This document shows, piece after piece, positions 1 through 64,000 of a stretch of DNA of 64,000 bases (within the stretch, counting starts at the first letter, position 1; each line of letters opens with the position of its first letter). Location: positions 663,674 to 727,673 of the forward strand of contig JAVKGX010000001.1 of the NCBI GenBank assembly GCA_031432545.1. The letters run 5' to 3'. The translations under genes and the position numbers were made by a program. Below the pieces are notes generated by a model that did no database searches, was not told the origin of the DNA, and worked only from the letters and a program-made list of their open reading frames with translations. Source of the stretch: Armatimonadota bacterium (GTDB lineage: Bacteria > Sysuimicrobiota > Sysuimicrobiia > Sysuimicrobiales > Sysuimicrobiaceae).

Positions 1-1
1 G

Positions 2-1456
2 TCCTGCACGGTCCACGGGGACCCCTACGTCGCTATCGCCGGCGTCACGCACGACTCTCGCGAAGTCGGCCCGGGGTTTCTGTTCTGCGCCATCCCGGGT
101 GTCCGCTACGACGGTCACGACTTCACGGCGGAGGCAGCTCAGCGGGGTGCCGCTGCGCTGCTCGTCCAGCGGCGCGTGGAGGTGGCGCTGCCCCAGGCGG
201 TGGTGCCCTCGGTGCGGGAGGCGATCGGGCCCGTCGCCTCGGCGTACTGGGGCCATCCTTCGCGGGCGCTGCGCGTCATCGGCGTCACGGGCACCAACGG
301 CAAGGGCGCGGTCACCTACCTAACGCGTGCGGTGCTGGAAGCCGGGGGGATCACCTGCGGGATCATCGGGACGATCGGCGCGGTGGTCGGGGGAAGACGG
401 GTTTCGCTGCGGCGCACCACGCCGGAGGCGCCCGAGCTGCAGCAGCTGCTGGCGTCGATGCGCGATGCGAGCCTGGCGGCCGTCGCTATGGAGGTGGCCT
501 CGCACGCGCTGGCGATGGAGCGCGTGGGCGGTGTGCGGTTTGTCGCCGCGGGGTTCACGAACCTGACGCAGGACCACCTGGACTTCCACGGCACCATGGA
601 GGCATACCGGGCCGCCAAGGCGCGGCTGTTTGAGCGAGTGGAAGCCGACGGCGTCTCGGTCATCAACCGCGACGATCCGCACGGTGTCTTCATGGCGTCC
701 CGCAGCCGCGCGCCGGTGGTGACCTATGGGCTGGGCGACGACGCCGATGTCCGTGCGCAGGGCCTGGAGATGTCCGCGCGTGGGTGTGCGTTCGAAGTGC
801 TGACCCCGGTCGGCCGCGCGTGGTTTTCGATCCCGATCGCCGGGATGTTCAACGTCTACAACGCGCTGTGCGCCGTGGCGCTGGGTCTTCACTGCGGCGT
901 GCCGCTGGACGCGATGGCCGACGCGTTGCGTGCGTTTCCCGGCATCCCGGGGCGGTTCGAGCTGGTGGATGCCGGACAGCCGTTTGCGGTCGTCGTCGAC
1001 TACGCCCACACCCCCGACGGCCTGGACAACGTGCTGCGGACCGCCCGGCAGATCGCCCACGGCCGCCTGATCGCGGTCTTCGGGTGCGGCGGTGACCGCG
1101 ACCCAGCGAAGCGGCCGGAGATGGGTCGCATCGCGGTTCGCCTCGCCGACCACGTGGTCGTGACCTCGGACAATCCACGTAGCGAAAACCCGATGGCGAT
1201 CATCGAAGACATCGTGGCGGGCATCCGTGGGGAGGTCGAAGACCTCTTGGGGCGGCCGGCCCTCGGCACCTACGAAGTCGAGCCCGACCGGCGGGCGGCA
1301 ATCCGGCGGGCGATCGCGATGGCCCGCCCCGGCGACATCGTGGTGATCTGCGGCAAGGGACACGAGGACTACCAAATCCTGCGGGATCGCACGATCCCCT
1401 TCGACGACCGCGAGGAGGCGAGGCAGGCGCTCGCGTCGGTGCAAAGCCGTGCCTGA
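2..1456 (+). CDS. murE: UDP-MurNAc-tripeptide synthetase (5' end outside window)
   Basis: Cytoplasmic Mur ligase that adds the third stem-peptide residue to UDP-MurNAc-L-Ala-D-Glu using ATP. The frame is already open at base 2 and reads as a MurE N-terminal domain (HDSREVGPGFLFCAIPG), so the true start lies upstream. Visible motifs are the nucleotide loop GVTGTNGKG at 281-307, DYAHTPDGL, GCGGDRDPAKRPEMG, the DNPRSENP substrate motif and a C-terminal GKGHEDYQ. DNPR is the signature of the meso-diaminopimelate-adding type. Unusually, the residue after the P-loop lysine is Gly followed by Ala, where MurE normally has Thr or Ser; the string looks more like the FolC loop. The end overlaps murF by 8 bases, the first of several overlaps in the dcw cluster. 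Confidence 0.96.
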   Translation, partial: SCTVHGDPYVAIAGVTHDSREVGPGFLFCAIPGVRYDGHDFTAEAAQRGAAALLVQRRVEVALPQAVVPSVREAIGPVASAYWGHPSRALRVIGVTGTNGKGAVTYLTRAVLEAGGITCGIIGTIGAVVGGRRVSLRRTTPEAPELQQLLASMRDASLAAVAMEVASHALAMERVGGVRFVAAGFTNLTQDHLDFHGTMEAYRAAKARLFERVEADGVSVINRDDPHGVFMASRSRAPVVTYGLGDDADVRAQGLEMSARGCAFEVLTPVGRAWFSIPIAGMFNVYNALCAVALGLHCGVPLDAMADALRAFPGIPGRFELVDAGQPFAVVVDYAHTPDGLDNVLRTARQIAHGRLIAVFGCGGDRDPAKRPEMGRIAVRLADHVVVTSDNPRSENPMAIIEDIVAGIRGEVEDLLGRPALGTYEVEPDRRAAIRRAIAMARPGDIVVICGKGHEDYQILRDRTIPFDDREEARQALASVQSRA

Positions 1457-2858
1457 CGTTGTGCTCACCGTGGCGGAGGTGGCCGCGGCCACCGGTGGCC
1501 GCCTCGTGCGCGCAGACCCCCACGCAGCCGTTGCGTCAGTGGTCACCGACAGCCGGCAGGTTCGGCCGGGGGCGCTGTTCGCTGCCCTCGCCGGCCCCCA
1601 CCACGACGGCCATGCCTTCGTCGCCGACGCGGCGCGGCGCGGCGCGGTCGCCGCAGTGGTCTCACGCCCCGTCGAGGTAGACGTCGCGCAGGTGGTGGTG
1701 GACGACGTGCTGGCGTGCCTGCTGCCCCTGGCCGCCGCGTGGATCGCGCGGTTCGACGTGAGGGCGGTGGGCGTCACCGGCAGCACCGGCAAGACGACCA
1801 CGGTGCGCATGATCGAATCCGTGCTGCAGCGCGCGGCGCCGACGCACGCCTCGCAGCCGAACTGGAACGCGGAAGTCGGCGTCCCCCTCACGGTCTTCGG
1901 GCTGCGGCGCGACCATCGGTATCTCGTCGTGGAGATGGCGATGCGCGGGGCAGGCCAGATCGCCCAACTGTGTCGGGCGGTGCGCCCCGCCGTGGGCGTC
2001 GTGACGAACGTCGGCGAGTCGCATCTGGCGTTGCTCGGGTCGATCGAGGCCATCGCCCGCGCAAAGGCCGAACTGGTCGACGCCCTGCCGCCAGACGGCG
2101 CGGCGGTGCTGAACGCCGACGACCCCCGTGTTGCGGCGATGGACGTACGTTGCCGGGGCCGGGTGGTCCGCTACGGACTGGCCACCGCCGCGGACGTGCA
2201 CGCCACCGACGTCCGGATCGACGCTGAGGGCTGTCGCTTCCGTCTTGCGGCCGGGGCCGATACCGCTGCGGTGCACCTGCCGGTGCCTGGACAGCACTTC
2301 GTCAGCAATGCACTGGCGGCCGCTGCGGTCGGCGTGGTCGAGGGGGTGTCCGTAGGGGCCATCGCCGATGCGTTGTCCGGGTTCCGCCCGCCGCCGGGGC
2401 GGCTGCAGCTGCGCCGGCTGGGCGGCGACGTCGTGGTCTGTGACGACACCTACAACGCCAGCCCGGCGTCGCTGCGCGCCGCGCTGGAGACCGCGCGCGC
2501 CCTGCGGGGCGGGCGCCGCCTGGTGGCAGTGCTCGGCGAGATGCGCGAGCTGGGGCCGCGTGCGGATGCGGCGCACCAGGAGGCCGGAGCGCTGTGCGCG
2601 GCCGAGGGCGTCGACGCCCTGGTCGTCGTCGGCGAACTGGGCAGCCGGATCGCCCAGGGGGCCCGCGCGGCCGGCATGCGTTCCGGGGCGATCCACGCCT
2701 CAGCCGACGCCGCCGACGCCGCGCGTCTTGCCGCGGAGCTGGTGCGCGACGGCGACCTGGTGTTGGTCAAGGGGTCGCGTGCGGTCGGGCTGGAGCGGGT
2801 GGTCGCCGGACTCGCGTCGGCCAGGTCGTCGGCGGCGGTCCCGACCGAGGGGCGATGA
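1449..2858 (+). CDS. murF: UDP-MurNAc-tripeptide--D-Ala-D-Ala ligase
   Basis: Completes the cytoplasmic UDP-MurNAc-pentapeptide by adding D-Ala-D-Ala. The protein has 469 residues, normal for MurF. It shows the N-terminal DSRQVRPGALFAAL segment, a standard P-loop GSTGKTT, the NVGESHL motif, and CDDTYNASP with LGEMRELG typical of MurF. The start is GTG at 1449, inside the end of murE. The stop overlaps the mraY start as ATGA, implying translational coupling. Unlike murE and murD nearby, its P-loop is canonical. Confidence 0.97.
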   Translation: MPDVVLTVAEVAAATGGRLVRADPHAAVASVVTDSRQVRPGALFAALAGPHHDGHAFVADAARRGAVAAVVSRPVEVDVAQVVVDDVLACLLPLAAAWIARFDVRAVGVTGSTGKTTTVRMIESVLQRAAPTHASQPNWNAEVGVPLTVFGLRRDHRYLVVEMAMRGAGQIAQLCRAVRPAVGVVTNVGESHLALLGSIEAIARAKAELVDALPPDGAAVLNADDPRVAAMDVRCRGRVVRYGLATAADVHATDVRIDAEGCRFRLAAGADTAAVHLPVPGQHFVSNALAAAAVGVVEGVSVGAIADALSGFRPPPGRLQLRRLGGDVVVCDDTYNASPASLRAALETARALRGGRRLVAVLGEMRELGPRADAAHQEAGALCAAEGVDALVVVGELGSRIAQGARAAGMRSGAIHASADAADAARLAAELVRDGDLVLVKGSRAVGLERVVAGLASARSSAAVPTEGR

Positions 2859-3811
2859 CGATCGAGCGGATCGCGCTGGCTGCCACCCTGAGCGCGGTGG
2901 TGGTGCTGGCGGTCGGCCCCCTTGCCATCCCCTGGCTGCGGGCGTTCGCGCGCCAGCCGATCAGTGAGGACGCCCCCCCGCGCCACCGGGAGAAGGCGGA
3001 CGTCCCGACGATGGGCGGCGTGCTGATGATCGCCGCGGTGGTGGTCACGCTGCTGGCCCTGTGGATTGGGAGCCGGACGCTGGGCATCGTGTTCGTTGCT
3101 TTCTTGGGATGCGGGGCCGCCGGCCTGGTTGACGATTTGCTCAAGGCGCGCCGCGGGCGCAACCTGGGGCTGCGCGCGCGCGAGAAGCTCGCCTTCCAGA
3201 TTCCGATCGGCCTGGCGATCGGATACTACGCGATGGAGTTCACGGGGCTGGGTTCGGCGCTCGTGCTGCCGTGGATCGGGGAGGTCCGGCTCGGCTGGCT
3301 GTACCTCCCGTTCGCGGTGCTGTTCATGGTGGGTTTCACCAACGGCGTCAACCTGACGGACGGACTCGACGGGCTGGGCGCCGGTACCGTGGCCATCGCG
3401 GCGGTGGCCTATACGGGCGTCGCGCTGCACGTGGGACGTGCAGACGTCGCGGCGTTCGCGGCGGCCCTGGCGGGGGCGTGCCTGGGTTTTCTCTGGTACA
3501 ATGCGCATCCCGCCCAGGTGATCATGGGGGACGTCGGATCGCAGGCGCTGGGCGGCGCGCTGGCCGCGATGGCGATCGTCACCAAGACCGAGCTCACCTT
3601 GCTGGTGATCGGGATCGTGTTCGTGCTGGAGGCGGCGTCAGTGGTGCTGCAGGTCGCCTACTTCAGGGCCACCGGGGGCCGACGGATCTTCCGCAGCTCG
3701 CCGTTGCACCACCACTTCGAGCTCGCCGGCTGGGCAGAGACCCAGATCGTGACCCGGTTCTGGTTGGTGGGCTCGCTGGGGGCGCTCGCTGGGCTGACGG
3801 TCGTCCTGTGA
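2855..3811 (+). CDS. mraY: phospho-N-acetylmuramoyl-pentapeptide transferase
   Basis: Integral membrane enzyme that transfers phospho-MurNAc-pentapeptide to undecaprenyl phosphate, making lipid I. The 318-residue product is a little short for the family but has its marks: the early PTMGG motif, the Asp-Asp pair in VDDLLK near residues 93-94, NLTDGLDGLGAG near residue 165, and SPLHHHFE near residue 282. About ten hydrophobic segments are visible. The start ATG overlaps the murF stop, and a 13-base gap separates it from murD. Confidence 0.97.
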   Translation: MTIERIALAATLSAVVVLAVGPLAIPWLRAFARQPISEDAPPRHREKADVPTMGGVLMIAAVVVTLLALWIGSRTLGIVFVAFLGCGAAGLVDDLLKARRGRNLGLRAREKLAFQIPIGLAIGYYAMEFTGLGSALVLPWIGEVRLGWLYLPFAVLFMVGFTNGVNLTDGLDGLGAGTVAIAAVAYTGVALHVGRADVAAFAAALAGACLGFLWYNAHPAQVIMGDVGSQALGGALAAMAIVTKTELTLLVIGIVFVLEAASVVLQVAYFRATGGRRIFRSSPLHHHFELAGWAETQIVTRFWLVGSLGALAGLTVVL

Positions 3812-3824
3812 AGGGAACTGGGGG

Positions 3825-5300
3825 ATGGAAGCTCTGGAAGGCCTGCGCGGAAAGCGCATCCACGTGCTGGGGATCAGCGGTACGGAGGGTTGTGCGGTCG
3901 CGCGGTTCTTGCTCGCGCAAGGGATCGAGTCGACCTGCCACGACCTGACCGCACTGCAGACCTTCCCCGAAGTCTTCGCGCGGACGCACGCCTGGATGGC
4001 GCGCGACGAGCGCGAACGCATCATCCGCTGGTGGCTGTCCGAACCGGTGCCGGTGCGCTGGAGGGATCGCTACCTGGAAGGGATCGAGCGCGCAGAGGTG
4101 ATCTTCCTGCCGCAGGCATGGTTCCGCCATCCGGAGAACGCGCCCGTACGGGAGCGCCTCCAGGCCGGGGTCAGGGCACATAGCATGACGCAGTTGGTCT
4201 TCGACCTCTGCCCCTGCCCCATCGTGGGCGTCACCGGCACCAACGGGAAGTTCACGGTCGCCACGTTGATCCACCGCATGCTGACCGCCGCCGGGCTGCG
4301 CGCGCACATCAGCGGCAACGATCGCACGCACGTGCCGATCCTGTACCGGATGGCCGAGGTGCTCCCCACGGACCGGTTGGTGCTGGAGATCAGCAACCGG
4401 CAGCTGCTCGGGCTGCGCAGCAGCCCGCAGGTCGCAGTGCTCACGAACATCCAGCCGCACCACCTCGACGACCACGGCACCTTCGAAGCGTACGTGCGCT
4501 GCAAGGCCGGGATCTTCCGTCACCAGCGGGCGGAGGACTTCGCGGTCGTCAACCTCGATGACCCGGCGTCGGCCTCGCTGATCCCGCAGATCCGCGCGCG
4601 CCTCGTCCCGTTCCGCCGCGCGGGGGGCCCGGGTCTCGGGGCGGGCGCGTGGCTCGCCGAGGGATGGATCCTGACAGAGCGCGGCACGCCGGTCGTCGCC
4701 GTGGATGCGCTGCTGTCGACCGGCGACCACGTGCTCGAAAACGCCCTCGCCGCGTGCGCCGCCTGCTCGATGATGGACGTGCCCCCCCAGACGATGGCCG
4801 ACGTCCTACGGCGGTTCGAAGGGCTTCCCTACCGCATGCAGGTGGTGGCCGAACACCGTGGCGTGCGCTACGTCAACGACTCGCTGGCGACGAACCCCAG
4901 CGCGGCGGCTGCGGCGATCCGCGCGATGCGGTCCCCGTTCGTTTTGATCGCCGGCGGCGTGCGGCACAACGCGACCGCCGAGGACTTCGCGCCGATGGCG
5001 CACGCGCTGCGCGCCAGCCCGGTGCGGGCCGTCTACCTGATCGGTCGTTGTGCGCGGGCGATGGCCGAGGCCTTCGGCGGTCTGGGGGCGGAGGTCGTGG
5101 ACGTCGGCACCCTGCCGCAGGCGTTCCGCCGGGCCACGAACCTGGCGCGGCCGGGGGAGGTCGTCTTGCTGTCTCCGGGCTGCGAGTCGTTCGACCAGTT
5201 CGCCGACTATCGGGAGCGGGGGGACGTCTTCGACGGCCTCGTGCGTGCGGCGACAGCCCAACGTCATCCGGAACCCGAGCGATCCCAAACCGCACGATGA
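3825..5300 (+). CDS. murD: MurD-like UDP-MurNAc-L-alanine--D-glutamate ligase, divergent
   Basis: By position and fold this is MurD, which adds D-Glu to UDP-MurNAc-L-Ala. The 491-residue protein has the three Mur-ligase domains and a recognisable C-terminus (LLSPGCESFDQFADY, YRERGD). The active site departs from the family at several places. The P-loop is GVTGTNGKFT with Phe143 after Lys142 instead of Ser/Thr. The usual NDSKATN reads NDSLATNP (Leu354). The usual DHLD reads HHLDDH. The segment between the N-terminal Rossmann fold and the P-loop (residues about 50-110) is also unlike normal MurD. The lysine that is carbamylated in the family seems present (RCKAGIF). The gene sits exactly where murD belongs, between mraY and ftsW, with an ATGA overlap to ftsW. 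It could be a lineage-specific MurD or a substituted paralogue. Confidence 0.85.
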   Translation: MEALEGLRGKRIHVLGISGTEGCAVARFLLAQGIESTCHDLTALQTFPEVFARTHAWMARDERERIIRWWLSEPVPVRWRDRYLEGIERAEVIFLPQAWFRHPENAPVRERLQAGVRAHSMTQLVFDLCPCPIVGVTGTNGKFTVATLIHRMLTAAGLRAHISGNDRTHVPILYRMAEVLPTDRLVLEISNRQLLGLRSSPQVAVLTNIQPHHLDDHGTFEAYVRCKAGIFRHQRAEDFAVVNLDDPASASLIPQIRARLVPFRRAGGPGLGAGAWLAEGWILTERGTPVVAVDALLSTGDHVLENALAACAACSMMDVPPQTMADVLRRFEGLPYRMQVVAEHRGVRYVNDSLATNPSAAAAAIRAMRSPFVLIAGGVRHNATAEDFAPMAHALRASPVRAVYLIGRCARAMAEAFGGLGAEVVDVGTLPQAFRRATNLARPGEVVLLSPGCESFDQFADYRERGDVFDGLVRAATAQRHPEPERSQTAR

Positions 5301-6490
5301 CCCACACCCACCCCTCGCACGAGATCCGCCGGCACGCGCCCGACGTGCTGCTGTTCGGCAGCGTGGTGGCCCTGTGCACACTGGGACTGGTGATGGTGTA
5401 CAGCGCGAGCTCGGTGTTCGCGTTCGAGCGTTTCGGCGACAGCGCATACTTCCTCAAGCGCCAGCTGCTGTGGATGGTCCTGGGGCTGGCGGCGATGTGG
5501 TTCACCTTTCACATCCACTACACGACGTGGCGGCGGCTGACGGGTCCGGCGTTGCTGCTGGCGCTGGGGGCCCTGGGCGCGGTACTGTTTTCGAGCATCG
5601 GTACGGCGGCGGGGGGCGCGCGGCGGTGGATCGCGCTCGGACCGTTGAGCTTCCAGCCGGTGGAGGCGGCCAAGCTGGCGCTGGTGCTGTACTTGGCCAA
5701 CTTCCTGGCGAACCGGCAGGACGGCGTGCGCCGTTTCGGAAGAGGAATCCTGCCGCCCCTGTTCTTCTGCGGGTTGATGGCCGCCCTGGTGATGCGCCAG
5801 CCCGACATGGGCAGCGCGGTGATCTTGGTGCTGGTCACGTTCGTCGTGCTGTTCGCCGCCGGAGCGCGGATCCCCCACCTCGCGGGGGTGGCGCTGCTTG
5901 TCGCTCCGTTGGCGGCGCTGATGGCGCTGCGCGAGGAGTACCGGCGGGAGCGGTTGCTTGCGTTTCTGAATCCCTGGCAGGATGCGCAGGGAACCGGCTT
6001 CCAGATCATCCAGTCACTGCTGGCCATCGGTTCGGGCGGCCTGTTCGGCGTCGGGCTGGGCCAGAGCCGGCAGAAGTTCTTCTACCTGCCCGAGCGGCAC
6101 ACCGACTTCGTCTTCGCGATATTGGCGGAGGAACTGGGCCTGGTGGGAGCGGCGGTGCTGATCGGGCTGTTCGCGCTGTTCGCGCTGCGCGCCTTTCGCA
6201 CGGCCGTGCGGGCACCCGACCGCTACGGCGCGCTGCTGGGCGCTGGGATCGCTTCGTGGGTGGTCGGGCAGGCGGCGATCAACATCGGCGTCGTATCCGG
6301 CGCCCTCCCGGTGACCGGCGTGCCCTTGCCGTTCGTAAGCTTCGGGGGATCCTCGCTAATCGTCCTGATGGCCGCCGTGGGGATCTGCCTGAACCTGTCG
6401 CAGTATGCCAGACCGTCGGCGAGTGGGCAGGCCGCTGCGGCTGGCGGTGTACACCGGCCCGGCCGCGCGCGGCCGGTGGGGGCGGGGTGA
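5297..6490 (+). CDS. ftsW: SEDS-family lipid II polymerase / division protein FtsW
   Basis: Polytopic SEDS glycosyltransferase that polymerises lipid II at the septum. The 397-residue product has about ten transmembrane helices. It contains MVYSASS near the N-terminus, QPDMGSA, QSLLAIGSGGLFGVGLGQS, the HTDFVFAILAEELG motif, and the C-terminal PLPFVSFGGSSL typical of FtsW/RodA. Its place inside the dcw cluster between murD and murG supports FtsW over RodA. The start ATG overlaps the murD stop, and the end overlaps murG as GTGA. Confidence 0.96.
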   Translation: MTHTHPSHEIRRHAPDVLLFGSVVALCTLGLVMVYSASSVFAFERFGDSAYFLKRQLLWMVLGLAAMWFTFHIHYTTWRRLTGPALLLALGALGAVLFSSIGTAAGGARRWIALGPLSFQPVEAAKLALVLYLANFLANRQDGVRRFGRGILPPLFFCGLMAALVMRQPDMGSAVILVLVTFVVLFAAGARIPHLAGVALLVAPLAALMALREEYRRERLLAFLNPWQDAQGTGFQIIQSLLAIGSGGLFGVGLGQSRQKFFYLPERHTDFVFAILAEELGLVGAAVLIGLFALFALRAFRTAVRAPDRYGALLGAGIASWVVGQAAINIGVVSGALPVTGVPLPFVSFGGSSLIVLMAAVGICLNLSQYARPSASGQAAAAGGVHRPGRARPVGAG

Positions 6491-7653
6491 TCCGGCCGCA
6501 GGCACGGCCCAGGGCGCGGGCCGGGCCGTTGCGGGTGGTGCTGGCCGGCGGGGGAACCGGCGGCCACATCTATCCGTTGGTCGCCGTGGCAGAGGCTGCG
6601 ACAGGTGCGGCGGAGTTCTTGTTCGTCGGCGGAGGGGCGATGGAGGCACATCTGGTGCCCCCTACGGGCATCCGGTTCGAAGCGGTCCCGGTGGGTGCAG
6701 TGGTGGGCAGGCGTCCGGACCGCGCGGCCGCATCCTTGCTGCGCACGGCCGTCGGCGTGTGGAAGGCGATCGGGCTGTTGCGGCGCTTCGGCGCGCAGGT
6801 CGTGGTCTCGACGGGGGGCTACGCGGGGTATCCGACCGCGCGCGCTGCGGGCTATGCGGGTGTGCCGCTGGTCCTGATCGAGCCCAATGCCGTCCCGGGG
6901 CTGGCGAACCGAGCGTTGGGACGCCGTGCGCAGCGCGTGTGCGTGGCCTTCGCGCACACCGCATCGGCGTTTCCCGACAACGCGCTGTGGACAGGCGCCC
7001 CGGTGCGCGCGTCGCTGAGGTCGGGTGACGCGCAGCGCGCCAGGCAGTTCTACGGCCTGGAGGCGGGCCGCCGTACGGTGCTGGTCATCGGCGGCAGCCA
7101 GGGTGCCGCTTCGGTCAACCGCGCGACGCGTCGGGCGGTTGAGATCCTTTGGGAGCGGGGCGATCTGCAGATCCTCCACCAGACGGGCACCGCGCGGGCC
7201 GGTCTCGCGGAGCAGAGCGCAGCGCCGCTGCAGGTGTCCGAACGCCGGCCGGCGTCCAGCGACCGTGGCCTGCTGTACCGCCAGGTCGAATACCTGGACC
7301 CGATCGCTGACGCGTACGCCCTGGCCGATCTGGTCGTCGCGCGCGCGGGCGCCGTGACCTGCGCGGAGCTCACCGCCCTCGGGCTGGCGGCGGTGCTGGT
7401 CCCCCTGCCCCACTCCGCCGGGCACCAGGTCCACAACGCGCGGGCATTGGAAGACGCCGGTGCGGCGGTCGTGCTCCCAGACCCCCAACTGACGGGCGAG
7501 CGACTGGCCGGTGTGATCTCGGAGCTGCTGGCCGACGACGGCAGGCTGGCGCGCATGCGGGAGGCGAGCCGTGCGTCGGGCCGGCCGGATGCCGCATTCC
7601 GGATTTGGGACGCAATCCGGGCGGTGGCCCAGCGCGGCAACTCCGGAGGCTGA
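6487..7653 (+). CDS. murG: lipid I GlcNAc transferase
   Basis: Peripheral membrane GT28 glycosyltransferase converting lipid I to lipid II with UDP-GlcNAc. The 388-residue protein has the GGGTGGHIYPL loop near residue 20, STGGYAGYPTARAA, PNAVPGLANR, the second glycine loop IGGSQGAASVN, and the UDP-binding RAGAVTCAEL region. The canonical HEQN reads LIEPN, and the C-domain acidic motif before HQ is reduced to HSAGHQVHNA. Both are mild deviations. The GTG start overlaps the ftsW stop. Confidence 0.96.
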   Translation: MIRPQARPRARAGPLRVVLAGGGTGGHIYPLVAVAEAATGAAEFLFVGGGAMEAHLVPPTGIRFEAVPVGAVVGRRPDRAAASLLRTAVGVWKAIGLLRRFGAQVVVSTGGYAGYPTARAAGYAGVPLVLIEPNAVPGLANRALGRRAQRVCVAFAHTASAFPDNALWTGAPVRASLRSGDAQRARQFYGLEAGRRTVLVIGGSQGAASVNRATRRAVEILWERGDLQILHQTGTARAGLAEQSAAPLQVSERRPASSDRGLLYRQVEYLDPIADAYALADLVVARAGAVTCAELTALGLAAVLVPLPHSAGHQVHNARALEDAGAAVVLPDPQLTGERLAGVISELLADDGRLARMREASRASGRPDAAFRIWDAIRAVAQRGNSGG

Positions 7654-7654
7654 A

Positions 7655-9055
7655 GTGGAAGCTGACCTGACGCGGAGTGCCAAGACCCCCACAGCGGCCG
7701 CCGGCCACCTGCACTTCGTCGGGATGGGCGGCGCGGGCATGTGCGCCCTTGCCGAGGTGCTGCTGCGCCGGGGTAGGGCCGTCAGCGGGTGCGACGTCCG
7801 CGACTCGGGTGTGCTGCAACGGCTGCGGGATCTGGGTGCGCGCGTGTGGGTGGGCCACGACCGCGACCACCTGGAAGGCTGCGCGGGGGTCATTGCCTCC
7901 CGCGCCGTCTCCCCGGACACCGCGGAGATCGCCGCCGCGCGCGAGGCGGGGCTGCCGGTCTGGCACCGCGCCCAGATGCTCGCTGAGATCCTCGCGGGGG
8001 AACGTCTGTCGGTAGGCGTCGTCGGCACGCACGGCAAGACGACCACCGCCGCCTTGCTGTCCGCCGCGCTCACCGGCGCGGGTCACGACCCGACCGCGCT
8101 GGTGGGTGCCGAGGTCCGCGAGTTCGGCAGCCACGCGCGCGTGGGCTCCGGTCCGGCGGTGGCGGAGGTCGACGAGAGCGACGGATCGCTGGTCTTCGTG
8201 CGCGTCCACTCGACCATCCTGACGAGCCTCGATCTGACCGACCACGCCGACCACTATGGAGACGTGGGAGCGCTGCTGTCCACGTTCCGCCGATTCCTCG
8301 CTGGCCTGGACCCCGGCGGCTTCGCTCTGTTGTGCGCAGACCATCCCAACGTGCTGCGGCTGCGCGAGGCCGTGCCGTGCCGGGCGATGACGTACGGGCT
8401 GGACCGGGGGGAGTTCAGCGCGCGCGTGATCGAACGGACGGGCGTCCGGTCGCGGTTCGCCTTCCTGGCCGGAGGCCGCGAGCTGGGAGAGGTGCGCCTG
8501 CGCCTGCCCGGACGGCACAACATCACCAATGCGGTGGCGGCCCTGGCCGCCGGGCTGCACATCGGCGCGGGCTTCGCTCCGATGGCCCAAGCCCTCGGGT
8601 GCTTTCGGGGCGTGCGCCGCCGGTTCGATGTCCACTGCGAAGCACCCCTGGTGGTCGACGACTACGCGCACAACCCCGTCAAGGTGCGGTCGTTTTTGCG
8701 GGGCCTGCGCGAGGGCTGGCCGGAGGCCCGCATCGTCGCCGTGTTCCAGCCGCACCGCTATTCCCGTACCCGGACGACCCACGCGCAGTACGCGCGGGCC
8801 TTCGATGACGCCGACGAGCTCATCGTCACCGAGATCTACCCGGCCGACGAGGCTCCGTTGCCGGGCGTGAGCGGCCGCCTGATCGTCGACGCCGTGGCGC
8901 CGCACCGCCCCGTACGGTGGATCCCCGAAATCGAAGACGTCCCGGCGGCGATCCTCCCCACGCTGCGTCCGGGCGACGTCGTGGCAACCATGGGTGCGGG
9001 CGACATCTGGAAGGTGGCCGAGTGGATCGCGAGCGGGCTCCGCTCACGGGGTTAG
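7655..9055 (+). CDS. murC: UDP-N-acetylmuramate--L-alanine ligase
   Basis: First amino-acid-adding Mur ligase of peptidoglycan synthesis. The 466-residue product begins after a clear ggagg at 7645-7649 with GTG. It has the Rossmann motif FVGMGGAGMCALAE, a canonical P-loop GVVGTHGKTTT, EVDESDGS, TSLDLTDHADHYG, and the C-terminal DDYAHNPVKV and FQPHRYSRT blocks. Its normal P-loop contrasts with those of murE and murD in the same operon. Confidence 0.97.
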   Translation: MEADLTRSAKTPTAAAGHLHFVGMGGAGMCALAEVLLRRGRAVSGCDVRDSGVLQRLRDLGARVWVGHDRDHLEGCAGVIASRAVSPDTAEIAAAREAGLPVWHRAQMLAEILAGERLSVGVVGTHGKTTTAALLSAALTGAGHDPTALVGAEVREFGSHARVGSGPAVAEVDESDGSLVFVRVHSTILTSLDLTDHADHYGDVGALLSTFRRFLAGLDPGGFALLCADHPNVLRLREAVPCRAMTYGLDRGEFSARVIERTGVRSRFAFLAGGRELGEVRLRLPGRHNITNAVAALAAGLHIGAGFAPMAQALGCFRGVRRRFDVHCEAPLVVDDYAHNPVKVRSFLRGLREGWPEARIVAVFQPHRYSRTRTTHAQYARAFDDADELIVTEIYPADEAPLPGVSGRLIVDAVAPHRPVRWIPEIEDVPAAILPTLRPGDVVATMGAGDIWKVAEWIASGLRSRG

Positions 9056-9069
9056 CCACGGGGGGGTCG

Positions 9070-9978
9070 GTGGCGGAGGCGTCCGTCCGAGCGCTGCGCG
9101 AGGCCTGCCGCGACGTGCGGCTCGGGGAGGTGCTGGCACGGCACGTCTCCTTCCGGATCGGGGGTCCGGCCGACGTGCTCGTCGTGCCCCGGTCCCTGGA
9201 CGAACTCCGCACCGTCCTACGCGTGCTGTACGCGACGCAGGAGCCCTTCGTGGTCCTCGGCCGGGGATCCAACGTGCTGGTCTCCGACCGCGGTGTGCGC
9301 GGCGTCGTGGTGAAGGTCGGACACGGAGTGGACCGCGTGCGCTGGGACGGGGTGCGCGTGGTTGCCGAAGCCGGCACCGGCCTGCCGCGCCTGGCGCTCC
9401 GTGCGGCCGACCGCGGGCTCGCCGGATTGGAGTTCGCCGCCGGCATCCCCGCGTCCGTCGGTGGGGCTGCAGCGATGAACGCCGGCGCCCACGGGCACAG
9501 CATGGAAGAGGTGATCCGTTCGGTCCGCGTCTTCGGACCGAACGGAGAACGCACCTGGACGTCCGCCGAGATGGAGTTCGCCTATCGGACCAGCCGGCTG
9601 CAGCGTGACCGTGCGGTTGCGCTCGAGGTCGAACTGGAACTCCGGCCGGACGATGCTGCCTCGGTCCGGTCGCGCATGGAGGCGTGGTTGCGGCAGCGCG
9701 CCGCGACGCAGCCGATCGGCCCGCCGTCTTCCGGTTGCATCTTCCGCAACCCGCCCGGCGACGCCGCCGGCCGCCTGATCGATCTGGCCGGCGCCAAGGG
9801 CATGGCCTCGGGTGGCGTGCGCGTGTCTGAGGTGCACGCCAACTACATGGTCAATGCGGGCGGGGGGCGTGCGGAGGACGTCCTGCGCCTGGTGGGCCGG
9901 GTCCGGGAGAGGGTGAGATCGCAGTTCGGCGTCGAACTGGAGCTGGAGGTCAAGTTGGTGGGCGACTTCGGAGACTAG
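9070..9978 (+). CDS. murB: UDP-N-acetylenolpyruvoylglucosamine reductase
   Basis: FAD-dependent reductase making UDP-MurNAc. I chose the GTG at 9070, giving 302 residues starting VAEASVRALRE, because it follows a G-rich stretch just after the murC stop. Visible features are HVSFRIGGPADVLVVP, the FAD-binding LGRGSNVLVSD, AGIPASVGGAAAMNAGAHG, the YRTSRLQ segment, the catalytic SGCIFRNP serine motif, and the terminal Glu in VSEVHANYMVN. This matches the type I/II short MurB layout. Its place between murC and ftsQ is typical of Gram-positive-like dcw clusters. Confidence 0.95.
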   Translation: MAEASVRALREACRDVRLGEVLARHVSFRIGGPADVLVVPRSLDELRTVLRVLYATQEPFVVLGRGSNVLVSDRGVRGVVVKVGHGVDRVRWDGVRVVAEAGTGLPRLALRAADRGLAGLEFAAGIPASVGGAAAMNAGAHGHSMEEVIRSVRVFGPNGERTWTSAEMEFAYRTSRLQRDRAVALEVELELRPDDAASVRSRMEAWLRQRAATQPIGPPSSGCIFRNPPGDAAGRLIDLAGAKGMASGGVRVSEVHANYMVNAGGGRAEDVLRLVGRVRERVRSQFGVELELEVKLVGDFGD

Positions 9979-9979
9979 C

Positions 9980-10759
9980 ATGCGACGCAGCGCAAGCGCT
10001 TTCGATCCGTCCGACGCCCGCCGCGACGCCCGACTGTCCGCGCTGCGTGCCCCGCGGACGTTCCGCACGCTGCGGTTTGCCGTCGCGATGTGTTTTGTAG
10101 CGGCGGTGTTTTCGTTGCCGGCCTCCGGTGCCTTCACGCTGCGGGAGGTCACGGTGGCCGGCAACCGGACGCTGTCCGAGGCCGAGGTGATCCGGCGCAG
10201 CGGGCTGCGGCCCGGCCGGCCTCTGCGGGCTGCGGACGCAGAGCGGGCGGCCGCGGCGGTGCGGTCGATCCCGCAGGTCCGCAGTGCCGCGGTCCACATC
10301 GCCTGGCCGCACCGCGCGGTCGTCACGGTCACGGAGAGGTCACCCCTGCTTGCCCTGAGCGGGTCGGGGGGCGTGCTGGTGCTGGACGAAGGCGGCGTGC
10401 CGTTCCGACGGCAGGCCCACCCGGACGGACTGGTGCCGTTGACGGTTGGCCTGCCGCTTCCGTGGGTCCGGCTCGGTGAGCCCGTGCCTCATCGCGGCGT
10501 CCGGGAGGTGGCCGCCGCGTTCGCTTCCCTCGATGCCGCACAGCGTTCGCGGATCTCGTCGATGCAGATCGACGTGCACGGCGACCTGGTCGTTCAGACG
10601 GCATCGGGGGTCACCTTGCGGGTGGGCGAACCCGCCGAGCTGGGCGGCAGGATGCGGTTGGCCGAGGAGATCCTTCGCGCGCTGGCCGACCGCGGGATCG
10701 TGGCCCGCGAACTGGACCTGCGGTTCGGCGAGAAGGTGGTGGTCCGACCGGAACCGTAA
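9980..10759 (+). CDS. ftsQ: cell division protein FtsQ/DivIB
   Basis: Bitopic division protein of the FtsQBL/DivIB complex. The 259-residue protein has a basic cytoplasmic N-terminus of about 30 residues, one membrane helix near residues 33-50, then a POTRA domain starting FTLREVTVAGNRTLSE followed by the FtsQ/DivIB beta domain. The start ATG is one base after the murB stop. The sequence is poorly conserved, as usual for FtsQ, so the call rests on POTRA plus position before ftsA and ftsZ. Confidence 0.9.
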   Translation: MRRSASAFDPSDARRDARLSALRAPRTFRTLRFAVAMCFVAAVFSLPASGAFTLREVTVAGNRTLSEAEVIRRSGLRPGRPLRAADAERAAAAVRSIPQVRSAAVHIAWPHRAVVTVTERSPLLALSGSGGVLVLDEGGVPFRRQAHPDGLVPLTVGLPLPWVRLGEPVPHRGVREVAAAFASLDAAQRSRISSMQIDVHGDLVVQTASGVTLRVGEPAELGGRMRLAEEILRALADRGIVARELDLRFGEKVVVRPEP

Positions 10760-10767
10760 CGGCCAGA

Positions 10768-10870
10768 GGGCACGGCTCAGCTGCCCGTGCCCCCAGACGT
10801 ACTCAAGCAGGAGTCGCCGCGGTGCCGTGGAATAGTTCGTGGAAGCAAATGCCCATTTCGTTGCACGAAC
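10768..10870 (+). promoter_or_regulatory. hairpin and inverted repeat in the ftsQ-ftsA gap
   Basis: The 227-base gap between ftsQ and ftsA is the only large gap in the dcw cluster. It holds an 8-bp perfect stem (GGGCACGG at 10768-10775 with CCGTGCCC at 10785-10792) without a T-run. Further on is a 7-bp inverted repeat, GTTCGTG at 10835-10841 with CACGAAC at 10864-10870. These could be an RNA processing or attenuation site and an operator that set ftsAZ expression apart from the mur genes. No clear -35/-10 pair is visible, so function is inference. Confidence 0.4.
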
Positions 10871-10986
10871 CTCTCGATCCGGGAGGCGGTCTCCTGCAGG
10901 TGTGAGCCGACCGGCTCGGTGACCGGCACCGCCGGGACCGGGGGGTCGTCCCGTGCAGGGCGCGGGTGTAGCCGGGAGGACGCGCT

Positions 10987-12231
10987 TTGACCAAACGGAA
11001 CGCCCTGGTGGGGTTGGACATCGGCACCACGAAGGTCTGTGCGATCGTCGCTGAGGCCGACTCCGACGGCGAGGTGCACATCGCCGGGGTGGGCACGGTT
11101 CCCTCTTTGGGTCTACGCCGCGGTGTGGTCACCGACCTGGACGCGACGACGCGTGCGATCGAAGAGGCGGTCGAGCGCGCCGAGCGCATGTCGGGCTACC
11201 AGGCGCGGTCGGCGTACGTCGCCGTCTCCGGTGAGCACATCGCCTCCCAGAACAGCCGCGGTGTCGTCGCGGTGTCCCGCTCGGACCGCGAGATCGCCCC
11301 AGCCGACGTCGAACGAGTCATCGAGGCTGCGCGCATCGCCGCGATCCCCGCGTCCGACCGCGAGATCATCCACATGCTGCCGCGCGACTTCGTCGTCGAC
11401 GGGCAGGGTGGTGTGCGCAACCCAGTGGGCATGTACGGGACGCGCCTGGAGGTGGAGGCGCACATCGTCACCGGCGCCAGCACGCTGCTGGCCAACCTGG
11501 TGAAGTGCGTGCACCGCGCCGGGCTTGAAGTCGAAGAGATGGTCCTGGAGCCCCTGGCCTCGGCCGAAGCCGTGCTGTCGGCTGCCGAGCGGGACCTGGG
11601 CGTCGTGCTGTGCGACATCGGCGGCGGAACGACGAGCATCGGCGTCTTCTCCGGCGGCGGCCTGGTACATACCGTTGTGCTGCCGCTGGGGGGCAACCAC
11701 ATCACCCACGACATCGCCTTCGGGTTGCGGACCGCGGTCGGCGAGGCGGAAAAGCTCAAGGTGCGCTACGGTGCGGCTGCCTCGTACATGGCGGCCGAGG
11801 GCGAACTGATCGAAGTTCTGATGGTGGGCGGGCAGGAGCCGAAGGTGCTGCCCCGGCGTCACCTATGCGAGATCGTCCAACCCCGCGTGGAGGAGATTTT
11901 GGCGATGGTCCAACTCCACGTCGGCCGGCCGGAGTTCGCACGCCGCATCCCCGCGGGGGTGGTGCTGACCGGCGGGACGGCGTTGCTGCGCGGCATCGCG
12001 GAGGTCGCGGGCGAACGGCTGGGGCTGCCGGCGCGCGTCGGCTACCCGGTGAACATCGCGGGATTGACCGACACGGTCAACAGCCCCGCGTTTGCGACCG
12101 CGGTCGGGCTGGTCGTCCACGCGGCCAGCGGGTCGGGCCACAGCCGGAGGGTGCGCGAGCGCAACGGTTCGATGGACGGAGTCTGGGCGCGGCTGCGATC
12201 GTGGGTCCGCAGCGCGCTCCAAGGAGAGTGA
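10987..12231 (+). CDS. ftsA: cell division actin-like ATPase FtsA
   Basis: Actin-family protein that tethers FtsZ to the membrane. The 414-residue product starts at TTG 10987 after gggagga. It shows the phosphate-1 loop [14 protein letters not shown] at the N-terminus, the SHS2/1C insertion ([16 protein letters not shown]), phosphate-2 [10 protein letters not shown]-type sequence (residues about 205-213), the adenosine motif [11 protein letters not shown], and a basic amphipathic C-terminus ([13 protein letters not shown]) suitable as membrane anchor. ftsZ follows after 14 bases. Confidence 0.95.
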
Positions 12232-12245
12232 TGAGGAGGTCTGCC

Positions 12246-13337
12246 ATGGCCAATCTCGACCGCGACCTGCGCCGGTTCGCCTCCATCAAGGTCGTCGGGG
12301 TCGGTGGGGGCGGCAGCAACGCCGTCAACCGGATGATCAGCGCGGGGCTGCGCGGGGTGGAGTTCATCGCCATCAACACCGACATCCAGGCGCTCGCCCT
12401 GTCGCAGGCCGAACGGAAGATCCACATCGGCGCTAAGCTTACGCGCGGGCTGGGCGCCGGCGGTGATCCCCAGATCGGACGCCAGGCTGCCGAGGAGACC
12501 CGCGACGAGCTGGCCGACACGCTCGAGGGCGCCGACATGGTCTTCGTCACTGCGGGCATGGGGGGCGGGACCGGTACGGGCGGAGCGCCGGTCGTGGCGC
12601 GGATCGCCCGAGAACTCGGCGCGCTGGTGATCGGCGTGGTCACCAAGCCGTTTGCGTTCGAGGGGCGGCGCCGGGCCGCGACCGCCGAGGACGGCATCCG
12701 CGAACTCAAGGAGCAGGTCAACACGCTGATCACCATCCCCAACGATCGGCTGCTGAACATCATCGACGCGAAGGTGAGCATGATCGAGGCGTTTCGCGTC
12801 GCCGACGACGTCCTGCGCCAGGGTGTGCAGGGCATCGCCGACCTCATCACGGTCCCGGGGCTGATCAACTTGGACTTCGCCGACGTGCGCGCGGTGATGG
12901 CGGAGGCAGGCTCGGCGCTGATCGGCATCGGGGTGGCCTCCGGCGAGGACCGCGCGGTTCGGGCCGCGCGCACCGCGATCAGCAGCCCGCTGCTGGAGAC
13001 GTCCATGGAGGGTGCACGCGGCGTGCTCCTCAACGTCACCGGGGGCGTGGACCTGGGTCTCATGGAAGTCAACGACGCGGCCAGGATCATCGCCGAAGCC
13101 GCCGACCCCGACGCGAACATCATCTTCGGTGCGGTGATCGACGACGGCATGTCCGACGACGTGCGCATCACCGTCATCGCGACCGGCTTCGAAGCCGCCC
13201 GGGCCGGGAAGGTGGTCGATGGAGAGGCGGCCGCCGTCGCGCCGACGCGCGTCCCCCCCGCTCCGGGACCGGCCGATGACCAGCCGCGCATGTTGATCGA
13301 CGACTTGGACATCCCCGCGTTCTTGCGCAAGCGGTAG
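12246..13337 (+). CDS. ftsZ: cell division GTPase FtsZ
   Basis: Tubulin-like GTPase forming the Z ring. The 363-residue product has [13 protein letters not shown], the tubulin signature [10 protein letters not shown] near residue 106, the NDRLL motif and T7-loop region [12 protein letters not shown] proline-rich linker leads to the C-terminal conserved peptide [12 protein letters not shown] that binds FtsA/SepF. I chose ATG 12246 because gaggaggt lies 5 bases upstream; an in-frame ATG at 12231 overlapping the ftsA stop is a weaker alternative. Confidence 0.98.
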
Positions 13338-13347
13338 CGCAGGCGGC

Positions 13348-13353
13348 TACAAT
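13348..13353 (+). promoter_or_regulatory. -10 element before the M50 protease gene
   Basis: TACAAT lies just after the ftsZ stop and about 40 bases before the protease start, with ggcctccgggaggacc between. A TTGCGC at 13323-13328 could be a -35 but at 19-base spacing. It suggests that the protease gene has its own promoter beyond the dcw operon. Confidence 0.45.
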
Positions 13354-13395
13354 GGTGCAGGGCCTCCGGGAGGACCGGGGGCCCGATGCTTGCCC

Positions 13396-14547
13396 ATGGA
13401 ACCGGGACCCGCCGCCTTCCACCACCTCGAAGCGCTCGTCCGCCGACACTTCGGCGTCCAGCAGGCCTGGGTAGAAGACGGCGTGCCGGTGTTCGCCGTA
13501 GCCGCAGAACTCGACCTCGACGTGCGCTTTGCGGCGCTGCGACAGGATCTGTTGCCCCTGGGCGCGCTGCCGTTGCTGCGCCGTTCGGGCGATCGACTGC
13601 TGCTGTCGGTGGTTCCGCGCGCCGGGCGGATCCGCGGCAACGGGTGGGTGAACGTCGCGCTGTTCGCCGCTACGGTCGTCACCACGTTCCTGACCGGCTA
13701 CATCGGGTCGCAGCGCTTCCTGTCGGTCCTCCAGCAGGTCCCCGATGCGGTGATCCGCGCCGGCTACTGGCCCAACCCCCTCGTCGATGGGATCGCCTTC
13801 AGCTTGGGGCTGCTCGGCATCCTCCTCGTTCACGAGCTGGGCCACAAGGCCGCCGCACGCGCCCACGGGATCGACGCCAGCTGGCCGTACTTCATCCCAT
13901 TCCCCCCGGTGGTGTTGGGGGCGCTGTCCATCGGCACGATGGGCGCGGTGATCCTCACGAAAGAGCCGGCACCCGACCGCGACGGGCTGTTCGACCTGGG
14001 TGCGTCCGGGCCCCTGGCGGGGCTGGTCGTCGCGATCCCGTTGCTGCTCATCGGGGTGGGCCGGACGGTCGTGCTGGACCTGGAGGCGCTGCGGCCGTAT
14101 CTGGCCGGGCTGCCGACGTTCTTCTTCCCGTGGTCGGTGAGCCGGCTGCTCGCGTTGCGGTTCGGTGATGCGCCCGACGTGGTCTTCTACACGGATCCGC
14201 TGACCGACGCGGCGATGATCGGATTGTTCGTGACCGGGATCAACCTGCTGCCGGCCAGCATGCTCGACGGCGGGCACGTCGTCCGAGCGCTGCTCAGCCC
14301 GCGCTGGCACCGCGCCACGTCGTACGCCGCGGTCGTACTGCTGGCGCTGATGGGGTTGCTGCCGATGGCCCTACTGCTGCTCGTTTTGCTGTCGCGCCCG
14401 CATCCCGGGCCAGCCAACGACGTCTCCCCGCCGTCGCGGTCGCGGGCGCTGATCGGTCTGCTGCTCTTGGTCGTCTTCGTGGCCGCGCTGCCGCTGGACA
14501 ACCTCTTCTTGCTCCCCCGGTTGCTGCTGGGGCTGCTTTGGCCTTGA
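13396..14547 (+). CDS. site-2-protease-type M50 membrane metalloprotease
   Basis: Polytopic zinc protease of 383 residues. The first 80 residues form a soluble domain. Membrane helices follow, with HELGH near residue 146 as the zinc/catalytic site. The third zinc ligand lies in the C-terminal motif NLLPASMLDGGHV near residue 285. The layout resembles the bacterial/plant EGY-like and archaeal S2P relatives that cleave within membranes; the substrate is unknown. Start at ATG 13396; a TTG two codons earlier is possible. It overlaps the following ABC ATPase gene, which may mean co-transcription. Confidence 0.85.
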   Translation: MEPGPAAFHHLEALVRRHFGVQQAWVEDGVPVFAVAAELDLDVRFAALRQDLLPLGALPLLRRSGDRLLLSVVPRAGRIRGNGWVNVALFAATVVTTFLTGYIGSQRFLSVLQQVPDAVIRAGYWPNPLVDGIAFSLGLLGILLVHELGHKAAARAHGIDASWPYFIPFPPVVLGALSIGTMGAVILTKEPAPDRDGLFDLGASGPLAGLVVAIPLLLIGVGRTVVLDLEALRPYLAGLPTFFFPWSVSRLLALRFGDAPDVVFYTDPLTDAAMIGLFVTGINLLPASMLDGGHVVRALLSPRWHRATSYAAVVLLALMGLLPMALLLLVLLSRPHPGPANDVSPPSRSRALIGLLLLVVFVAALPLDNLFLLPRLLLGLLWP

Positions 14548-15314
14548 CGCCGGACCCACCTCACCCGGCCGCGGTGCGCGTGCGCGATCTGCACAAGCGC
14601 TTCGGTACCCTCGCGGCCCTACGGGGGCTGTCGTTCGAGGCGCTGCCCGGAGAGGTCCTCGGGCTGCTGGGGCCCAACGGCGCGGGCAAGACGACCACCA
14701 TGCGCATCCTCGCGACCTTGCTGCGGCCTACGGCCGGGCGGGCGGAGGTGTGCGGCTACGACGTGGTGCGCGACCCGCACAGGGTGCGCAGCGCGATCGG
14801 ACTGCTGCCGGAGAATGCCGGGCTGTACGGCCGTCTGACGGCGCGCGAGGTCCTCCGCTACCACGGCGCGCTGTACGGCCTGCCGGATCGGACGCTGCGT
14901 GACCGTGTGGACCGCCTGGTCGAACTGCTCGATCTCGCAGGGTTCATCGACCGCCGCACGGAGTCGTTCTCCAAGGGGATGAGACAGAGGGTGTGCCTGG
15001 CGCGCGCGCTGGTCCACGACCCGGACGTGCTGATCCTGGACGAGCCCACCGCCGGCCTGGACGTCACGGCCGCCCGCGCGGTTCGGGATGCGATCCGCCG
15101 CCTGGCCGCCGAGGGCCGCTGCGTGGTCGTGAGCACGCACCTGATGGTCGAGGCCGAGAGGCTGTGCGATCGCGTCGCGATCGTCCAAGAGGGCCGTATC
15201 CGCGCCGTGGGCACCCTCGACGATCTGCAGTCGGCTGCGGACACGGGTCTGGAGGACGTCTTCTTGCGGCTCACGCAGCGGTCCCCGGAGGGACATCGGC
15301 ATGCGGACCCCTAG
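14544..15314 (+). CDS. ABC transporter ATP-binding protein, NatA-like
   Basis: Cytoplasmic ATPase of an exporter with the permease encoded next. About 256 residues carry Walker A GPNGAGKTTTMRIL, signature SKGMRQRVCLARAL (a variant of LSGGQ), Walker B VLILDEPTAGLD, and the switch histidine in VVSTHLMVEAE. I prefer TTG 14544, which overlaps the upstream stop by four bases; TTG 14538 is equally open. The SKGMRQR signature and the partner permease match the NatAB sodium or drug-type export group. Confidence 0.88.
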   Translation: MTPDPPHPAAVRVRDLHKRFGTLAALRGLSFEALPGEVLGLLGPNGAGKTTTMRILATLLRPTAGRAEVCGYDVVRDPHRVRSAIGLLPENAGLYGRLTAREVLRYHGALYGLPDRTLRDRVDRLVELLDLAGFIDRRTESFSKGMRQRVCLARALVHDPDVLILDEPTAGLDVTAARAVRDAIRRLAAEGRCVVVSTHLMVEAERLCDRVAIVQEGRIRAVGTLDDLQSAADTGLEDVFLRLTQRSPEGHRHADP

Positions 15315-16509
15315 TGCGGCGCGTCCTCGCCAGCGTGGATTGCACGCGGCACGGACCGTTGCGGCCAAGGAGGTCACCGACGTCGTCAGGGACCGGCGCG
15401 CACTGATCCTGGGAGTCGTGCTGCCGGCCCTGGTGGTGCCGGCGATCTCCCTGGTCCTGCCGATACTGACCGCGCGGCGTGCTGCCGAGCCTGCGGCCGT
15501 AGCCGTCGTCGGAGCCGAGCGTGCCCCTGAGCTGATCGAGACCGCCCGCTCGGCCGGTCTCGTCCGCGTCGTCCCCGTCGCCGATCCCGACCTGGCGCTG
15601 CAACAGGGGCAGGTCGCCGCCATCCTGGAAATCCCCACCGACTTCGCACGGCGGCTTCGGGCCGGGCAGGCGTACGTCGTGCTGCGCTACAACGCCGCCG
15701 AGCAGGCCGGCGAAGAGGCACGGGCCAAGGTCCTGCAAGCGGTCGCCAGACACTCGGTGGACATCATCGATCAGCGGCTGCGCGAGCGGGGCCTGGACCG
15801 CCGCCTGCTCACCCCGATCGAGGTCCGCGAGGAGTTGGTTGCGGCGCAGCAACGGGGCAACCTGTTTGTGGCCATCCTCCTGCCCCTGATCGTCGCGCTG
15901 TGGGCGTTCGGAGGTGGCCTGCATGTCGCTGCGGATCTCGGCGCCGGGGAGAAGGAAAGGGGCACGCTCGAAGGGTTGCTCGTCGCACCCGTGGACCGTT
16001 GGGCGCTGGCAGCGGGCAAGGTGGCCGCAGCGACCGCGATGGCGTGGGTGAGCGTCGCCGTCGCGGCGACGTCGCAGTACCTAGTCTTGGCCTTCGGCCC
16101 GGCGTCCGTCGCCGACCTGTTCGGCCGTCCCTCCTTGACCGCGCCGCTGTTGGCCGTGCTGGCGGGCGTGGGTGGGTTGCTCGCGGTGGCCTTCGCGGCG
16201 GTGCTGCTGTGCGTCAGCCTGTTTGCCCGCTCCATGCGGGAGGCCAACCAGTACGCGATGCCCCTGATGCTGCTCGTGATGCTCTCCGCCTTCGCCACCC
16301 CCGCCCTGGAGGACTGGGCGCGCACCACCGCAGCCGCTTACGCCGTGCCCGTGGTGAACGCGGTGCTGGTCCTGCGGGCGGCTCTGGCGGGCCGCTACGA
16401 CCTGGGCGCGCTGGCGCTGACCTCGGCCAGCCTGGCCGCCTGCGCCGCGCTCGGGGTCGCCGTGGCCGCCTGGCTGGTTTCGCGCGAGTCGGTGGTCCTG
16501 CGCAGCTGA
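15301..16509 (+). CDS. ABC-2 type permease, NatB-like
   Basis: Membrane partner of the preceding ATPase, overlapping it by 14 bases. The 402-residue protein has one N-terminal helix (ILGVVLPALVVPAISLVLP) and a large extracytoplasmic domain to about residue 175. Five or six helices follow, starting at LFVAILLPLIVALWAFGG. GAGEKERGTLEGLL between helices is the usual ABC-2 coupling motif. NatB pumps Na+ in Bacillus, but relatives handle other cargo, so substrate is open. Confidence 0.85.
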   Translation: MRTPSAARPRQRGLHAARTVAAKEVTDVVRDRRALILGVVLPALVVPAISLVLPILTARRAAEPAAVAVVGAERAPELIETARSAGLVRVVPVADPDLALQQGQVAAILEIPTDFARRLRAGQAYVVLRYNAAEQAGEEARAKVLQAVARHSVDIIDQRLRERGLDRRLLTPIEVREELVAAQQRGNLFVAILLPLIVALWAFGGGLHVAADLGAGEKERGTLEGLLVAPVDRWALAAGKVAAATAMAWVSVAVAATSQYLVLAFGPASVADLFGRPSLTAPLLAVLAGVGGLLAVAFAAVLLCVSLFARSMREANQYAMPLMLLVMLSAFATPALEDWARTTAAAYAVPVVNAVLVLRAALAGRYDLGALALTSASLAACAALGVAVAAWLVSRESVVLRS

Positions 16510-16595
16510 GCCGCGAACGGGGCCGAAAACACGAGCGCCGCCGCCTCCGCTGGCCCGCCCGCCTCTCCACCGGGGCTCAGCACGGCCGGGGCGGA

Positions 16596-16633
16596 TTGAC
16601 CCGCCGCTGAGACCCGCCCACAATATGTTGTGC
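16596..16633 (+). promoter_or_regulatory. nrdR-nrdJ promoter overlapped by an NrdR box
   Basis: TTGACC at 16596-16601 is followed 17 bases later by CACAAT (16619-16624), a plausible sigma-70 promoter. The 16-mer ccacaatatgttgtgc at 16618-16633 matches the known NrdR-box core (C-w-A-t-A-T-a-T-w-G) except one position and covers the -10. NrdR binding there would block transcription, so the operon is probably autoregulated. The second box often found about one turn-set downstream is not clear here; the stretch near 16654-16663 is at best degenerate. Confidence 0.75.
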
Positions 16634-16717
16634 TGTCGGCAGGAGTCTGCAACCAGATCTAGAAAGAGAGAAGGCCAGCGCCAACGGCCGTCGGAGAGCC
16701 CGAAAGGAATCCAGCGG

Positions 16718-17251
16718 ATGCGCTGCCCGTACTGCGGAAGTGAGGACAGCCGGGTCCTGGACTCCCGGCCGGTCGAAGGCGGCAGCTCGATCCGCCGCCG
16801 CCGTGAGTGTGTGTCGTGCGCCAGGCGGTTTACGACCTACGAGCGCGTGGACGTGGCGCCCCTCGCGGTTCTCAAGCGGGACGGTCGTCGCGAACCCTTC
16901 GACCGCAACAAGATCCTGGCCGGCCTGATGCGGGCACGGGGCAAACGCCCCATCGCCACCGAGACGCTGGAGGAACTGGCGGCCGAGGTGGAGCGCACGA
17001 TCCGCCACCGGGGGGAGGCCGAAGTGTCGTCGGCGCTGATCGGCGAGCTGGTGATGGACAGACTGCGGCTGGTCGACGACGTCGCCTTCGTGCGGTTCGC
17101 CTCGGAGTACCGGCGCTTCGCAGACGCCGACAGCATCGTCGAGGAGGTCGAGCGGTTGCGTGCGCGCAGGGAACGCGAGGAGCGGCTGCGGCGCCAGGTG
17201 CCGCTGCTGCCGCTGGCTGAGGCGAAGGCCAAGATCAACGGGCGCCACTAG
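16718..17251 (+). CDS. nrdR: ribonucleotide reductase repressor NrdR
   Basis: Zinc-finger, ATP-cone repressor that senses ATP/dATP and controls nrd genes. The 177-residue product opens with MRCPYCGSEDSRVLDSR. Its zinc ribbon pairs CPYC with CVSC, followed by RRFTTYE, and the ATP cone starts near residue 49 (VLKRDGRREPFDRNKI). It lies directly upstream of the gene it should regulate and behind an NrdR box. The C-terminal tail after residue 145 is charged and longer than in many homologues. Confidence 0.96.
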   Translation: MRCPYCGSEDSRVLDSRPVEGGSSIRRRRECVSCARRFTTYERVDVAPLAVLKRDGRREPFDRNKILAGLMRARGKRPIATETLEELAAEVERTIRHRGEAEVSSALIGELVMDRLRLVDDVAFVRFASEYRRFADADSIVEEVERLRARREREERLRRQVPLLPLAEAKAKINGRH

Positions 17252-17276
17252 CGATTCTCGCCACGGAGGTCTTAGG

Positions 17277-19670
17277 ATGCAGCCGACCACGCAGGACAAA
17301 CCGACGCTGTTCGAGCAGACCCTCCGCTACTTCGATGGCGACGAGCTGCGCGCGCGTGTGTTTTGTGACAAGTACGCGTTGCGCGATCTTGACGGGAACG
17401 TGGTCGAACGCACTCCCCCAGAGATGTGGGCCCGCGTCGCCCGAGAGATCGCTTCGGTCGAGCCCACCGACGCCGCGCGCGCGGAGTGGGAGGAGCGTTT
17501 CTACTGGCTGCTCAGCGACTTCCGGATGATCCCCGGCGGGCGCATCCTGTTCGCGGCGGGCAACCCACGGCGCGTGACCGCGGCGAACTGCTACGTCATC
17601 CCCATCCACGGCGACTCGCTGGAGGACATCTTCGAGTGGTGCAAGCAGGCCGCCCGCACGTACTCCTTCGGCGGCGGCGTCGGCGGGGACATCAGTGTGC
17701 TGCGACCCCGGGGTACGCCCGTCAACAACGCGGCGATCACCAGCACCGGCGCGGTTTCGTTCATGGAGCTGATGAGTACGACCACGGGCACGATCGGACA
17801 GGCGGGCCGTCGCGGTGCGCTGATGATTACGATCGCCAACGACCACCCCGACGTGCTGGAGTTCACCCGCGTCAAGCGCAACCTGGACAAGGTGCGGTAC
17901 GCGAACATCAGCGTGCGGGTCTTCGACGAGTTCATGCGGGCGGTCGAGCGCGACGGCGACTACGAGCTGCGGTACGAGACCGACAAGGTCCGCCTGCGCC
18001 GGACCATCCGGGCCCGCGACCTCTGGAAGGAGCTGATCGCCGGGGCCCGCGACCATGCCGAACCGGGCGTGATCTTCTGGGACACGATCAAGCGCTGGTC
18101 AACCTCCGAGTACAACGGCATGGGCGTCATCACGACGAATCCGTGCTCGGAAATCCCGCTGGAGCCGTACGGGAACTGCAACCTGTCCAACGTCAACCTG
18201 GCGCGGTTCGTGCTGGACGCGTTCACCGACCGTGCACGCGTGGACTGGCAGGACCTGGAGCGTGCGCTGCGCTACACGGTGCGCTTTCTGGACAACGTCC
18301 TCGACTACAACGCCGACAAGCACCCGCTTCCCGAGCAGCGTGAGGCCAGCCTGCGGAGCCGGCGCATCGGTGTCGGCTTCACCGGATTGGGCGATATGCT
18401 CGTCAAACTCGGGCTGCGCTACGACACGACGGCGGCGATCGAGTTCGCCGACACGATGTTCGAGCGCATCAAGAACATCGTGTACGACGAATCGGTCAAC
18501 CTGGCGGTGGAGAAGGGCACGTTTCCGGCCTTCGACCGCGACCGGCACCTGGAGGGTGCGTTCCTGCAGACGCTGCACCCCAAAGTGCTGGCCCGGATCC
18601 GGGAGTGCGGATTGCGCAACGTGGCGCTGCTCACCGTCCCGCCGGTGGGCAGCGGAGCGGCCCTGGCGGGGACGACGAGCGGCATCGAGCCCATCTTCGA
18701 CCTCAGCTACACGCGTCGGTCGGAGTCGCTGTCGCAGGGGGAGTTCCGGGTGTGGCATCCGCTGGTGCGGGAGTACATGGAGCGGTTCGGGCTCCAAGAC
18801 GACACCGAACTGCCCGAGACGTTCGTCACCGCCCACCGCATCCGTCCGGAGATGCGCGTCCGCATGCAGGCGGCGATCCAAAAGCACATCGACCACAGCA
18901 TCAGCAGCACCGTGAACCTGCCGGAGCACGCGACGCTGGAGGACGTCGAGCAGATCTACTTTTTGGCGTGGAAGCTGGGGTTGAAGGGAATCACCGTGTA
19001 CCGCGAGGGGAGTCGCGAGGGGGTCTTGATCACCGAAGCGAAGACGCAGCAGCAGTCGCAGGGTGCGATCTCTGTGCCCGCCGCCGAGCCGGCGCGTGGT
19101 GGGCTGACCACGCGCCCACGCCCCAAGGTCACGCAGGGTCGGACGGAGCGGATCGAGACCCCCCGCGGCCGTGCCTACGTCACGGTCAACGAGGACGAGT
19201 ACGGCCCGTGCGAGGTGTTCGTAGAGTCGCTCGACGTCGAGGCGGAGGCCATCGGGCGTCTGACCTCGGTGTGCCTGCGCAGCGGCGTAGACCCCCGCGA
19301 GGTCATCGAGCAGCTGTGGCGGGTGTCATCGCGCGAGGTGGCGCTGGACCGCACCGCCGACGGTACGGTTGTGCGCGTGAGCACCATCGCCCAGGCCGTG
19401 GCGCTGGCTCTGGGTCGAGCCCTGTATGGGGACGCCTTCCGGCCGGACAAGGAGTTCCCCCGCGCGCTCTCCCTGCCCCCGCCGCAGCCTCGGGCCCGCC
19501 AGGAACCCCTGCGCTTCCACGCAGGCCCACCCCCGGATGCGGCGGCCGGCAACGGCAAGGGTGAGGCCGAGGTGGCCTCCTTCGCGGGGGTGTGCCCGGA
19601 CTGCGGAGACACCTTGGCCTACCAGAACGGTTGCGCGACGTGCCGGTCGTGCGGCTACTCGCGCTGCTAG
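17277..19670 (+). CDS. nrdJ: adenosylcobalamin-dependent ribonucleotide reductase (class II)
   Basis: Makes deoxyribonucleotides with a B12-generated thiyl radical, independent of oxygen. The 797-residue product starts at ATG 17277 after cggagg. It has the ANCYVIPI cysteine (about residue 105), NPCSEIPLEPYGNCNLSN with Cys290 and Glu292 of the catalytic loop, and LLTVPPVGSGAALAGTTSG. A C-terminal TSCPD-like region carries zinc-ribbon cysteines (CPDCGDTL, CRSCGYSRC), where redox cysteines sit in this subclass. No nrdA/B or nrdD is seen in the window. The stop overlaps the convergent mutY stop by four bases. Confidence 0.96.
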   Translation: MQPTTQDKPTLFEQTLRYFDGDELRARVFCDKYALRDLDGNVVERTPPEMWARVAREIASVEPTDAARAEWEERFYWLLSDFRMIPGGRILFAAGNPRRVTAANCYVIPIHGDSLEDIFEWCKQAARTYSFGGGVGGDISVLRPRGTPVNNAAITSTGAVSFMELMSTTTGTIGQAGRRGALMITIANDHPDVLEFTRVKRNLDKVRYANISVRVFDEFMRAVERDGDYELRYETDKVRLRRTIRARDLWKELIAGARDHAEPGVIFWDTIKRWSTSEYNGMGVITTNPCSEIPLEPYGNCNLSNVNLARFVLDAFTDRARVDWQDLERALRYTVRFLDNVLDYNADKHPLPEQREASLRSRRIGVGFTGLGDMLVKLGLRYDTTAAIEFADTMFERIKNIVYDESVNLAVEKGTFPAFDRDRHLEGAFLQTLHPKVLARIRECGLRNVALLTVPPVGSGAALAGTTSGIEPIFDLSYTRRSESLSQGEFRVWHPLVREYMERFGLQDDTELPETFVTAHRIRPEMRVRMQAAIQKHIDHSISSTVNLPEHATLEDVEQIYFLAWKLGLKGITVYREGSREGVLITEAKTQQQSQGAISVPAAEPARGGLTTRPRPKVTQGRTERIETPRGRAYVTVNEDEYGPCEVFVESLDVEAEAIGRLTSVCLRSGVDPREVIEQLWRVSSREVALDRTADGTVVRVSTIAQAVALALGRALYGDAFRPDKEFPRALSLPPPQPRARQEPLRFHAGPPPDAAAGNGKGEAEVASFAGVCPDCGDTLAYQNGCATCRSCGYSRC

Positions 19671-20719
19671 ACGGAGGCCCGTAGCCCGGAGGCGGCCGCG
19701 TACGACCGAAGGATCTTCCGGTGCGCGGGCGGCATCGGCACGCCCGGCCGTTCCGGTCGCACCCACCGGAGGTGAGCAGCGGTACCCTCGGGGAAGTCTG
19801 CGGTCACCGCGACGGCGCGGCAGACGGCAGAAAAATGCGTGAACGCGTGTCCGACTTCCGTCTGGAAGCGCCCCTGGCGGCGCATCCGCCCACCCAGGTC
19901 CCTGGATAGGCCGGACCGCGCGTCGCGCCAAGACCGGGCTTCAACGAACGGCAGGGTCCACAGGCCGCCCCAGATGCCCCTTGGGGGCCGGCGCACCAGC
20001 AGCACCCGCCCACGGCGGTCCGTGATCACCGCCGCTACGAAGCGGCGGGTGGGCCGAACGTGCCGCCGGCGCCGCACCGGCACGCGGTCCTGGATGCCGG
20101 CGGCGCGGGCCGCGCAGAAACGGCAGACGGGGCAGTCTTCGCAGCGTGGCCTCCTGGGGACGCAGATCGTCGAGCCCAGATCCATCAGTGCCTGGTTAAG
20201 CTCGGCGGCGCGGCCCCGCGGAAGCAAGCTGCGGAACCTCCGCGCGATCTCGAACCGGGCGCGGCGGTCGTCCAGCGCCAGCCGGATTCCGAACAGCCGC
20301 GCTCCGACGCGGAGCAGATTGCCGTCCAGCGCCACGCATTCTTCGCCCCCGACGATGCTGGCGATGGCTGCAGCCGTGTACGGACCCACCCCTGGCAGAC
20401 GCTGCCAGCCGGAGGCGTCGGAGGGAAACCCCTCGCGAACCACCTGCCGGGCCGCCGCGTGGAGGTTGCGAGCGCGCGCGTAATATCCCAGTCCTTGCCA
20501 GCACCTTAAGACCTCGTCCAGCCGCGCCACCGCCAGGGCCTGCACGGTCGGAAACGCCCTCAGGAAGCGGCGATAGTAGGAGACCGCGACGGCAGCCCGC
20601 GTCTGCTGCAGCATCACCTCCGAGACCCAGACGGCGTACGGGTCTTGCCTCCTGCGCCACGGCAGGTCCCGCGCACGGACACCCCACCAGTCCAGCAGGG
20701 TACGGCTGAAGGCGCGCAC
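19667..20719 (-). CDS. mutY: A/G-specific adenine glycosylase
   Basis: Removes adenine mispaired with 8-oxoguanine. The 350-residue protein shows the catalytic Glu in SEVMLQQTR, the helix-hairpin-helix LPGVGPYTAAAIASI, the catalytic Asp in ALDGNLLRV, and a four-cysteine Fe-S loop with C-x6-C-x2-C-x5-C spacing (CVPRRPRCEDC onward). A C-terminal Nudix-like domain for 8-oxoG recognition starts near residue 225. It faces nrdJ tail to tail. Confidence 0.95.
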   Translation of the reverse strand: MRAFSRTLLDWWGVRARDLPWRRRQDPYAVWVSEVMLQQTRAAVAVSYYRRFLRAFPTVQALAVARLDEVLRCWQGLGYYARARNLHAAARQVVREGFPSDASGWQRLPGVGPYTAAAIASIVGGEECVALDGNLLRVGARLFGIRLALDDRRARFEIARRFRSLLPRGRAAELNQALMDLGSTICVPRRPRCEDCPVCRFCAARAAGIQDRVPVRRRRHVRPTRRFVAAVITDRRGRVLLVRRPPRGIWGGLWTLPFVEARSWRDARSGLSRDLGGRMRRQGRFQTEVGHAFTHFSAVCRAVAVTADFPEGTAAHLRWVRPERPGVPMPPAHRKILRSYAAASGLRASV

Positions 20720-20854
20720 GGACTCATTGTCGCATTCTGCGAACCCGTTCGCAGGGGCGGGTGTGGAGTCGGCGTAGCGCAGATTTCCCGCTGCGGCGTC
20801 GACCCGGACGGGATACTAATGTGGCGGTCCACGCAGACTTCAGGAGGTGGTTGG

Positions 20855-21130
20855 ATGGGCACCAAGCACGCCGCACTCGCGATCCTCGTCGCGCTCTCGC
20901 TCGCCGTGCTGCTCGGTCCGGCGGCGATGGCCCAGCAAACACCCGCACCGCCAGACGCTCCAAGCCCCCCGGGGCCTCCCGGCCCTCCCGATCCCCCCGG
21001 ACCGCCCGGCCAGACCGTCTTTGGGATGGACCAGACCACGGCGATCGTCATCGGCCTGATCATCGTCCTGGTCGTGATCGTGGCGATTGTCGCAGTGGCG
21101 CGCGGCGGCGGGGAGCGGGGCGGCAACTGA
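20855..21130 (+). CDS. small secreted/membrane protein with collagen-like proline stretch
   Basis: 91 residues starting at ATG 20855 behind caggaggtgg. An N-terminal signal-like helix ends at AMAQQ. Residues about 31-50 are a Pro/Gly run (PGPPGPPDPPGPPG) of collagen-like triplets. A second hydrophobic helix (IVIGLIIVLVVIVAIVAVA) then leads to a short Gly-rich basic tail. No family recognised. It is divergent from mutY and upstream of another small membrane protein. Confidence 0.7.
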   Translation: MGTKHAALAILVALSLAVLLGPAAMAQQTPAPPDAPSPPGPPGPPDPPGPPGQTVFGMDQTTAIVIGLIIVLVVIVAIVAVARGGGERGGN

Positions 21131-21209
21131 TCGGTCGCTTGCAGGGGGGCTGCCCGCCCCGGCGAACCGTACTGCAGGCCCCCGCAAATTCGGGACAGGG
21201 AGGAACCCT

Positions 21210-21464
21210 ATGGGTGCCATTGTGTGGTGGATTGTGGTCGGACTGGTCGCCGGCCTGCTGGCCCGCTGGATCTTTCCGGGCCCTCGTGAGCCCAACGGGA
21301 TCGTCATGACCATCGTGCTCGGGATCGTCGGGGCGGTGGTCGGTGGCTGGCTGTTCACGGCCCTGGGCGTCGGTGCAGGGGGGTTCGTGGGTTCGGTGGT
21401 CGTCGCGACCGTCGGTGCTTTGATCGTGCTCTGGCTGTACAACCTCGCGGTACGGCGGGCCTAG
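21210..21464 (+). CDS. GlsB/YeaQ/YmgE-family small membrane protein
   Basis: 84 residues starting at ATG 21210 after gggagga. Three hydrophobic segments contain the family pattern GLVAGLLARWI, GIVMTIVLGIVGAVVGGWL, and a final helix. The family is named transglycosylase-associated but its role is poorly known; members are often induced by general stress. It follows the collagen-like protein by 79 bases. Confidence 0.85.
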   Translation: MGAIVWWIVVGLVAGLLARWIFPGPREPNGIVMTIVLGIVGAVVGGWLFTALGVGAGGFVGSVVVATVGALIVLWLYNLAVRRA

Positions 21465-21485
21465 CGCAAAAACCCATCGACTGCC

Positions 21486-21559
21486 GTTCCATTCATGGAA
21501 CACGAGGACCTGAGTACGCCCCATTTCCGACAGACAGATCGCGCCCATTCTGCTAGAAT
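21486..21559 (+). promoter_or_regulatory. palindrome and extended -10 promoter before the XRE regulator
   Basis: GTTCCAT-tc-ATGGAAC (21486-21501) is a perfect 7-bp inverted repeat with a two-base centre, a good operator shape for a dimeric HTH protein. Downstream is TGC-TAGAAT (TAGAAT at 21554-21559), an extended -10 located 18 bases before the XRE gene start. No good -35 is visible. Autoregulation by the XRE protein is inferred from position only. Confidence 0.55.
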
Positions 21560-21577
21560 GACCTTGGGTGTTGCAGG

Positions 21578-22024
21578 ATGGGAACGCAGGCAGATGATCG
21601 GCAGCGGGAGGGGGCCAGGGCCTTCGGGAACTACATCCGATCCCTGCGGCGCAACTTCTACGGCCGCGGTAGGGGCATGAGCCTGAGGCAGCTCAGCGTG
21701 GAGACCGGAATCCCCCCCAGCGTGCTGTCGCGCGGCGAGCGCGGTCTGCAGGACCTCCGACGGCCCGCCTACATCGAACGGCTCGCCGCAGCACTGCGCG
21801 TGCCGCCCATCGTGATGAAGCGGGTGGGTTCGCTGGTCACGCACGAGGACGTCGCCTACTTCCGCGTGCATCGTGCCGCGCGGGCTACGACGGCGCTGTG
21901 GGCGCGCGTGCAGGCGGGTATGGAACGGTTGCGCCAGGCGCCGCCGGAGACGTTGGAAGCGCTGGCCACGTACATCGAGTTTCTGGCAAGCCGCCTGTCG
22001 CGTTCGGAGAGCAAGACCGGATAG
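21578..22024 (+). CDS. XRE-family helix-turn-helix regulator
   Basis: 148 residues. The HTH spans roughly residues 29-75 (MSLRQLSVETGIPPSVLSRGERG, LAAALRVPP), preceded by a basic arm. The C-terminal half is helical with EALATYIEFLASRLS and probably mediates dimerisation. It sits behind its own extended -10 promoter and a palindrome, and is followed by the ferredoxin gene after 35 bases. Targets unknown. Confidence 0.8.
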   Translation: MGTQADDRQREGARAFGNYIRSLRRNFYGRGRGMSLRQLSVETGIPPSVLSRGERGLQDLRRPAYIERLAAALRVPPIVMKRVGSLVTHEDVAYFRVHRAARATTALWARVQAGMERLRQAPPETLEALATYIEFLASRLSRSESKTG

Positions 22025-22059
22025 CCGGATCGAGAGTCCACAACCTCGGGAGGGACGCG

Positions 22060-22353
22060 ATGACCTACGTGATCACGGAACCGTGCATCGGCACCAAGGA
22101 CCGGGCCTGCGTCGAGGTGTGCCCCGTGGACTGCATCCACCCGCGGGCCGAGAACGACCAAGGCGAGATCATGCTGTACATCAACCCCGACGAGTGCATC
22201 GACTGCGGGGCCTGCGAGCCGGTGTGCCCGGTGACGGCGATCTTCGCGGAGAACGACGTACCCGAGCAGTGGAAGGAGTATACGGAGATGAACGCCGACT
22301 ACTTCAGGCTCAGCAAGGAGGAGTTCGCAGAAAAGTGGGGCCGCGAACCGTGA
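22060..22353 (+). CDS. fdxA: 7Fe-type ferredoxin
   Basis: 97-residue electron carrier with one [3Fe-4S] and one [4Fe-4S] cluster. Cys9-x7-Cys17-x3-Cys21-Pro and Cys25 form the first set. Cys46, Cys49, Cys52 and Cys56 (CIDCGACEPVCP) form the second. The helical C-terminal tail (EMNADYFRLSKEEFAEKWG) is usual for this subfamily. Start ATG 22060 behind gggaggg. The gene name is by family resemblance. Confidence 0.9.
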   Translation: MTYVITEPCIGTKDRACVEVCPVDCIHPRAENDQGEIMLYINPDECIDCGACEPVCPVTAIFAENDVPEQWKEYTEMNADYFRLSKEEFAEKWGREP

Positions 22354-22406
22354 CGGAAACTCCTTGCGCCCCGCTGAGGCTTCCGCTACGCTGATTGTCG
22401 GAGTCC

Positions 22407-22428
22407 GGGAGAGCCCACCAGCTCTCCC
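22407..22428 (+). other. 8-bp hairpin between ferredoxin and PhnD-like gene
   Basis: GGGAGAGC, six loop bases, GCTCTCCC. It has no T-run, so it is a weak terminator or a leader structure. A TACGCT at about 22386-22391 could be the -10 of the next gene, which would put the hairpin in its 5' leader. Confidence 0.4.
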
Positions 22429-22485
22429 GTTCTCGTGTCCGAAAGACGGGCTCGCAACGAGCCGACCCGTGCGGAGGGGGATACC

Positions 22486-23430
22486 GTGAAGGCAATGCGT
22501 GTGCTGTTGATCGCCCTCGTGCTCGTCCTTTCGCTGGGGCTGGCTGCAGGGGGCCAGGCCCGGCGCAAGCTCGTGCTCGCATTCGTCCCGTCGCTGGACG
22601 CGCAGGCGGTGCTCGCCAGTGGCAAGACGTTGGAGCGCATGCTCGCGGTGGCCACCGGCTATGAGTTCGAGGCAACGGTGCCTACCTCGTACGCGGCGAC
22701 GATCGAGGCGATGTGCGCCGGTCGCGCAGACATCGCGTTCTTGGCGCCGCTGTCTTATGTCCTGGCGCGCCAGCGCTGCGGCGCGGAGGTGAAGTTGATC
22801 TCGATCCGGTTCAACCAGCCCCACTACGGCGCCCAGATCCTCGTGGGTGCCGACACCGGAATCCGCCGTCTGGCGGACCTGCGCGGCAAGCGTTTCGCGT
22901 ACAGCGACCCGGCTTCGACGTCCGGATACCTTTACCCGGCGGTCCACATTAAGAACGCCGGATTCGATCCCAACCGGTTCTTCAGCCAGACGGTGTTCGC
23001 GGGTGGCCACGACAAGGTCGTGCTCGCCATCTACCAGGGCCAGGTCGACGGCGGGGCGACGTTCGGAGACGAGTTCGGCAGCGATGCCCGCGACCGCGTG
23101 GTCCGTCAGTTCCCCGACGTCAAGCAGAAGGTCGTCGTGCTGGAGTACGTCAAGCCGTACATCCCCAACGACACGGTTTCGTTCCGCCGAGGTCTGGATC
23201 CGGAGGTCGTCGACCGCGTGACCAAGGCGATGTTCCGCATCGCGCAGACTTCGTCCGGCAAGCAGGCCATCCACGACCTGTACCAGCATGACGGATACGC
23301 GACCTATGAGGACCTCGTGACGAAGTACGGGGTGGACCGGCGTCGCTTCCCGGACCTGGACTCGTACTTCAACCCCATTCGGGACGCGGTCCGCACGCTG
23401 GGGATAGACCTGGGCAGACTCGTTCGGTAG
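22486..23430 (+). CDS. PhnD-like phosphate/phosphite/phosphonate-binding protein
   Basis: 314-residue extracytoplasmic solute-binding protein with a signal sequence (VLLIALVLVLSLGLAAGG). Start GTG 22486 follows gcggaggggg. The PhnD-family pattern is clear: FVPSLDAQAV, GRADIAFLAPLSYVLA, GAQILVGADTGI, LADLRGKRFAYSDPASTSGYL, FAGGHDKVVLAIYQGQVDGG, and a late IPNDTVSFR. No ABC ATPase or permease gene is adjacent, so it either serves a remote transporter or acts as a sensor. A strong terminator follows. Confidence 0.87.
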   Translation: MKAMRVLLIALVLVLSLGLAAGGQARRKLVLAFVPSLDAQAVLASGKTLERMLAVATGYEFEATVPTSYAATIEAMCAGRADIAFLAPLSYVLARQRCGAEVKLISIRFNQPHYGAQILVGADTGIRRLADLRGKRFAYSDPASTSGYLYPAVHIKNAGFDPNRFFSQTVFAGGHDKVVLAIYQGQVDGGATFGDEFGSDARDRVVRQFPDVKQKVVVLEYVKPYIPNDTVSFRRGLDPEVVDRVTKAMFRIAQTSSGKQAIHDLYQHDGYATYEDLVTKYGVDRRRFPDLDSYFNPIRDAVRTLGIDLGRLVR

Positions 23431-23460
23431 GCGCCGGCGGTCTGGCTGGAGGTCTTTGAG

Positions 23461-23492
23461 GAGGAGGGCGCCGCCCGCCCTCCTCTTCGTTT
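23461..23492 (+). terminator. intrinsic terminator after the PhnD-like gene
   Basis: Perfect 10-bp stem GAGGAGGGCG (23461-23470) with CGCCCTCCTC (23476-23485), five-base loop, then TTCGTTT. It separates the binding-protein gene from radA. Confidence 0.8.
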
Positions 23493-23505
23493 GGCGGAGA
23501 TTGGG

Positions 23506-24864
23506 ATGAAGATTCGCTACATCTGTCAGGCGTGCGGCTACGAGTCGCCGAAGTGGCTGGGGCGCTGTCCGGGCTGCGACGGCTGGAACACCTTCGCGGA
23601 GGAGGCCGCCGTGCGCACGAGGGCCGTCGGCCGGACCGCCCGGCCGGTGCCGATTTTGGAGGTCGAACCCCTGCCCTACGAACGCTTGCCGACCGGCATC
23701 GGCGAGTTGGATCGCGTCCTGGGCGGGGGGATCGTGCCCGCGTCGATGGTGCTGGTCGGCGGCGAGCCGGGGGCCGGCAAGAGCACTTTGATGCTGCAGG
23801 CCTCAGACCGTCTGGCGTCGGCCGGCCACACCGTGCTGTACGTGGCCGGCGAGGAGTCGCCACAGCAAACCAGGATGCGTGCAGAGCGGATCGGCGCCAC
23901 CTCGCCGCGGATCTACGTGGTCGCCGAAACGGACCTGGGGGCGGTGCTGGAGGCGGCGCGTCGGCTGCGGCCGGCGGTGATGGTCGTCGACAGCATCCAG
24001 ACCGTGTACCTGCCCGATGTCCCGAGTTCGCCGGGCAGCGTCGGGCAGGTGCGGGAGTGTGCCGCGGCGCTGCTCAGGCTGTCTAAGGCTGAGGGCATCG
24101 CCGCCTTCGTGGTCGGCCACGTCACCAAGGAGGGGGCGATCGCCGGACCGCGCGTGTTGGAGCACATCGTGGACACCGTCCTGTACTTCGAGGGCGAGCG
24201 CCACCAGGCGTACCGCGTGCTGCGGGCGATCAAGAACCGGTTCGGTTCGACGAACGAAATCGGCGTCTTCGAGATGCAGGGCACGGGGCTGCGGGAGGTC
24301 CCCAATCCATCGGCGGCGTTTGTGACCCCACGGCCCGAGGGGGCGTCGGGGGCCGCCGTCGTCTGTGCGATCGAGGGTACGCGGCCGCTGCTGGTCGAGG
24401 TCCAGGCCCTGGTGGCACCCACCCCGTTCGGGACGCCGCGTCGGACGACCGCCGGGTTGGACTACAACCGCCTGCTGCTCCTGCTGGCCGTCCTCGAGCG
24501 CCACGCGGGGCTGGCGATCGGTCAGGCGGACGTGTACGTGAACGCGGTGGGGGGTGTGCGCATCGCCGACCCCGCCGCCGACCTCGGCGTCGCCCTGGCC
24601 GTCGCCTCGTCCTTGCGCGATCGCGCCCTCGACCCGCAGGCGCTGTTCTGCGGGGAGGTGGGGCTGTCGGGCGAAGTGCGCGCGGTGCCGCAGATCGCGC
24701 GCCGTCTCGCCGAGGGATCCAAGTTGGGATTCCGGATGGCCCTGGTCCCCGAGTCCAGCCTGCCGGTCCCCGGTGCGGGCACGCTGCGGATCGTGGGTGT
24801 GCAGACGATCGCGCAAGCCCTTGACCTCGCGCCGTGGCGACCGCCGGCGGGGGAGCCTTTCTGA
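23506..24864 (+). CDS. radA: DNA repair protein RadA (Sms)
   Basis: Branch-migration ATPase of recombination. The 452-residue protein has the N-terminal zinc finger (CQACGYESPKWLGRCPGC), Walker A GGEPGAGKSTL near residue 87, VVDSIQT Walker B, the family motif KNRFGSTNEIGVFEM, and a C-terminal Lon-protease-like domain (VNAVGGVRIADPAADLGVAL). Start ATG 23506, ten bases after gcggaga. In Firmicutes radA also precedes a PIN-TRAM gene and ispD/ispF, as here. Confidence 0.96.
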   Translation: MKIRYICQACGYESPKWLGRCPGCDGWNTFAEEAAVRTRAVGRTARPVPILEVEPLPYERLPTGIGELDRVLGGGIVPASMVLVGGEPGAGKSTLMLQASDRLASAGHTVLYVAGEESPQQTRMRAERIGATSPRIYVVAETDLGAVLEAARRLRPAVMVVDSIQTVYLPDVPSSPGSVGQVRECAAALLRLSKAEGIAAFVVGHVTKEGAIAGPRVLEHIVDTVLYFEGERHQAYRVLRAIKNRFGSTNEIGVFEMQGTGLREVPNPSAAFVTPRPEGASGAAVVCAIEGTRPLLVEVQALVAPTPFGTPRRTTAGLDYNRLLLLLAVLERHAGLAIGQADVYVNAVGGVRIADPAADLGVALAVASSLRDRALDPQALFCGEVGLSGEVRAVPQIARRLAEGSKLGFRMALVPESSLPVPGAGTLRIVGVQTIAQALDLAPWRPPAGEPF

Positions 24865-24874
24865 GTACTGTTGC

Positions 24875-24880
24875 TATACT
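24875..24880 (+). promoter_or_regulatory. -10 element (TGC-TATACT) abutting the PIN-TRAM gene
   Basis: TATACT with an upstream TGC sits ten bases before the ATG at 24890. Transcripts from it would start within a few bases of the start codon, that is, nearly leaderless. No Shine-Dalgarno sequence is present between. The -35 region is poor. Confidence 0.55.
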
Positions 24881-24889
24881 GTCCACGAA

Positions 24890-25960
24890 ATGAGCTCGGC
24901 ATCCAAAGTGGCCGGCCGGGTCGCGGCGTGGGCGGGGTTCGTGCTCGGCGCCGTGATCGGGTTCCAGTCCGTGGAGCCGTTGGCGGCGCTGTTCCTCCCG
25001 GGTGGCTGGCCCAGGCTGGGCGCGCAGTTCGCCGCGGCCGCGGTGGTCGCGGTCGCCGGCCGCCTGAGCGCGCCTTTGCTGTGGGCGCTGTTCGTCCGCG
25101 GGATGTCGCGGGTGCTCGCGTGGCTGGGACGTGTGCCGCTGCGGGATCTGGGCGTGGCGCTCGTGGGCCTCGCGGTCGGGTTGCTGATCGCCAGCGCCGT
25201 GGGATATCTGCTCTCGGGCATCCCGGGCATTGGGGGGTACCTCCGGCTGGGCGCGCTCGTGGTCTTTGGCTACCTCGGCCTGCAGTTCGCGCTGCAGCGC
25301 CGGGAGGAACTGGCCGGGATGTTCGACCGCTCCGGACGGCGGGTGCGCGGCGCGCCGAAGGTACTGGACACCAGCGCGATCATCGACGGCCGCATCGCCG
25401 ACGTGGTGCAGGCGGGGTTTCTAGAAGGTACGCTGCTCGTGCCGCGTTCGGTGCTGCGGGAGTTGCAGTCGATTTCGGACTCCACCGACCCGCGGCGCCG
25501 TGCGCGGGGGCGACGCGCACTGGATGTGCTCAACCGCCTGCAGACGGAATCTCAGGCGTTGCAGATCGTAGAGGACGAAGGTGGGGGCGACGTGGACGAG
25601 CGGGTCGTCGAACTCGCGCGCGCGCATCGGGCCAGCATCGTCACGACCGACTTCAATCTGAACCGGGTGGCCCAGCTCCAGGGCGTCCGCGTGCTGAACA
25701 TCAACGATCTCAGCGGTGCACTGCGGCCGGTCGTGCTCCCGGGTGAGGAACTGCGCGTGCAGGTGATGCGCGAGGGCAAGGAGGCGGGGCAGGGCGTGGG
25801 CTATCTGGAAGACGGTACGATGATCGTCGTCGAGGGCGGTCGAGGGATGATCGGGACCGAGGTCGAGGTCGTGGCCACCAGCGTTCTGCAGACGGCCGCG
25901 GGAAGGATGATCTTCGCCCGGCCGAAGCACGACGGCGCCGGACGCCGGTCGACGGGTTGA
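24890..25960 (+). CDS. YacL-type PIN-TRAM membrane protein
   Basis: 356 residues: four hydrophobic segments in the first 140 residues, then a PIN nuclease-like domain from about residue 158 (KVLDTSAIIDGRIADV with the acidic residues, VPRSVLRELQSISDS, TTDFNLNRVA), and a C-terminal TRAM domain (GQGVGYLEDGTMIVVEGG). Members are predicted membrane-anchored RNases. It lies between radA and ispD as in Bacillus yacL. Start chosen from the promoter and hydrophobic N-terminus. Confidence 0.9.
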   Translation: MSSASKVAGRVAAWAGFVLGAVIGFQSVEPLAALFLPGGWPRLGAQFAAAAVVAVAGRLSAPLLWALFVRGMSRVLAWLGRVPLRDLGVALVGLAVGLLIASAVGYLLSGIPGIGGYLRLGALVVFGYLGLQFALQRREELAGMFDRSGRRVRGAPKVLDTSAIIDGRIADVVQAGFLEGTLLVPRSVLRELQSISDSTDPRRRARGRRALDVLNRLQTESQALQIVEDEGGGDVDERVVELARAHRASIVTTDFNLNRVAQLQGVRVLNINDLSGALRPVVLPGEELRVQVMREGKEAGQGVGYLEDGTMIVVEGGRGMIGTEVEVVATSVLQTAAGRMIFARPKHDGAGRRSTG

Positions 25961-26006
25961 CGCGCCTCGGCCGCGCCCAACACCCCTGTCCTTCCGGGAG
26001 GTCGAG

Positions 26007-26708
26007 TTGGCAAGACACAAACGGCCCCGTGTGGCCGCGCTCATTGCCGCCGCCGGCCGCAGCGCGCGGATGGGGCAGGGCACGCCGAAGGTGCTGCTGT
26101 CGCTGCGACAGGTACCGGTGATCGTCCGCTCGATCCTCCCCTTCCACCACAGCCCTCATGTCGACGACATCGTCGTCGTCGCCAGCCAGGCGGCGCTTCC
26201 GAGGGTGACGCAGCTGGTCGCGAAGTACGGTCTGGGCAAGGTGTCGGCGGTGGTGGCCGGGGGCTTGAAGCGACAGCAGTCGGTCGCACTGGGGCTGCAG
26301 GCGCTGGACCAGTGTGACGTGGTGCTGGTGCACGACGGCGCGCGGCCACTGGTCACGACGGACATCATCGAGCGCGTTGTACAGGCGACGGTGGCCCATG
26401 GTGCGGCGCTCGCCGCGGTCCCGGTCCGCGACACCGCCAAGCGCGTCGACGGCGAGGTCGTGCGCGAGACGATCGACCGCGACGTCCTGGTGGCGGCCCA
26501 GACGCCGCAGGGCTTTCGCTACGAGCTGCTGCGGGCGGCGCACGAGCGCGCGCGGGCCGATGGGTTCTACGGCACCGACGACGCCGCGCTGGTCGAACGC
26601 CTCGGAGTCGAGGTGCACTTGGTGCCGGGAAGCCCCGAGAACCTCAAGATCACGTCTCCGGAGGATCTGGTCATCGCCGAAGCGCTGCTGCAGTGGCGGG
26701 AAGGGTAG
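26007..26708 (+). CDS. ispD: 2-C-methyl-D-erythritol 4-phosphate cytidylyltransferase
   Basis: MEP-pathway enzyme making CDP-ME for isoprenoid (including undecaprenyl) synthesis. The 233-residue protein begins at TTG 26007 after gggaggtcga. It has AAAGRSARMGQGTPK for CTP binding, GLKRQQSVALGLQAL, LVHDGARPLV, TAKRVDG, QTPQGFRYELL and TDDAALVE. ispF follows after 68 bases. Confidence 0.95.
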   Translation: MARHKRPRVAALIAAAGRSARMGQGTPKVLLSLRQVPVIVRSILPFHHSPHVDDIVVVASQAALPRVTQLVAKYGLGKVSAVVAGGLKRQQSVALGLQALDQCDVVLVHDGARPLVTTDIIERVVQATVAHGAALAAVPVRDTAKRVDGEVVRETIDRDVLVAAQTPQGFRYELLRAAHERARADGFYGTDDAALVERLGVEVHLVPGSPENLKITSPEDLVIAEALLQWREG

Positions 26709-26776
26709 CCCGGCGCGGGCTCGCGGTCGGTGAGTGCCCACCGGGACGGGGGAGGCGGGAACTGTCGGCCCGACGC

Positions 26777-27250
26777 ATGCGCGTAGGGTTGGGATTGGAC
26801 CTGCACCGGTTCGCCCAGGGCAGAACGTTGCGGTTGGGCGGCGTGGAGATCCCGTACGAGCGAGGCCTGGCGGGCCACAGCGACGCCGACGTCCTCCTGC
26901 ACGCGGTGATGGACGCGGCGCTGGGGGCGGCGGGGCTGGGCGACATCGGGGCACACTTCCCGCCCGACGACGATCGCTACCGGGACGCGGACAGCGCCGC
27001 GCTGCTGCGCGGAGTACGCGATCGTCTGGGCGAGATGGGATGGGCGGTCGTCCAGGTGGACGCGGTCGTCGTTGCGGAGGCGCCGCGCCTGAGCCCGTAC
27101 GTCGAACGCATGCGCGCACGCATCGCCGAGATCCTGGACCTGCCGGTCGCCGACGTCGCGGTCAAGGCGACGACGGCGGAGGGCATGGGTGCCATCGGTC
27201 GGGGTGAGGGCATCCAGGCGATCGCGGTGGTGCTGCTGGAGCGGGTGTGA
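26777..27250 (+). CDS. ispF: 2-C-methyl-D-erythritol 2,4-cyclodiphosphate synthase
   Basis: Fifth step of the MEP pathway. The 157-residue product has GLGLDLHRF (metal-binding Asp/His), GHSDADVLLHAVMDA, GAAGLGDIGAHFPP, and the C-terminal KATTAEGMGAIGRGEGI. The full length for the family is reached from ATG 26777, although longer in-frame starts exist. The stop overlaps the cysS start. Confidence 0.96.
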   Translation: MRVGLGLDLHRFAQGRTLRLGGVEIPYERGLAGHSDADVLLHAVMDAALGAAGLGDIGAHFPPDDDRYRDADSAALLRGVRDRLGEMGWAVVQVDAVVVAEAPRLSPYVERMRARIAEILDLPVADVAVKATTAEGMGAIGRGEGIQAIAVVLLERV

Positions 27251-28770
27251 TGGCCCTGCACGTGACGAACACCCTGACGCGGCGCAAGGAGCGCTTCGAG
27301 CCGCTCCAACCGCCGGACGTGAAGATGTACGTCTGCGGAGTGAACCTGTACGGGCCCGCCCACGTCGGCCACGCGATGAGCTACGTGGTCTTCGACGTGA
27401 TCCGTCGGCATCTGGAGTGGTCCGGCTACCGGGTGCGGCACGTCCAGAACTTCACCGACATCGAGGATCGGATCGTGGCCCGATCGCAGCGGGAGGGGCG
27501 GACGATCCAGGCGATCGCCGAGGAGTACATCGCCCGCTTCCATCGGGAGATGGACGCGCTGAACGTCCTGCGGGCGCACTCCTACCCGCGGGCCACTGAG
27601 GTCATCCCCCAGATGATCGAGATCATCGGGGTGCTGATCGAAAAGGGGCACGCCTACGTCGTAGACGGCGACGTCTACTTCCGCGTGACCTCCGACCCCG
27701 ACTACGGCAAGCTGTCGGGGCGACGCCTGGAAGAGATGCAGGCCGGCGCCCGCATCGCGGTGGACGAGCGCAAGGAACACCCGATGGATTTCGCGCTGTG
27801 GACGCGGGCCAAGCCGGGGGAGCCCTCGTGGCCGAGCCCATGGGGGGAGGGGCTACCGGGCTGGCACATCGAGTGCTCGGCGATGTCGATCCATTACCTC
27901 GGACCGCAGCTGGACATCCACGGCGGCGGCGAGGACGTGATCTTTCCGCACCACGAGAACGAGATCGCCCAGTCCGAGAACTTCACCGGCAAGCCCTTCG
28001 TCAAGTACTGGATCCACAACGCGCTGCTGCGCCCGGGCGGGGCCGAAGAGAAGATGACGCGCCACCTGGGCAACGTCGTCTCGATCGAGGAGGCCCTCGG
28101 GCGCTACAGCCCCGACGGGCTGCGACTGTTCTTTCTGTCATCTCACTACCGGAACCCGCTCACGTGGAAGGAACAGGCCGTCGAAGCGGCCGACCGCGGG
28201 GCCGAACGGCTCCGGCACGCGGTGGAAGCGATCGATGCCGTCCTGCGCCGCTGTACGCCGTCCGGCCGTCGTTCGCCAGCAGCGCAGGCGCTCTTTGAGC
28301 GCGCCGCGTCCGCACGGGAGGCGTTCCGGGCCGCGATGGACGACGACTTCAACACGCCGCAGGCGATCGCGGAGATCTTCGCCCTGGCCGCGGACGCCAA
28401 CCGCCTCACCGACGCGCTGGCCAAGCGCGTGGGGGACGTGGGCGCGCCGGAGGACGCCGCGGACGCCCTGGCGCAGGCCGCCGATGGGCTGCGCGAACTG
28501 GCGGGTGTGTTGGGGCTGCGCTTGGCGCCGGCGGTCCCCCAGGAGTGGCTGGACCAACAGCTGCGCCGCCTGCTGGAAGAAGAAGAGGCGCTGCGCTCGA
28601 TCGACCCCACCGGCAAGACCAAAGAGATCCTCGACGCGATCCTGGCCGCGCGCCAGCGGGCCCGCGACCGACGCGACTTCGCCACCGCCGATCGCATCCG
28701 CAGGCGCCTGGGGGAGATCGGCGTTTCGGTGGAGGACTATCCGGGGGGCAGCCGGTGGAGGATTCGGTAG
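27250..28770 (+). CDS. cysS: cysteinyl-tRNA synthetase
   Basis: Class I synthetase charging tRNA-Cys; 506 residues. It has [19 protein letters not shown] (zinc Cys and HIGH-type motif), the central [10 protein letters not shown] with zinc ligands, and [20 protein letters not shown]. The KMSKS loop is divergent: Lys268 begins KMTRHLGN instead of KMSKSLGN. An alternative GTG start at 27247 gives a GTGA overlap with ispF. rlmB overlaps its 3' end by 16 bases, an arrangement shared with Firmicutes. Confidence 0.95.
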
Positions 28771-29552
28771 CGGACCTCATCGAGGGCCGCAACCCCGTCT
28801 GGGAGGCGCTGCACGCCGATCGGCCGATCCGCAAGATCCAGATCGCGCGCACCGCGCGTCTAGCCGGGACACTGGCCCGCATCGTCTCGCACGCCAAGAG
28901 CCGGGGCATCCCCGTGCAGTTCGTCGATCCGCGCCACCTGGCTGCCGTCTCGGCCACCGGCGCACACCAGGGAGTGATCGCCCTCATCTCACCCCACCGC
29001 ACGGTCGAGCTCGAAGCGCTCCTCAAGCAGGCCACAGCGCGCGGCGCGCCGTTCTTGGTACTGCTGGACGGGATCGAGGACCCCAGGAACCTGGGCGCGA
29101 TCGTGCGCACCGCCGAGGCGGCCGGTGCCCACGGCGTGGTCATCCCCAGGCGTCGCGCGGCCGGTCTGAGCCCGGCGGTGGCCAAGGCGTCGGCGGGCGC
29201 GATCGAGCACGTGCCCGTCGCGATGGTGACGAACATGGCACAGGCAGTAAAGGCGTGTCGGGCCGCCGGGCTGCTGACGGTGGCCGCCGACCCCCGAGCG
29301 CTCCGGTGTTACGATGAGGTGGCGTTGCGCCCGCCACTGGCCCTGGTGATCGGCGGGGAGAGGTCCGGGGTGCGCCGGCTGGTCCGGGAACGGTGCGACC
29401 TGACGGTGCGCATCCCCATGCGAGGGCGGATCTCCTCGCTCAACGCGTCCGTGGCGGCGGCGATCTTGCTCTTCGAGGTCGTGCGGCAGCACCGACATGG
29501 CCACGGCGGGCCGCGGGAGCGGAGCGGGCAGCCGTGCGAGGAGCGTCCCTGA
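28755..29552 (+). CDS. rlmB: 23S rRNA 2'-O-methyltransferase of the TrmH/RlmB family
   Basis: SPOUT methyltransferase, 265 residues. An N-terminal L30e-like substrate domain (IEGRNPVWEALHA) precedes the knotted SAM domain: LLDGIEDPRNLGAIVRTAEAAG, IGGERSGVRRLV, and IPMRGRISSLNASVAAAILLFE. Start GTG 28755 lies within the end of cysS. The RlmB assignment rests on the family and cysS-rlmB context; other TrmH-type targets cannot be excluded. Confidence 0.9.
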   Translation: MEDSVADLIEGRNPVWEALHADRPIRKIQIARTARLAGTLARIVSHAKSRGIPVQFVDPRHLAAVSATGAHQGVIALISPHRTVELEALLKQATARGAPFLVLLDGIEDPRNLGAIVRTAEAAGAHGVVIPRRRAAGLSPAVAKASAGAIEHVPVAMVTNMAQAVKACRAAGLLTVAADPRALRCYDEVALRPPLALVIGGERSGVRRLVRERCDLTVRIPMRGRISSLNASVAAAILLFEVVRQHRHGHGGPRERSGQPCEERP

Positions 29553-29591
29553 GGGGCTCGCAGCCCCCAGTTGTCTGGGGAGGGGATCGAT

Positions 29592-30941
29592 TTGCGCTGG
29601 ATCGGCGGCGTGCTTGCGGTCTTCGTCGCGTTGCTCGCAGGTGCGGCAGCAGCGTACGTGCTCGACGAGCGTTCGCATGCCGGCACTTTCTACGACGGCA
29701 TCTGGATCGAAGACCTCCACCTGGGAGGACTCACGCGCGAGCAGGCGCTGGAGCACCTCCGTGCGCGTGTGCAGGCGAGGGTGCAGCGTCCGATCGTCAT
29801 TCGCGCGGGGGACCGGACCTGGCGGCGTACTGCCGGTGAGCTGGGGCTTCGATCCGACCTATACGGCACCGTCCGCCGGGCGTTCGGAGTCGGACGAGCT
29901 GGCGGCCTGGTAGATAGACTGCGGATGCGCTGGCGGCTGCGGTCCGAACCACTCCGCTTGGCGATCCCGTTCAGTGTGGACCCCGCGGCCCTGCGGGCGT
30001 TCGTCGACCAGGCCGCCGCCCAGGTGGGGACCCAGCCGCAAGACGCGCGCCTTTGGGTGCAGGACGGGCAGGTCCGCATCGTCCCCGGCCGCGACGGGAC
30101 GACCATCGATCACGCGGCGGCGGCTCGCATCCTCGCCGTCGCCGCGCGGGAAGGGTGGGAACGGGTGACGCTGCCCCTCGCGGCGGTGCGGCCGCGGTGG
30201 ACGGCCGAACGGCTGCAGGCTATGGGGATCCGGGAGGTCGTGGCGACCTACACGACGCACTTCCCCGACGTGCCCAACCGGAACTTCAACATCGCTCTGG
30301 CGGCCAGCAAGCTCCGGGGCATCCTCCTCCTCACCGGCGAGGAATTCTCCTTCAACCGTGTCGTCGGACCGCGTACGCGCGCCGCCGGATACCGGGAGGC
30401 ACCGGTGATCCTCAACGACGAGTTCGTGCCGGGCGACGGAGGCGGCGTCTGCCAGGTGTCCTCGACGCTGTTCAACGTGGTGCTGTTCGCGGACCTGAAG
30501 ATTTTGGCTCGCACCAACCACAGCGCGCCGGTGAGCTACCTGCCGCTGGGCCGGGACGCGGCGGTCTCGTACGGCTCATTGGACCTGCGGTTTCGCAACG
30601 ACGGGCCGCCGCTGCTGATGTGGGCGGAGGTGCGGGGGCGCGCGCTGACGATCTCGCTTTACGGCACGCGCCGCTCGGGCCGTGAAGTGGCGATCCTCGT
30701 GACTGACGTCCAGGTGCTGCCGGCGCCCGAAGGCGAGATCCGCCGGCCGGATCCCGGGCTGCCCGTCGGCGCGACCCAGGTGCTGGCAGCCAAGCGCGGT
30801 TTCCGGGCAACCACGGTCCGTATCGTCCGCGAGCAGGGTGTCGTCGTCCGCCGCGAGGTCGTGGCCCACTCGTACTACAAGCCCGTCCCGAAGATCGTGA
30901 AGTTCGGAACCCGCAAGCAGGCAGCGCTGAGGGGACCCTGA
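29592..30941 (+). CDS. VanW-family cell-envelope protein
   Basis: 449 residues with an N-terminal membrane helix (GGVLAVFVALLAGAAAAYVL), a peptidoglycan-binding-like domain (residues about 30-200), and a VanW domain from about 220 (NRNFNIALAASKL, GEEFSFNRVVGPRT, GGGVCQVSSTLFN, RTNHSAPVSYLPLG). A basic C-terminus follows. VanW occurs in some vancomycin clusters but also widely in Gram-positive-like genomes without resistance genes; no vanHAX is here. I chose TTG 29592, 7 bases after ggggagggg; TTG 29571 is possible. Confidence 0.85.
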   Translation: MRWIGGVLAVFVALLAGAAAAYVLDERSHAGTFYDGIWIEDLHLGGLTREQALEHLRARVQARVQRPIVIRAGDRTWRRTAGELGLRSDLYGTVRRAFGVGRAGGLVDRLRMRWRLRSEPLRLAIPFSVDPAALRAFVDQAAAQVGTQPQDARLWVQDGQVRIVPGRDGTTIDHAAAARILAVAAREGWERVTLPLAAVRPRWTAERLQAMGIREVVATYTTHFPDVPNRNFNIALAASKLRGILLLTGEEFSFNRVVGPRTRAAGYREAPVILNDEFVPGDGGGVCQVSSTLFNVVLFADLKILARTNHSAPVSYLPLGRDAAVSYGSLDLRFRNDGPPLLMWAEVRGRALTISLYGTRRSGREVAILVTDVQVLPAPEGEIRRPDPGLPVGATQVLAAKRGFRATTVRIVREQGVVVRREVVAHSYYKPVPKIVKFGTRKQAALRGP

Positions 30942-31017
30942 AGAAGGGGCGCACGGCGGCGGGGTCCACCGAGACTTCGTCGGCGCTCGGCCGCGCCGAC
31001 GGACCGGTGCCGTTTGC

Positions 31018-31047
31018 TTGACCCTCCGGATAGAGCGTCTCTATAAT
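31018..31047 (+). promoter_or_regulatory. sigma-70 promoter of sigH
   Basis: TTGACC at 31018-31023, 18-base spacer, TATAAT at 31042-31047. This is the best-matched promoter in the window and would start transcription near 31054, about 57 bases before the sigH ATG. Confidence 0.8.
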
Positions 31048-31110
31048 GTGCTTGGCTTTTTGGCTATAGACCTCTCAAGCGGTTCCACCACACAGTCGAC
31101 ATCGGAGGCG

Positions 31111-31755
31111 ATGCCGGTGGCCGTTGCGCGAAAGGAAGCGTCAGCACCGTACGCGGAGATGGTGGACGAAGACCTCGTGGAGACGGCGAAGAACGGCGAC
31201 GATCGAGCCTCCGAATTCCTCATCAACAAGTATCGCAACTTCGTGCGCGTCAAGGCTAAGGCGTATTTCCTCATCGGCGCCGATCGTGAAGACATCATCC
31301 AGGAAGGCATGATCGGCCTGTACAAGGCCATACGCGACTTCCGGCGCGACAAGCTGAGCTCGTTCCGTGCGTTCGCGGAGCTGTGCATCACGCGCCAGAT
31401 CATCACCGCGATCAAGACCGCCACCCGCCAGAAGCACATCCCCCTGAACTCTTACATCTCCTTGAACAAGCCGATCTACGACGACGACTCCGATCGGACG
31501 CTGCTGGACGTGATCGGCGGCATGAAGGTGTCCGACCCGGAGGAGCTGGTCATCAACGAGGAGGCATCCGCCCGGATGCGGGCCCGGATCCGCCGCAACC
31601 TGAGCGAGCTGGAGCACAGGGTGCTCAGCGCCTACCTCGAAGGCAAGTCCTACCAGGAGATGGCCAACGAGCTGCGCCGCCACGTTAAGTCCATCGACAA
31701 CGCCCTGCAACGGGTCAAGCGCAAACTCGAGAGGAACCTGGAACAAGAAGAATAA
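31111..31755 (+). CDS. sigH: RNA polymerase sigma factor, SigH (sigma-30) type
   Basis: 214-residue sigma-70-family factor. Region 2 includes GADREDIIQEGMIGLYKAI and FAELCITRQIITAIKTATR. Region 4 is at the C-terminus (LSELEHRVLSAYLEGKSYQ, ELRRHVKSIDNALQRVKRK). This is the SigH pattern of Firmicutes, where it drives transition-state genes; its regulon here is unknown. I chose ATG 31111 because ggagg precedes it by a few bases; an upstream in-frame ATG near the promoter would lie at the -35. Confidence 0.92.
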   Translation: MPVAVARKEASAPYAEMVDEDLVETAKNGDDRASEFLINKYRNFVRVKAKAYFLIGADREDIIQEGMIGLYKAIRDFRRDKLSSFRAFAELCITRQIITAIKTATRQKHIPLNSYISLNKPIYDDDSDRTLLDVIGGMKVSDPEELVINEEASARMRARIRRNLSELEHRVLSAYLEGKSYQEMANELRRHVKSIDNALQRVKRKLERNLEQEE

Positions 31756-31814
31756 GCGACATCCGCAGGCGGCCTGCGCTCGGCCGACCGGTGCCCGAGC
31801 GTCGGGGACGGATC

Positions 31815-31958
31815 ATGATCCGCGTCGTGTGTCCTCGTTGTGCGCATCCCATCCTGCGGTTGGCCCCCGCCGAGCCGGACGAGGAAGTGGTCTGCCCGCG
31901 CTGCGGGGAGGCGTTCGAACCCCGCGAGGAAGAATGGGTGGACCCAGAAGACGGCTAG
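31815..31958 (+). CDS. 47-residue zinc-ribbon protein
   Basis: ATG 31815 to TAG 31956-31958. Two CPRC knuckles (Cys6/Cys9 and Cys27/Cys30) form a zinc ribbon. The rest is acidic and ends EEEWVDPEDG. It follows sigH by 59 bases and precedes the convergent moaA. Function unknown; it may bind a larger partner or nucleic acid. Confidence 0.6.
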   Translation: MIRVVCPRCAHPILRLAPAEPDEEVVCPRCGEAFEPREEEWVDPEDG

Positions 31959-31965
31959 GCCGGAT

Positions 31966-32943
31966 CTAGCCGCCGATCTGGATCATCGCGCGCTTGTGCG
32001 GGTACATGCGCTCGGCCAGGGCGTGGCCGAACGGCCGGCGGTAGGCCGCGGCCGCGAAGAGGTCGCGCAGTTCCTGATAGGAAGCGCCCGCCCGCAGGGG
32101 TGTCAGCAGGTCCTCCTCGTCGTCGCGCAGCAGACACAGCCGCAGTTTCCCGTCGGCGGTCAGCCGCAGCCGCCCGCACTTCGCGCAGAACGGCTCGCTG
32201 ACGGGGCTGATGAATCCGAGAATGCCGATCGCCCCCGGCAGGCGGTAGGTGCGCGCGGGGTCCTCTCCGGACAGATCCACCGGCCGCAGCGGCCCGAACC
32301 GGGCCTCGATGCGGGCCATCGTCTCCTCGCTGCGCACCACGCCGGCGGTCGCGAAGTCCCCGACCGTCCCGAACGGCATCATCTCGATGAACCGGACCTC
32401 CCAGAGTCGGCGCAGGGTGAGGGCCGCCAGATCCTCCACCGCGTCGTCGTTGAACCCGCGGACGACGACCGCGTTGATCTTGATCGGTCGCAACCCTGCC
32501 TCTTCTGCGGCTGCCAGCCCTTCGAGCACGTCGCTCAGCCGGCCGCCACGGGTGATCCGCCGGAATGCCTCGGCGTCCAGCGTGTCCAGGCTGACGTTCA
32601 CGCGCCGCAGCCCGGCCCGCGCCAGGGGTCGGGCCAGGTCCCGCAGGCGTACACCGTTGGTGGTGAGGGCGACGTCTGCGATCCCGGGGATCGAGGCGAT
32701 GCCGCGTACGATGCCCACCAGGTCCGGCCGGACGGTCGGTTCGCCACCCGTCAGCCGCACCTTACGCACGCCCAGCTCCGCCGCGATCCGCGTCAGCAGC
32801 AAGATCTCGGGCTCCTGCAGCAGCTCGGCGGCCGGGCGGAACGCGATCCCCTCTGCCGGCATGCAGTACACGCAGCGCAGGTTGCACCGGTCCGTCAGGG
32901 AGATGCGCAGGTCGCGGATGGGCCGGCCGTACTGATCCCGCAA
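31966..32943 (-). CDS. moaA: GTP 3',8-cyclase
   Basis: Radical-SAM enzyme for the first step of molybdenum cofactor synthesis. 325 residues with the SAM cluster CNLRCVYCMP, RLTGGEPTVR, LTTNGVRL, the C-terminal second cluster FCAKCGRLRLTADGKLRLC, and the essential terminal Gly-Gly (IQIGG). Start TTG with ggagg upstream on the minus strand. No other moa/mob genes are seen in the window. Confidence 0.95.
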   Translation of the reverse strand: MRDQYGRPIRDLRISLTDRCNLRCVYCMPAEGIAFRPAAELLQEPEILLLTRIAAELGVRKVRLTGGEPTVRPDLVGIVRGIASIPGIADVALTTNGVRLRDLARPLARAGLRRVNVSLDTLDAEAFRRITRGGRLSDVLEGLAAAEEAGLRPIKINAVVVRGFNDDAVEDLAALTLRRLWEVRFIEMMPFGTVGDFATAGVVRSEETMARIEARFGPLRPVDLSGEDPARTYRLPGAIGILGFISPVSEPFCAKCGRLRLTADGKLRLCLLRDDEEDLLTPLRAGASYQELRDLFAAAAYRRPFGHALAERMYPHKRAMIQIGG

Positions 32944-32972
32944 GAGGCGACCTCCGGGCGGTTGGTGAATAG

Positions 32973-32978
32973 ATTATA
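32973..32978 (-). promoter_or_regulatory. -10 element of moaA
   Basis: On the minus strand this reads TATAAT, about 30 bases before the moaA TTG. A matching -35 is not obvious. Confidence 0.5.
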
Positions 32979-33032
32979 CCCTCGGATCGGGGGCAAGATG
33001 GCATTTGGCATCCCATCGGTGCGGAGGGGTTC

Positions 33033-33470
33033 ATGAGCGGTCGGCGGCGCACCCCACGGAGGTTTCCATTCCGCCTCGGACAGCGGGCGGAGATGGCGCG
33101 AACCGTCACGGAGGCAGACATCGTGGCGTTCGCGGGCCTCAGCGGTGACTACAACCCCCTGCACGTGAATGCCGAATACGCGCAGAAGACGCGGTTTGGA
33201 GGTCGCATCGCGCACGGGATGCTGTCGGGCGCGTTCCTGTCGGCCGTGCTGGGGATGCACCTGCCGGGTCCCGGTGCGATCTTCTTGTCCTGTCAGATGC
33301 GCTTCCTCAAGCCGACGCGGATCGGGGATACGATCACCGCGGCTGCGGAGGTCGTCCGGATTCGCGAGGACAAGCCGATCCTCACGCTGAAGGTGTGGTG
33401 TACGAACCAGCACGGTGAGACGACCGTGGACGGCGAAGCCGTCTGCTACTACGAACCACCCGCAGGCTAG
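33033..33470 (+). CDS. MaoC-like (R)-specific enoyl-CoA hydratase family protein
   Basis: 145-residue hot-dog-fold protein. It has the hydratase-2 motif GDYNPLHVNAEYAQKT with the catalytic Asp/His pair, FGGRIAHGMLSGAFLSAVLG, and the usual short MRFLKPTRIGDTI strand. Start ATG 33033 behind ggaggggt. Substrate chain length is unknown; it may feed PHA or fatty acid metabolism. It is isolated, between moaA and a tRNA. Confidence 0.88.
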   Translation: MSGRRRTPRRFPFRLGQRAEMARTVTEADIVAFAGLSGDYNPLHVNAEYAQKTRFGGRIAHGMLSGAFLSAVLGMHLPGPGAIFLSCQMRFLKPTRIGDTITAAAEVVRIREDKPILTLKVWCTNQHGETTVDGEAVCYYEPPAG

Positions 33471-33521
33471 GGTGACTGTTTGGTACCCCTCCGCCGTCCG
33501 GTGCGCTATGCTGTCGTGGGT

Positions 33522-33596
33522 GCCGGCGTAGCTCAACGGCAGAGCAGCTGATTTGTAATCAGCAGGTTAGGGGTTCAAATCCCCTCGCCGGCTCCA
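33522..33596 (+). tRNA. tRNA-Thr (anticodon TGT)
   Basis: Full cloverleaf: acceptor GCCGGCG pairs with CGCCGGC, D arm GCTC/GAGC, anticodon stem GCTGA/TCAGC with loop TTTGTAA, T arm AGGGG/CCCCT with TTCAAAT, and an encoded CCA. Anticodon TGT reads Thr ACA codons. A TATGCT about 15 bases upstream may be its -10. Confidence 0.96.
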
Positions 33597-33754
33597 CCTT
33601 CCGGACCCCGGCTCCGATCCCGCGCGATGCCCGGGGCGAAGGCACACCCGAAGCAACCGCACCCGCTGCAGGATTGTGCCCGGGCCCACGACCGCACGGC
33701 ACGGGAATTGCTTTTTTGCAAGGGGTGGGGGGCAGGGCAGTTGGCGGAGTGACG

Positions 33755-35341
33755 ATGACCGTAGGCGCGACTGTAGGCCACGCCGACCGCAGGGTCCGCC
33801 TGTTGTGGAGGCTGATCCGCGAGTTCCAGGTCGGTGTCCACGATCCGGAATCCCTGCCACAGCGGCTCACCGACGCGCTGCACACTGCAGGTGGCTTCGC
33901 CGGCACTTCGATCCTGCTGCCGGACGAGACGGGTGATGCCCTCGTCGTCACCGCGTGTTCCGGCCTGGCCCGGCGCTGGGGTCCCGCGACGGTGCCCCGA
34001 GGCCGCGGCGTCAGCTGGGAAGTCTATCGCAGCGGACGCTCGGAGTACGTCTTCGACCTGACGACCGACCCGCGCACGTACCCACCGGTGTCGCCGGACA
34101 GCGTCGGCGGGCGTATGTCCGGTGTGTATCTCCCGCTGGAGGGCAAGACCGGTGTTGTGGGCGTGCTGGTGATCCATGCCGCCGGTCGCGACGCGATCCC
34201 GCCGGAGGACAGGGAGTTGCTGGCGTTGGTGGGGCCGCCGATCGCACTCGCCATCGAGACCGCCCGCTTGTACGAGGCCCTCTCACGGGCGGTGTCGCAG
34301 CGGGACGCGCTGCTGCAGACCACGCGAACGCTGGCCGACGGCAGCCTGGATCTGGAGCCGCTGTGCCAGCGCGCGGTCGAAGAGGCGGTGGCCTTGGTCC
34401 CGGGAGCCGAGAGGGGCAGCCTGTCGATCCGCGAGGCAGACGGCTTCGCCTTCGTCGCTGGGGTCGGCTACGACGTCTCGCGGCTGCGGGAGGTGCGGTT
34501 CAGCGAGGAGGACCGGCTCAAGTGGTACGGGCTGGATGCCTCCTCCCTGCGGCAGGGCACTCCCCGTATCCTTTCGGGTGAGGAAGCCCGGGCGCGGGTC
34601 GCCCAGAGCCGTCCGGCCGCAGGCTGGGAGAGGATCGCGCTGTACGGCGCGATGGCCAGCCTGCGTTCCACCCTCGGTGTGCCGATCGTCTTGGACGGCC
34701 GGCTCGAAGCATTCCTGAACCTGGACAACCACAGCCGATCCGACGCGTTCGGGCGGGAGTCTGTCGAAGTCGCCAGGATGTTCGCCGACCAGGTCGCCGC
34801 CATCCTCAAGGGCGTCCGCCTGCGGGAGCTACTGAGCGTGCAGGCGAGGACGGATCCGCTGACCGGTCTGTACAACCGGCGATACTTGGAAGAACGGTTG
34901 GTGCAGGAAATCCACCGGGCGCTGCGCGGCGGTCACCGCCTGTCCGTGCTGCTGGTCGACGCGGTCGGCCTGAAGGCAATCAACGATACGCTGGGGCATC
35001 GGGTGGGCGACGAGCTGCTGGTGGCGGCCGCCTCGCAGATCCGCGCCGTCTGCCGTCGGCAGGACGTGGCCTGCCGGTTCGGGGGGGACGAGTTCGTGGT
35101 CATCCTACCGGATACCAGCCTGCCGGAAGCCGAGGTGGCGGCGCGCCGGCTGCTGGCGGGGTTGCCGGCCGCCACTGCACGCTGGCAGGGCGGAATCCAG
35201 GTCACCGTCGGCATCGCCAGCCTCCCCGAACACGGCGACAGCGCCAGCGCGCTGCTGGCCAGCGCCGACCGCCACATGTACCAGGCTCGCCGGAGGGGGC
35301 TGGAGTACTTCCCGCGCACTGAGGTCCGCGAGCGCGTCTAG
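33755..35341 (+). CDS. tandem GAF diguanylate cyclase
   Basis: 528-residue signalling protein with two GAF domains (about residues 30-165 and 195-350) and a GGDEF domain (about 360-520). The active site is RFGGDEFVV near residue 442, preceded by RRQD, which fits the RxxD inhibitory I-site at the normal five-residue distance. The metal motif reads VDAVGLKAINDTLGH, keeping the first Asp but not the second of the usual DxD. It probably makes cyclic di-GMP in response to a GAF ligand. No EAL domain or membrane segment is present. Start ATG 33755 after gcggagtg. Confidence 0.88.
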   Translation: MTVGATVGHADRRVRLLWRLIREFQVGVHDPESLPQRLTDALHTAGGFAGTSILLPDETGDALVVTACSGLARRWGPATVPRGRGVSWEVYRSGRSEYVFDLTTDPRTYPPVSPDSVGGRMSGVYLPLEGKTGVVGVLVIHAAGRDAIPPEDRELLALVGPPIALAIETARLYEALSRAVSQRDALLQTTRTLADGSLDLEPLCQRAVEEAVALVPGAERGSLSIREADGFAFVAGVGYDVSRLREVRFSEEDRLKWYGLDASSLRQGTPRILSGEEARARVAQSRPAAGWERIALYGAMASLRSTLGVPIVLDGRLEAFLNLDNHSRSDAFGRESVEVARMFADQVAAILKGVRLRELLSVQARTDPLTGLYNRRYLEERLVQEIHRALRGGHRLSVLLVDAVGLKAINDTLGHRVGDELLVAAASQIRAVCRRQDVACRFGGDEFVVILPDTSLPEAEVAARRLLAGLPAATARWQGGIQVTVGIASLPEHGDSASALLASADRHMYQARRRGLEYFPRTEVRERV

Positions 35342-35350
35342 CGTCGCCAC

Positions 35351-36406
35351 TCACCGCACGAGGATGCGGGCGGAGGGGGCCGCCCGCGCGAGGCCGCTGC
35401 CAAAGGTGTCTAGCGCTTCCAGGGGCACGACGGCCACTACGGCCCCTCCGAAGCCGGCACCGGTGAGGCGGGCGCCGAGCGCACGCGCGCGCAACGCCGC
35501 CTCGACGAGCCGGTCCAGTTCGGGTGTGGAGACTTCGAAGTCGTCCCGCAGCGACCGGTGGGACTCCGACATGAGGCGGCCGAAGGTGATGGCGTCGGCC
35601 TGTCGCAGGGCCTGTGCACCCGCCCACACCCGGGCGTTCTCGCAGACGACGTGCCGCACACGGCGTGGCAGCGGATCCGGAAGGGTTTCGGCGCGCAGGA
35701 GGTCGTCGGGGGTGAGGTCGCGGAGCGCACACACACCCAGCAGCCTCGCAGCGCGCTCGCACTCTACGCGCCGCCGATTGTACTTACCTTCAGCCAGGTG
35801 CCTGCGCACGCCCGAGTCGATCACCACCATCCGGTGCCCCGGAAGCAGCGGCAAGTGCTCGTAGCGGAGGTCGCGCGTGTCCAACAACAGCGCCGTCCCG
35901 GCCTGCCCCACCGAGGCGACCATCTGGTCCATGATGCCGCAGCGGACGCCGACGAACTCGACCTCCGCACGCTGGGCCAGTTGCGCCAGGTGCAAGTCGT
36001 CGAGTGCCAGCCCGTACAGTTGGCGCACGGCCCGCATGACCGCGACTTCCAGAGCAGCGGAACTCGACAGCCCCACGCCCAGGGGCACCGTGCTGTCGAT
36101 CCGCAGCCTCACGCCGGGGACGTCGAAGCCCTCGCGCCGCAGCGCCCAGACGCACCCGGCCGGATAGTCGAGCCAGTCTCCCTGCGGGCCCGCATCGACC
36201 CCGCGGGCCCTGCGCTCACCGAACGCAACGCTGTACGCCTCCACCAGGCCCTCGGCCACGCCCGCTTCCACGCAGGTCGCCAGCGGCAGCGGCACCGGCA
36301 GCACGAAGCCCTCGTTGTAGTCGGTGTGCTCACCGAGCAGGTTGACGCGCGCGGGGGCGCAGGCCACCGCGGCGGGCGGGCTGCCGAACAGGTCGCGAAA
36401 GGACAC
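35351..36406 (-). CDS. galK: galactokinase
   Basis: GHMP kinase phosphorylating galactose in the Leloir pathway. From GTG 36406 it is 351 residues: SFRDLFGSPPAAVACAPARV, VNLLGEHTDYNEGFVLP, the ATP loop PLGVGLSSSAALEVA, GIMDQMVASVG with the catalytic Asp, and GARLTGAGFGGAVVAVVP. The open frame runs on upstream without a stop into an alpha-galactosidase-like fragment, so the natural start is uncertain; GTG 36424 is another option. No Shine-Dalgarno sequence is visible at either. Confidence 0.9.
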   Translation of the reverse strand: MSFRDLFGSPPAAVACAPARVNLLGEHTDYNEGFVLPVPLPLATCVEAGVAEGLVEAYSVAFGERRARGVDAGPQGDWLDYPAGCVWALRREGFDVPGVRLRIDSTVPLGVGLSSSAALEVAVMRAVRQLYGLALDDLHLAQLAQRAEVEFVGVRCGIMDQMVASVGQAGTALLLDTRDLRYEHLPLLPGHRMVVIDSGVRRHLAEGKYNRRRVECERAARLLGVCALRDLTPDDLLRAETLPDPLPRRVRHVVCENARVWAGAQALRQADAITFGRLMSESHRSLRDDFEVSTPELDRLVEAALRARALGARLTGAGFGGAVVAVVPLEALDTFGSGLARAAPSARILVR

Positions 36407-36424
36407 GGCGCCGGCGGTGCTCAC

Positions 36425-36796
36425 AGGACGTGGGGTGCGAAATCGACTTCGCGGTCTGGGACGACGAAACGCACCCGGGCGCAGAGCGCCCAGCAGCAGG
36501 ATGCGGCGGTCACCGACCTCGAGGGCGCCCACACCGCTGCCGGTCCACGCCGCAGCGCCCGCACACACGGGGTCGTCGGTCTGCGGCCGCAGTGCGTCGC
36601 CCGGCGCCGGAGGGCGGTCGAGGGGCATCCATCCGCACAGGCTCCACGACTGCCATCCGTGGCGGAAGAAGCGCGTCGGGCCGAAAGGGTGCAGCATCCT
36701 GACGCGGCCGGACAGCCGCAAGCCAGCCGCCGTGTTTGCCACCGCTCCCACCCGCGCCGGGAGCCGGAGGCCGCCGGCTTGGAGGATCGTCTCCAC
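36425..36796 (-). pseudogene. alpha-galactosidase (GH36) N-terminal remnant, in frame with galK
   Basis: From a GTG at 36796 (preceded by gggggaggg on the minus strand) about 124 codons read as the start of a GH36-type enzyme. RFFRHGWQSWSLCGWMPLD is the N-terminal signature, followed by ALEVGDRRILLLGALRPGA. The catalytic barrel, several hundred residues, is absent. The frame passes straight into galK, suggesting a deletion fusion or an assembly join. A galA-galK pair would make sense for melibiose/raffinose use. Confidence 0.65.
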
Positions 36797-36876
36797 GTAC
36801 CTAGCCCTCCCCCGACCCGTCAGGAGTCTACTACCGCAGCGCCGCAGCGGGTAGCGCCGGCAAGGTCTGCGGCCGC

Positions 36877-37105
36877 TCAGGCCGACAGCCTGCGGCGAAT
36901 GCGGGCGATGGCCTGTTTGTGCAGTCGGTAGACGTGCGAGAGGCTGATGCCCAGAGTGCGAGCCAGGCGGCGCGGCGCTTCGCCGCTGCTGCAGCAAGCC
37001 TCGACGACTGCCCGCTCGCGCGCCGGCATGCGGCCGAGCAGAGCCTGCAACTGTTCGCACAGGACGCGGTCTTCGACCTCGGCCAGCGCGTCCAGGGCGG
37101 CGTTG
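36877..37105 (-). pseudogene. C-terminal fragment (region 4) of a SigB/SigF-type sigma factor
   Basis: On the minus strand the codons ending at TGA (36877-36879) read LDALAEVEDRVLCEQLQ, LLGRMPARERAVVEACC, RRLARTLGISLSHVYRLHKQ, AIARIRRRLSA, a sigma region 4. Upstream of about 37105 the similarity ends abruptly at the start of a plus-strand sensor fragment. Its N-terminal half appears at 37813-37980 in the same orientation. About 120-130 residues between them (most of regions 2 and 3) are missing. Confidence 0.7.
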
Positions 37106-37815
37106 CTGGTCCGTCCGCGCTATCCGCACGCCGCCTACCTGTTCCTGTACATGCCCGGTGTGCTGGTCGCCTCGTATCTGCACGGGATACTCAGGGGCGC
37201 GATCGCCGCGCTGGCGAGCACCGTGCTGGCTGACCTGTTCATCCTGGCGCCATACGGGCCGTTCTTCTGGAACGTGCCGGCCTCGCTGGGTTCCGCCACC
37301 CTCTTTCTGCTCAGCGCCGGGGTGATCGCACTCAGGGGTGCACGGTACCGCACCTACCGCAGACAGCTGGAGCGGGAAATAGAGGAGCGCAGCCGAAGAG
37401 AACGGCACGCCCGCTTTCTGACCGAGATCATGGTGGAATTCTCCCGCCAGCGCGAACTCGATCCTCTGCTGCACCGCGTCGCGCAACGTTGCACCGAGGT
37501 GTTCGGGGAGTGGTGCGCAATCGCCACCTTCGAGGAGGGCCGGCTGCGCCTCGGAGCGCTGTACCATGCCGACGCGGAGAAGGTGGAGCGTCTGCGCGCG
37601 CTGGTCTCAGACGGCGCGGTGGTCCCCGGAGGCGATCCGGTCGTGGCGCGGCTGCTGGACGGCGACGCGCCGCTGGTGCTCTCGGCGGACGATGCTGCCC
37701 CGCCCGCAGAGCTCGTGGATGTCGCGGCGGCGCTGCGCGACCTGGAGGTGCGCCGGGCCCTCGGCGTCCCCCTGTGCGCCGGGGGAGAGGCGATCGGGGT
37801 TCTGGCGTGGGCGAC
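37105..37815 (+). pseudogene. internal fragment of a membrane sensor (TM region plus GAF)
   Basis: In the plus frame about 236 codons read as part of a sensor protein. Hydrophobic helices resemble the DUF4118/KdpD-type membrane module (YLFLYMPGVLVASYLHG, LASTVLADLFILAPYG). A charged coil (QLEREIEERSRRERHARFL) and a GAF domain follow (LLHRVAQRCTEVFGEW, RALGVPLCAGGEAIGVLAW). There is no start codon context, and the frame runs into unrelated sequence after about 37815. It lies head-on inside the broken sigma gene. No insertion-sequence ends or target repeats are visible. Confidence 0.65.
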
Positions 37816-37980
37816 CTGGACGAGATCCTCGAGGGCCTCGCCGCGGTGGGTGAACTTCACAGCGAAGTAGATGGCCAGGCGCGCATGTGCCAGGGCCACC
37901 TGCTCACGGAGTTTCGGGTCGCGTGTCCGGTGATATGCCAGAATGAGGTCTTCCTGAGGCGACTGCCCGCGCACATCCAC
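37813..37980 (-). pseudogene. N-terminal fragment of a SigB/SigF-type sigma factor
   Basis: GTG 37980 opens MDVRGQSPQEDLILAYHRT, then LAIYFAVKFTHRGEALEDLVQVA, the start of sigma region 2. After VA the sequence changes to codons antisense to the sensor fragment. It begins 13 bases after the stop of the RsbW-like gene, the usual rsbW-sigB order. Confidence 0.7.
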
Positions 37981-37992
37981 GCCGTCTGCGTC

Positions 37993-38365
37993 CTAGCCCC
38001 CGATCCGCTTGGGTAGCAGCGTCACCTGCTCCGAGCCTTCTGCGAGGGTACGAACCTCGTCCATCAGCACACGCATGAGCACCAGCCCCAGTTCGGGATG
38101 GTCGGGCGAGGACAGGGCGGAGCCGGCGTACGCGACCCGGATCTCCAGCCGATCTGGGCAGACCGTGAAACGTACCCGGATCGGCGCCGGCCAGGACACC
38201 GGCGGTACAGGCCTCGGCGACCGCCAGGCGCAGGTCCTCGACGTCTTCCACCGTGAAGGGCAGTCGGGCGGCGACCGCAGCCGTCACGAGGCGTACGGCC
38301 GCCATGTACTCCGCTCGACTGGGAACGACGAGATCGATCTGCTCGGTGCCCGCAGCCTGCGGCAT
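37993..38365 (-). pseudogene. RsbW-like anti-sigma serine kinase with a frameshift
   Basis: ATG 38365 (caggaga upstream) opens MPQAAGTEQIDLVVPS, then FTVEDVEDLRLAVAEACTAG, a GHKL-type anti-sigma kinase. The frame is lost near 38173-38177, in a short C/G run. The rest (IRVRFTVCPDRLEIRVAYAG, ELGLVLMRVLMDEVRTL, LPKRIGG) continues in the next frame to the stop at 37993. A one-base indel explains it. The neighbouring sigma gene is also broken, so this may be true decay; a sequencing error is the other explanation. Confidence 0.7.
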
Positions 38366-38599
38366 CGCTTTCTCCTGTCCCGCGGGCGTTCCCGACCCGT
38401 GCGCTTCGAGCCCGCGGCGGTCCTGCTTGCCGTGCCTTCGCCGGCGCCCCGCACCGGTCCTCCGGGGCCGACCGCCGTGAGTGGGATCGTTCTCCAACGC
38501 GCAGCGTGCGGGAAGGTGCGACACCGAGATGGGCACGCGGAGATGTGGAATGAGTCGGGACGTCGCGAAGACGGTCCGAGCGCCGCCGGCGGAAGAGGA

Positions 38600-39352
38600 C
38601 TAGGGCTCAGACTCACTGGGTTCGAACGCATACCGGGTGAGCAGTTCGCCTCTGTGTTCGCGGAGTTCACGCAACGCCAGCCGGCGCGGGCCGGGGAGGT
38701 CGCCGGTGACGATGCGGTGCGGGGACCGACCGACGACGATCGGCGCGATCGTCAGGAACAGTTCGTCCACCAGCCCGCGCGAGATCAGCGCCGCGTTGAG
38801 CGTCGGTCCTCCCTCGCACAGCAGCCGGCGGATGCCCATCTCGCGCAGGCGACGCAGCGCGGCATCGAAGTCCACCTCGTGCGCCCCCGCCGTGAGGATG
38901 TCGGCGGCGGCCTGCAGCATCGCCCGGGCCCGCGGACCGGATCGCTCGGTTGTCACGATCAGCGGGCGGTTTTCGGGATCGGAAAACATCCGCGCCGCAG
39001 GATCGAGGCTCACGCGGCCGGTCACGACGACCAGGCGTGGGGCGAGAGCCTGTCCGCGCGCGCGCCGCCTCTGCTGCCCTTCGGCGGACAGGCGGGGAGG
39101 CCTGTAGTCTTCGTCCCGTGCCGTGCCGGCCCCGACCAGGATGGCGTCGGCGGTCTCGCGCAGGCGACGGAAAGCGATCCGGTCGGCTTCCCCGCCCAGA
39201 CCCCGCGACCGCCCGCCGATCGTGGCCGCCCCATCGGCGCTGCTCACCATGTTCACGTACAGGTACGGACGCTGCCCGCCCTCCCCCAGCTGGAGGTCCA
39301 AGTAGAGAGCGTCGAGCGGTTCGTCGCGGGCGACGGGGATCAACTGACGCAT
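38600..39352 (-). CDS. RibD C-terminal-domain (pyrimidine reductase-like) protein
   Basis: 250-residue stand-alone reductase domain of the RibD-C/DHFR-like fold: YLYVNMVSSADGAATIGG, ETADAILVGAGTARDEDYRPP, LLCEGGPTLNAALISRGLVDE, and a C-terminal LTRYAF strand. The deaminase domain is absent and no other rib genes are nearby, so it may be the reductase of riboflavin synthesis or a relative with another substrate. ATG 39352 was chosen because similarity starts soon after; earlier in-frame starts exist. Confidence 0.82.
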   Translation of the reverse strand: MRQLIPVARDEPLDALYLDLQLGEGGQRPYLYVNMVSSADGAATIGGRSRGLGGEADRIAFRRLRETADAILVGAGTARDEDYRPPRLSAEGQQRRRARGQALAPRLVVVTGRVSLDPAARMFSDPENRPLIVTTERSGPRARAMLQAAADILTAGAHEVDFDAALRRLREMGIRRLLCEGGPTLNAALISRGLVDELFLTIAPIVVGRSPHRIVTGDLPGPRRLALRELREHRGELLTRYAFEPSESEP

Positions 39353-39490
39353 CGACCCGGACGCCTTCGCCACAGCGAGCCGACCGACCTTCCGCTTGTC
39401 CACTTCCCTGCGAGCGACTATCCTATGCAGGCACGGGGTGCGCATCGAGATGACGACCTCTTCGGCAGGACAGGACTCAGGCGGTAGCCC

Positions 39491-40840
39491 ATGGATTCCG
39501 CCCGCCTCGAACGCGCCAAGGGCTATCTGGCCGAGCGCCGGCTCCCGGAGCTGCGGGCGCTCGTGGCCCAACTCCACCCGGCCGACCTAGCCGACCTGTT
39601 CACCGATCTAGAGCAGCCCGAGCGCCTGTTCCTCTTGTTGCTCCTCGAACCCGACAAGGCCGCAGACGTCCTGGAGGAGCTGCCTGACGACGTCCGCGTC
39701 GAGCTGCTGGACCGGCTCAGCGACGAGCAGGCCTCTCACCTGATCCTCGAGATGGAGGCCGACGAGGCCGCAGACGTGCTGGGTGAGTTGCCGGCGGAGC
39801 GGGCGCGCAGGCTGCTGGCCCGCATGGGCCGCGAGGAGGCCGAGGAGTTCTCCGGCCTGCTGTGCTACCCCGAGGACACCGCCGGCGGATTGATGACGAC
39901 CGAGTTCGTCTCGGTCGCCGATCACCTGCGCGTCGAAGATGCGATCGCGGAGCTGCGCCGCATCGGTCGGGACATCGAACTCCCGTACTACGTCTACGTC
40001 ACCGACCGCGAAGGCGTCCTGCGGGGCGTCGTCTCGCTGCGGGACCTGGTCACCGCACCCGTGGACGCGCCGGTTCGCGAGATCATGCGCACCGATCCGG
40101 TCACCGTCTCCCCCGACACCGACCAGGAAGAGGCCGCGCGGATTCTCGAGAAGTACGACCTGCTGGCACTGCCCGTCTGCGATCGCGCGGGCCGGCTGCT
40201 GGGCATCGTCACCGCCGACGACCTGCTGCGCGTCGTGGGAGAGGAAGGCACCGAGGACGTGCTCGCCCTCGTCGGTGCCCCAGCACGCGCGGACATGCGG
40301 ACGTACGCCTTTCCGTGGAGCGCCGTGGCCCGGCGTACGCTGTTCTTGGTCTTCAACCTGCTGCTCAACCTCATCGCCGCCACTTTGATCAGCCGGTTCA
40401 CCGAGGTCCTTGAGGCCATGGTGGCCGTAGCGTTCTTCTTGCCGATGCTGGCCGCCACGGCGGGCAACGTCGGCACGCAGTCGCTGGCGTTGGCGGTCCG
40501 GGGGCTGGCCACCGGTCGGTTCGGCCCCGACCGGTGGCGCCAGGCGCGGCGCGAGGGGTGGACCGGCGCGTTGGTCGGTCTGGCGTGCGGTGTGTTGGTC
40601 GGCGGCTTTGCGGCTGTCTGGCAACAGGACCTGCGCCTGGGAGTGGTCGTTGGGGGGGCGATGTGGCTGGCACTGGTGGTCGCCGCTCCCCTGGGGATGT
40701 TCGTGCCGTTCGCCCTCAACCGCCTGGGGCTCGATCCGGCGGTCGCTTCGGGGCCGCTCACGACGACCCTGACCGACAACACCACCCTCACGATCTACCT
40801 CCTCCTCGCGACGTTCGCGTTCCACGGAGGGCTGTGGTGA
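39491..40840 (+). CDS. mgtE: MgtE-family magnesium transporter (first copy)
   Basis: 449 residues: an N-terminal superhelical domain (residues about 1-125, with LHPADLADLFTDLE), two CBS domains (about 130-255), and a five-helix membrane domain with the pore motif PMLAATAGNVGTQSLALAVRGL and DPAVASGPLTTTLTD near the end. MgtE channels admit Mg2+ and close when the cytosolic domains bind it. It overlaps a second mgtE by four bases. Confidence 0.93.
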   Translation: MDSARLERAKGYLAERRLPELRALVAQLHPADLADLFTDLEQPERLFLLLLLEPDKAADVLEELPDDVRVELLDRLSDEQASHLILEMEADEAADVLGELPAERARRLLARMGREEAEEFSGLLCYPEDTAGGLMTTEFVSVADHLRVEDAIAELRRIGRDIELPYYVYVTDREGVLRGVVSLRDLVTAPVDAPVREIMRTDPVTVSPDTDQEEAARILEKYDLLALPVCDRAGRLLGIVTADDLLRVVGEEGTEDVLALVGAPARADMRTYAFPWSAVARRTLFLVFNLLLNLIAATLISRFTEVLEAMVAVAFFLPMLAATAGNVGTQSLALAVRGLATGRFGPDRWRQARREGWTGALVGLACGVLVGGFAAVWQQDLRLGVVVGGAMWLALVVAAPLGMFVPFALNRLGLDPAVASGPLTTTLTDNTTLTIYLLLATFAFHGGLW

Positions 40841-42180
40841 CCGAGCGCTCGCGGATCGAATTCCGCCGCATCCTCGGCGACGGCGCCGAGGCGCTGGCCC
40901 GGGCGCTGGCGTCGGCGCACCCCGCGGACGTCGCGGAGGCCACCGAGGGACTGCGCGACGAGGACGTCCTGCGCGTGCTGGCTGCGCTGGGCGATCGGGC
41001 GGGTGTGGTCTTCGAGCACCTGCCGCCCGAGCGCCAGCGGTCGGTTCTCGAGCGCCTGCGGCCCGACCTGGCCGCCGGCGTGCTGGAGGAGATGTCCTCT
41101 GATGACATGGCCGACGTGCTGCGGGAACTGCCGCTTGCGCGGGCCGCAGAACTGCTGCGCGACATGGACGCCGCCGAACAGGCCCGCGTGGCGCCGCTGC
41201 TGGCGTGGCCCGAGGGAACCGCCGGTGCCCTCATGGCCAGCGAGGTCGTCACGCTGCGGGAGGACATGACCGTCGCCCGGGCCCTCGAACGCCTCCGCGC
41301 CAGCGCACCCGATGCCGAGACCATCTACTACGTCTACACGGTCGATGCCGATCGCCGGCTGCGCGGCGTGGTGTCCCTGCGCGACCTGATCCTGGCCGAC
41401 CCCGACGTACCGCTGTCGGCGATCGCCCGGCGGGACGTCATCGCGGTCCGCGCGGACGACGATCAGGAGACCGTGGCACGGACCTTCGAGAAGTACGCCT
41501 TGCTGGCCCTCCCGGTGGTGGACCGCCAGGGCCGCGTGGTCGGCGTGGTGACCGTGGACGACGTGATGGACGTGGTCAGCGAGGAAGCGTCGGAGGACGC
41601 CTACCGCCTGGCCGGCCTCGTCGAGGAGGTCGAGGCGGTGGACTCGCCAGCCATCCGAGCCTCCAAGAGGCTGCCGTGGCTGCTGGTGCTGCTCGGCTTG
41701 GAGGCCGTCGGCGCGCGGATCATCGGCGGCTTCGAACACGCGTTGCAAGCCGTGATCGCGCTCGCGTACTTCATCCCGATGCTCAACGACCAAGCGGGCA
41801 ACATGGGCGTGCAGTCGGCGGCGATGGCGGTGCGGGCGATCGCGACGGGGGAGGTGGACCGCCGCTCCTATCGCCAGTTCGTGCTGCGCGAATGGGTCGT
41901 CGGCGTGACGGCAGGTCTGGCCAGCGGCGCGGTCGGGTTGGCCATCGGGCTGGTCTGGCAGGGCGACCTGCGGCTGGGCCTGACGCTGGGGACGACCCTC
42001 CTGGTCTCCATGTCGGCGGCCTCCGTGCTGGGGTCGTTGGCGCCGCTGGTGCTTACGGTGTTGCGCAAGGACCCGGCGGTGGCCGCCGGCCCCTTTATCA
42101 CCTCGACGATGGACGTGATCAACGTCCTGGTGTACTTCTCCGTGGCGGTGTGGTTCTTCCGGCCGTTGCTCGGCGGTTAG
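40837..42180 (+). CDS. MgtE-family transporter (second copy)
   Basis: 447-residue paralogue of the preceding gene with the same domains: MgtE-N, CBS pair (IYYVYTVDADRRLRGVVSL, LLALPVVDRQGRVVGVV), and a membrane part with PMLNDQAGNMGVQSAAMAVRAI and DPAVAAGPFITSTMDVINVLVYF. The GTG start overlaps the first copy's stop, so the two are co-translated. Since MgtE works as a dimer, a heterodimer or a divided selectivity is possible but not shown. Confidence 0.92.
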   Translation: MTERSRIEFRRILGDGAEALARALASAHPADVAEATEGLRDEDVLRVLAALGDRAGVVFEHLPPERQRSVLERLRPDLAAGVLEEMSSDDMADVLRELPLARAAELLRDMDAAEQARVAPLLAWPEGTAGALMASEVVTLREDMTVARALERLRASAPDAETIYYVYTVDADRRLRGVVSLRDLILADPDVPLSAIARRDVIAVRADDDQETVARTFEKYALLALPVVDRQGRVVGVVTVDDVMDVVSEEASEDAYRLAGLVEEVEAVDSPAIRASKRLPWLLVLLGLEAVGARIIGGFEHALQAVIALAYFIPMLNDQAGNMGVQSAAMAVRAIATGEVDRRSYRQFVLREWVVGVTAGLASGAVGLAIGLVWQGDLRLGLTLGTTLLVSMSAASVLGSLAPLVLTVLRKDPAVAAGPFITSTMDVINVLVYFSVAVWFFRPLLGG

Positions 42181-42183
42181 CGG

Positions 42184-42927
42184 ATGCCCGTCTACAAGGC
42201 CGAAGGGGTGGTCCTGCGCCGGCGAAACCTGGGTGAGGCCGACCGAGTGCTGACCCTGCTCACCCGCGAGTGGGGCAAGATCTCGGCCCGGGCCAGAGGC
42301 GTCCGCCGCACGGCCAGTCCGCTGAGCGGGCGCCTGGAACCGTTCACGCACGGGCGCTTTTTGCTGGCCCGGGGCCGGGCACTGGACGTCGTGGCCCAGG
42401 TGGAGGTCGTGGAGGGCTTCGTGCCGCTGCGCGACGACCTTGAGCGCATGGCGTACGCGTCGCTGGCTGCCGAACTCACCGACCGGCTGCTGGCCGAGCA
42501 CGAGCCGCACCCGGAGGTGTTCGGCATCCTGCTGGCGGCGCAGTCGGCGATCGCCTCCGGCGATCCGGCGATCGCAACCGTCTGGTACGCCCTGCATCTG
42601 TTCGCCGCGCTCGGCTACCTTCCGGTGACGGACCGGTGCGCGGTGTGCGGCCGCCAGCCGACGCCGAGGTGGAGCGCGCGTCTGGGCGGGCTGGTGTGCG
42701 GCCGGTGCGCGCGCGAGGACCCGCAAGCCTTGGAAATCGGCGGCGAGGCAGCGGGCGCGATCGGCTTTCTGGTTCGGTCGCACGTACAGGACATCGGCCG
42801 TCTGCGCCTTTCGCGGCGCGCTCGCCGCGAGGTCGCCCGCGCGGTGGCCGTCTACGCCGAAAGCCGCATCGAGGGTCCGCTGCGCACCCTGCGCGTGCTC
42901 CACACGCTGGGAGGCGACATCGGATAG
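42184..42927 (+). CDS. recO: DNA repair protein RecO
   Basis: RecF-pathway mediator loading RecA on SSB-coated DNA. 247 residues: N-terminal OB fold (YKAEGVVLRRRNLGEADRV, LTREWGKISARARGVRR, PLSGRLEPFTHG), helical middle, and a zinc site (CAVCGRQ, CGRC). It begins three bases after the mgtE stop. Confidence 0.94.
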   Translation: MPVYKAEGVVLRRRNLGEADRVLTLLTREWGKISARARGVRRTASPLSGRLEPFTHGRFLLARGRALDVVAQVEVVEGFVPLRDDLERMAYASLAAELTDRLLAEHEPHPEVFGILLAAQSAIASGDPAIATVWYALHLFAALGYLPVTDRCAVCGRQPTPRWSARLGGLVCGRCAREDPQALEIGGEAAGAIGFLVRSHVQDIGRLRLSRRARREVARAVAVYAESRIEGPLRTLRVLHTLGGDIG

Positions 42928-43006
42928 CGCACCGCCGGCAGCGCTTTCTGGCCGCTACGGACCTCCTGCTATGCTATTCGAGAAGGACGCACGCGGAGGT
43001 GTGGGT

Positions 43007-43252
43007 ATGGAAGTGGACCTGGAGCGGGCGAAGCGCGCGCTGGCCATGGTGTCTGAGGCAATCGACGCACTGCGCGGTGTGGTGCGGCCGGATGGCAGCG
43101 GTGTCCTGCGCATCCGGACGGAGGACAAGACGATCGAGCTGCCGGTCGCGTGGGCCGCGGCCGGGCTGGTGGCGTTCGCGGTCGCTTCGGTGCTCACCTC
43201 CGCTCCGCGCGGCGGCCGCGCACGCGAAGAAGAGCCGTTGGGGATCGGTTAG
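43007..43252 (+). CDS. small single-span membrane protein, unknown
   Basis: 81 residues: an amphipathic N-terminal helix (LERAKRALAMVSEAIDALRG), a short beta-like stretch, one membrane helix (WAAAGLVAFAVASVLTS) and a charged tail. ATG 43007 follows cggaggt. A TGC-TATGCT -10-like element lies at about 42966-42974. No family recognised. It precedes the T-box leader. Confidence 0.65.
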   Translation: MEVDLERAKRALAMVSEAIDALRGVVRPDGSGVLRIRTEDKTIELPVAWAAAGLVAFAVASVLTSAPRGGRAREEEPLGIG

Positions 43253-43268
43253 GGGACGGCGGCCGCGC

Positions 43269-43296
43269 TTGCGGCGTGGCGGGGTTGTGCTATCCT
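43269..43296 (+). promoter_or_regulatory. promoter of the T-box-glyQS operon
   Basis: TTGCGG at 43269-43274, 16-base spacer, TATCCT at 43291-43296 with TGTGC just upstream. This places the start near 43303, at the beginning of the T-box leader. Confidence 0.6.
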
Positions 43297-43299
43297 TTC

Positions 43300-43549
43300 G
43301 AGGAGCGCGAGGAAGGTGAGGCGTCGCGGTCGGCCGACCAGCGAGCCCGGGGGCGGTGCAACCGGGCAGGCAGAACGCGGCGTGGCGCACCGGAGCGGGC
43401 GGTCCGAGGGCAGAGCAGGCCGGTAGGGTCGCACGGGTGCTCCCGGTATAGGGCACCAGAGAGCCGGTCGGGGCGCGTGCCACGCGTGCGCCCGTCCGGA
43501 AGCAGGGTGGAACCGCGGTGCCCCCGTCCCTGAGCGGGACGGGGTTTTT
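43300..43549 (+). ncRNA. T-box riboswitch leader controlling glyQS
   Basis: A structured leader of about 250 bases carries the conserved T-box string AGGGTGGAACCGCGG (43504-43518) just before a terminator. The antiterminator bulge base after UGG is A, which fits pairing with a tRNA-Gly UCCA end. Uncharged tRNA-Gly should bind stem I and the T-box, favour the antiterminator, and allow glyQ-glyS transcription. I could not place the GGN specifier codon with confidence. Confidence 0.9.
43522..43549 (+). terminator. T-box regulated terminator
   Basis: Perfect 9-bp stem CCCCGTCCC (43522-43530) and GGGACGGGG (43536-43544), loop TGAGC, then TTTTT. It overlaps the region used by the antiterminator, as expected in a T-box. 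Confidence 0.9.
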
Positions 43550-43581
43550 GTCTTGGAGAGCCACGGTGGGCAGGAGGCGCG

Positions 43582-44457
43582 ATGCTGTTCCAACAGATGA
43601 TCCTCGCCCTCGACCACTACTGGTCGGAGCACGGTTGCGTACTGCAGCAGCCGTACGACGTGGAAGTCGGCGCGGGCACGAAGCACCCGGCTACGTTTCT
43701 GCGCGTGTTGGGCCCGGAGCCGTGGAACACCGCCTACGTCCAGTACTCGCGGCGACCGGCCGACGCGAGGTACGGTGAGAATCCCAACCGGCTGGGCCAC
43801 TACTACCAATACCAGGTGATCCTCAAGCCCTCGCCCGACGACGTGCAGGAGATCTACCTGCGCAGCCTGGAGGCGTTGGGGATCGATCTGCGCGCGCACG
43901 ACGTGCGCTTCGTGGAAGACGACTGGGAGGACGCGAGCCTCGGTGCGTGGGGCCTGGGGTGGGAGGTCTGGCTGGACGGCATGGAGATCACGCAGTTCAC
44001 CTACTTCCAGCAGTGCGGCGGGCTGGACTGCCGCCCCGTGGCCGCCGAGATCACGTACGGCCTGGAACGGCTGTGCATGTATCTGCAGCGCCGCGCCAGC
44101 GTCTACGACCTGGAGTGGGCGCCCGGCGTCACCTACGGCGAGGTGCGCCGCCAGGAGGAGGTCGAGTTCTCTCGGTACGGATTCGAGGTCGCCGACGTCT
44201 CGCGGCTGCGGACGCTGTTCGAGACCTACGAGCAGGAGGCGCAGACGGCGCTGGAGACGGGGCTGGTGCTGCCGGCCTACGACTACGTGCTGAAGTGCTC
44301 ACACGTCTTCAACCTCCTGGATGCGCGCGGCGCGGTCGGGGTGAACGAGCGCGCCGCCCTGCTGGCGCGCAACCGAAGGCTGGCACGCCGGGTGGCCGAA
44401 CAGTACCTGAAAAGCCGCGAAGAACTCGGATTCCCGCTGCTTGGCAAGGAGCACTGA
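43582..44457 (+). CDS. glyQ: glycyl-tRNA synthetase alpha subunit
   Basis: Class II catalytic subunit of the heterotetrameric GlyRS. 291 residues starting [13 protein letters not shown], with [57 protein letters not shown] and [12 protein letters not shown], all typical of GlyQ. Start ATG 43582 after ggaggcg. Regulated by the T-box leader. Confidence 0.97.
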
Positions 44458-44473
44458 GCACCGAGGTCGTCCC

Positions 44474-46585
44474 GTGCCCGACCTGCTGTTCGAAATCGGA
44501 ACCGAAGAGATGCCAGCGCGCTTCGTGAGTCCTGCTTCCCGTCAGCTGCAGGAAGCGATCGCGGATCTGTTGGCGGCCGAGCAGTTGCCGGCGGCCTCGC
44601 TGCGGACGTGGGCCACGCCGCGGCGGCTGGCCGTGCTCGCGGCCGGGATCCCCGCCCGGCAGGCCGAAACCGAGCGCGAGGTGCGGGGCCCGGCGGCCAG
44701 AGCGGCATACGGAGAGGACGGGAAGCCGACGCGAGCGGCCGAGGGCTTCGCCCGCTCCGTGGGGGTCGCGGTGGAGATGCTCGAGCGCCGGCGCGGCGAG
44801 GGAGGAGAGTACGTCTTCGCGCGCGTCCGGATACCGGGTAGGCCGGCGGCGGAGGTCCTGGCGGATCGGCTCCCCGCAGTCGTCACCCGTCTGGCCTTCC
44901 CGAAGACGATGCGCTGGGGTGCGCTTGACCTGCGCTTTGGGCGGCCGATCCGCTGGATCGCGGTGCTGCTGGACGACGAGGTAGTGCCGTTCGAGGTCGC
45001 CGGGGTGTACAGCGGCAGGAGCACGCGGGGACACCGCACGCTCAGTCCCGGTCCCCACGTACTGGAGCGCGCCGATGCGTACGAAGCCACCTTGGAGCGC
45101 CACTTCGTCATCGGTGACGCGGACCGTCGCGCCGAGCGCATCCGTCGCCAAGCGGTATCCCTCGCGGCGCAGGTGGGCGGGCAGGCCGAGGTAACCGCCT
45201 CCTTGTTGGAGGAAGTGACATTCCTGGTGGAGTACCCGACCGCGTTTCTGGGACGCTTCGACCCGTCGCATCTGTCCCTGCCGCCGGAGATCCTCGTGAC
45301 GGTGATGCGACACCACCAGCGGTACTTTCCCGTGCGGGGCAGCGACGGCGGCCTTCTGGCGTACTTCGTCGCGGTGCGCGACGGCGACGAATTCGCGATC
45401 GATACAGTGCGCGAGGGGAACGAGTGGGTGTTGGGGGCGCGGCTGACCGACGCCCGGTTCTTCTACGACGAGGACCGCAGGCAGCGGCTTGAAGACCGCC
45501 TGGGCAGGCTCGCCGAGGTCGTGTTCCACCGGGACCTGGGCTCGATGCTCCAGAAGACCGAGCGCGTGGTCGCGCTGGCGGGCTGGCTGGCCGACCGCGT
45601 CGGCCTCGACACCGAGAGCCGACGACACCTGCTGCGCGCGGCGCACCTGTGCAAGGCGGATCTCGGCACGCACGTCGTCGCGGAGTTCCCGGAGCTGCAG
45701 GGCATCGTCGGAGGGATCTACGCACGGCTGGACGGCGAGCCGGAGCCGGTGGCGAGGGCGATCGCCGAACACTATCGTCCGCGCGGAGCCGACGACAAAC
45801 TGCCCCAGGACCTGTTGGCGGCGCTGCTCGGCCTGGCCGACCGGGCCGACACTCTGGCGGGGTTGTTGAGCGCCGGCCACGCACCCAGCGGCTCCGCCGA
45901 TCCCCACGGGTTGCGCCGTGCGGCGTCCGGGCTGCTGGACATCCTGGAGCGCTGGCGCCTGCGACTCTCGATCTACGAGTTGCTCCGCCGGGCGCTGTCG
46001 GGCTACCCGGAGGGGGAGCGATCCGCCGCCGCAGTCGAAGACTTCGTGCGGGACCGGCTGGTCGGCTGGCTGCGCGAGCGCGGGTACCCGCACGACACCG
46101 TTGAAGCCGTGCTGGCCGACGGGGTCGCGGGGAACGACGACCCGGTCGAGGTCGCCTCACGCGCCGCGGCGCTGGAACGGTTTCGCACCAGTCCCGCCTT
46201 CCCGCGCGCGTACGAGGCGTTCGACCGATCCAGCCGCATCCTGGGCCCCGAGTCCCCCCGGCCGGGAGGTCCGCTGCGGGCCGAGCACCCGGCGGAGCGG
46301 GCGCTGCGCGAGACGATCCAGACCGTCGCACCCGCGGTGCAGGCCCTCGTTGCGGAAGGCCGACACGACGAGGCGCTGGCCGAGCTGGCGCGCTTTTGCC
46401 AGCCCGTAGCGGCGCTGTTCGATGCGGTGCTGATCAACGATCCGGATCCCGAGGTGCGCGCCGCCCGCCATGCGCTGCTGGCAGAAGTCGTACGCAGCTT
46501 CCGCCTGGTGGCCGACTTCGGCCGGCTCGTCGTCCCCGGTACGGGGGCCACGAGGGAAGCGGGCGCGGCGGGGGGAACACAGTGA
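44474..46585 (+). CDS. glyS: glycyl-tRNA synthetase beta subunit
   Basis: 703-residue tRNA-binding partner of GlyQ. The N-terminus LLFEIGTEEMPARFV, the RSTRGHR loop, VMRHHQRYFPV and FFYDEDRRQ motifs, HD-like and DALR-type anticodon regions are visible in order. GTG 44474 was chosen with gaggt upstream. The stop overlaps dgt as GTGA. Confidence 0.96.
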   Translation: MPDLLFEIGTEEMPARFVSPASRQLQEAIADLLAAEQLPAASLRTWATPRRLAVLAAGIPARQAETEREVRGPAARAAYGEDGKPTRAAEGFARSVGVAVEMLERRRGEGGEYVFARVRIPGRPAAEVLADRLPAVVTRLAFPKTMRWGALDLRFGRPIRWIAVLLDDEVVPFEVAGVYSGRSTRGHRTLSPGPHVLERADAYEATLERHFVIGDADRRAERIRRQAVSLAAQVGGQAEVTASLLEEVTFLVEYPTAFLGRFDPSHLSLPPEILVTVMRHHQRYFPVRGSDGGLLAYFVAVRDGDEFAIDTVREGNEWVLGARLTDARFFYDEDRRQRLEDRLGRLAEVVFHRDLGSMLQKTERVVALAGWLADRVGLDTESRRHLLRAAHLCKADLGTHVVAEFPELQGIVGGIYARLDGEPEPVARAIAEHYRPRGADDKLPQDLLAALLGLADRADTLAGLLSAGHAPSGSADPHGLRRAASGLLDILERWRLRLSIYELLRRALSGYPEGERSAAAVEDFVRDRLVGWLRERGYPHDTVEAVLADGVAGNDDPVEVASRAAALERFRTSPAFPRAYEAFDRSSRILGPESPRPGGPLRAEHPAERALRETIQTVAPAVQALVAEGRHDEALAELARFCQPVAALFDAVLINDPDPEVRAARHALLAEVVRSFRLVADFGRLVVPGTGATREAGAAGGTQ

Positions 46586-47658
46586 ACGTGGCGGACCTGC
46601 GGCGGATTCGACAGCGTACGGAGGAGTGGGAGGCGCGCGCCCTCTCGCCCCGGGCCGCGCTGGCTTCGCGGTCGCGCGGCCGCGAGCGGCCAGAGCCCGA
46701 AGACGACCTGCGTACCTGCTTCCAGCGCGACCGGGACCGCGTGATCCACAGCAAGGCGTTCCGGCGTCTGAAGCACAAGACGCAGGTCTTCCTGTCGCCG
46801 GAGGGAGATCACTACCGCACGCGGCTGACGCACACGCTGGAGATCAGCCAGATCGCGCGGACAATCGCGCGGGCTCTCAGGCTCAACGAGGATCTGACCG
46901 AAGCGATCGTGCTCGCGCACGACCTGGGACACCCCCCGTTCGGCCACGCCGGCGAGGCGGCCCTGGACGCGGCGATGGCCCCGTACGGCGGATTCCGGCA
47001 CTACGAGCAGAGCCTGCGCGTGGTTCAGCTGCTGGAACCGCACCGGCGTTCGGACGGGACGGTGGAGTGGGGGCTGAATCTGACCTGGGAAGTCCGCGAC
47101 GGCATTGGCAGCCACAGCAAGGGTCGGGCCGACATCGGGCCGGACGACGAGGGGCTGCCGCAGACGCTGGAAGGTCAGGTCGCGCGGGTGGCCGACCGCA
47201 TCGCCTACGTGCACCACGACATGGACGACGCCATACGCGGCGGGTTGGTGGACGAAGACGAGATCCCGCGCGGCGTGCGCGACGTGCTGGGAGCCACCCG
47301 TGGGCGCTGGGTGGACACGCTGGTCCGGGACGTGGTCGCCTGCAGCGAGGACGCCCCCCAGATCCAAATGAGCGACCCCGTGCGGGAAGCCCTCAATGCA
47401 CTCAAGGAGTTCCTGTTCGAGCGGGTGTATCTGAATCCGCAGGCCAAAAGCGAAGAGCCGCGCGCGCAGCGCCTGGTGCGCATGCTGTTCGATTACCTGG
47501 TGGCGCACCCCGAGGAGATCTCGCCGGAATACCGGCGGTGGATCAAGCACGGCGAGGCGATCCCGCGCGTCGTCTGCGACTTCCTCGCCGGGATGACGGA
47601 CCGGTACGCTGTCCGGATGGGAGAGACCCTGTTTCTGCCGAGAAGCTGGCAACTGTGA
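46582..47658 (+). CDS. dgt: dGTPase-like HD-domain triphosphohydrolase
   Basis: 358 residues with HD metal ligands in RLTHTLEISQIART and LAHDLGHPPFGHAGE, then ADRIAYVHHDMDDAI. It belongs to the dGTP triphosphohydrolase family that turns dNTPs into nucleosides and PPP. It starts at GTG inside the glyS stop and is likely in the glyQS transcript. Exact nucleotide preference is not predictable. Confidence 0.9.
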   Translation: MNVADLRRIRQRTEEWEARALSPRAALASRSRGRERPEPEDDLRTCFQRDRDRVIHSKAFRRLKHKTQVFLSPEGDHYRTRLTHTLEISQIARTIARALRLNEDLTEAIVLAHDLGHPPFGHAGEAALDAAMAPYGGFRHYEQSLRVVQLLEPHRRSDGTVEWGLNLTWEVRDGIGSHSKGRADIGPDDEGLPQTLEGQVARVADRIAYVHHDMDDAIRGGLVDEDEIPRGVRDVLGATRGRWVDTLVRDVVACSEDAPQIQMSDPVREALNALKEFLFERVYLNPQAKSEEPRAQRLVRMLFDYLVAHPEEISPEYRRWIKHGEAIPRVVCDFLAGMTDRYAVRMGETLFLPRSWQL

Positions 47659-47743
47659 GCGCCGTGGTGTGCGGCCTGCGCTCGGCAAACGGCCGGCACG
47701 TGTGTCCGTGCGACCACGGACCGCCGACCACGAAACGGAGGTG

Positions 47744-49714
47744 ATGGGTCTGGACACGATGGTTTGGGCACCGGTGGCGGGCGCGATCGGGTTGGTGTAC
47801 GCGGGGTATCTGGCGGTGTCGGTTTCCCGGCGGGATCCCGGCACCGATCAGATGCGCGCGTTGATGGGTGCGATCCAAGAAGGTGCCATGGCATTTCTGG
47901 CGCGCGAGTACCGGGCGATCGCGGTCTTCGTGCTGGTCCTGTTCGTCATCCTCGCCGCGCCGGGCCTGGTGCCGCAGATCACCTGGCAGACGGCGGTCGC
48001 GTTCCTGTTCGGCGCCGGATGCTCGATCCTCGCTGGCTACTTCGGGATGCAGATCGCCACGCGGGCCAACGCCCGGACGGCCAGCGCGGCGCGGGACGGG
48101 GTGGACCGCGCGATGGCGGTGGCGTTCCCGGGCGGCGCGGTGATGGGCATGACCGTCGTCGGGTTGGGCCTGCTGGGCGTGGGTCTGCTCTATCTGTGGC
48201 TGCGCGACCCCAACGAGGTCATCGGTTTCTCATTGGGGGCGTCTTCGGTGGCCTTGTTCGCGCGCGTCGGAGGCGGGATCTACACAAAGGGTGCGGATGT
48301 CGGCGCCGACCTGGTCGGCAAGGTGGAGGCGGGGATCCCCGAGGACGACCCCCGCAACCCTGCGGTGATCGCCGACGCGGTGGGCGACAACGTCGGTGAT
48401 GTGGCGGGCATGGGGGCCGACCTGTTCGAATCCTACGTCGGATCGGTCATCGCCGGCCTGGCCATCGGTCTGGCGCAGCACGGGGAGCGGGGTGTGCTGC
48501 TGGCCTTGAGCCTGGCCGCCGTGGGCATCGTCGCGTCGTTGCTGGGAACGTTCTTCGTCCGCGCCGGACGTGGCCGGCACCCGCAGGCGGCGCTGCGTGC
48601 GGGGACGTTCGCCTCGGCCCTGTTCATGGCCGCCGGCTCGTGGGTCGTCGTGCAGACCCTGTTCGGACAGATCGGGGCGTTCTGGGCCGTCGTCTTGGGA
48701 CTTGCGGCCGGGGTCGTCATCGGGCTCGTCGCCGAGTACTACACGTCCGGACGCGAGGTCCAACGCCTGGCGGAGTCGGCGCGCACCGGCCCCGCGACCG
48801 TGATCATCGCCGGGACCGCGCAGGGAATGCTGAGCACGGTGGTCCCGCTTGTCGTGATCGCGCTGGCCACGATCTTCGCGTTTCGTCTGGCCGACTTCTT
48901 CGGGATCGCGCTGGCCGCCATCGGCATGCTGTCGATCACCGGCATGACGGTATCGGTGGACGCCTACGGTCCGATCGCCGACAACTCCGCCGGCATCGCG
49001 GAGATGGCCGGGCTGGGGTCGGAGGTGCGCCGGGTCGCCGACCAGCTGGATGCCGCCGGCAACACCACCGCGGCGATCGCCAAGGGGTTTGCGATCGGGT
49101 CGGCGGCTCTGACCGCACTGGCGCTGTTCTTCTTCTACCGCCAGGCGGTGGCGCTGGAGGCGATCAACATCATGGATCCTGACGTCATCGCCGGGCTGTT
49201 CATCGGCGGGATCGTGCCGTTCTTGTTCGCCGCCCTGGCGATGCGCGCGGTCGGCCGCACGGCCGAGGTCATGGTGGCCGAGGTGCGGCGGCAGTTCCGG
49301 GAGATCCCGGGGATCATGGAGGGCAGCGCGAGGCCCGACTATGCGCGGTGTGTGGGGATCGCCACCTCCGGAGCGCTGCGCGAGATGATCGCCCCCGGCC
49401 TCAGCGCCGTCGCCATCCCTCTGCTGGTGGGCTTCACGCTCGGCAAGGAATCGCTGGGCGGGTTGCTGGCGGGCGCCATCGTCACGGGCGTGCCGCTGGC
49501 GCTGTACCTGGCGAATGCCGGCGGCGCGTGGGACAATGCCAAAAAGCACATCGAGGAAGGACACCTAGGAGGCAAGAGTTCCGACGCGCACAAGGCCGCC
49601 GTCATCGGCGACACCGTCGGCGACCCGTACAAGGACACCGCCGGCCCGTCGCTCAACATCCTGATCAAGTTGATGACGGTCGTCGCCTTGGTGTTCGCGC
49701 CCCTGTTCCGCTGA
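47744..49714 (+). CDS. hppA: membrane ion-pumping pyrophosphatase
   Basis: 656-residue protein with about 16 membrane helices that couples PPi hydrolysis to H+ or Na+ export. The PPi site is seen in [53 protein letters not shown], and near the end [27 protein letters not shown] has Ala where K+-independent enzymes have Lys, so it is probably the K+-dependent class. H+ versus Na+ specificity is undecided. ATG 47744 lies just after cggaggtg; ATG 47759 is an alternative. Confidence 0.95.
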
Positions 49715-49749
49715 GGGTGAGGCGACGCAGGGATTCTCCGGATGGTACC

Positions 49750-49763
49750 CGAATGGCCATTCG
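49750..49763. promoter_or_regulatory. 14-bp perfect palindrome upstream of dnaG-rpoD
   Basis: CGAATGGCCATTCG is fully self-complementary and stands in the 186-base gap after hppA. It could be an operator for the dnaG-rpoD operon. The factor is unknown. Confidence 0.4.
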
Positions 49764-49800
49764 TTATCCCGTTTGGGACAGGCAAAGGGGGATCAGCAGG

Positions 49801-49845
49801 TAGGGCCCGCGGCCGCAGCCGAGGGCCCTAATACCTTGCCTTTTG
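49801..49845 (+). terminator. hairpin terminator between hppA and dnaG
   Basis: Perfect 8-bp stem TAGGGCCC (49801-49808) with GGGCCCTA (49823-49830) around a 14-base loop that is itself partly palindromic (GCGGCCGC), followed by a pyrimidine-rich stretch with TTTT. Confidence 0.55.
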
Positions 49846-49900
49846 TCCGCCCCGACACGCGGCGCGAGACCTCCGGCCCCGAAAGACGGGTGGAACCGAC

Positions 49901-51661
49901 GTGGTGACCGACGCGATCCGCGAGCAGATCCGCAGCCGGACGGACATCGTCGAGCTGGCCTCCGCCCACGTGACGCTGCGAAAGCGCGGCAGGCGTTACG
50001 TGGGCTTGTGCCCATTCCACAGCGAGAAGACCCCCAGCTTCACGGTCGACCGCGAGCGCGGCCTGTTCTATTGCTTTGGCTGCCACGCCGGGGGCGATGT
50101 CTATGACTTCGTGATGCGCATCCAGAACGTCTCGTTCACCGAGGCGGCCCGTGAACTCGCGCGTCGCGCCGGCGTGGCGATCGAGGCCGCTGGGGACGAC
50201 AGCCGCCGCCGCAGCGAGTGGGAGACGCTGTATCGGGCGCTGGACGGCGCAGCGCGCTTCTTCGAGGGCAACCTGGCACATCCCGAGACCGGTCGCGAGG
50301 CCCGCAGTTACCTCGAATCGCGGGGCGTGGACGGGGCAACGCGCGAGCGCTTCCGCCTGGGGTACGCGCCTGATGCCTGGGACCACCTGCTGCGGCACCT
50401 CGTCGCGGGAGGACACACCGCCGCCACGCTGGAGAGAGTCGGGCTGGTCCACCCGCGGCCGGGCGGAGAGGGTCACTACGACGCGTTCCGCCACCGCCTG
50501 ATCTTCCCAATCCTCGATCTCCAAGACCGCGTCGTGGCCTTCGGGGGTCGGGTTCTGCGGCCCGACGATCAACCCAAATACCTGAACTCGCGCGACAGCC
50601 CCGTCTTCCACAAAGGAAGGACGTTGTACGGGCTCGGCTGGGCCCGCGAGGCGATCCGGTCCCAGGGGCGCGCGGTCGTCGTCGAAGGTTACATGGACGC
50701 GATCTCCTGCCACCAGCACGGCGTCACAGAGGCCGTCGCCACGCTGGGCACCGCGCTCACGGCTGACCAGGCGGCCCTGTTGCGCCGGTTCACGTCGCTG
50801 GTGATCCTGGTCTACGACTCCGACGAGGCAGGCCGCAGGGCCGCGGAACGTGCCTTGCCCCTGTTCGAGGACGCCGGGGTCGAAGTCCGAGCCGTCCTCC
50901 TGCCCGACGGGCTGGATCCCGACGCGTTCCTGCGAGCCCGGGGCCGCGATGCGTTCCGCCGTGCCCTGGATGGGGCGCTGCCGTTGTTCCCGTTCGCCCT
51001 GCAGCAGGCGATGGCGCGCCATCGGTCTGACACCACGGAAGGAAAGGTACGCATCATCGACGAAGTCCTGCCTCTGATCGCCAGCGTACGCCACGACGTC
51101 GCCCGGTCCGAGCACATCGCCCAGCTGACGCAGCGGCTCGCCGTGCCGGAGGAGGCCGTCCGGGCGCGTCTGCGCGCCCTTCGGCGGGCTCCGGCGGGGC
51201 CGGAGCGCACACCGGATCCCGTGCGGGCGTGGGCAGAACGGGGAAACGCGCGGGCGGTTGCAGAGCGGCACATCCTGACGCTGATGTTAGAGGATGAGCA
51301 GGCGCGGTTGCGCCTGGTCGGGGCGTTGGGCGAGGCGGATTTCAGCGACCCGATCCACCGGGAGATCTTCAGCAGGCTTTCGGGGACCGATACCGAAATC
51401 CATCGGATCCGCAGGGATCTGCCCGAGCCGGCGCGGGAGGTGCTGAACCGGCTGATCTTCGGAGAGCGTCCGGCGGTTCTGGACGTCGAGGGCTGCATCG
51501 CGCGCATCCGCGCCGAGCAGCGGAAGGAACGGCGAGCCGCGCTCGTTGCCGCAATTGAGGAGGCCCAGCGCCGCGGAGACTCGGACCGCGTGCGTGAGAT
51601 CCAGCAGGAGCTGCAGCGGCTTAGTGCCGCGCCAACCGAGAGCACGGCGAGGACCGGCTGA
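49901..51661 (+). CDS. dnaG: DNA primase
   Basis: 586-residue replication primase. N-terminal zinc-binding domain ([27 protein letters not shown]), RNA polymerase core with the TOPRIM Glu in [11 protein letters not shown] and the Asp pair in [12 protein letters not shown], and a helical C-terminal helicase-binding domain from about residue 440. Two tandem GTG starts (49901, 49904) are possible; the Shine-Dalgarno is weak. It pairs with rpoD downstream, the classical macromolecular-synthesis arrangement. Confidence 0.96.
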
Positions 51662-51692
51662 AGGGCGGTCTTCGGGAAGGGAATCGTACCCC

Positions 51693-52793
51693 ATGGCGAG
51701 TCGGAAGAAAGCCGTCGTGGACGTCAGGCCGCTGAGCGACGACCTGTCGCCGGAGTTGCGGGAGCTCATCGAGCTCGGCCGCAAGAAGGGCCATCTGCTC
51801 TATGACGAGATCGTCAAGGCGATCCCGGCCGTGGAGAACAACACCGAGGAGTCGGAGCGCGTCTTCAACGTCCTCCAGGAGATGGACATCGCGGTGAAGG
51901 ACAAGGAGGACGACGAGGACGAGGAGCAGGCCAAGGCCGCGGAGATCGAGCCGCTCGAAGGCGTCTCCATCGACGACCCGGTCCGGATGTACCTCAAGGA
52001 GATCGGCCGCGTCCCGCTGCTCACCGCGGCGCAGGAGGTGGAACTCGCCAAGCGCATGGAGCGCGGCGACGAGGAGGCCAAGCGCAAGCTCATCGAAGCC
52101 AACCTGCGCCTGGTGGTCGCGATCGCCAAGAAGTACGTCGGCAGGGGAATGCTGTTTCTCGACTTGATCCAGGAGGGCAACCTGGGGCTGATACGGGCGG
52201 TGGAGAAGTTCGACTGGCGCAAGGGCTTCAAGTTCAGCACCTACGCCACGTGGTGGATCCGCCAGGCGATCACGCGCGCGCTCGCGGATCAGGCGCGGAC
52301 GATCCGCGTCCCCGTACACATGGTGGAGACCATCAACAAACTCACGCGGATCGCCCGTCAGCTCCTGCAGCAGAAAGGGCGGGAGCCCACGCCGGAAGAG
52401 ATCGGGGAGGAGATGAAGCTGCCCACCGAGCGGGTCCGGGAGATCATGAAGATTGCGCAGGAGCCGATCTCGCTGGAGACGCCGATCGGCGAGGAGGAAG
52501 ACAGCCACCTCGGCGACTTCATCGAGGACGCCGACGCGCTGGCGCCCGCCGAAGCGGCGTCGTTCACGATGCTCAAAGAGCAGCTGGAGGGCGTCTTGGA
52601 CACGCTGACCGCGCGCGAGCGCAACGTGCTGCGGCTGCGCTTCGGGCTGGACGACGGCCGTCCGCGCACGCTGGAGGAGGTCGGTCGGGAGTTCGGCGTC
52701 ACGCGCGAGCGCATCCGTCAGATCGAGGCGAAGGCGTTGCGCAAGCTGCGCCACCCCTCCCGCAGCAAGCGGCTGAAGGACTTCATCGAGTAG
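51693..52793 (+). CDS. rpoD: primary sigma factor (sigma-70/SigA)
   Basis: 366 residues. A short acidic region 1.1 is followed by region 1.2 ([18 protein letters not shown]), region 2 ([57 protein letters not shown]), region 3 and region 4 ([38 protein letters not shown]). This housekeeping factor explains the TTGACA/TATAAT-like promoters seen in the window. It starts 31 bases after dnaG. Confidence 0.98.
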
Positions 52794-52964
52794 CGCGTCC
52801 GGCGCCCGGGGGCGAGCACCGGTCGCGATCGTCCCGAAAGTATCCCCCGCCACCGCCCCGGTGAGATCCTCCGTCCGCGCCGCCTGCGATACCTTCTGTT
52901 GTATGGTGGAAGGCGGCGGGCGGCCAGGACCACCACCCCGCCACCTTTGACCAGGGAGGGTTAA

Positions 52965-54221
52965 GTGCACCACGACGTCAAGGATCTCGGTCTGGCACCC
53001 CGCGGCCGGCAGCGCATCGAGTGGGCGGACCACGAGATGAGGGTGCTCCGCACGATCCGGCAGCGTTTCGAGCGCGAGGCGCCGCTGCGCGGGCTGCGGA
53101 TCGCAGCCTGCCTGCACGTCACGACGGAGACGGCCAACCTGATGCGGACGCTGGCCGCCGGCGGGGCGGAGGTGGCGCTGTGCGCCAGCAACCCGCTGTC
53201 CACGCAGGACGACGTGGCGGCGGCGCTGGTGGGGCACTACGGGATTCCCGTCTTCGCCGTCCGGGGGGAGGATCGGGACACTTACTACGACCACATCCAG
53301 CGGGCTCTGGAGATCCGGCCACACGTCACGATGGACGACGGCGCCGACCTAGTGAGCACGCTGCACGCCCGGCGCACGGATTTGCTGGAGGGTGTGGTGG
53401 GCGGGACGGAGGAGACGACGACCGGCGTGGTCCGCCTGCGGGCGATGGCGCGGGACGGCGTGCTGCGCTACCCGATCGTGGCGGTCAACGACGCGAAGAC
53501 CAAGCACTGGTTCGACAACCGCTACGGGACCGGGCAGTCTACGATCGACGGGCTGCTGCGGGCGACGAACCTGCTGCTGGCGGGGCGGCGTCTGGTGGTC
53601 TGCGGCTACGGGTCGTGCGGGCGCGGGGTGGCGTCCCGCGCGCGGGGGATGGGGGCGCACGTGATCGTCACGGAAATAAGCCCCCTCGCGGCGCTGGAGG
53701 CCGTGATGGAGGGATTCCCGGTGATGCCGATGTCCGAGGCCGCGCGCGTCGGCGAGATCTTCGTCACGGTGACCGGCAACCGTGATGTCCTGCGCAGAGA
53801 ACACTTCGAGCTGATGCGGGACGGGGCGGTGTTGGCCAACGCCGGCCACTTCAACGTCGAGATCGACATCCCCGCGCTGGAGGCCATCAGCCGCTCCCGG
53901 CGGGCGGTACGCGAGCACGTCGAGGAGTTCACGTTGCCCGACGGCCGCCGCCTGTACCTGCTGGCCGAAGGACGGTTGCTGAACCTCGCGGCGGCCGAGG
54001 GCCACCCGGCGGCGGTGATGGACATGTCGTTCGCCAACCAGGCACTGTGCGTGGAGTGGCTGGCGCAAGAAGGCCGCAACCTGGAGCGGCGGGTGTATCC
54101 GGTGCCGGAGGAGATCGACCGGCGGGTCGCCTCCCTCAAGCTCGAGGCGATGGGCATCCGGATCGACGACCTCACCCCCGACCAGCGCCGCTACCTGGAG
54201 TCCTGGGAAGAGGGGACCTGA
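52965..54221 (+). CDS. ahcY: adenosylhomocysteinase
   Basis: NAD-dependent hydrolase splitting S-adenosylhomocysteine in the methyl cycle. 418 residues, the short form without the insertion of the longer bacterial enzymes. [70 protein letters not shown], the NAD loop [11 protein letters not shown], and the AGHFNVEID block are all present. Start GTG 52965 after gggagggtta. Confidence 0.97.
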
Positions 54222-54262
54222 CCCCGCGCGGCCAGGACAGCCGTTGCGCGAGGCGTCCTGAG

Positions 54263-55237
54263 ATGGTGGACATCGAAGTCCGCAGGCTGTCCAAGACCTA
54301 CACGGTTCCCGAGCGCGAGGCCGGCCTCGCAGCGGCCATCCGCAGCCTGGTGCGGCGGCGGTGGCGGGCCGTGGAGGCTGTCCGGTCCATCTCCTTCGAG
54401 GTGGCCGCGGGGGAGATCGTGGGGTTCCTAGGCCCCAACGGCGCCGGCAAGACGACCACCCTCAAGATGCTGTCGGGTCTGCTGCACCCGACCGCGGGGG
54501 AAGCACGCGTCCTGGGGCACGTGCCGTGGCGTCGCGAGCGCCAGTTCTTGCGGTGGATCACGCTCGTCATGGGCAGCCGCAACCAGCTGAACTGGGACAT
54601 CCCCGCGGCGGACTCGTTCGAGCTGAACCGCGCGATCTACGACATTCCCGACGCCGACTACCGCCGAACGGTGCGCGAGCTGACCGAACTGCTCGACCTC
54701 GAAGGCCTGCTGCGCAAGCCGGTGCGCAACCTCTCTTTGGGCGAGCGGATGAAGGTCGAGATCGCGGCCGCGCTGCTGCACCGCCCCCGCGTGCTGTTCC
54801 TGGACGAACCCACCCTCGGCCTCGACGTGGTGATGCAGCGGCGCATCCGCCAGTTCGTGGGCGAGTACAACCGCCGCCACGGCGCGACGGTGCTGCTGAC
54901 CAGCCACTACATGGCCGACGTGGAAGCGCTGTGCCGCCGGGTGATCGTCATTCACCACGGACGGTTGCTGTTCGACGGAGACCTCTCCTCGCTCGTCGAG
55001 CGCTTCGCTCCCACGAAGGTGCTGACGGTGGCTCTCGCCGACGGGGTGTCGCCCGATCTGCGCGAGTATGGGGAGATCCTGTCGCGCGAGGAAGGCCGCG
55101 TGACGCTGCGGGTCGCCAAGGCCGACACGCCCCGTGTGATTGCGCGGCTGCTGGCCGATCTCCCGGTCAGCGACCTCAGCGTCGAGGATCCGCCTATTGA
55201 GGAAGTGATCGAGCAGGTCTTCTCGGTGCCGGCGTGA
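54263..55237 (+). CDS. ABC-2 exporter ATPase (COG4586-like)
   Basis: 324-residue ATPase. Walker A GPNGAGKTTTLKML, the subfamily string VMGSRNQLNWDIPAADSF, signature LSLGERMKVEIAAAL, Walker B VLFLDEPTLGLD and the LLTSHYMADVEAL histidine are visible. It forms an operon of overlapping genes with the next two permeases. Members of this three-gene type are widespread and of unknown cargo. Confidence 0.9.
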   Translation: MVDIEVRRLSKTYTVPEREAGLAAAIRSLVRRRWRAVEAVRSISFEVAAGEIVGFLGPNGAGKTTTLKMLSGLLHPTAGEARVLGHVPWRRERQFLRWITLVMGSRNQLNWDIPAADSFELNRAIYDIPDADYRRTVRELTELLDLEGLLRKPVRNLSLGERMKVEIAAALLHRPRVLFLDEPTLGLDVVMQRRIRQFVGEYNRRHGATVLLTSHYMADVEALCRRVIVIHHGRLLFDGDLSSLVERFAPTKVLTVALADGVSPDLREYGEILSREEGRVTLRVAKADTPRVIARLLADLPVSDLSVEDPPIEEVIEQVFSVPA

Positions 55238-56037
55238 GGCAGCTGTTGCGCGTCTTCGGCGGCTACTTCCGCACGACGGTGGCCGCGCAGCTGCAGTACC
55301 GGGCGGTGCTGGTGATCTGGTTGCTCGATCTCGTACTGCAACCGGTGATCGCGCTGGGCGTGTGGTCGGCGGTCGCGCGTTCCCGCGGGGAGACCGTCGG
55401 GGGCTTCGGGCCGGCAGAGTTTGCCGCCTACTTTCTCGCGGTGATGGTCGTCGACCACCTGACCTTCACGTGGATCATGTGGGAGTACGACTACCGGATC
55501 CGGCACGGTGACTTCTCGACGGTGCTGCTGCGCCCGATCCACCCCGTCGTCTCGGATCTGGCCGACAACGTGGCCTACAAGCTGCTCACGCTGGTGGTGC
55601 TCAGCCCCGTCGTGGCGCTGCTGGTGTGGCTGTTCCGTCCGTCGGTCGCGTTCGTGCCGTGGGCCGTGGCGGCGTTCGTGCCGGCGCTGGTGCTGGCGTT
55701 CGCGCTGCGCTTTGCGCTGGAGTGGACGCTGGCCATGGCCGCATTCTGGACGACGCGGATCTCGGCGGTGAACAACCTATACTGGTACGTCTTCGCCCTG
55801 CTCGCGGGATTCTTCGCGCCGTTGTCCCTGCTTCCGGGGCCGCTGCGCGCAATCGCGGAGTGGCTGCCCTTCCGCTGGGTGATGGCGTTTCCCGTCGAAC
55901 TCCTCCTCGGCCGCCTGCGACCGGAGGAGGCCGCGGTGGGGTTCGCCGCCCAGCTGGCCTGGATCGGGATCGGCGTGGTCGCGCTGCGGGCCGCCTACGG
56001 TGCGGGTGTGCGCCGCTACGCGGCGGTGGGCGGTTGA
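55234..56037 (+). CDS. ABC-2 permease subunit (COG4587-like)
   Basis: 267-residue membrane protein with six predicted helices. An N-terminal amphipathic stretch contains LQYRAVLVIWLLDLVLQP. WEYDYRIRHGDFSTVLLRP is a typical cytoplasmic loop of this family. GTG start inside the ATPase stop. The second permease follows one base later. Confidence 0.85.
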   Translation: MRQLLRVFGGYFRTTVAAQLQYRAVLVIWLLDLVLQPVIALGVWSAVARSRGETVGGFGPAEFAAYFLAVMVVDHLTFTWIMWEYDYRIRHGDFSTVLLRPIHPVVSDLADNVAYKLLTLVVLSPVVALLVWLFRPSVAFVPWAVAAFVPALVLAFALRFALEWTLAMAAFWTTRISAVNNLYWYVFALLAGFFAPLSLLPGPLRAIAEWLPFRWVMAFPVELLLGRLRPEEAAVGFAAQLAWIGIGVVALRAAYGAGVRRYAAVGG

Positions 56038-56038
56038 G

Positions 56039-56824
56039 ATGCGCCTGATCCGGATCGCGTGGACGTACCTGCGCGTCGGCCTGGCGGCCGAACTGCAGTA
56101 CCGCGCGAACTTCGCGGTGCAGGCGCTGCAGACCCTGGGAGGGCTGGGGTTCGCGCTGGGCGGGGTGTGGACCGTCTTCGGCCACACCCAGACGCTGGCG
56201 GGCTGGCATCCGGAGGAAGTCGCGGCGCTGGTCGGCGTCTATTTTCTCATCCGCGGCGCGATCAACGCGGTCATCCAGCCGAGCATGCAACTGCTGCTCG
56301 AGGACGTGCGCCGGGGGACGCTCGACTTCACCCTCACCAAACCCGAGGATGCCCAGCTGCTGGTCAGTGTGCGGCGGGTCGAGGTCTGGAGGATCGTCGA
56401 TGTCCTGGTGGGCGTGGCGGTGCTGGCCGCGGCCGTCGGTCGGCTGGGTGGTCGGATCGGGGTGGCGGACGCGCTGGCGTTCGGCGTCGCGCTCGCCTGC
56501 GGCGCCGCCATCGTCTACAGCTTCTTACTGGCGCTGGCCACGTTCACTTTCTGGTTCGTCCGGGTCGAAAACATCCTCGTCATCTTCCAGAGCATGTACA
56601 CGGCCGGACAGTGGCCGGTGGGGATCTACCCGGCGTGGCTGAGGGCTTCGCTCACGTTCGTCGTGCCCATCGCGTTCGCAGTAACCGTCCCGGCCGAGGG
56701 CCTGACCGGCCGCCTGGATCCTGTCACCCTCGGGGGGGCGGCCGCACTGGCGGTGGGGCTGCTGGCGCTGTCGCGCGCGTTCTGGAAGGTAGGGCTGCGC
56801 CGCTACACCGGTGCTTCGGCCTGA
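56039..56824 (+). CDS. ABC-2 permease subunit (COG3694-like)
   Basis: 261-residue homologue of the preceding permease with the same AELQYRANFAVQAL start and LLLEDVRRGTLDFTLTKP loop. About six helices. The two permeases probably form a heterodimeric channel with the ATPase. Start ATG 56039. Confidence 0.85.
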   Translation: MRLIRIAWTYLRVGLAAELQYRANFAVQALQTLGGLGFALGGVWTVFGHTQTLAGWHPEEVAALVGVYFLIRGAINAVIQPSMQLLLEDVRRGTLDFTLTKPEDAQLLVSVRRVEVWRIVDVLVGVAVLAAAVGRLGGRIGVADALAFGVALACGAAIVYSFLLALATFTFWFVRVENILVIFQSMYTAGQWPVGIYPAWLRASLTFVVPIAFAVTVPAEGLTGRLDPVTLGGAAALAVGLLALSRAFWKVGLRRYTGASA

Positions 56825-56920
56825 CGGATCGGATCGCCGTCCGCTGCCGGAGTCCGTCCCGTGGGAGCGGCCGAAGGAGGCGTGCGCGAATCCGCGGCCC
56901 CTGGACGTTCGGTCTGTGGG

Positions 56921-57673
56921 ATGCGACACGGAACGGCGCAACCGGCGGTGCGGTCGGTGCTCCAGCCGTGGGGGCGGGCGCTGCTGGACCTGCTCTTCCC
57001 GCCCCGCTGCCAGGTGTGCGGCGCCCCGGATGCGTTCCCGGTCTGCACGACGTGCACGGGCTCGTTCGAGCGAATCGCCCCACCCGTCTGTCAGCAGTGC
57101 GGGAGGCCGCTGCGGGGTCCTGCCGACCTGGTGTTCACCTGCATCCCCTGCCGCAAGTGGAAGCGCCACCCGTTGGACTGCGTCCGGGCGTTCGGCGTCT
57201 ACGACGGCCTGCTGCGGGAAGCGATCCACGCCCTCAAGTACGCCAGGAGGCTCGCGCTGGCCGAACCGCTGGGCGAGATGCTCGCGGGGACGATCCTCGG
57301 CGAGTCGCGGCTCGGGGCCACGGACGCGCTCGTACCCGTGCCGTTGCACCCGCGGCGGGAAGGACGGCGGGGCTTCAATCAGGCGGAGGAGATCGCCCGG
57401 ACCGTCTCGGCGCGCTGCGGCCTGCCGGTTCGCCGGCTGCTCGCGCGACGACGGGATACGCAACCGCAGGCCGGCCTAGACGAGTCGGAGCGGCGCGACA
57501 ACGTGGACGGCGCGTTCGCCGTCCGCGGTGCGGTGCGCGGGTTGCAGGTGCTGCTGATCGACGATGTGGTGACGACGGGCAGCACGCTGGCCGCCTGCGC
57601 CCGCGCGCTGCGCACGGCGGGCGCTGCGGGGGTGTGCGCGGCGGCGGTGGCGATGACGGTGCGCGACCCTTAG
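56921..57673 (+). CDS. comF: ComF-family phosphoribosyltransferase-like protein
   Basis: 250 residues. The N-terminus LLDLLFPPRCQVCG and CQQCGRPL, then CIPCRKW, form the ComF zinc fingers. The C-terminal PRTase fold has VPVPLHPRREGRRGFNQAE and the PRPP loop LLIDDVVTTGSTL. ComF assists DNA uptake and transformation in competent bacteria, though many carriers are not known to be competent. Longer starts at GTG 56882 or 56861 are open. It converges on the next gene with a four-base overlap. Confidence 0.88.
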   Translation: MRHGTAQPAVRSVLQPWGRALLDLLFPPRCQVCGAPDAFPVCTTCTGSFERIAPPVCQQCGRPLRGPADLVFTCIPCRKWKRHPLDCVRAFGVYDGLLREAIHALKYARRLALAEPLGEMLAGTILGESRLGATDALVPVPLHPRREGRRGFNQAEEIARTVSARCGLPVRRLLARRRDTQPQAGLDESERRDNVDGAFAVRGAVRGLQVLLIDDVVTTGSTLAACARALRTAGAAGVCAAAVAMTVRDP

Positions 57674-58626
57674 CCCGCGCAGCGGATCGGCGGCAGGTCG
57701 ATCACCGTCCGCAACCCGGCGGGGGCGGCCCGCACGGTGGGGATCGCGTTGGCGGCGATCGCACAGGTGGCCACGTCCCCGTGCAGCCCGCCCACGATCT
57801 CCACGGAAAGTGAGGGCTCCCCCTCGATCCGTACGACGTCTGTGGGCGCTTCGGCCCCGACCGCCACTGTGAGCTCCAACCGGATCCGTTCCTCCCCGGC
57901 CCCGATGCCCGATGCCACCTGGTGCAGGCCGGCCACCTCGGAGCCGCCTTCCGCCAGGACGGGCTCGACACGGTCGGTGATCGCACCTACCTCCCAGCCC
58001 AGGGCGGCCGCGATCATCGCCACGGAGTGGGGCAGCCCCACGTGCCCCAACCCGCCGGAGGCCGCCCGGTCCCTGAACTCTTCTTCCGTCAGCCCGACGC
58101 CGACCTTCCGCTGGAGCGGGGTTCGCCGTCGGGCCGCGTCGACCCGTCGCTGTACGACCACCCGTCGTACCGCGGCACACGGGGCCGTCAGGACGACCGG
58201 CAGCAGGTCCATCACAAACCCGGGGTTCACGCCGACGCCGGTGACGGTGACGCCGTGCTCGCACGCCGCGACGTCCAGGCGGTGTGCGGCCTCCGCATGG
58301 TGGAACCAGGGGTAGGCGAGCTCCTCGCACGTCGAGACGACGTCAGCGCCGGCCGCGAAGATCTCGAGGAGCTGGCTTTCTACCTGGTGCAGGTGGGACT
58401 GGGTCGCGTGGACGACCACGTCGGCCTCGAGCGCCTCCCGCACGTTTGGCACGACCGGGATCCCCACCGCTTCACGCCCCAGCAGTTCTCCCAGGTCGCG
58501 CCCGACCTTCTCGGGCGCGACGTCGACGGCGCCGATCAGCTCGATGTGTGGCCGCGCCAGCAGTACGCGGGCGATCCCCAGCCCGATCGGCCCGAGCCCA
58601 TACTGCACCACGCGCAGCGGTCGCAC
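57670..58626 (-). CDS. dihydrodipicolinate reductase-like / 2,4-diaminopentanoate dehydrogenase-like protein
   Basis: 318-residue NAD(P)-dependent protein: Rossmann start RVVQYGLGPIGLGIARVLL, VVVHATQSHLHQVESQLLE, VVSTCEELAYPWFHH, GVTVTGVGVNPGFVMDLLP, VQRRVDAARRRTPLQRKVG and LEIVGG-like GEPSLSVEIVGG. These segments fit the family that includes diaminopentanoate dehydrogenase of ornithine breakdown, not DapB itself. GTG 58626 has gggagg upstream on the minus strand. It is divergent from arcC with about 100 bases between. Confidence 0.82.
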   Translation of the reverse strand: MRPLRVVQYGLGPIGLGIARVLLARPHIELIGAVDVAPEKVGRDLGELLGREAVGIPVVPNVREALEADVVVHATQSHLHQVESQLLEIFAAGADVVSTCEELAYPWFHHAEAAHRLDVAACEHGVTVTGVGVNPGFVMDLLPVVLTAPCAAVRRVVVQRRVDAARRRTPLQRKVGVGLTEEEFRDRAASGGLGHVGLPHSVAMIAAALGWEVGAITDRVEPVLAEGGSEVAGLHQVASGIGAGEERIRLELTVAVGAEAPTDVVRIEGEPSLSVEIVGGLHGDVATCAIAANAIPTVRAAPAGLRTVIDLPPIRCAG

Positions 58627-58725
58627 CCGCGCTTGCCTCCCGGTGAGTCTTCCGGCAGTATAGCCGACCTGCAGCGCACGTGCGACCGAGGGAAGCGCGC
58701 CGCCAGCGGCGAAGACCCCATCGTC

Positions 58726-59670
58726 ATGCGAGGCCTCGCGGTCGTGGCGATCGGCGGCAACTCCTTGATCCGGGATGAACGTGACGTGTCGGTGGCCGCG
58801 GAGCGGGAGGCGGTGCGCGAGACCGCAGAGCAGATCGCGGGCATGGTCGCCGAGGGCTGGCGCATCCTGCTGACCCACGGGAACGGCCCGCAGGTGGGGT
58901 TCAACATGCTGCGGGCGGAGGTGGCCGCCAAAGCCGGATTGCTGCCGAGACTGCCGCTGGACGTCCTCGACGCGCAGACGCAGGGCAGCATCGGTTATCT
59001 GCTGCTCGAGAGCCTCGAACGGGCGTTCACGCGCCCCGGAGTCCGACGACCGATCGCGGTGCTGGTCACCCGCGTGGTCGTGGACGACCATGATCCGGCC
59101 TTCGCCCAGCCGACCAAGCCGGTCGGTCCCTACTATACGGAGGAAGAGGCGCTCGCACTGCAGCGCGAGGAAGGCTGGAAGATGATGGAGCAGGAGCGGG
59201 GGTGGCGGCGCGTGGTGCCCTCTCCGCGCCCTCTGGAGATCGTCGAACTGGATGCGATCCGCATCCTGCTCCAACAAGGCTACATCGTCATCGCTGGGGG
59301 CGGAGGCGGCATCCCGGTCGTGCGGCAACGGGACGGGACGCTGCGCGGCGTCGAGGCGGTCGTAGACAAGGATCTGGCGTCGTCGTTGCTCGCGCAGGCT
59401 TTCGATGCCGAGCTGTTTTTGATCTCCACGGGCGTGCCGCAGGTGGCGCTAGACTTCGGCCGGCCGACGCAGCGCTGGGTGGATCACATGACGGCCGCCC
59501 AAGCCCGGCGATATCTGGAAGAAGGACACTTCCCGCCGGGCAGCATGGGACCCAAGATCGAAGCGGCGGTGGCCTACCTGGAGGCCGGGGGCAGGCAGGT
59601 CGTGATCACCTCGCCCGACTCGCTGCTGAGTGCGCTGCGGGGGGATACGGGGACGCGGATCACCGCCTGA
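58726..59670 (+). CDS. arcC: carbamate kinase
   Basis: 314 residues: VVAIGGNSLI, LLTHGNGPQVGFNMLR, DAQTQGSIGYLL, QPTKPVGPYYTEEEA, GGGGGIPVV, VDKDLASSLLA, GSMGPKIEAAVAYLEAGG. Makes ATP from carbamoyl phosphate in arginine, citrulline or purine breakdown, or the reverse. No arcA/arcB is present in the window. Confidence 0.94.
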   Translation: MRGLAVVAIGGNSLIRDERDVSVAAEREAVRETAEQIAGMVAEGWRILLTHGNGPQVGFNMLRAEVAAKAGLLPRLPLDVLDAQTQGSIGYLLLESLERAFTRPGVRRPIAVLVTRVVVDDHDPAFAQPTKPVGPYYTEEEALALQREEGWKMMEQERGWRRVVPSPRPLEIVELDAIRILLQQGYIVIAGGGGGIPVVRQRDGTLRGVEAVVDKDLASSLLAQAFDAELFLISTGVPQVALDFGRPTQRWVDHMTAAQARRYLEEGHFPPGSMGPKIEAAVAYLEAGGRQVVITSPDSLLSALRGDTGTRITA

Positions 59671-59692
59671 AGGGCGGAGGGGAGGCACCGTC

Positions 59693-60883
59693 GTGCACGA
59701 ATCCAAGCTGTCTTCTCTGATGTCGCGCCTGGGAACCGAGACGGCATTCGAGGTGTTGGCGCGCGCGCGGGCGCTGGAGGCGCGGGGGCGCCACGTCGTC
59801 CACCTGGAAATTGGGGAACCCGACTTCGACACCCCCGCGTTCATCAAGCAGGCGGCGGTGCAGGCGTTGGAGGAAGGCTACACCCACTACACGCCGGCGG
59901 CCGGTCTGCCGCAGGCGCGGGAGGCGGTCGCGCGCTACGTCTCGCGCACTCGCGGGCTGTCGGTGGATCCCTCCGAGGTGGTGATCACGCCCGGCGGCAA
60001 ACCGGTGATGTCGTTTGCGATCCTCGCGCTCGTCGACGCGGGCGAGGAGGTCATCTACCCGAATCCGGGATTCCCGATTTACGAGTCGATGATCCGCTGG
60101 GTGGGCGCGGTCCCCAAGCCGCTGCCGTTGCGCGAGGAGCACGACTTCCGGGCCGACCCTGACGAACTGCGCGACCTGGTGAGCCCCCGGACGCGCATGC
60201 TGATCCTGAACTCGCCGCATAACCCGTGTGGGTCGGTGCTGTCGCTTCAGGACGTCGCGGCGATCGCGGAGATCTGCACCGAGCGCGACATCTACGTGCT
60301 GTCGGACGAGATCTACAGCCGCATCCTCTACGACACAGAACACGTGAGCATCGCGGCGTTTCCCGGCATGCGCGAGCGCACGATCCTCCTCGACGGGTTC
60401 TCCAAGACGTACGCGATGACCGGGTGGCGGCTGGGGTATGGGGTGATGCCCCCGCGCGTCGCGCAGGCGGTCACGCAGTTGATGATCAACGTGAACTCGT
60501 GCACGGCTGCGTTCACCCAGATCGCCGGAATCGCCGCGCTGGAGGGACCGCAGGAAGAGGTCGACGCGATGGTGGCGGAGTTCCGCCACCGCCGGGATGC
60601 CATCGTCGCGGGTCTCAACGCGATCGAGGGGATCCGTTGCCGTCCTCCGGCCGGTGCCTTCTATGCGTTCCCCAACGTGAGTGCGCTCGACCCGGACGGC
60701 CGGCGCTTTGCCGACTACCTCCTCGACGAAGCCGGCGTCGCCGTACTCGCCGGCACCGCCTTCGGCGAGTATGGCCGGGGATATCTGCGCATCTCGTACG
60801 CCAACAGCCTGGCCAACATCCAGGAGGCGCTCCGGCGCATCGGGGAAGCGGCCAGAGCGTTCCGGTCGGAGGTCCGGGCCTAG
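59693..60883 (+). CDS. PLP-dependent class I/II aminotransferase
   Basis: 396 residues, AspC/AlaT-like fold type I. LEIGEPDFDTP, YTHYTPAAGLPQAREAVARY, NSPHNPCGSVL, VLSDEIYSRILYD, and the PLP-lysine motif DGFSKTYAMTGWRLGYG are visible; the C-terminal arginine is in GYLRISYANS. GTG 59693 follows gcggaggggagg. Substrate not predictable; the neighbours suggest amino acid catabolism. Confidence 0.92.
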   Translation: MHESKLSSLMSRLGTETAFEVLARARALEARGRHVVHLEIGEPDFDTPAFIKQAAVQALEEGYTHYTPAAGLPQAREAVARYVSRTRGLSVDPSEVVITPGGKPVMSFAILALVDAGEEVIYPNPGFPIYESMIRWVGAVPKPLPLREEHDFRADPDELRDLVSPRTRMLILNSPHNPCGSVLSLQDVAAIAEICTERDIYVLSDEIYSRILYDTEHVSIAAFPGMRERTILLDGFSKTYAMTGWRLGYGVMPPRVAQAVTQLMINVNSCTAAFTQIAGIAALEGPQEEVDAMVAEFRHRRDAIVAGLNAIEGIRCRPPAGAFYAFPNVSALDPDGRRFADYLLDEAGVAVLAGTAFGEYGRGYLRISYANSLANIQEALRRIGEAARAFRSEVRA

Positions 60884-60927
60884 CGCGATGCCGCGAACCG
60901 CGTCGCTTCGGACGACGTTCTCCGGGT

Positions 60928-61224
60928 ATGATGCTGGAATTCGTGCGCAACGATCAAGAACTCGGCTCGGTGCTGGCGCATGAGGTCGCCCACGCAAACC
61001 AGCGGCACCACGTGCAACTGCTCGAACGGAACTTCACGCCGGCCGTCGTGGCCGCGGTGCTGACGGGCGGGAATCCGGACGCCGCTGCAGTCGCCGACTT
61101 CGTGCGCTTCCTGCTCACGCGGGGGTTCAGCCGCGAGTTCGAGGCCGACCGGGTGGGCGTGCGGTTGATGCACCGGGGGCGGGCGACTGCATCGTGCGCG
61201 TCCGGGAGGAGTTGCGCCGCCTGA
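60928..61224 (+). pseudogene. remnant of an M48 metalloprotease
   Basis: From ATG 60928 the frame reads EFVRNDQELGSVLAHEVAH, an HEXXH zinc site, and later FSREFEADRVGVRLM with the third ligand. The N-terminal membrane/secretion part and the C-terminal half normal for M48 (usually 250 residues or more) are missing; after RLM the sequence loses similarity. It looks like an internal fragment left by deletion. Confidence 0.65.
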
Positions 61225-61263
61225 GTATCGGGTGTAGGGGTCGATCCTCGGAGGCCGGCGGTC

Positions 61264-62079
61264 TCAGTACACGATCACCCGCGCCCGAAACGAACCGCCG
61301 ATCCCCGCGCCGGACGCCGGGGCACCCCAGACGGTCACCATGCTGCCCAGTGGGATCTCCTCGAACGACCCGAGCCTACCGCCCGAGATGAGGAAGACGT
61401 CGCCGGCCACGTCCACGGCAACGAGGCCGTTGAGGATCAGGAGCCTCGTCGGGCTGTTCTTGGCGGTGACGACGCCGCCAATCGACGTCGCGGCGGCGAA
61501 CGTGACTTCGATCTGCCTCGCCACCAGCGCACCGTCGCCGACCGTGCCCCGGACGTTCACGATGTCGTCGTGGGAGAGGGAGGCGACGGACTGTCGCTGT
61601 CCGACGACACGTGTCTGGTCCGTCAACCATACCCGAAGGCTGCTGCCGTCGCGCTGCAAGACGGTGAGCACGTTGGGACCGCGCAGGACGATGACGCCGG
61701 TCGCGATCCGCCCTGCTGTGGCGTCGCGGCGTCCTTCGACTTCCACCTTCAGGGCCAGCACACGCCCATCGTCCAGCCGCAGCCCCTCGACCTCCACGCG
61801 GTCGCCCACGCGCAGGTCGCGCAGGCTACCGCGCCGGGTGTCGCGACGCCGGTCGACCTCGAAGCGCGTGAAGCTCTGGACCCAAACCGTCACGAGTGCG
61901 AAGCCGCTGCGGTCCACGTGGACGCTGAACGTGCTGTTCCAGGGCGCCAGGGCGACGGCGGTTCCCTCGAACTTTACGCGTCCGGACTTCACGCGCCCGG
62001 AATGCCGGTGTGCCAGGGCCGGAGTCAGGGAGAAGACGGCGATCGTCACGGCCAGCGGTACGGCCAGCGAGCGGCGCAT
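61264..62079 (-). CDS. secreted DUF5666-like beta-repeat protein
   Basis: 271 residues with a signal peptide (LAVPLAVTIAVFSLTPALA). Three or four OB-like repeats follow (VGDRVEVEGLRLDDGRVLA, HDDIVNVRGTVGDGALVAR, LGSMVTVWGAPASGAG), as in DUF5666 proteins. Role unknown. ATG 62079 is 9 bases after GGAGG on the minus strand; a GTG two codons earlier is possible. Confidence 0.75.
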   Translation of the reverse strand: MRRSLAVPLAVTIAVFSLTPALAHRHSGRVKSGRVKFEGTAVALAPWNSTFSVHVDRSGFALVTVWVQSFTRFEVDRRRDTRRGSLRDLRVGDRVEVEGLRLDDGRVLALKVEVEGRRDATAGRIATGVIVLRGPNVLTVLQRDGSSLRVWLTDQTRVVGQRQSVASLSHDDIVNVRGTVGDGALVARQIEVTFAAATSIGGVVTAKNSPTRLLILNGLVAVDVAGDVFLISGGRLGSFEEIPLGSMVTVWGAPASGAGIGGSFRARVIVY

Positions 62080-62227
62080 CGTCACACCCCTCCTTTGATC
62101 GCTCCCCTACCCATTACGGGCAGCGTCGGGAAAACGTTTTGTGCATGGGTTGGACGTCGGGCAGTTCAGGCGCGAATTCCAGCTCGACGAGCGTTTGATC
62201 CACCGAAGCGGAGACTGGGGGTACACG

Positions 62228-63481
62228 ATGCACGCCCGGCGTGCGATCTGGATCGGGCCCGGCGAGGTGGGCTGGCTCGTCGTCCACTTTCCGTACGACC
62301 CGCAGTGCGTGGCGAAGATCAAGACCATCGCCGGCCGCCGCTGGCATCCTGAGGGGAAGTACTGGACAGTTCCCCGCACCGATGGAGTCCTCGCGCGCCT
62401 GCTGGCGCTGTTTGCGGGCCGTCCTGTTGAGGTGGACCCTGCGCTTCGCCCTGCAGATCGCCGCCGGGAATCGGCCACACCGGCCGACCCTGCGGCTGCT
62501 CACCCCTTGCCTGGGCCGCCCGGGCTCCTGGATCGGGCCCGTCAGGCCCTCCGTGCCCGCCACTACAGCCGGAGGACCGAACAGGCGTATGCGGCCTGGA
62601 TTGCGCGGTTCGTTGGGTTCCATGGTGGGCGCGATCCCGGCGAGATGGGAGAGCGGGAAGTCAACGCGTTCCTGACCCACCTGGCCGTCAGCGACCGTGT
62701 GGCCGCCTCGACGCAGAACCAGGCCCTGGCCGCCCTCCTCTTTCTGTACCACAGCGTCTTGCAGCACCCGTTGGGCCGGGTCGAAGGGGTCGTGCGGGCG
62801 AGGCGCCCTCGACGGGTGCCGGTCGTCCTGAGCCGTCAGGAGGTCAGTGCAATACTGGACGGTCTCGATGGGACCACGCGTCTGGTCTGTGCGCTGCTGT
62901 ACGGCTCCGGGCTGCGCCTGCTGGAGTGCCTGCGCCTGAGAGTGAAGGACATCGACTTCCAGCGCCACGAGGTGACCGTCCGCGACGGCAAGGGCGGTAA
63001 GGACCGGGTGACCATGTTGCCCGCCGCCGTGGCTGGCCAGTTGCAGGCTCATCTCGAGCGGATCCGCCGCCAGCATGCGAAGGATCTGGCGCGAGGCCTG
63101 GGTCGGGCGCCGATGCCGGACGCCCTTGCCCGCAAGTTCCCAGGGGCCGACCGCCAGTGGGCCTGGCAGTGGGTCTTCCCGTCCTCGTCCCACTATGTCG
63201 AGCCTTCGACGGGCGTGCGCCACCGGCACCACCTGCACGAGTCGGTCATCCAGCGGGCGGTGAAGGAGGCGATCCGCCGGGTGGGGGTGACCAAACACGC
63301 GTCCTGCCATTCCTTCAGGCACTCGTTCGCCACACACCTCCTGGAAGACGGGTACGACATCCGGACGGTGCAGGAGTTACTCGGCCACAAGGACGTGAAG
63401 ACCACGATGATCTACACCCACGTGCTGAATCGCGGCGGGAAGGGGGTCAGGAGCCCGATGGACGGGCTACACCCCGGTTGA
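62228..63481 (+). CDS. integron-type tyrosine recombinase with HARP-like N-terminal domain
   Basis: About 417 residues. Residues 20-62 resemble the HARP fold ([31 protein letters not shown]). A SAM-like N-terminal core-binding domain follows ([18 protein letters not shown]), then the catalytic domain with Arg230 (YGSGLRLLE), the GKGGKDR lysine near 258, His361-x2-Arg364-His365 ([10 protein letters not shown]), His387 ([10 protein letters not shown]) and Tyr396 ([11 protein letters not shown]). Between the Arg and His boxes lies [17 protein letters not shown] plus [14 protein letters not shown], the extra segment that marks IntI integrases and lets them use folded attC DNA. A GTG at 62141, just after the palindrome aaaacgtttt, would add 29 residues. 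att-like sites follow directly downstream. Confidence 0.88.
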
Positions 63482-63522
63482 GCCTCGCTGACCTTGGGGT
63501 GTTAGGCTGACCGGTGGGGCAG

Positions 63523-63528
63523 TATAAT
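63523..63528 (+). promoter_or_regulatory. -10 element that could act as cassette promoter
   Basis: TATAAT 16 bases after the GTTAGGC of copy 1 and pointing towards the AT-richer gene. The best upstream hexamer is TTAGGC at a short 15-base spacing. It may be an integron Pc-type promoter. Confidence 0.45.
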
Positions 63529-63593
63529 GCCTGGCAAGGGGGGCCCGGCGGGATGGCGGGAACTCGGAGGGGACAAGCGACTGCGGGTGGGAC

Positions 63594-63641
63594 GGGCAAC
63601 TGGCCCCGTCGTCTTAGGCTGACAGGGACGGGGTGTTAGGC
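63594..63641 (+). other. compact attC-like hairpin
   Basis: Order of elements: GGGCAAC, TGG, CCCCGTC (63604-63610), 16-base loop containing repeat copy 2, GACGGGG (63627-63633), T, GTTAGGC (63635-63641). The inner arms pair perfectly over 7 bp. The outer AAC/GTT pair as R''/R' cores would, with unequal spacers (three versus one base), a known attC feature. At 48 bases it is shorter than usual attC sites, and the R'' box fits poorly to RYYYAAC. Confidence 0.45.
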
Positions 63642-63724
63642 TGGTCGGTCTAAACATGAGTTAGCTGGCTTCGCTGAAAATGCAACATCACTTTACGTAT
63701 TCCAAACGTTGAAGGAATTGAATC

Positions 63725-64000
63725 ATGAGAAAAGTCATTGTGCTTGAACATATCTCCCTTGATGGAGTTATTCAAGCCCCAGGCGGACCAGACGAAGATA
63801 CAAGCGGTGGCTTCCCGTATGGCGGGTGGATAAGTCTATTTCCCGATGATGTTCTTGGAAAGTTCCTGAGAAGTCAGATGAATATGCCATTTGACCTGTT
63901 GTTAGGACGCATAACCTTTGAAATTTGGGAGCCGTACTGGCCTCAACACGCAGATATATGGCCTAACGTCAACACAGCGACTAAGTATGTTGCCTCAAAC
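63725..64000 (+). CDS. DHFR/RibD-C-family reductase, 3' end outside window
   Basis: ATG 63725 behind gaagga opens 92 codons that stay open to the last base: MRKVIVLEHISLDGVIQAPG, GGPDEDTSGGFPYGGW, FDLLLGRITFEIWEPYWPQ. This is the YyaP/RibD-C-like dihydrofolate reductase superfamily. Its G+C, counted by hand over three 60-base lines, is 42-55%, far below the rest of the window, and codon choice differs (AAA, ATA, TTA). It is a good candidate for a captured integron cassette gene of foreign origin. Confidence 0.85.
   Translation, partial: MRKVIVLEHISLDGVIQAPGGPDEDTSGGFPYGGWISLFPDDVLGKFLRSQMNMPFDLLLGRITFEIWEPYWPQHADIWPNVNTATKYVASN

Follow-up and report, generated by a model that had tools for sequence, protein, structure and literature searches.

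The window analysed here, the whole 64,000-nucleotide stretch, is the right end of contig C1 (positions 663674-727673 of 727673 bases) in a genome of 2.19 Mb assembled into 21 contigs, and window and contig stop together. Close to this end lies an intact gene for a tyrosine recombinase (intI), followed on the same strand by a recombination region and by the beginning of a cassette (Table 1). An Rfam scan of the window returned a tRNA as its sole match.

Table 1 Features of the locus in the window (contig C1) and of the array on contig C10 of the same genome
Feature	Position	Strand	Basis or remark
Aminotransferase gene, left chromosomal flank for synteny test	59630..60883	+	Adjoins ComM in integron-free G004 and G005
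intI, integron integrase, 417 aa	62228..63481 (stop codon included)	+	ATG start, TGA stop, GGGGGT before ATG
N-terminal extension, HARP/XPB-DRD/UvsW-N-like module	62243..62467 (residues 6-80)	+	Model, fold matches, dN/dS
Tyrosine recombinase core: SAM-like N domain and catalytic domain	62525..63478	+	PF13495, PF00589
IntI-specific additional segment	63050..63181 (residues ~275-318)	+	Translation; conserved columns in alignment
attI: three TTAGGCTG repeats and core site CTAAACATGA-GTTAG	63482..63666	+	Conserved in G023, G007, G029 and G038
Repeat 1, GTTAGGCTGAC, putative integrase-binding repeat	63501..63511	+	Repeat search; 20 bases after intI stop
TATAAT, candidate -10 of cassette promoter Pc	63523..63528	+	TATAAT also in G029 and G038
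Repeat 2, CTTAGGCTGAC	63613..63623	+	Repeat search
Repeat 3, GTTAGGCTGGT	63635..63645	+	Repeat search
attI core: inverted sites CTAAAC and GTTAGCT around crossover	63650..63666	+	Window and four relatives; similar in G003
First cassette, low G+C, cut by contig end	63661..64000	+	Divergence after GTTAG
Cassette ORF, RibD_C/dihydrofolate reductase-like, 3′ end missing	63725..64000	+	tblastn, PF01872
attC	C10:163-229	+	Covariance model
attC	C10:1556-1619	+	Covariance model
attC	C10:2395-2466	+	Covariance model

The predicted IntI product retains all catalytic residues (R230, K258, H361, R364, H387 and Y396). It scored 467.1 bits against the integron integrase model TIGR02249 (cut-off 265), the sole model exceeded; the Xer models remained below their cut-offs, with 180 of 220 bits for XerA, 158 of 335 for XerC and 145 of 330 for XerD. 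The nearest solved structure is IntI4 (PDB 2a3v; sequence E value 1e-87), which was also the top Foldseek match, and dN/dS over the integrase core is 0.18-0.21. An earlier note on this DNA had read the gene as an IntI-type recombinase from its additional segment; the TIGR02249 score (467 vs 265 bits) and the segment itself, legible in the translation, bear this out, and both scores and phylogenetic grouping place the protein with IntI rather than with XerC/D or phage integrases.

The region directly behind intI aligns to the equivalent position in four relatives from the same order (G023, G007, G029 and G038; blastn E values of 9e-23, 3e-22, 2e-12 and 1e-7) and, judged by this alignment, is not a product of chance. 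Conservation runs through the core site, CTAAACATGA-GTTAG at 63650-63664, and ends at GTTAG, beyond which each genome has different DNA, as expected for an attI site with an inserted cassette and a crossover at 63660/63661. In the window the R site reads GTTAGCT, one base off the RRRY of the G^TTRRRY crossover. The repeat differs (TTATCC) in G003, a member of the same family, and the end is identical, TAAACAGGAGTTAGGC. The TATAAT element noticed earlier is present and is a candidate -10 of Pc; no consensus -35 for Pc was found, and a promoter scan gave no full match.

The GTTAGGC-type sites that the earlier note had placed within 20 bases of intI do exist, as TTAGGCTG repeats beginning at 63501, 63613 and 63635, and they form attI, not attC. 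Its attC-like hairpin was rejected as an attC: a covariance search of 61000-64000 gave no standout match (the best within 63482-63700 reached 5.7 bits, E 1.4), a strict finder seeking R-box palindromes within ~160 bases returned nothing in the window, and a looser finder nothing in the window's tail. The hairpin belongs to attI. The incomplete gene of foreign composition was correctly described, with a G+C content of ~45% around the ORF vs ~68-70% upstream. By tblastn the ORF matches a 'dihydrofolate reductase family protein' at ~50%, and its match to PF01872 (E 0.0026) lies below the cut-off.

Using an attC covariance model trained on 18 sites from other genomes, we identified exactly three sites in this genome. 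They cluster at the left end of contig C10, share the + strand and have E values from 2.7e-6 to 1.6e-8. As a control, the model found none in G002, G005 or G006 and a single weak match in G004 (E 0.86). In G003, intI stands at a contig end and three attC sites at the start of another contig, a like assembly break; G001 has one attC. C10 starts within a cassette. Its three complete cassette ORFs run in the + direction, and in each complete cassette the final gene stops beside the attC. The products are an alpha/beta hydrolase, accompanied by a SnoaL-like gene, and a class-II glutamine amidotransferase; across the cassettes read on C1 and C10 no resistance cassette was seen. Beyond the array follow comM, dprA, topA and a xer gene.

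Two sister genomes without intI (G004 and G005) indicate how the contigs belong together. In both, comM and dprA come directly after the aminotransferase gene and share its strand. Since genes found at the two contig ends are adjacent there, the right end of C1 and the left end of C10 would flank one array, a join drawn from synteny, with the + strand of C10 equal to that of the window. The same adjacency confirms the place of the integron and the direction of its cassettes. Thus attC sites do occur beyond position 64000, where the earlier note had advised looking, and in the expected direction; its claim that intI and cassettes run the same way holds. A search of the genome for the end of the first cassette found no DNA overlap between contigs. 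The ORF before the first attC of C10 does not resemble the end of the RibD_C gene, so one or more cassette boundaries are probably lost between C1 and C10.

To the left, a short M48 peptidase-like remnant occupies 60884-61239, between the aminotransferase gene and a DUF5666 gene. The sister genomes differ here, and the interval resembles a small variable site.

We consider it very probable that the locus is a complete sedentary chromosomal integron of the inverted type, between the aminotransferase gene and comM-dprA. The IntI family, attI and its boundary, the same-genome, same-direction attC sites, the insertion site and the clade are each established by sequence. The integron reading of the earlier note is thereby upheld in the integrase, the attC array and the direction, and corrected in that the sites beside intI are attI rather than attC. 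The alternative that fares best is a dead platform, of which only intI and attI remain, the attC sites on C10 being a separate integrase-less cluster and the low-G+C ORF an unrelated insertion. C1 and C10 are indeed unjoined, and decay is common in the phylum, as several relatives have broken intI copies; we nevertheless judge it improbable, because here the integrase ORF is intact with every catalytic residue and a dN/dS of ~0.2, attI is intact, C10 opens inside a cassette and synteny sets it beside the end of C1.

In the phylum, broken or partial copies of intI occur often (L110, L116, L117, L119, L120, L121, L122, L125 and L126), and some adjoin an intact attI or attC. At L110 the copy itself is intact, and further partial copies occur in its genome. 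The frequency of broken copies, some beside intact recombination sites, suggests that integron platforms were repeatedly gained and decayed in this phylum.

The integrase of this inverted integron carries an N-terminal module that was absent from the earlier note. Residues 1-96 are lacking in most IntI. The predicted structure is confident over residues 11-70 (pLDDT ~91) and is followed by a low-confidence linker to about residue 99; the full-length model repeats the fold, with a loose linker. As judged from dN/dS, which is 0.26-0.38 in the module and 0.85-2.2 in the linker, the module is under purifying selection. It recurs in the integrases of G023, G032 and G038, of Methylomirabilota, Nitrospirota and Spirochaetota, and of further genomes, and an alignment of eight module-bearing integrases from several phyla has seven invariant residues. 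Further fragments of such integrases were seen at L151 and L153 (G014:C10 and G038:C1), the latter with an attC downstream (1538-1627, 49.6 bits).

The extension could be thought a read-through of an upstream open frame, with the true start near residue 95, since most IntI relatives lack it and long open frames occur in GC-rich DNA. This is very unlikely given the invariant residues shared across phyla, the constraint on the module while the linker behind it is free, the confident fold and the presence of the module before other DNA enzymes. In a sample of 386 genomes we found it also preceding XerA-type recombinases (as the N-terminal 80-100 residues in L223, L224, L226, L227, L228, L230 and L236), XseA (L231 and L233) and XPB-like or SNF2-type helicases; a search on plasmids and phages gave no match.

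The closest fold matches of the module are the T4 UvsW N-terminal domain (Z 8.2), archaeal XPB (~6.2) and SMARCAL1 HARP (4o66; 4.4), on a scale on which the unrelated CASTOR1 and eIF1 reach 6-7. HARP was the best sequence match in the PDB (E 0.1) and the only Pfam family matched repeatedly, in six of the eight members and below the cut-off; residues 6-80 miss the gathering score of PF07443 (16 of 25 bits), so we call the module HARP-like only. According to a review (PMC3409536), it is the HP domains that determine the strand-annealing activity of HARP. Taken together, these observations make the module most likely a unit that recognises branched or single-stranded DNA. For an enzyme whose attC substrate is a folded single strand, attC binding would be a natural function, and we tentatively suggest that the module may help the integrase to hold branched or hairpin DNA such as folded attC. 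In a wider form, equally tentative, a module of this HARP/XPB-DRD/UvsW-N type might help to find, hold or refold the attC hairpin, or to resolve the junction after exchange.

A single late gain of the module was rejected, as the module-bearing integrases do not form one clade and at least 3 to 5 changes are required. Its occurrence on XerA-type recombinases raises the idea that the IntI lineage may have had it ancestrally and that the well-studied members have since lost it. In the open-access literature we found no description of HARP or of an N-terminal extension on integron integrases, and it is the module on an integron integrase that looks new.

To place the orientation, we surveyed 80 loci from named genomes; in the wider genome set the phylum is represented by 43 genomes of one order. 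The same layout, with intI transcribed toward the cassettes, is found in G038, G029, G023, G010 and G026 and in other phyla: attC sites lie downstream of intI on its own strand in L034, L043, L044, L046 and L059, in the Coriobacteriia loci L040, L042 and L045, and in others. Loci from cyanobacteria, Chloroflexi and some Gammaproteobacteria have attC upstream of intI on the other strand, as does the class 1 integron control, and a few loci have attC on both sides. In a tree of integrase cores, one branch (SH-aLRT 98.8) splits 18 attC-downstream from 20 attC-upstream loci, consistent with a single change; the set does not contain the T. denticola IntI. Published work covers Treponema integrons in which intI is read toward attI (PMC3607928), Spirochaetota IntIs that are generally reversed (PMC9668308) and a named 'inverted integrase group' (PMC10500605), which our attC-downstream clade of many phyla matches. 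The arrangement is thus known as a kind; the present survey adds its distribution across many phyla and its presence in this one. The earlier note took it to be reported for few integrons, whereas an entire IntI clade is marked by it. The view of that note that the integron is notable therefore holds only in part.

The same analyses dispose of an XerC/XerD-type or phage tyrosine recombinase lying beside unrelated repeats with no integron at all, a reading that draws on the catalytic domain common to tyrosine recombinases and on the matches to the XerA, XerC and XerD models, and that we regard as extremely unlikely because the attC array and the tree already contradict it, only TIGR02249 exceeds its cut-off, the protein has the IntI-specific segment, IntI4 is the nearest solved structure, attI is conserved, and the genome has its own Xer-like genes elsewhere, outside the IntI clade.

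Some reverse integrons in the survey also have same-direction attC sites upstream of intI (L032:209-4068, L033:1387-1458 and L059:3035-7397). The order in L059 is a cassette gene (3035-4006) with its attC (4001-4100), intI, an attI-like region and another attC. With a same-direction attC upstream and attI downstream, in direct repeat, intI could in principle be cut out in the way a cassette is. The records named Coriobacteriia or relatives (L042, L045 and L040) have ~5 to 10 attC sites behind intI; IntegronFinder 2.0 reported no complete integron in Actinobacteria (PMC9024848).

For the inverted integron of the window we infer that recombination occurs, together with the strand used and the promoter. 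IntI, transcribed toward attI, would recombine the folded bottom strand of a cassette attC with attI at G^TTAG (63660/63661). New cassettes would then enter directly behind intI and in its direction, to be read either from a promoter inside attI (TATAAT, with no good -35) or by read-through from intI. A central question for integrons is how their integrases pick a folded single strand among cellular DNA, and which host factors help. An integrase with its own module of a branched-DNA type makes recognition directly testable by deleting one domain and, if the suggested role is true, the module would give the enzyme a further step of substrate recognition that neither IntI1 nor the Vibrio integrase is known to have. 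Far from being curiosities, integrons with the same-direction layout make up a single IntI clade distributed among many phyla, and attI regions that can be read by comparison should improve integron detection where intI and attC are split across contigs.

Among known systems, the closest are the inverted integrase group and the Treponema reverse integrons, which share intI pointing toward attI, the direction of the cassettes and an attI directly behind intI (PMC3607928, PMC9668308, PMC10500605); a Spirochaetaceae relative (L098) joins this integrase in the clade and shares its N-terminal module. Unlike the Treponema integrons, the present one belongs to another phylum and a high-G+C host, has its own attI with TTAGGCTG repeats, and shows few cassettes. 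Class 1 integrons resemble it in an integrase core that is 52.8% identical, in attI-attC recombination sites and in unidirectional cassettes, but in them the cassettes are found upstream of intI1 and on the opposite strand, and IntI1 is without the extension. The V. cholerae integrase of 2a3v (IntI4/VchIntIA) shares the core fold and the IntI-specific segment, yet has 320 residues and no N-terminal module. XerA-type recombinases bearing the module (the L223-L236 set) likewise place it before a tyrosine recombinase; they differ in having no IntI segment, and their best model is XerA (NF040815, over the cut-off in three of four scanned), with TIGR02249 below its cut-off. The small alpha/beta fold of the module may be similar to those of SMARCAL1 HARP (4o66), the archaeal XPB damage-recognition domain and the T4 UvsW N-terminal domain, all carried by enzymes whose substrates are branched or damaged DNA; there the modules sit on helicases, whereas here the module sits on a recombinase.
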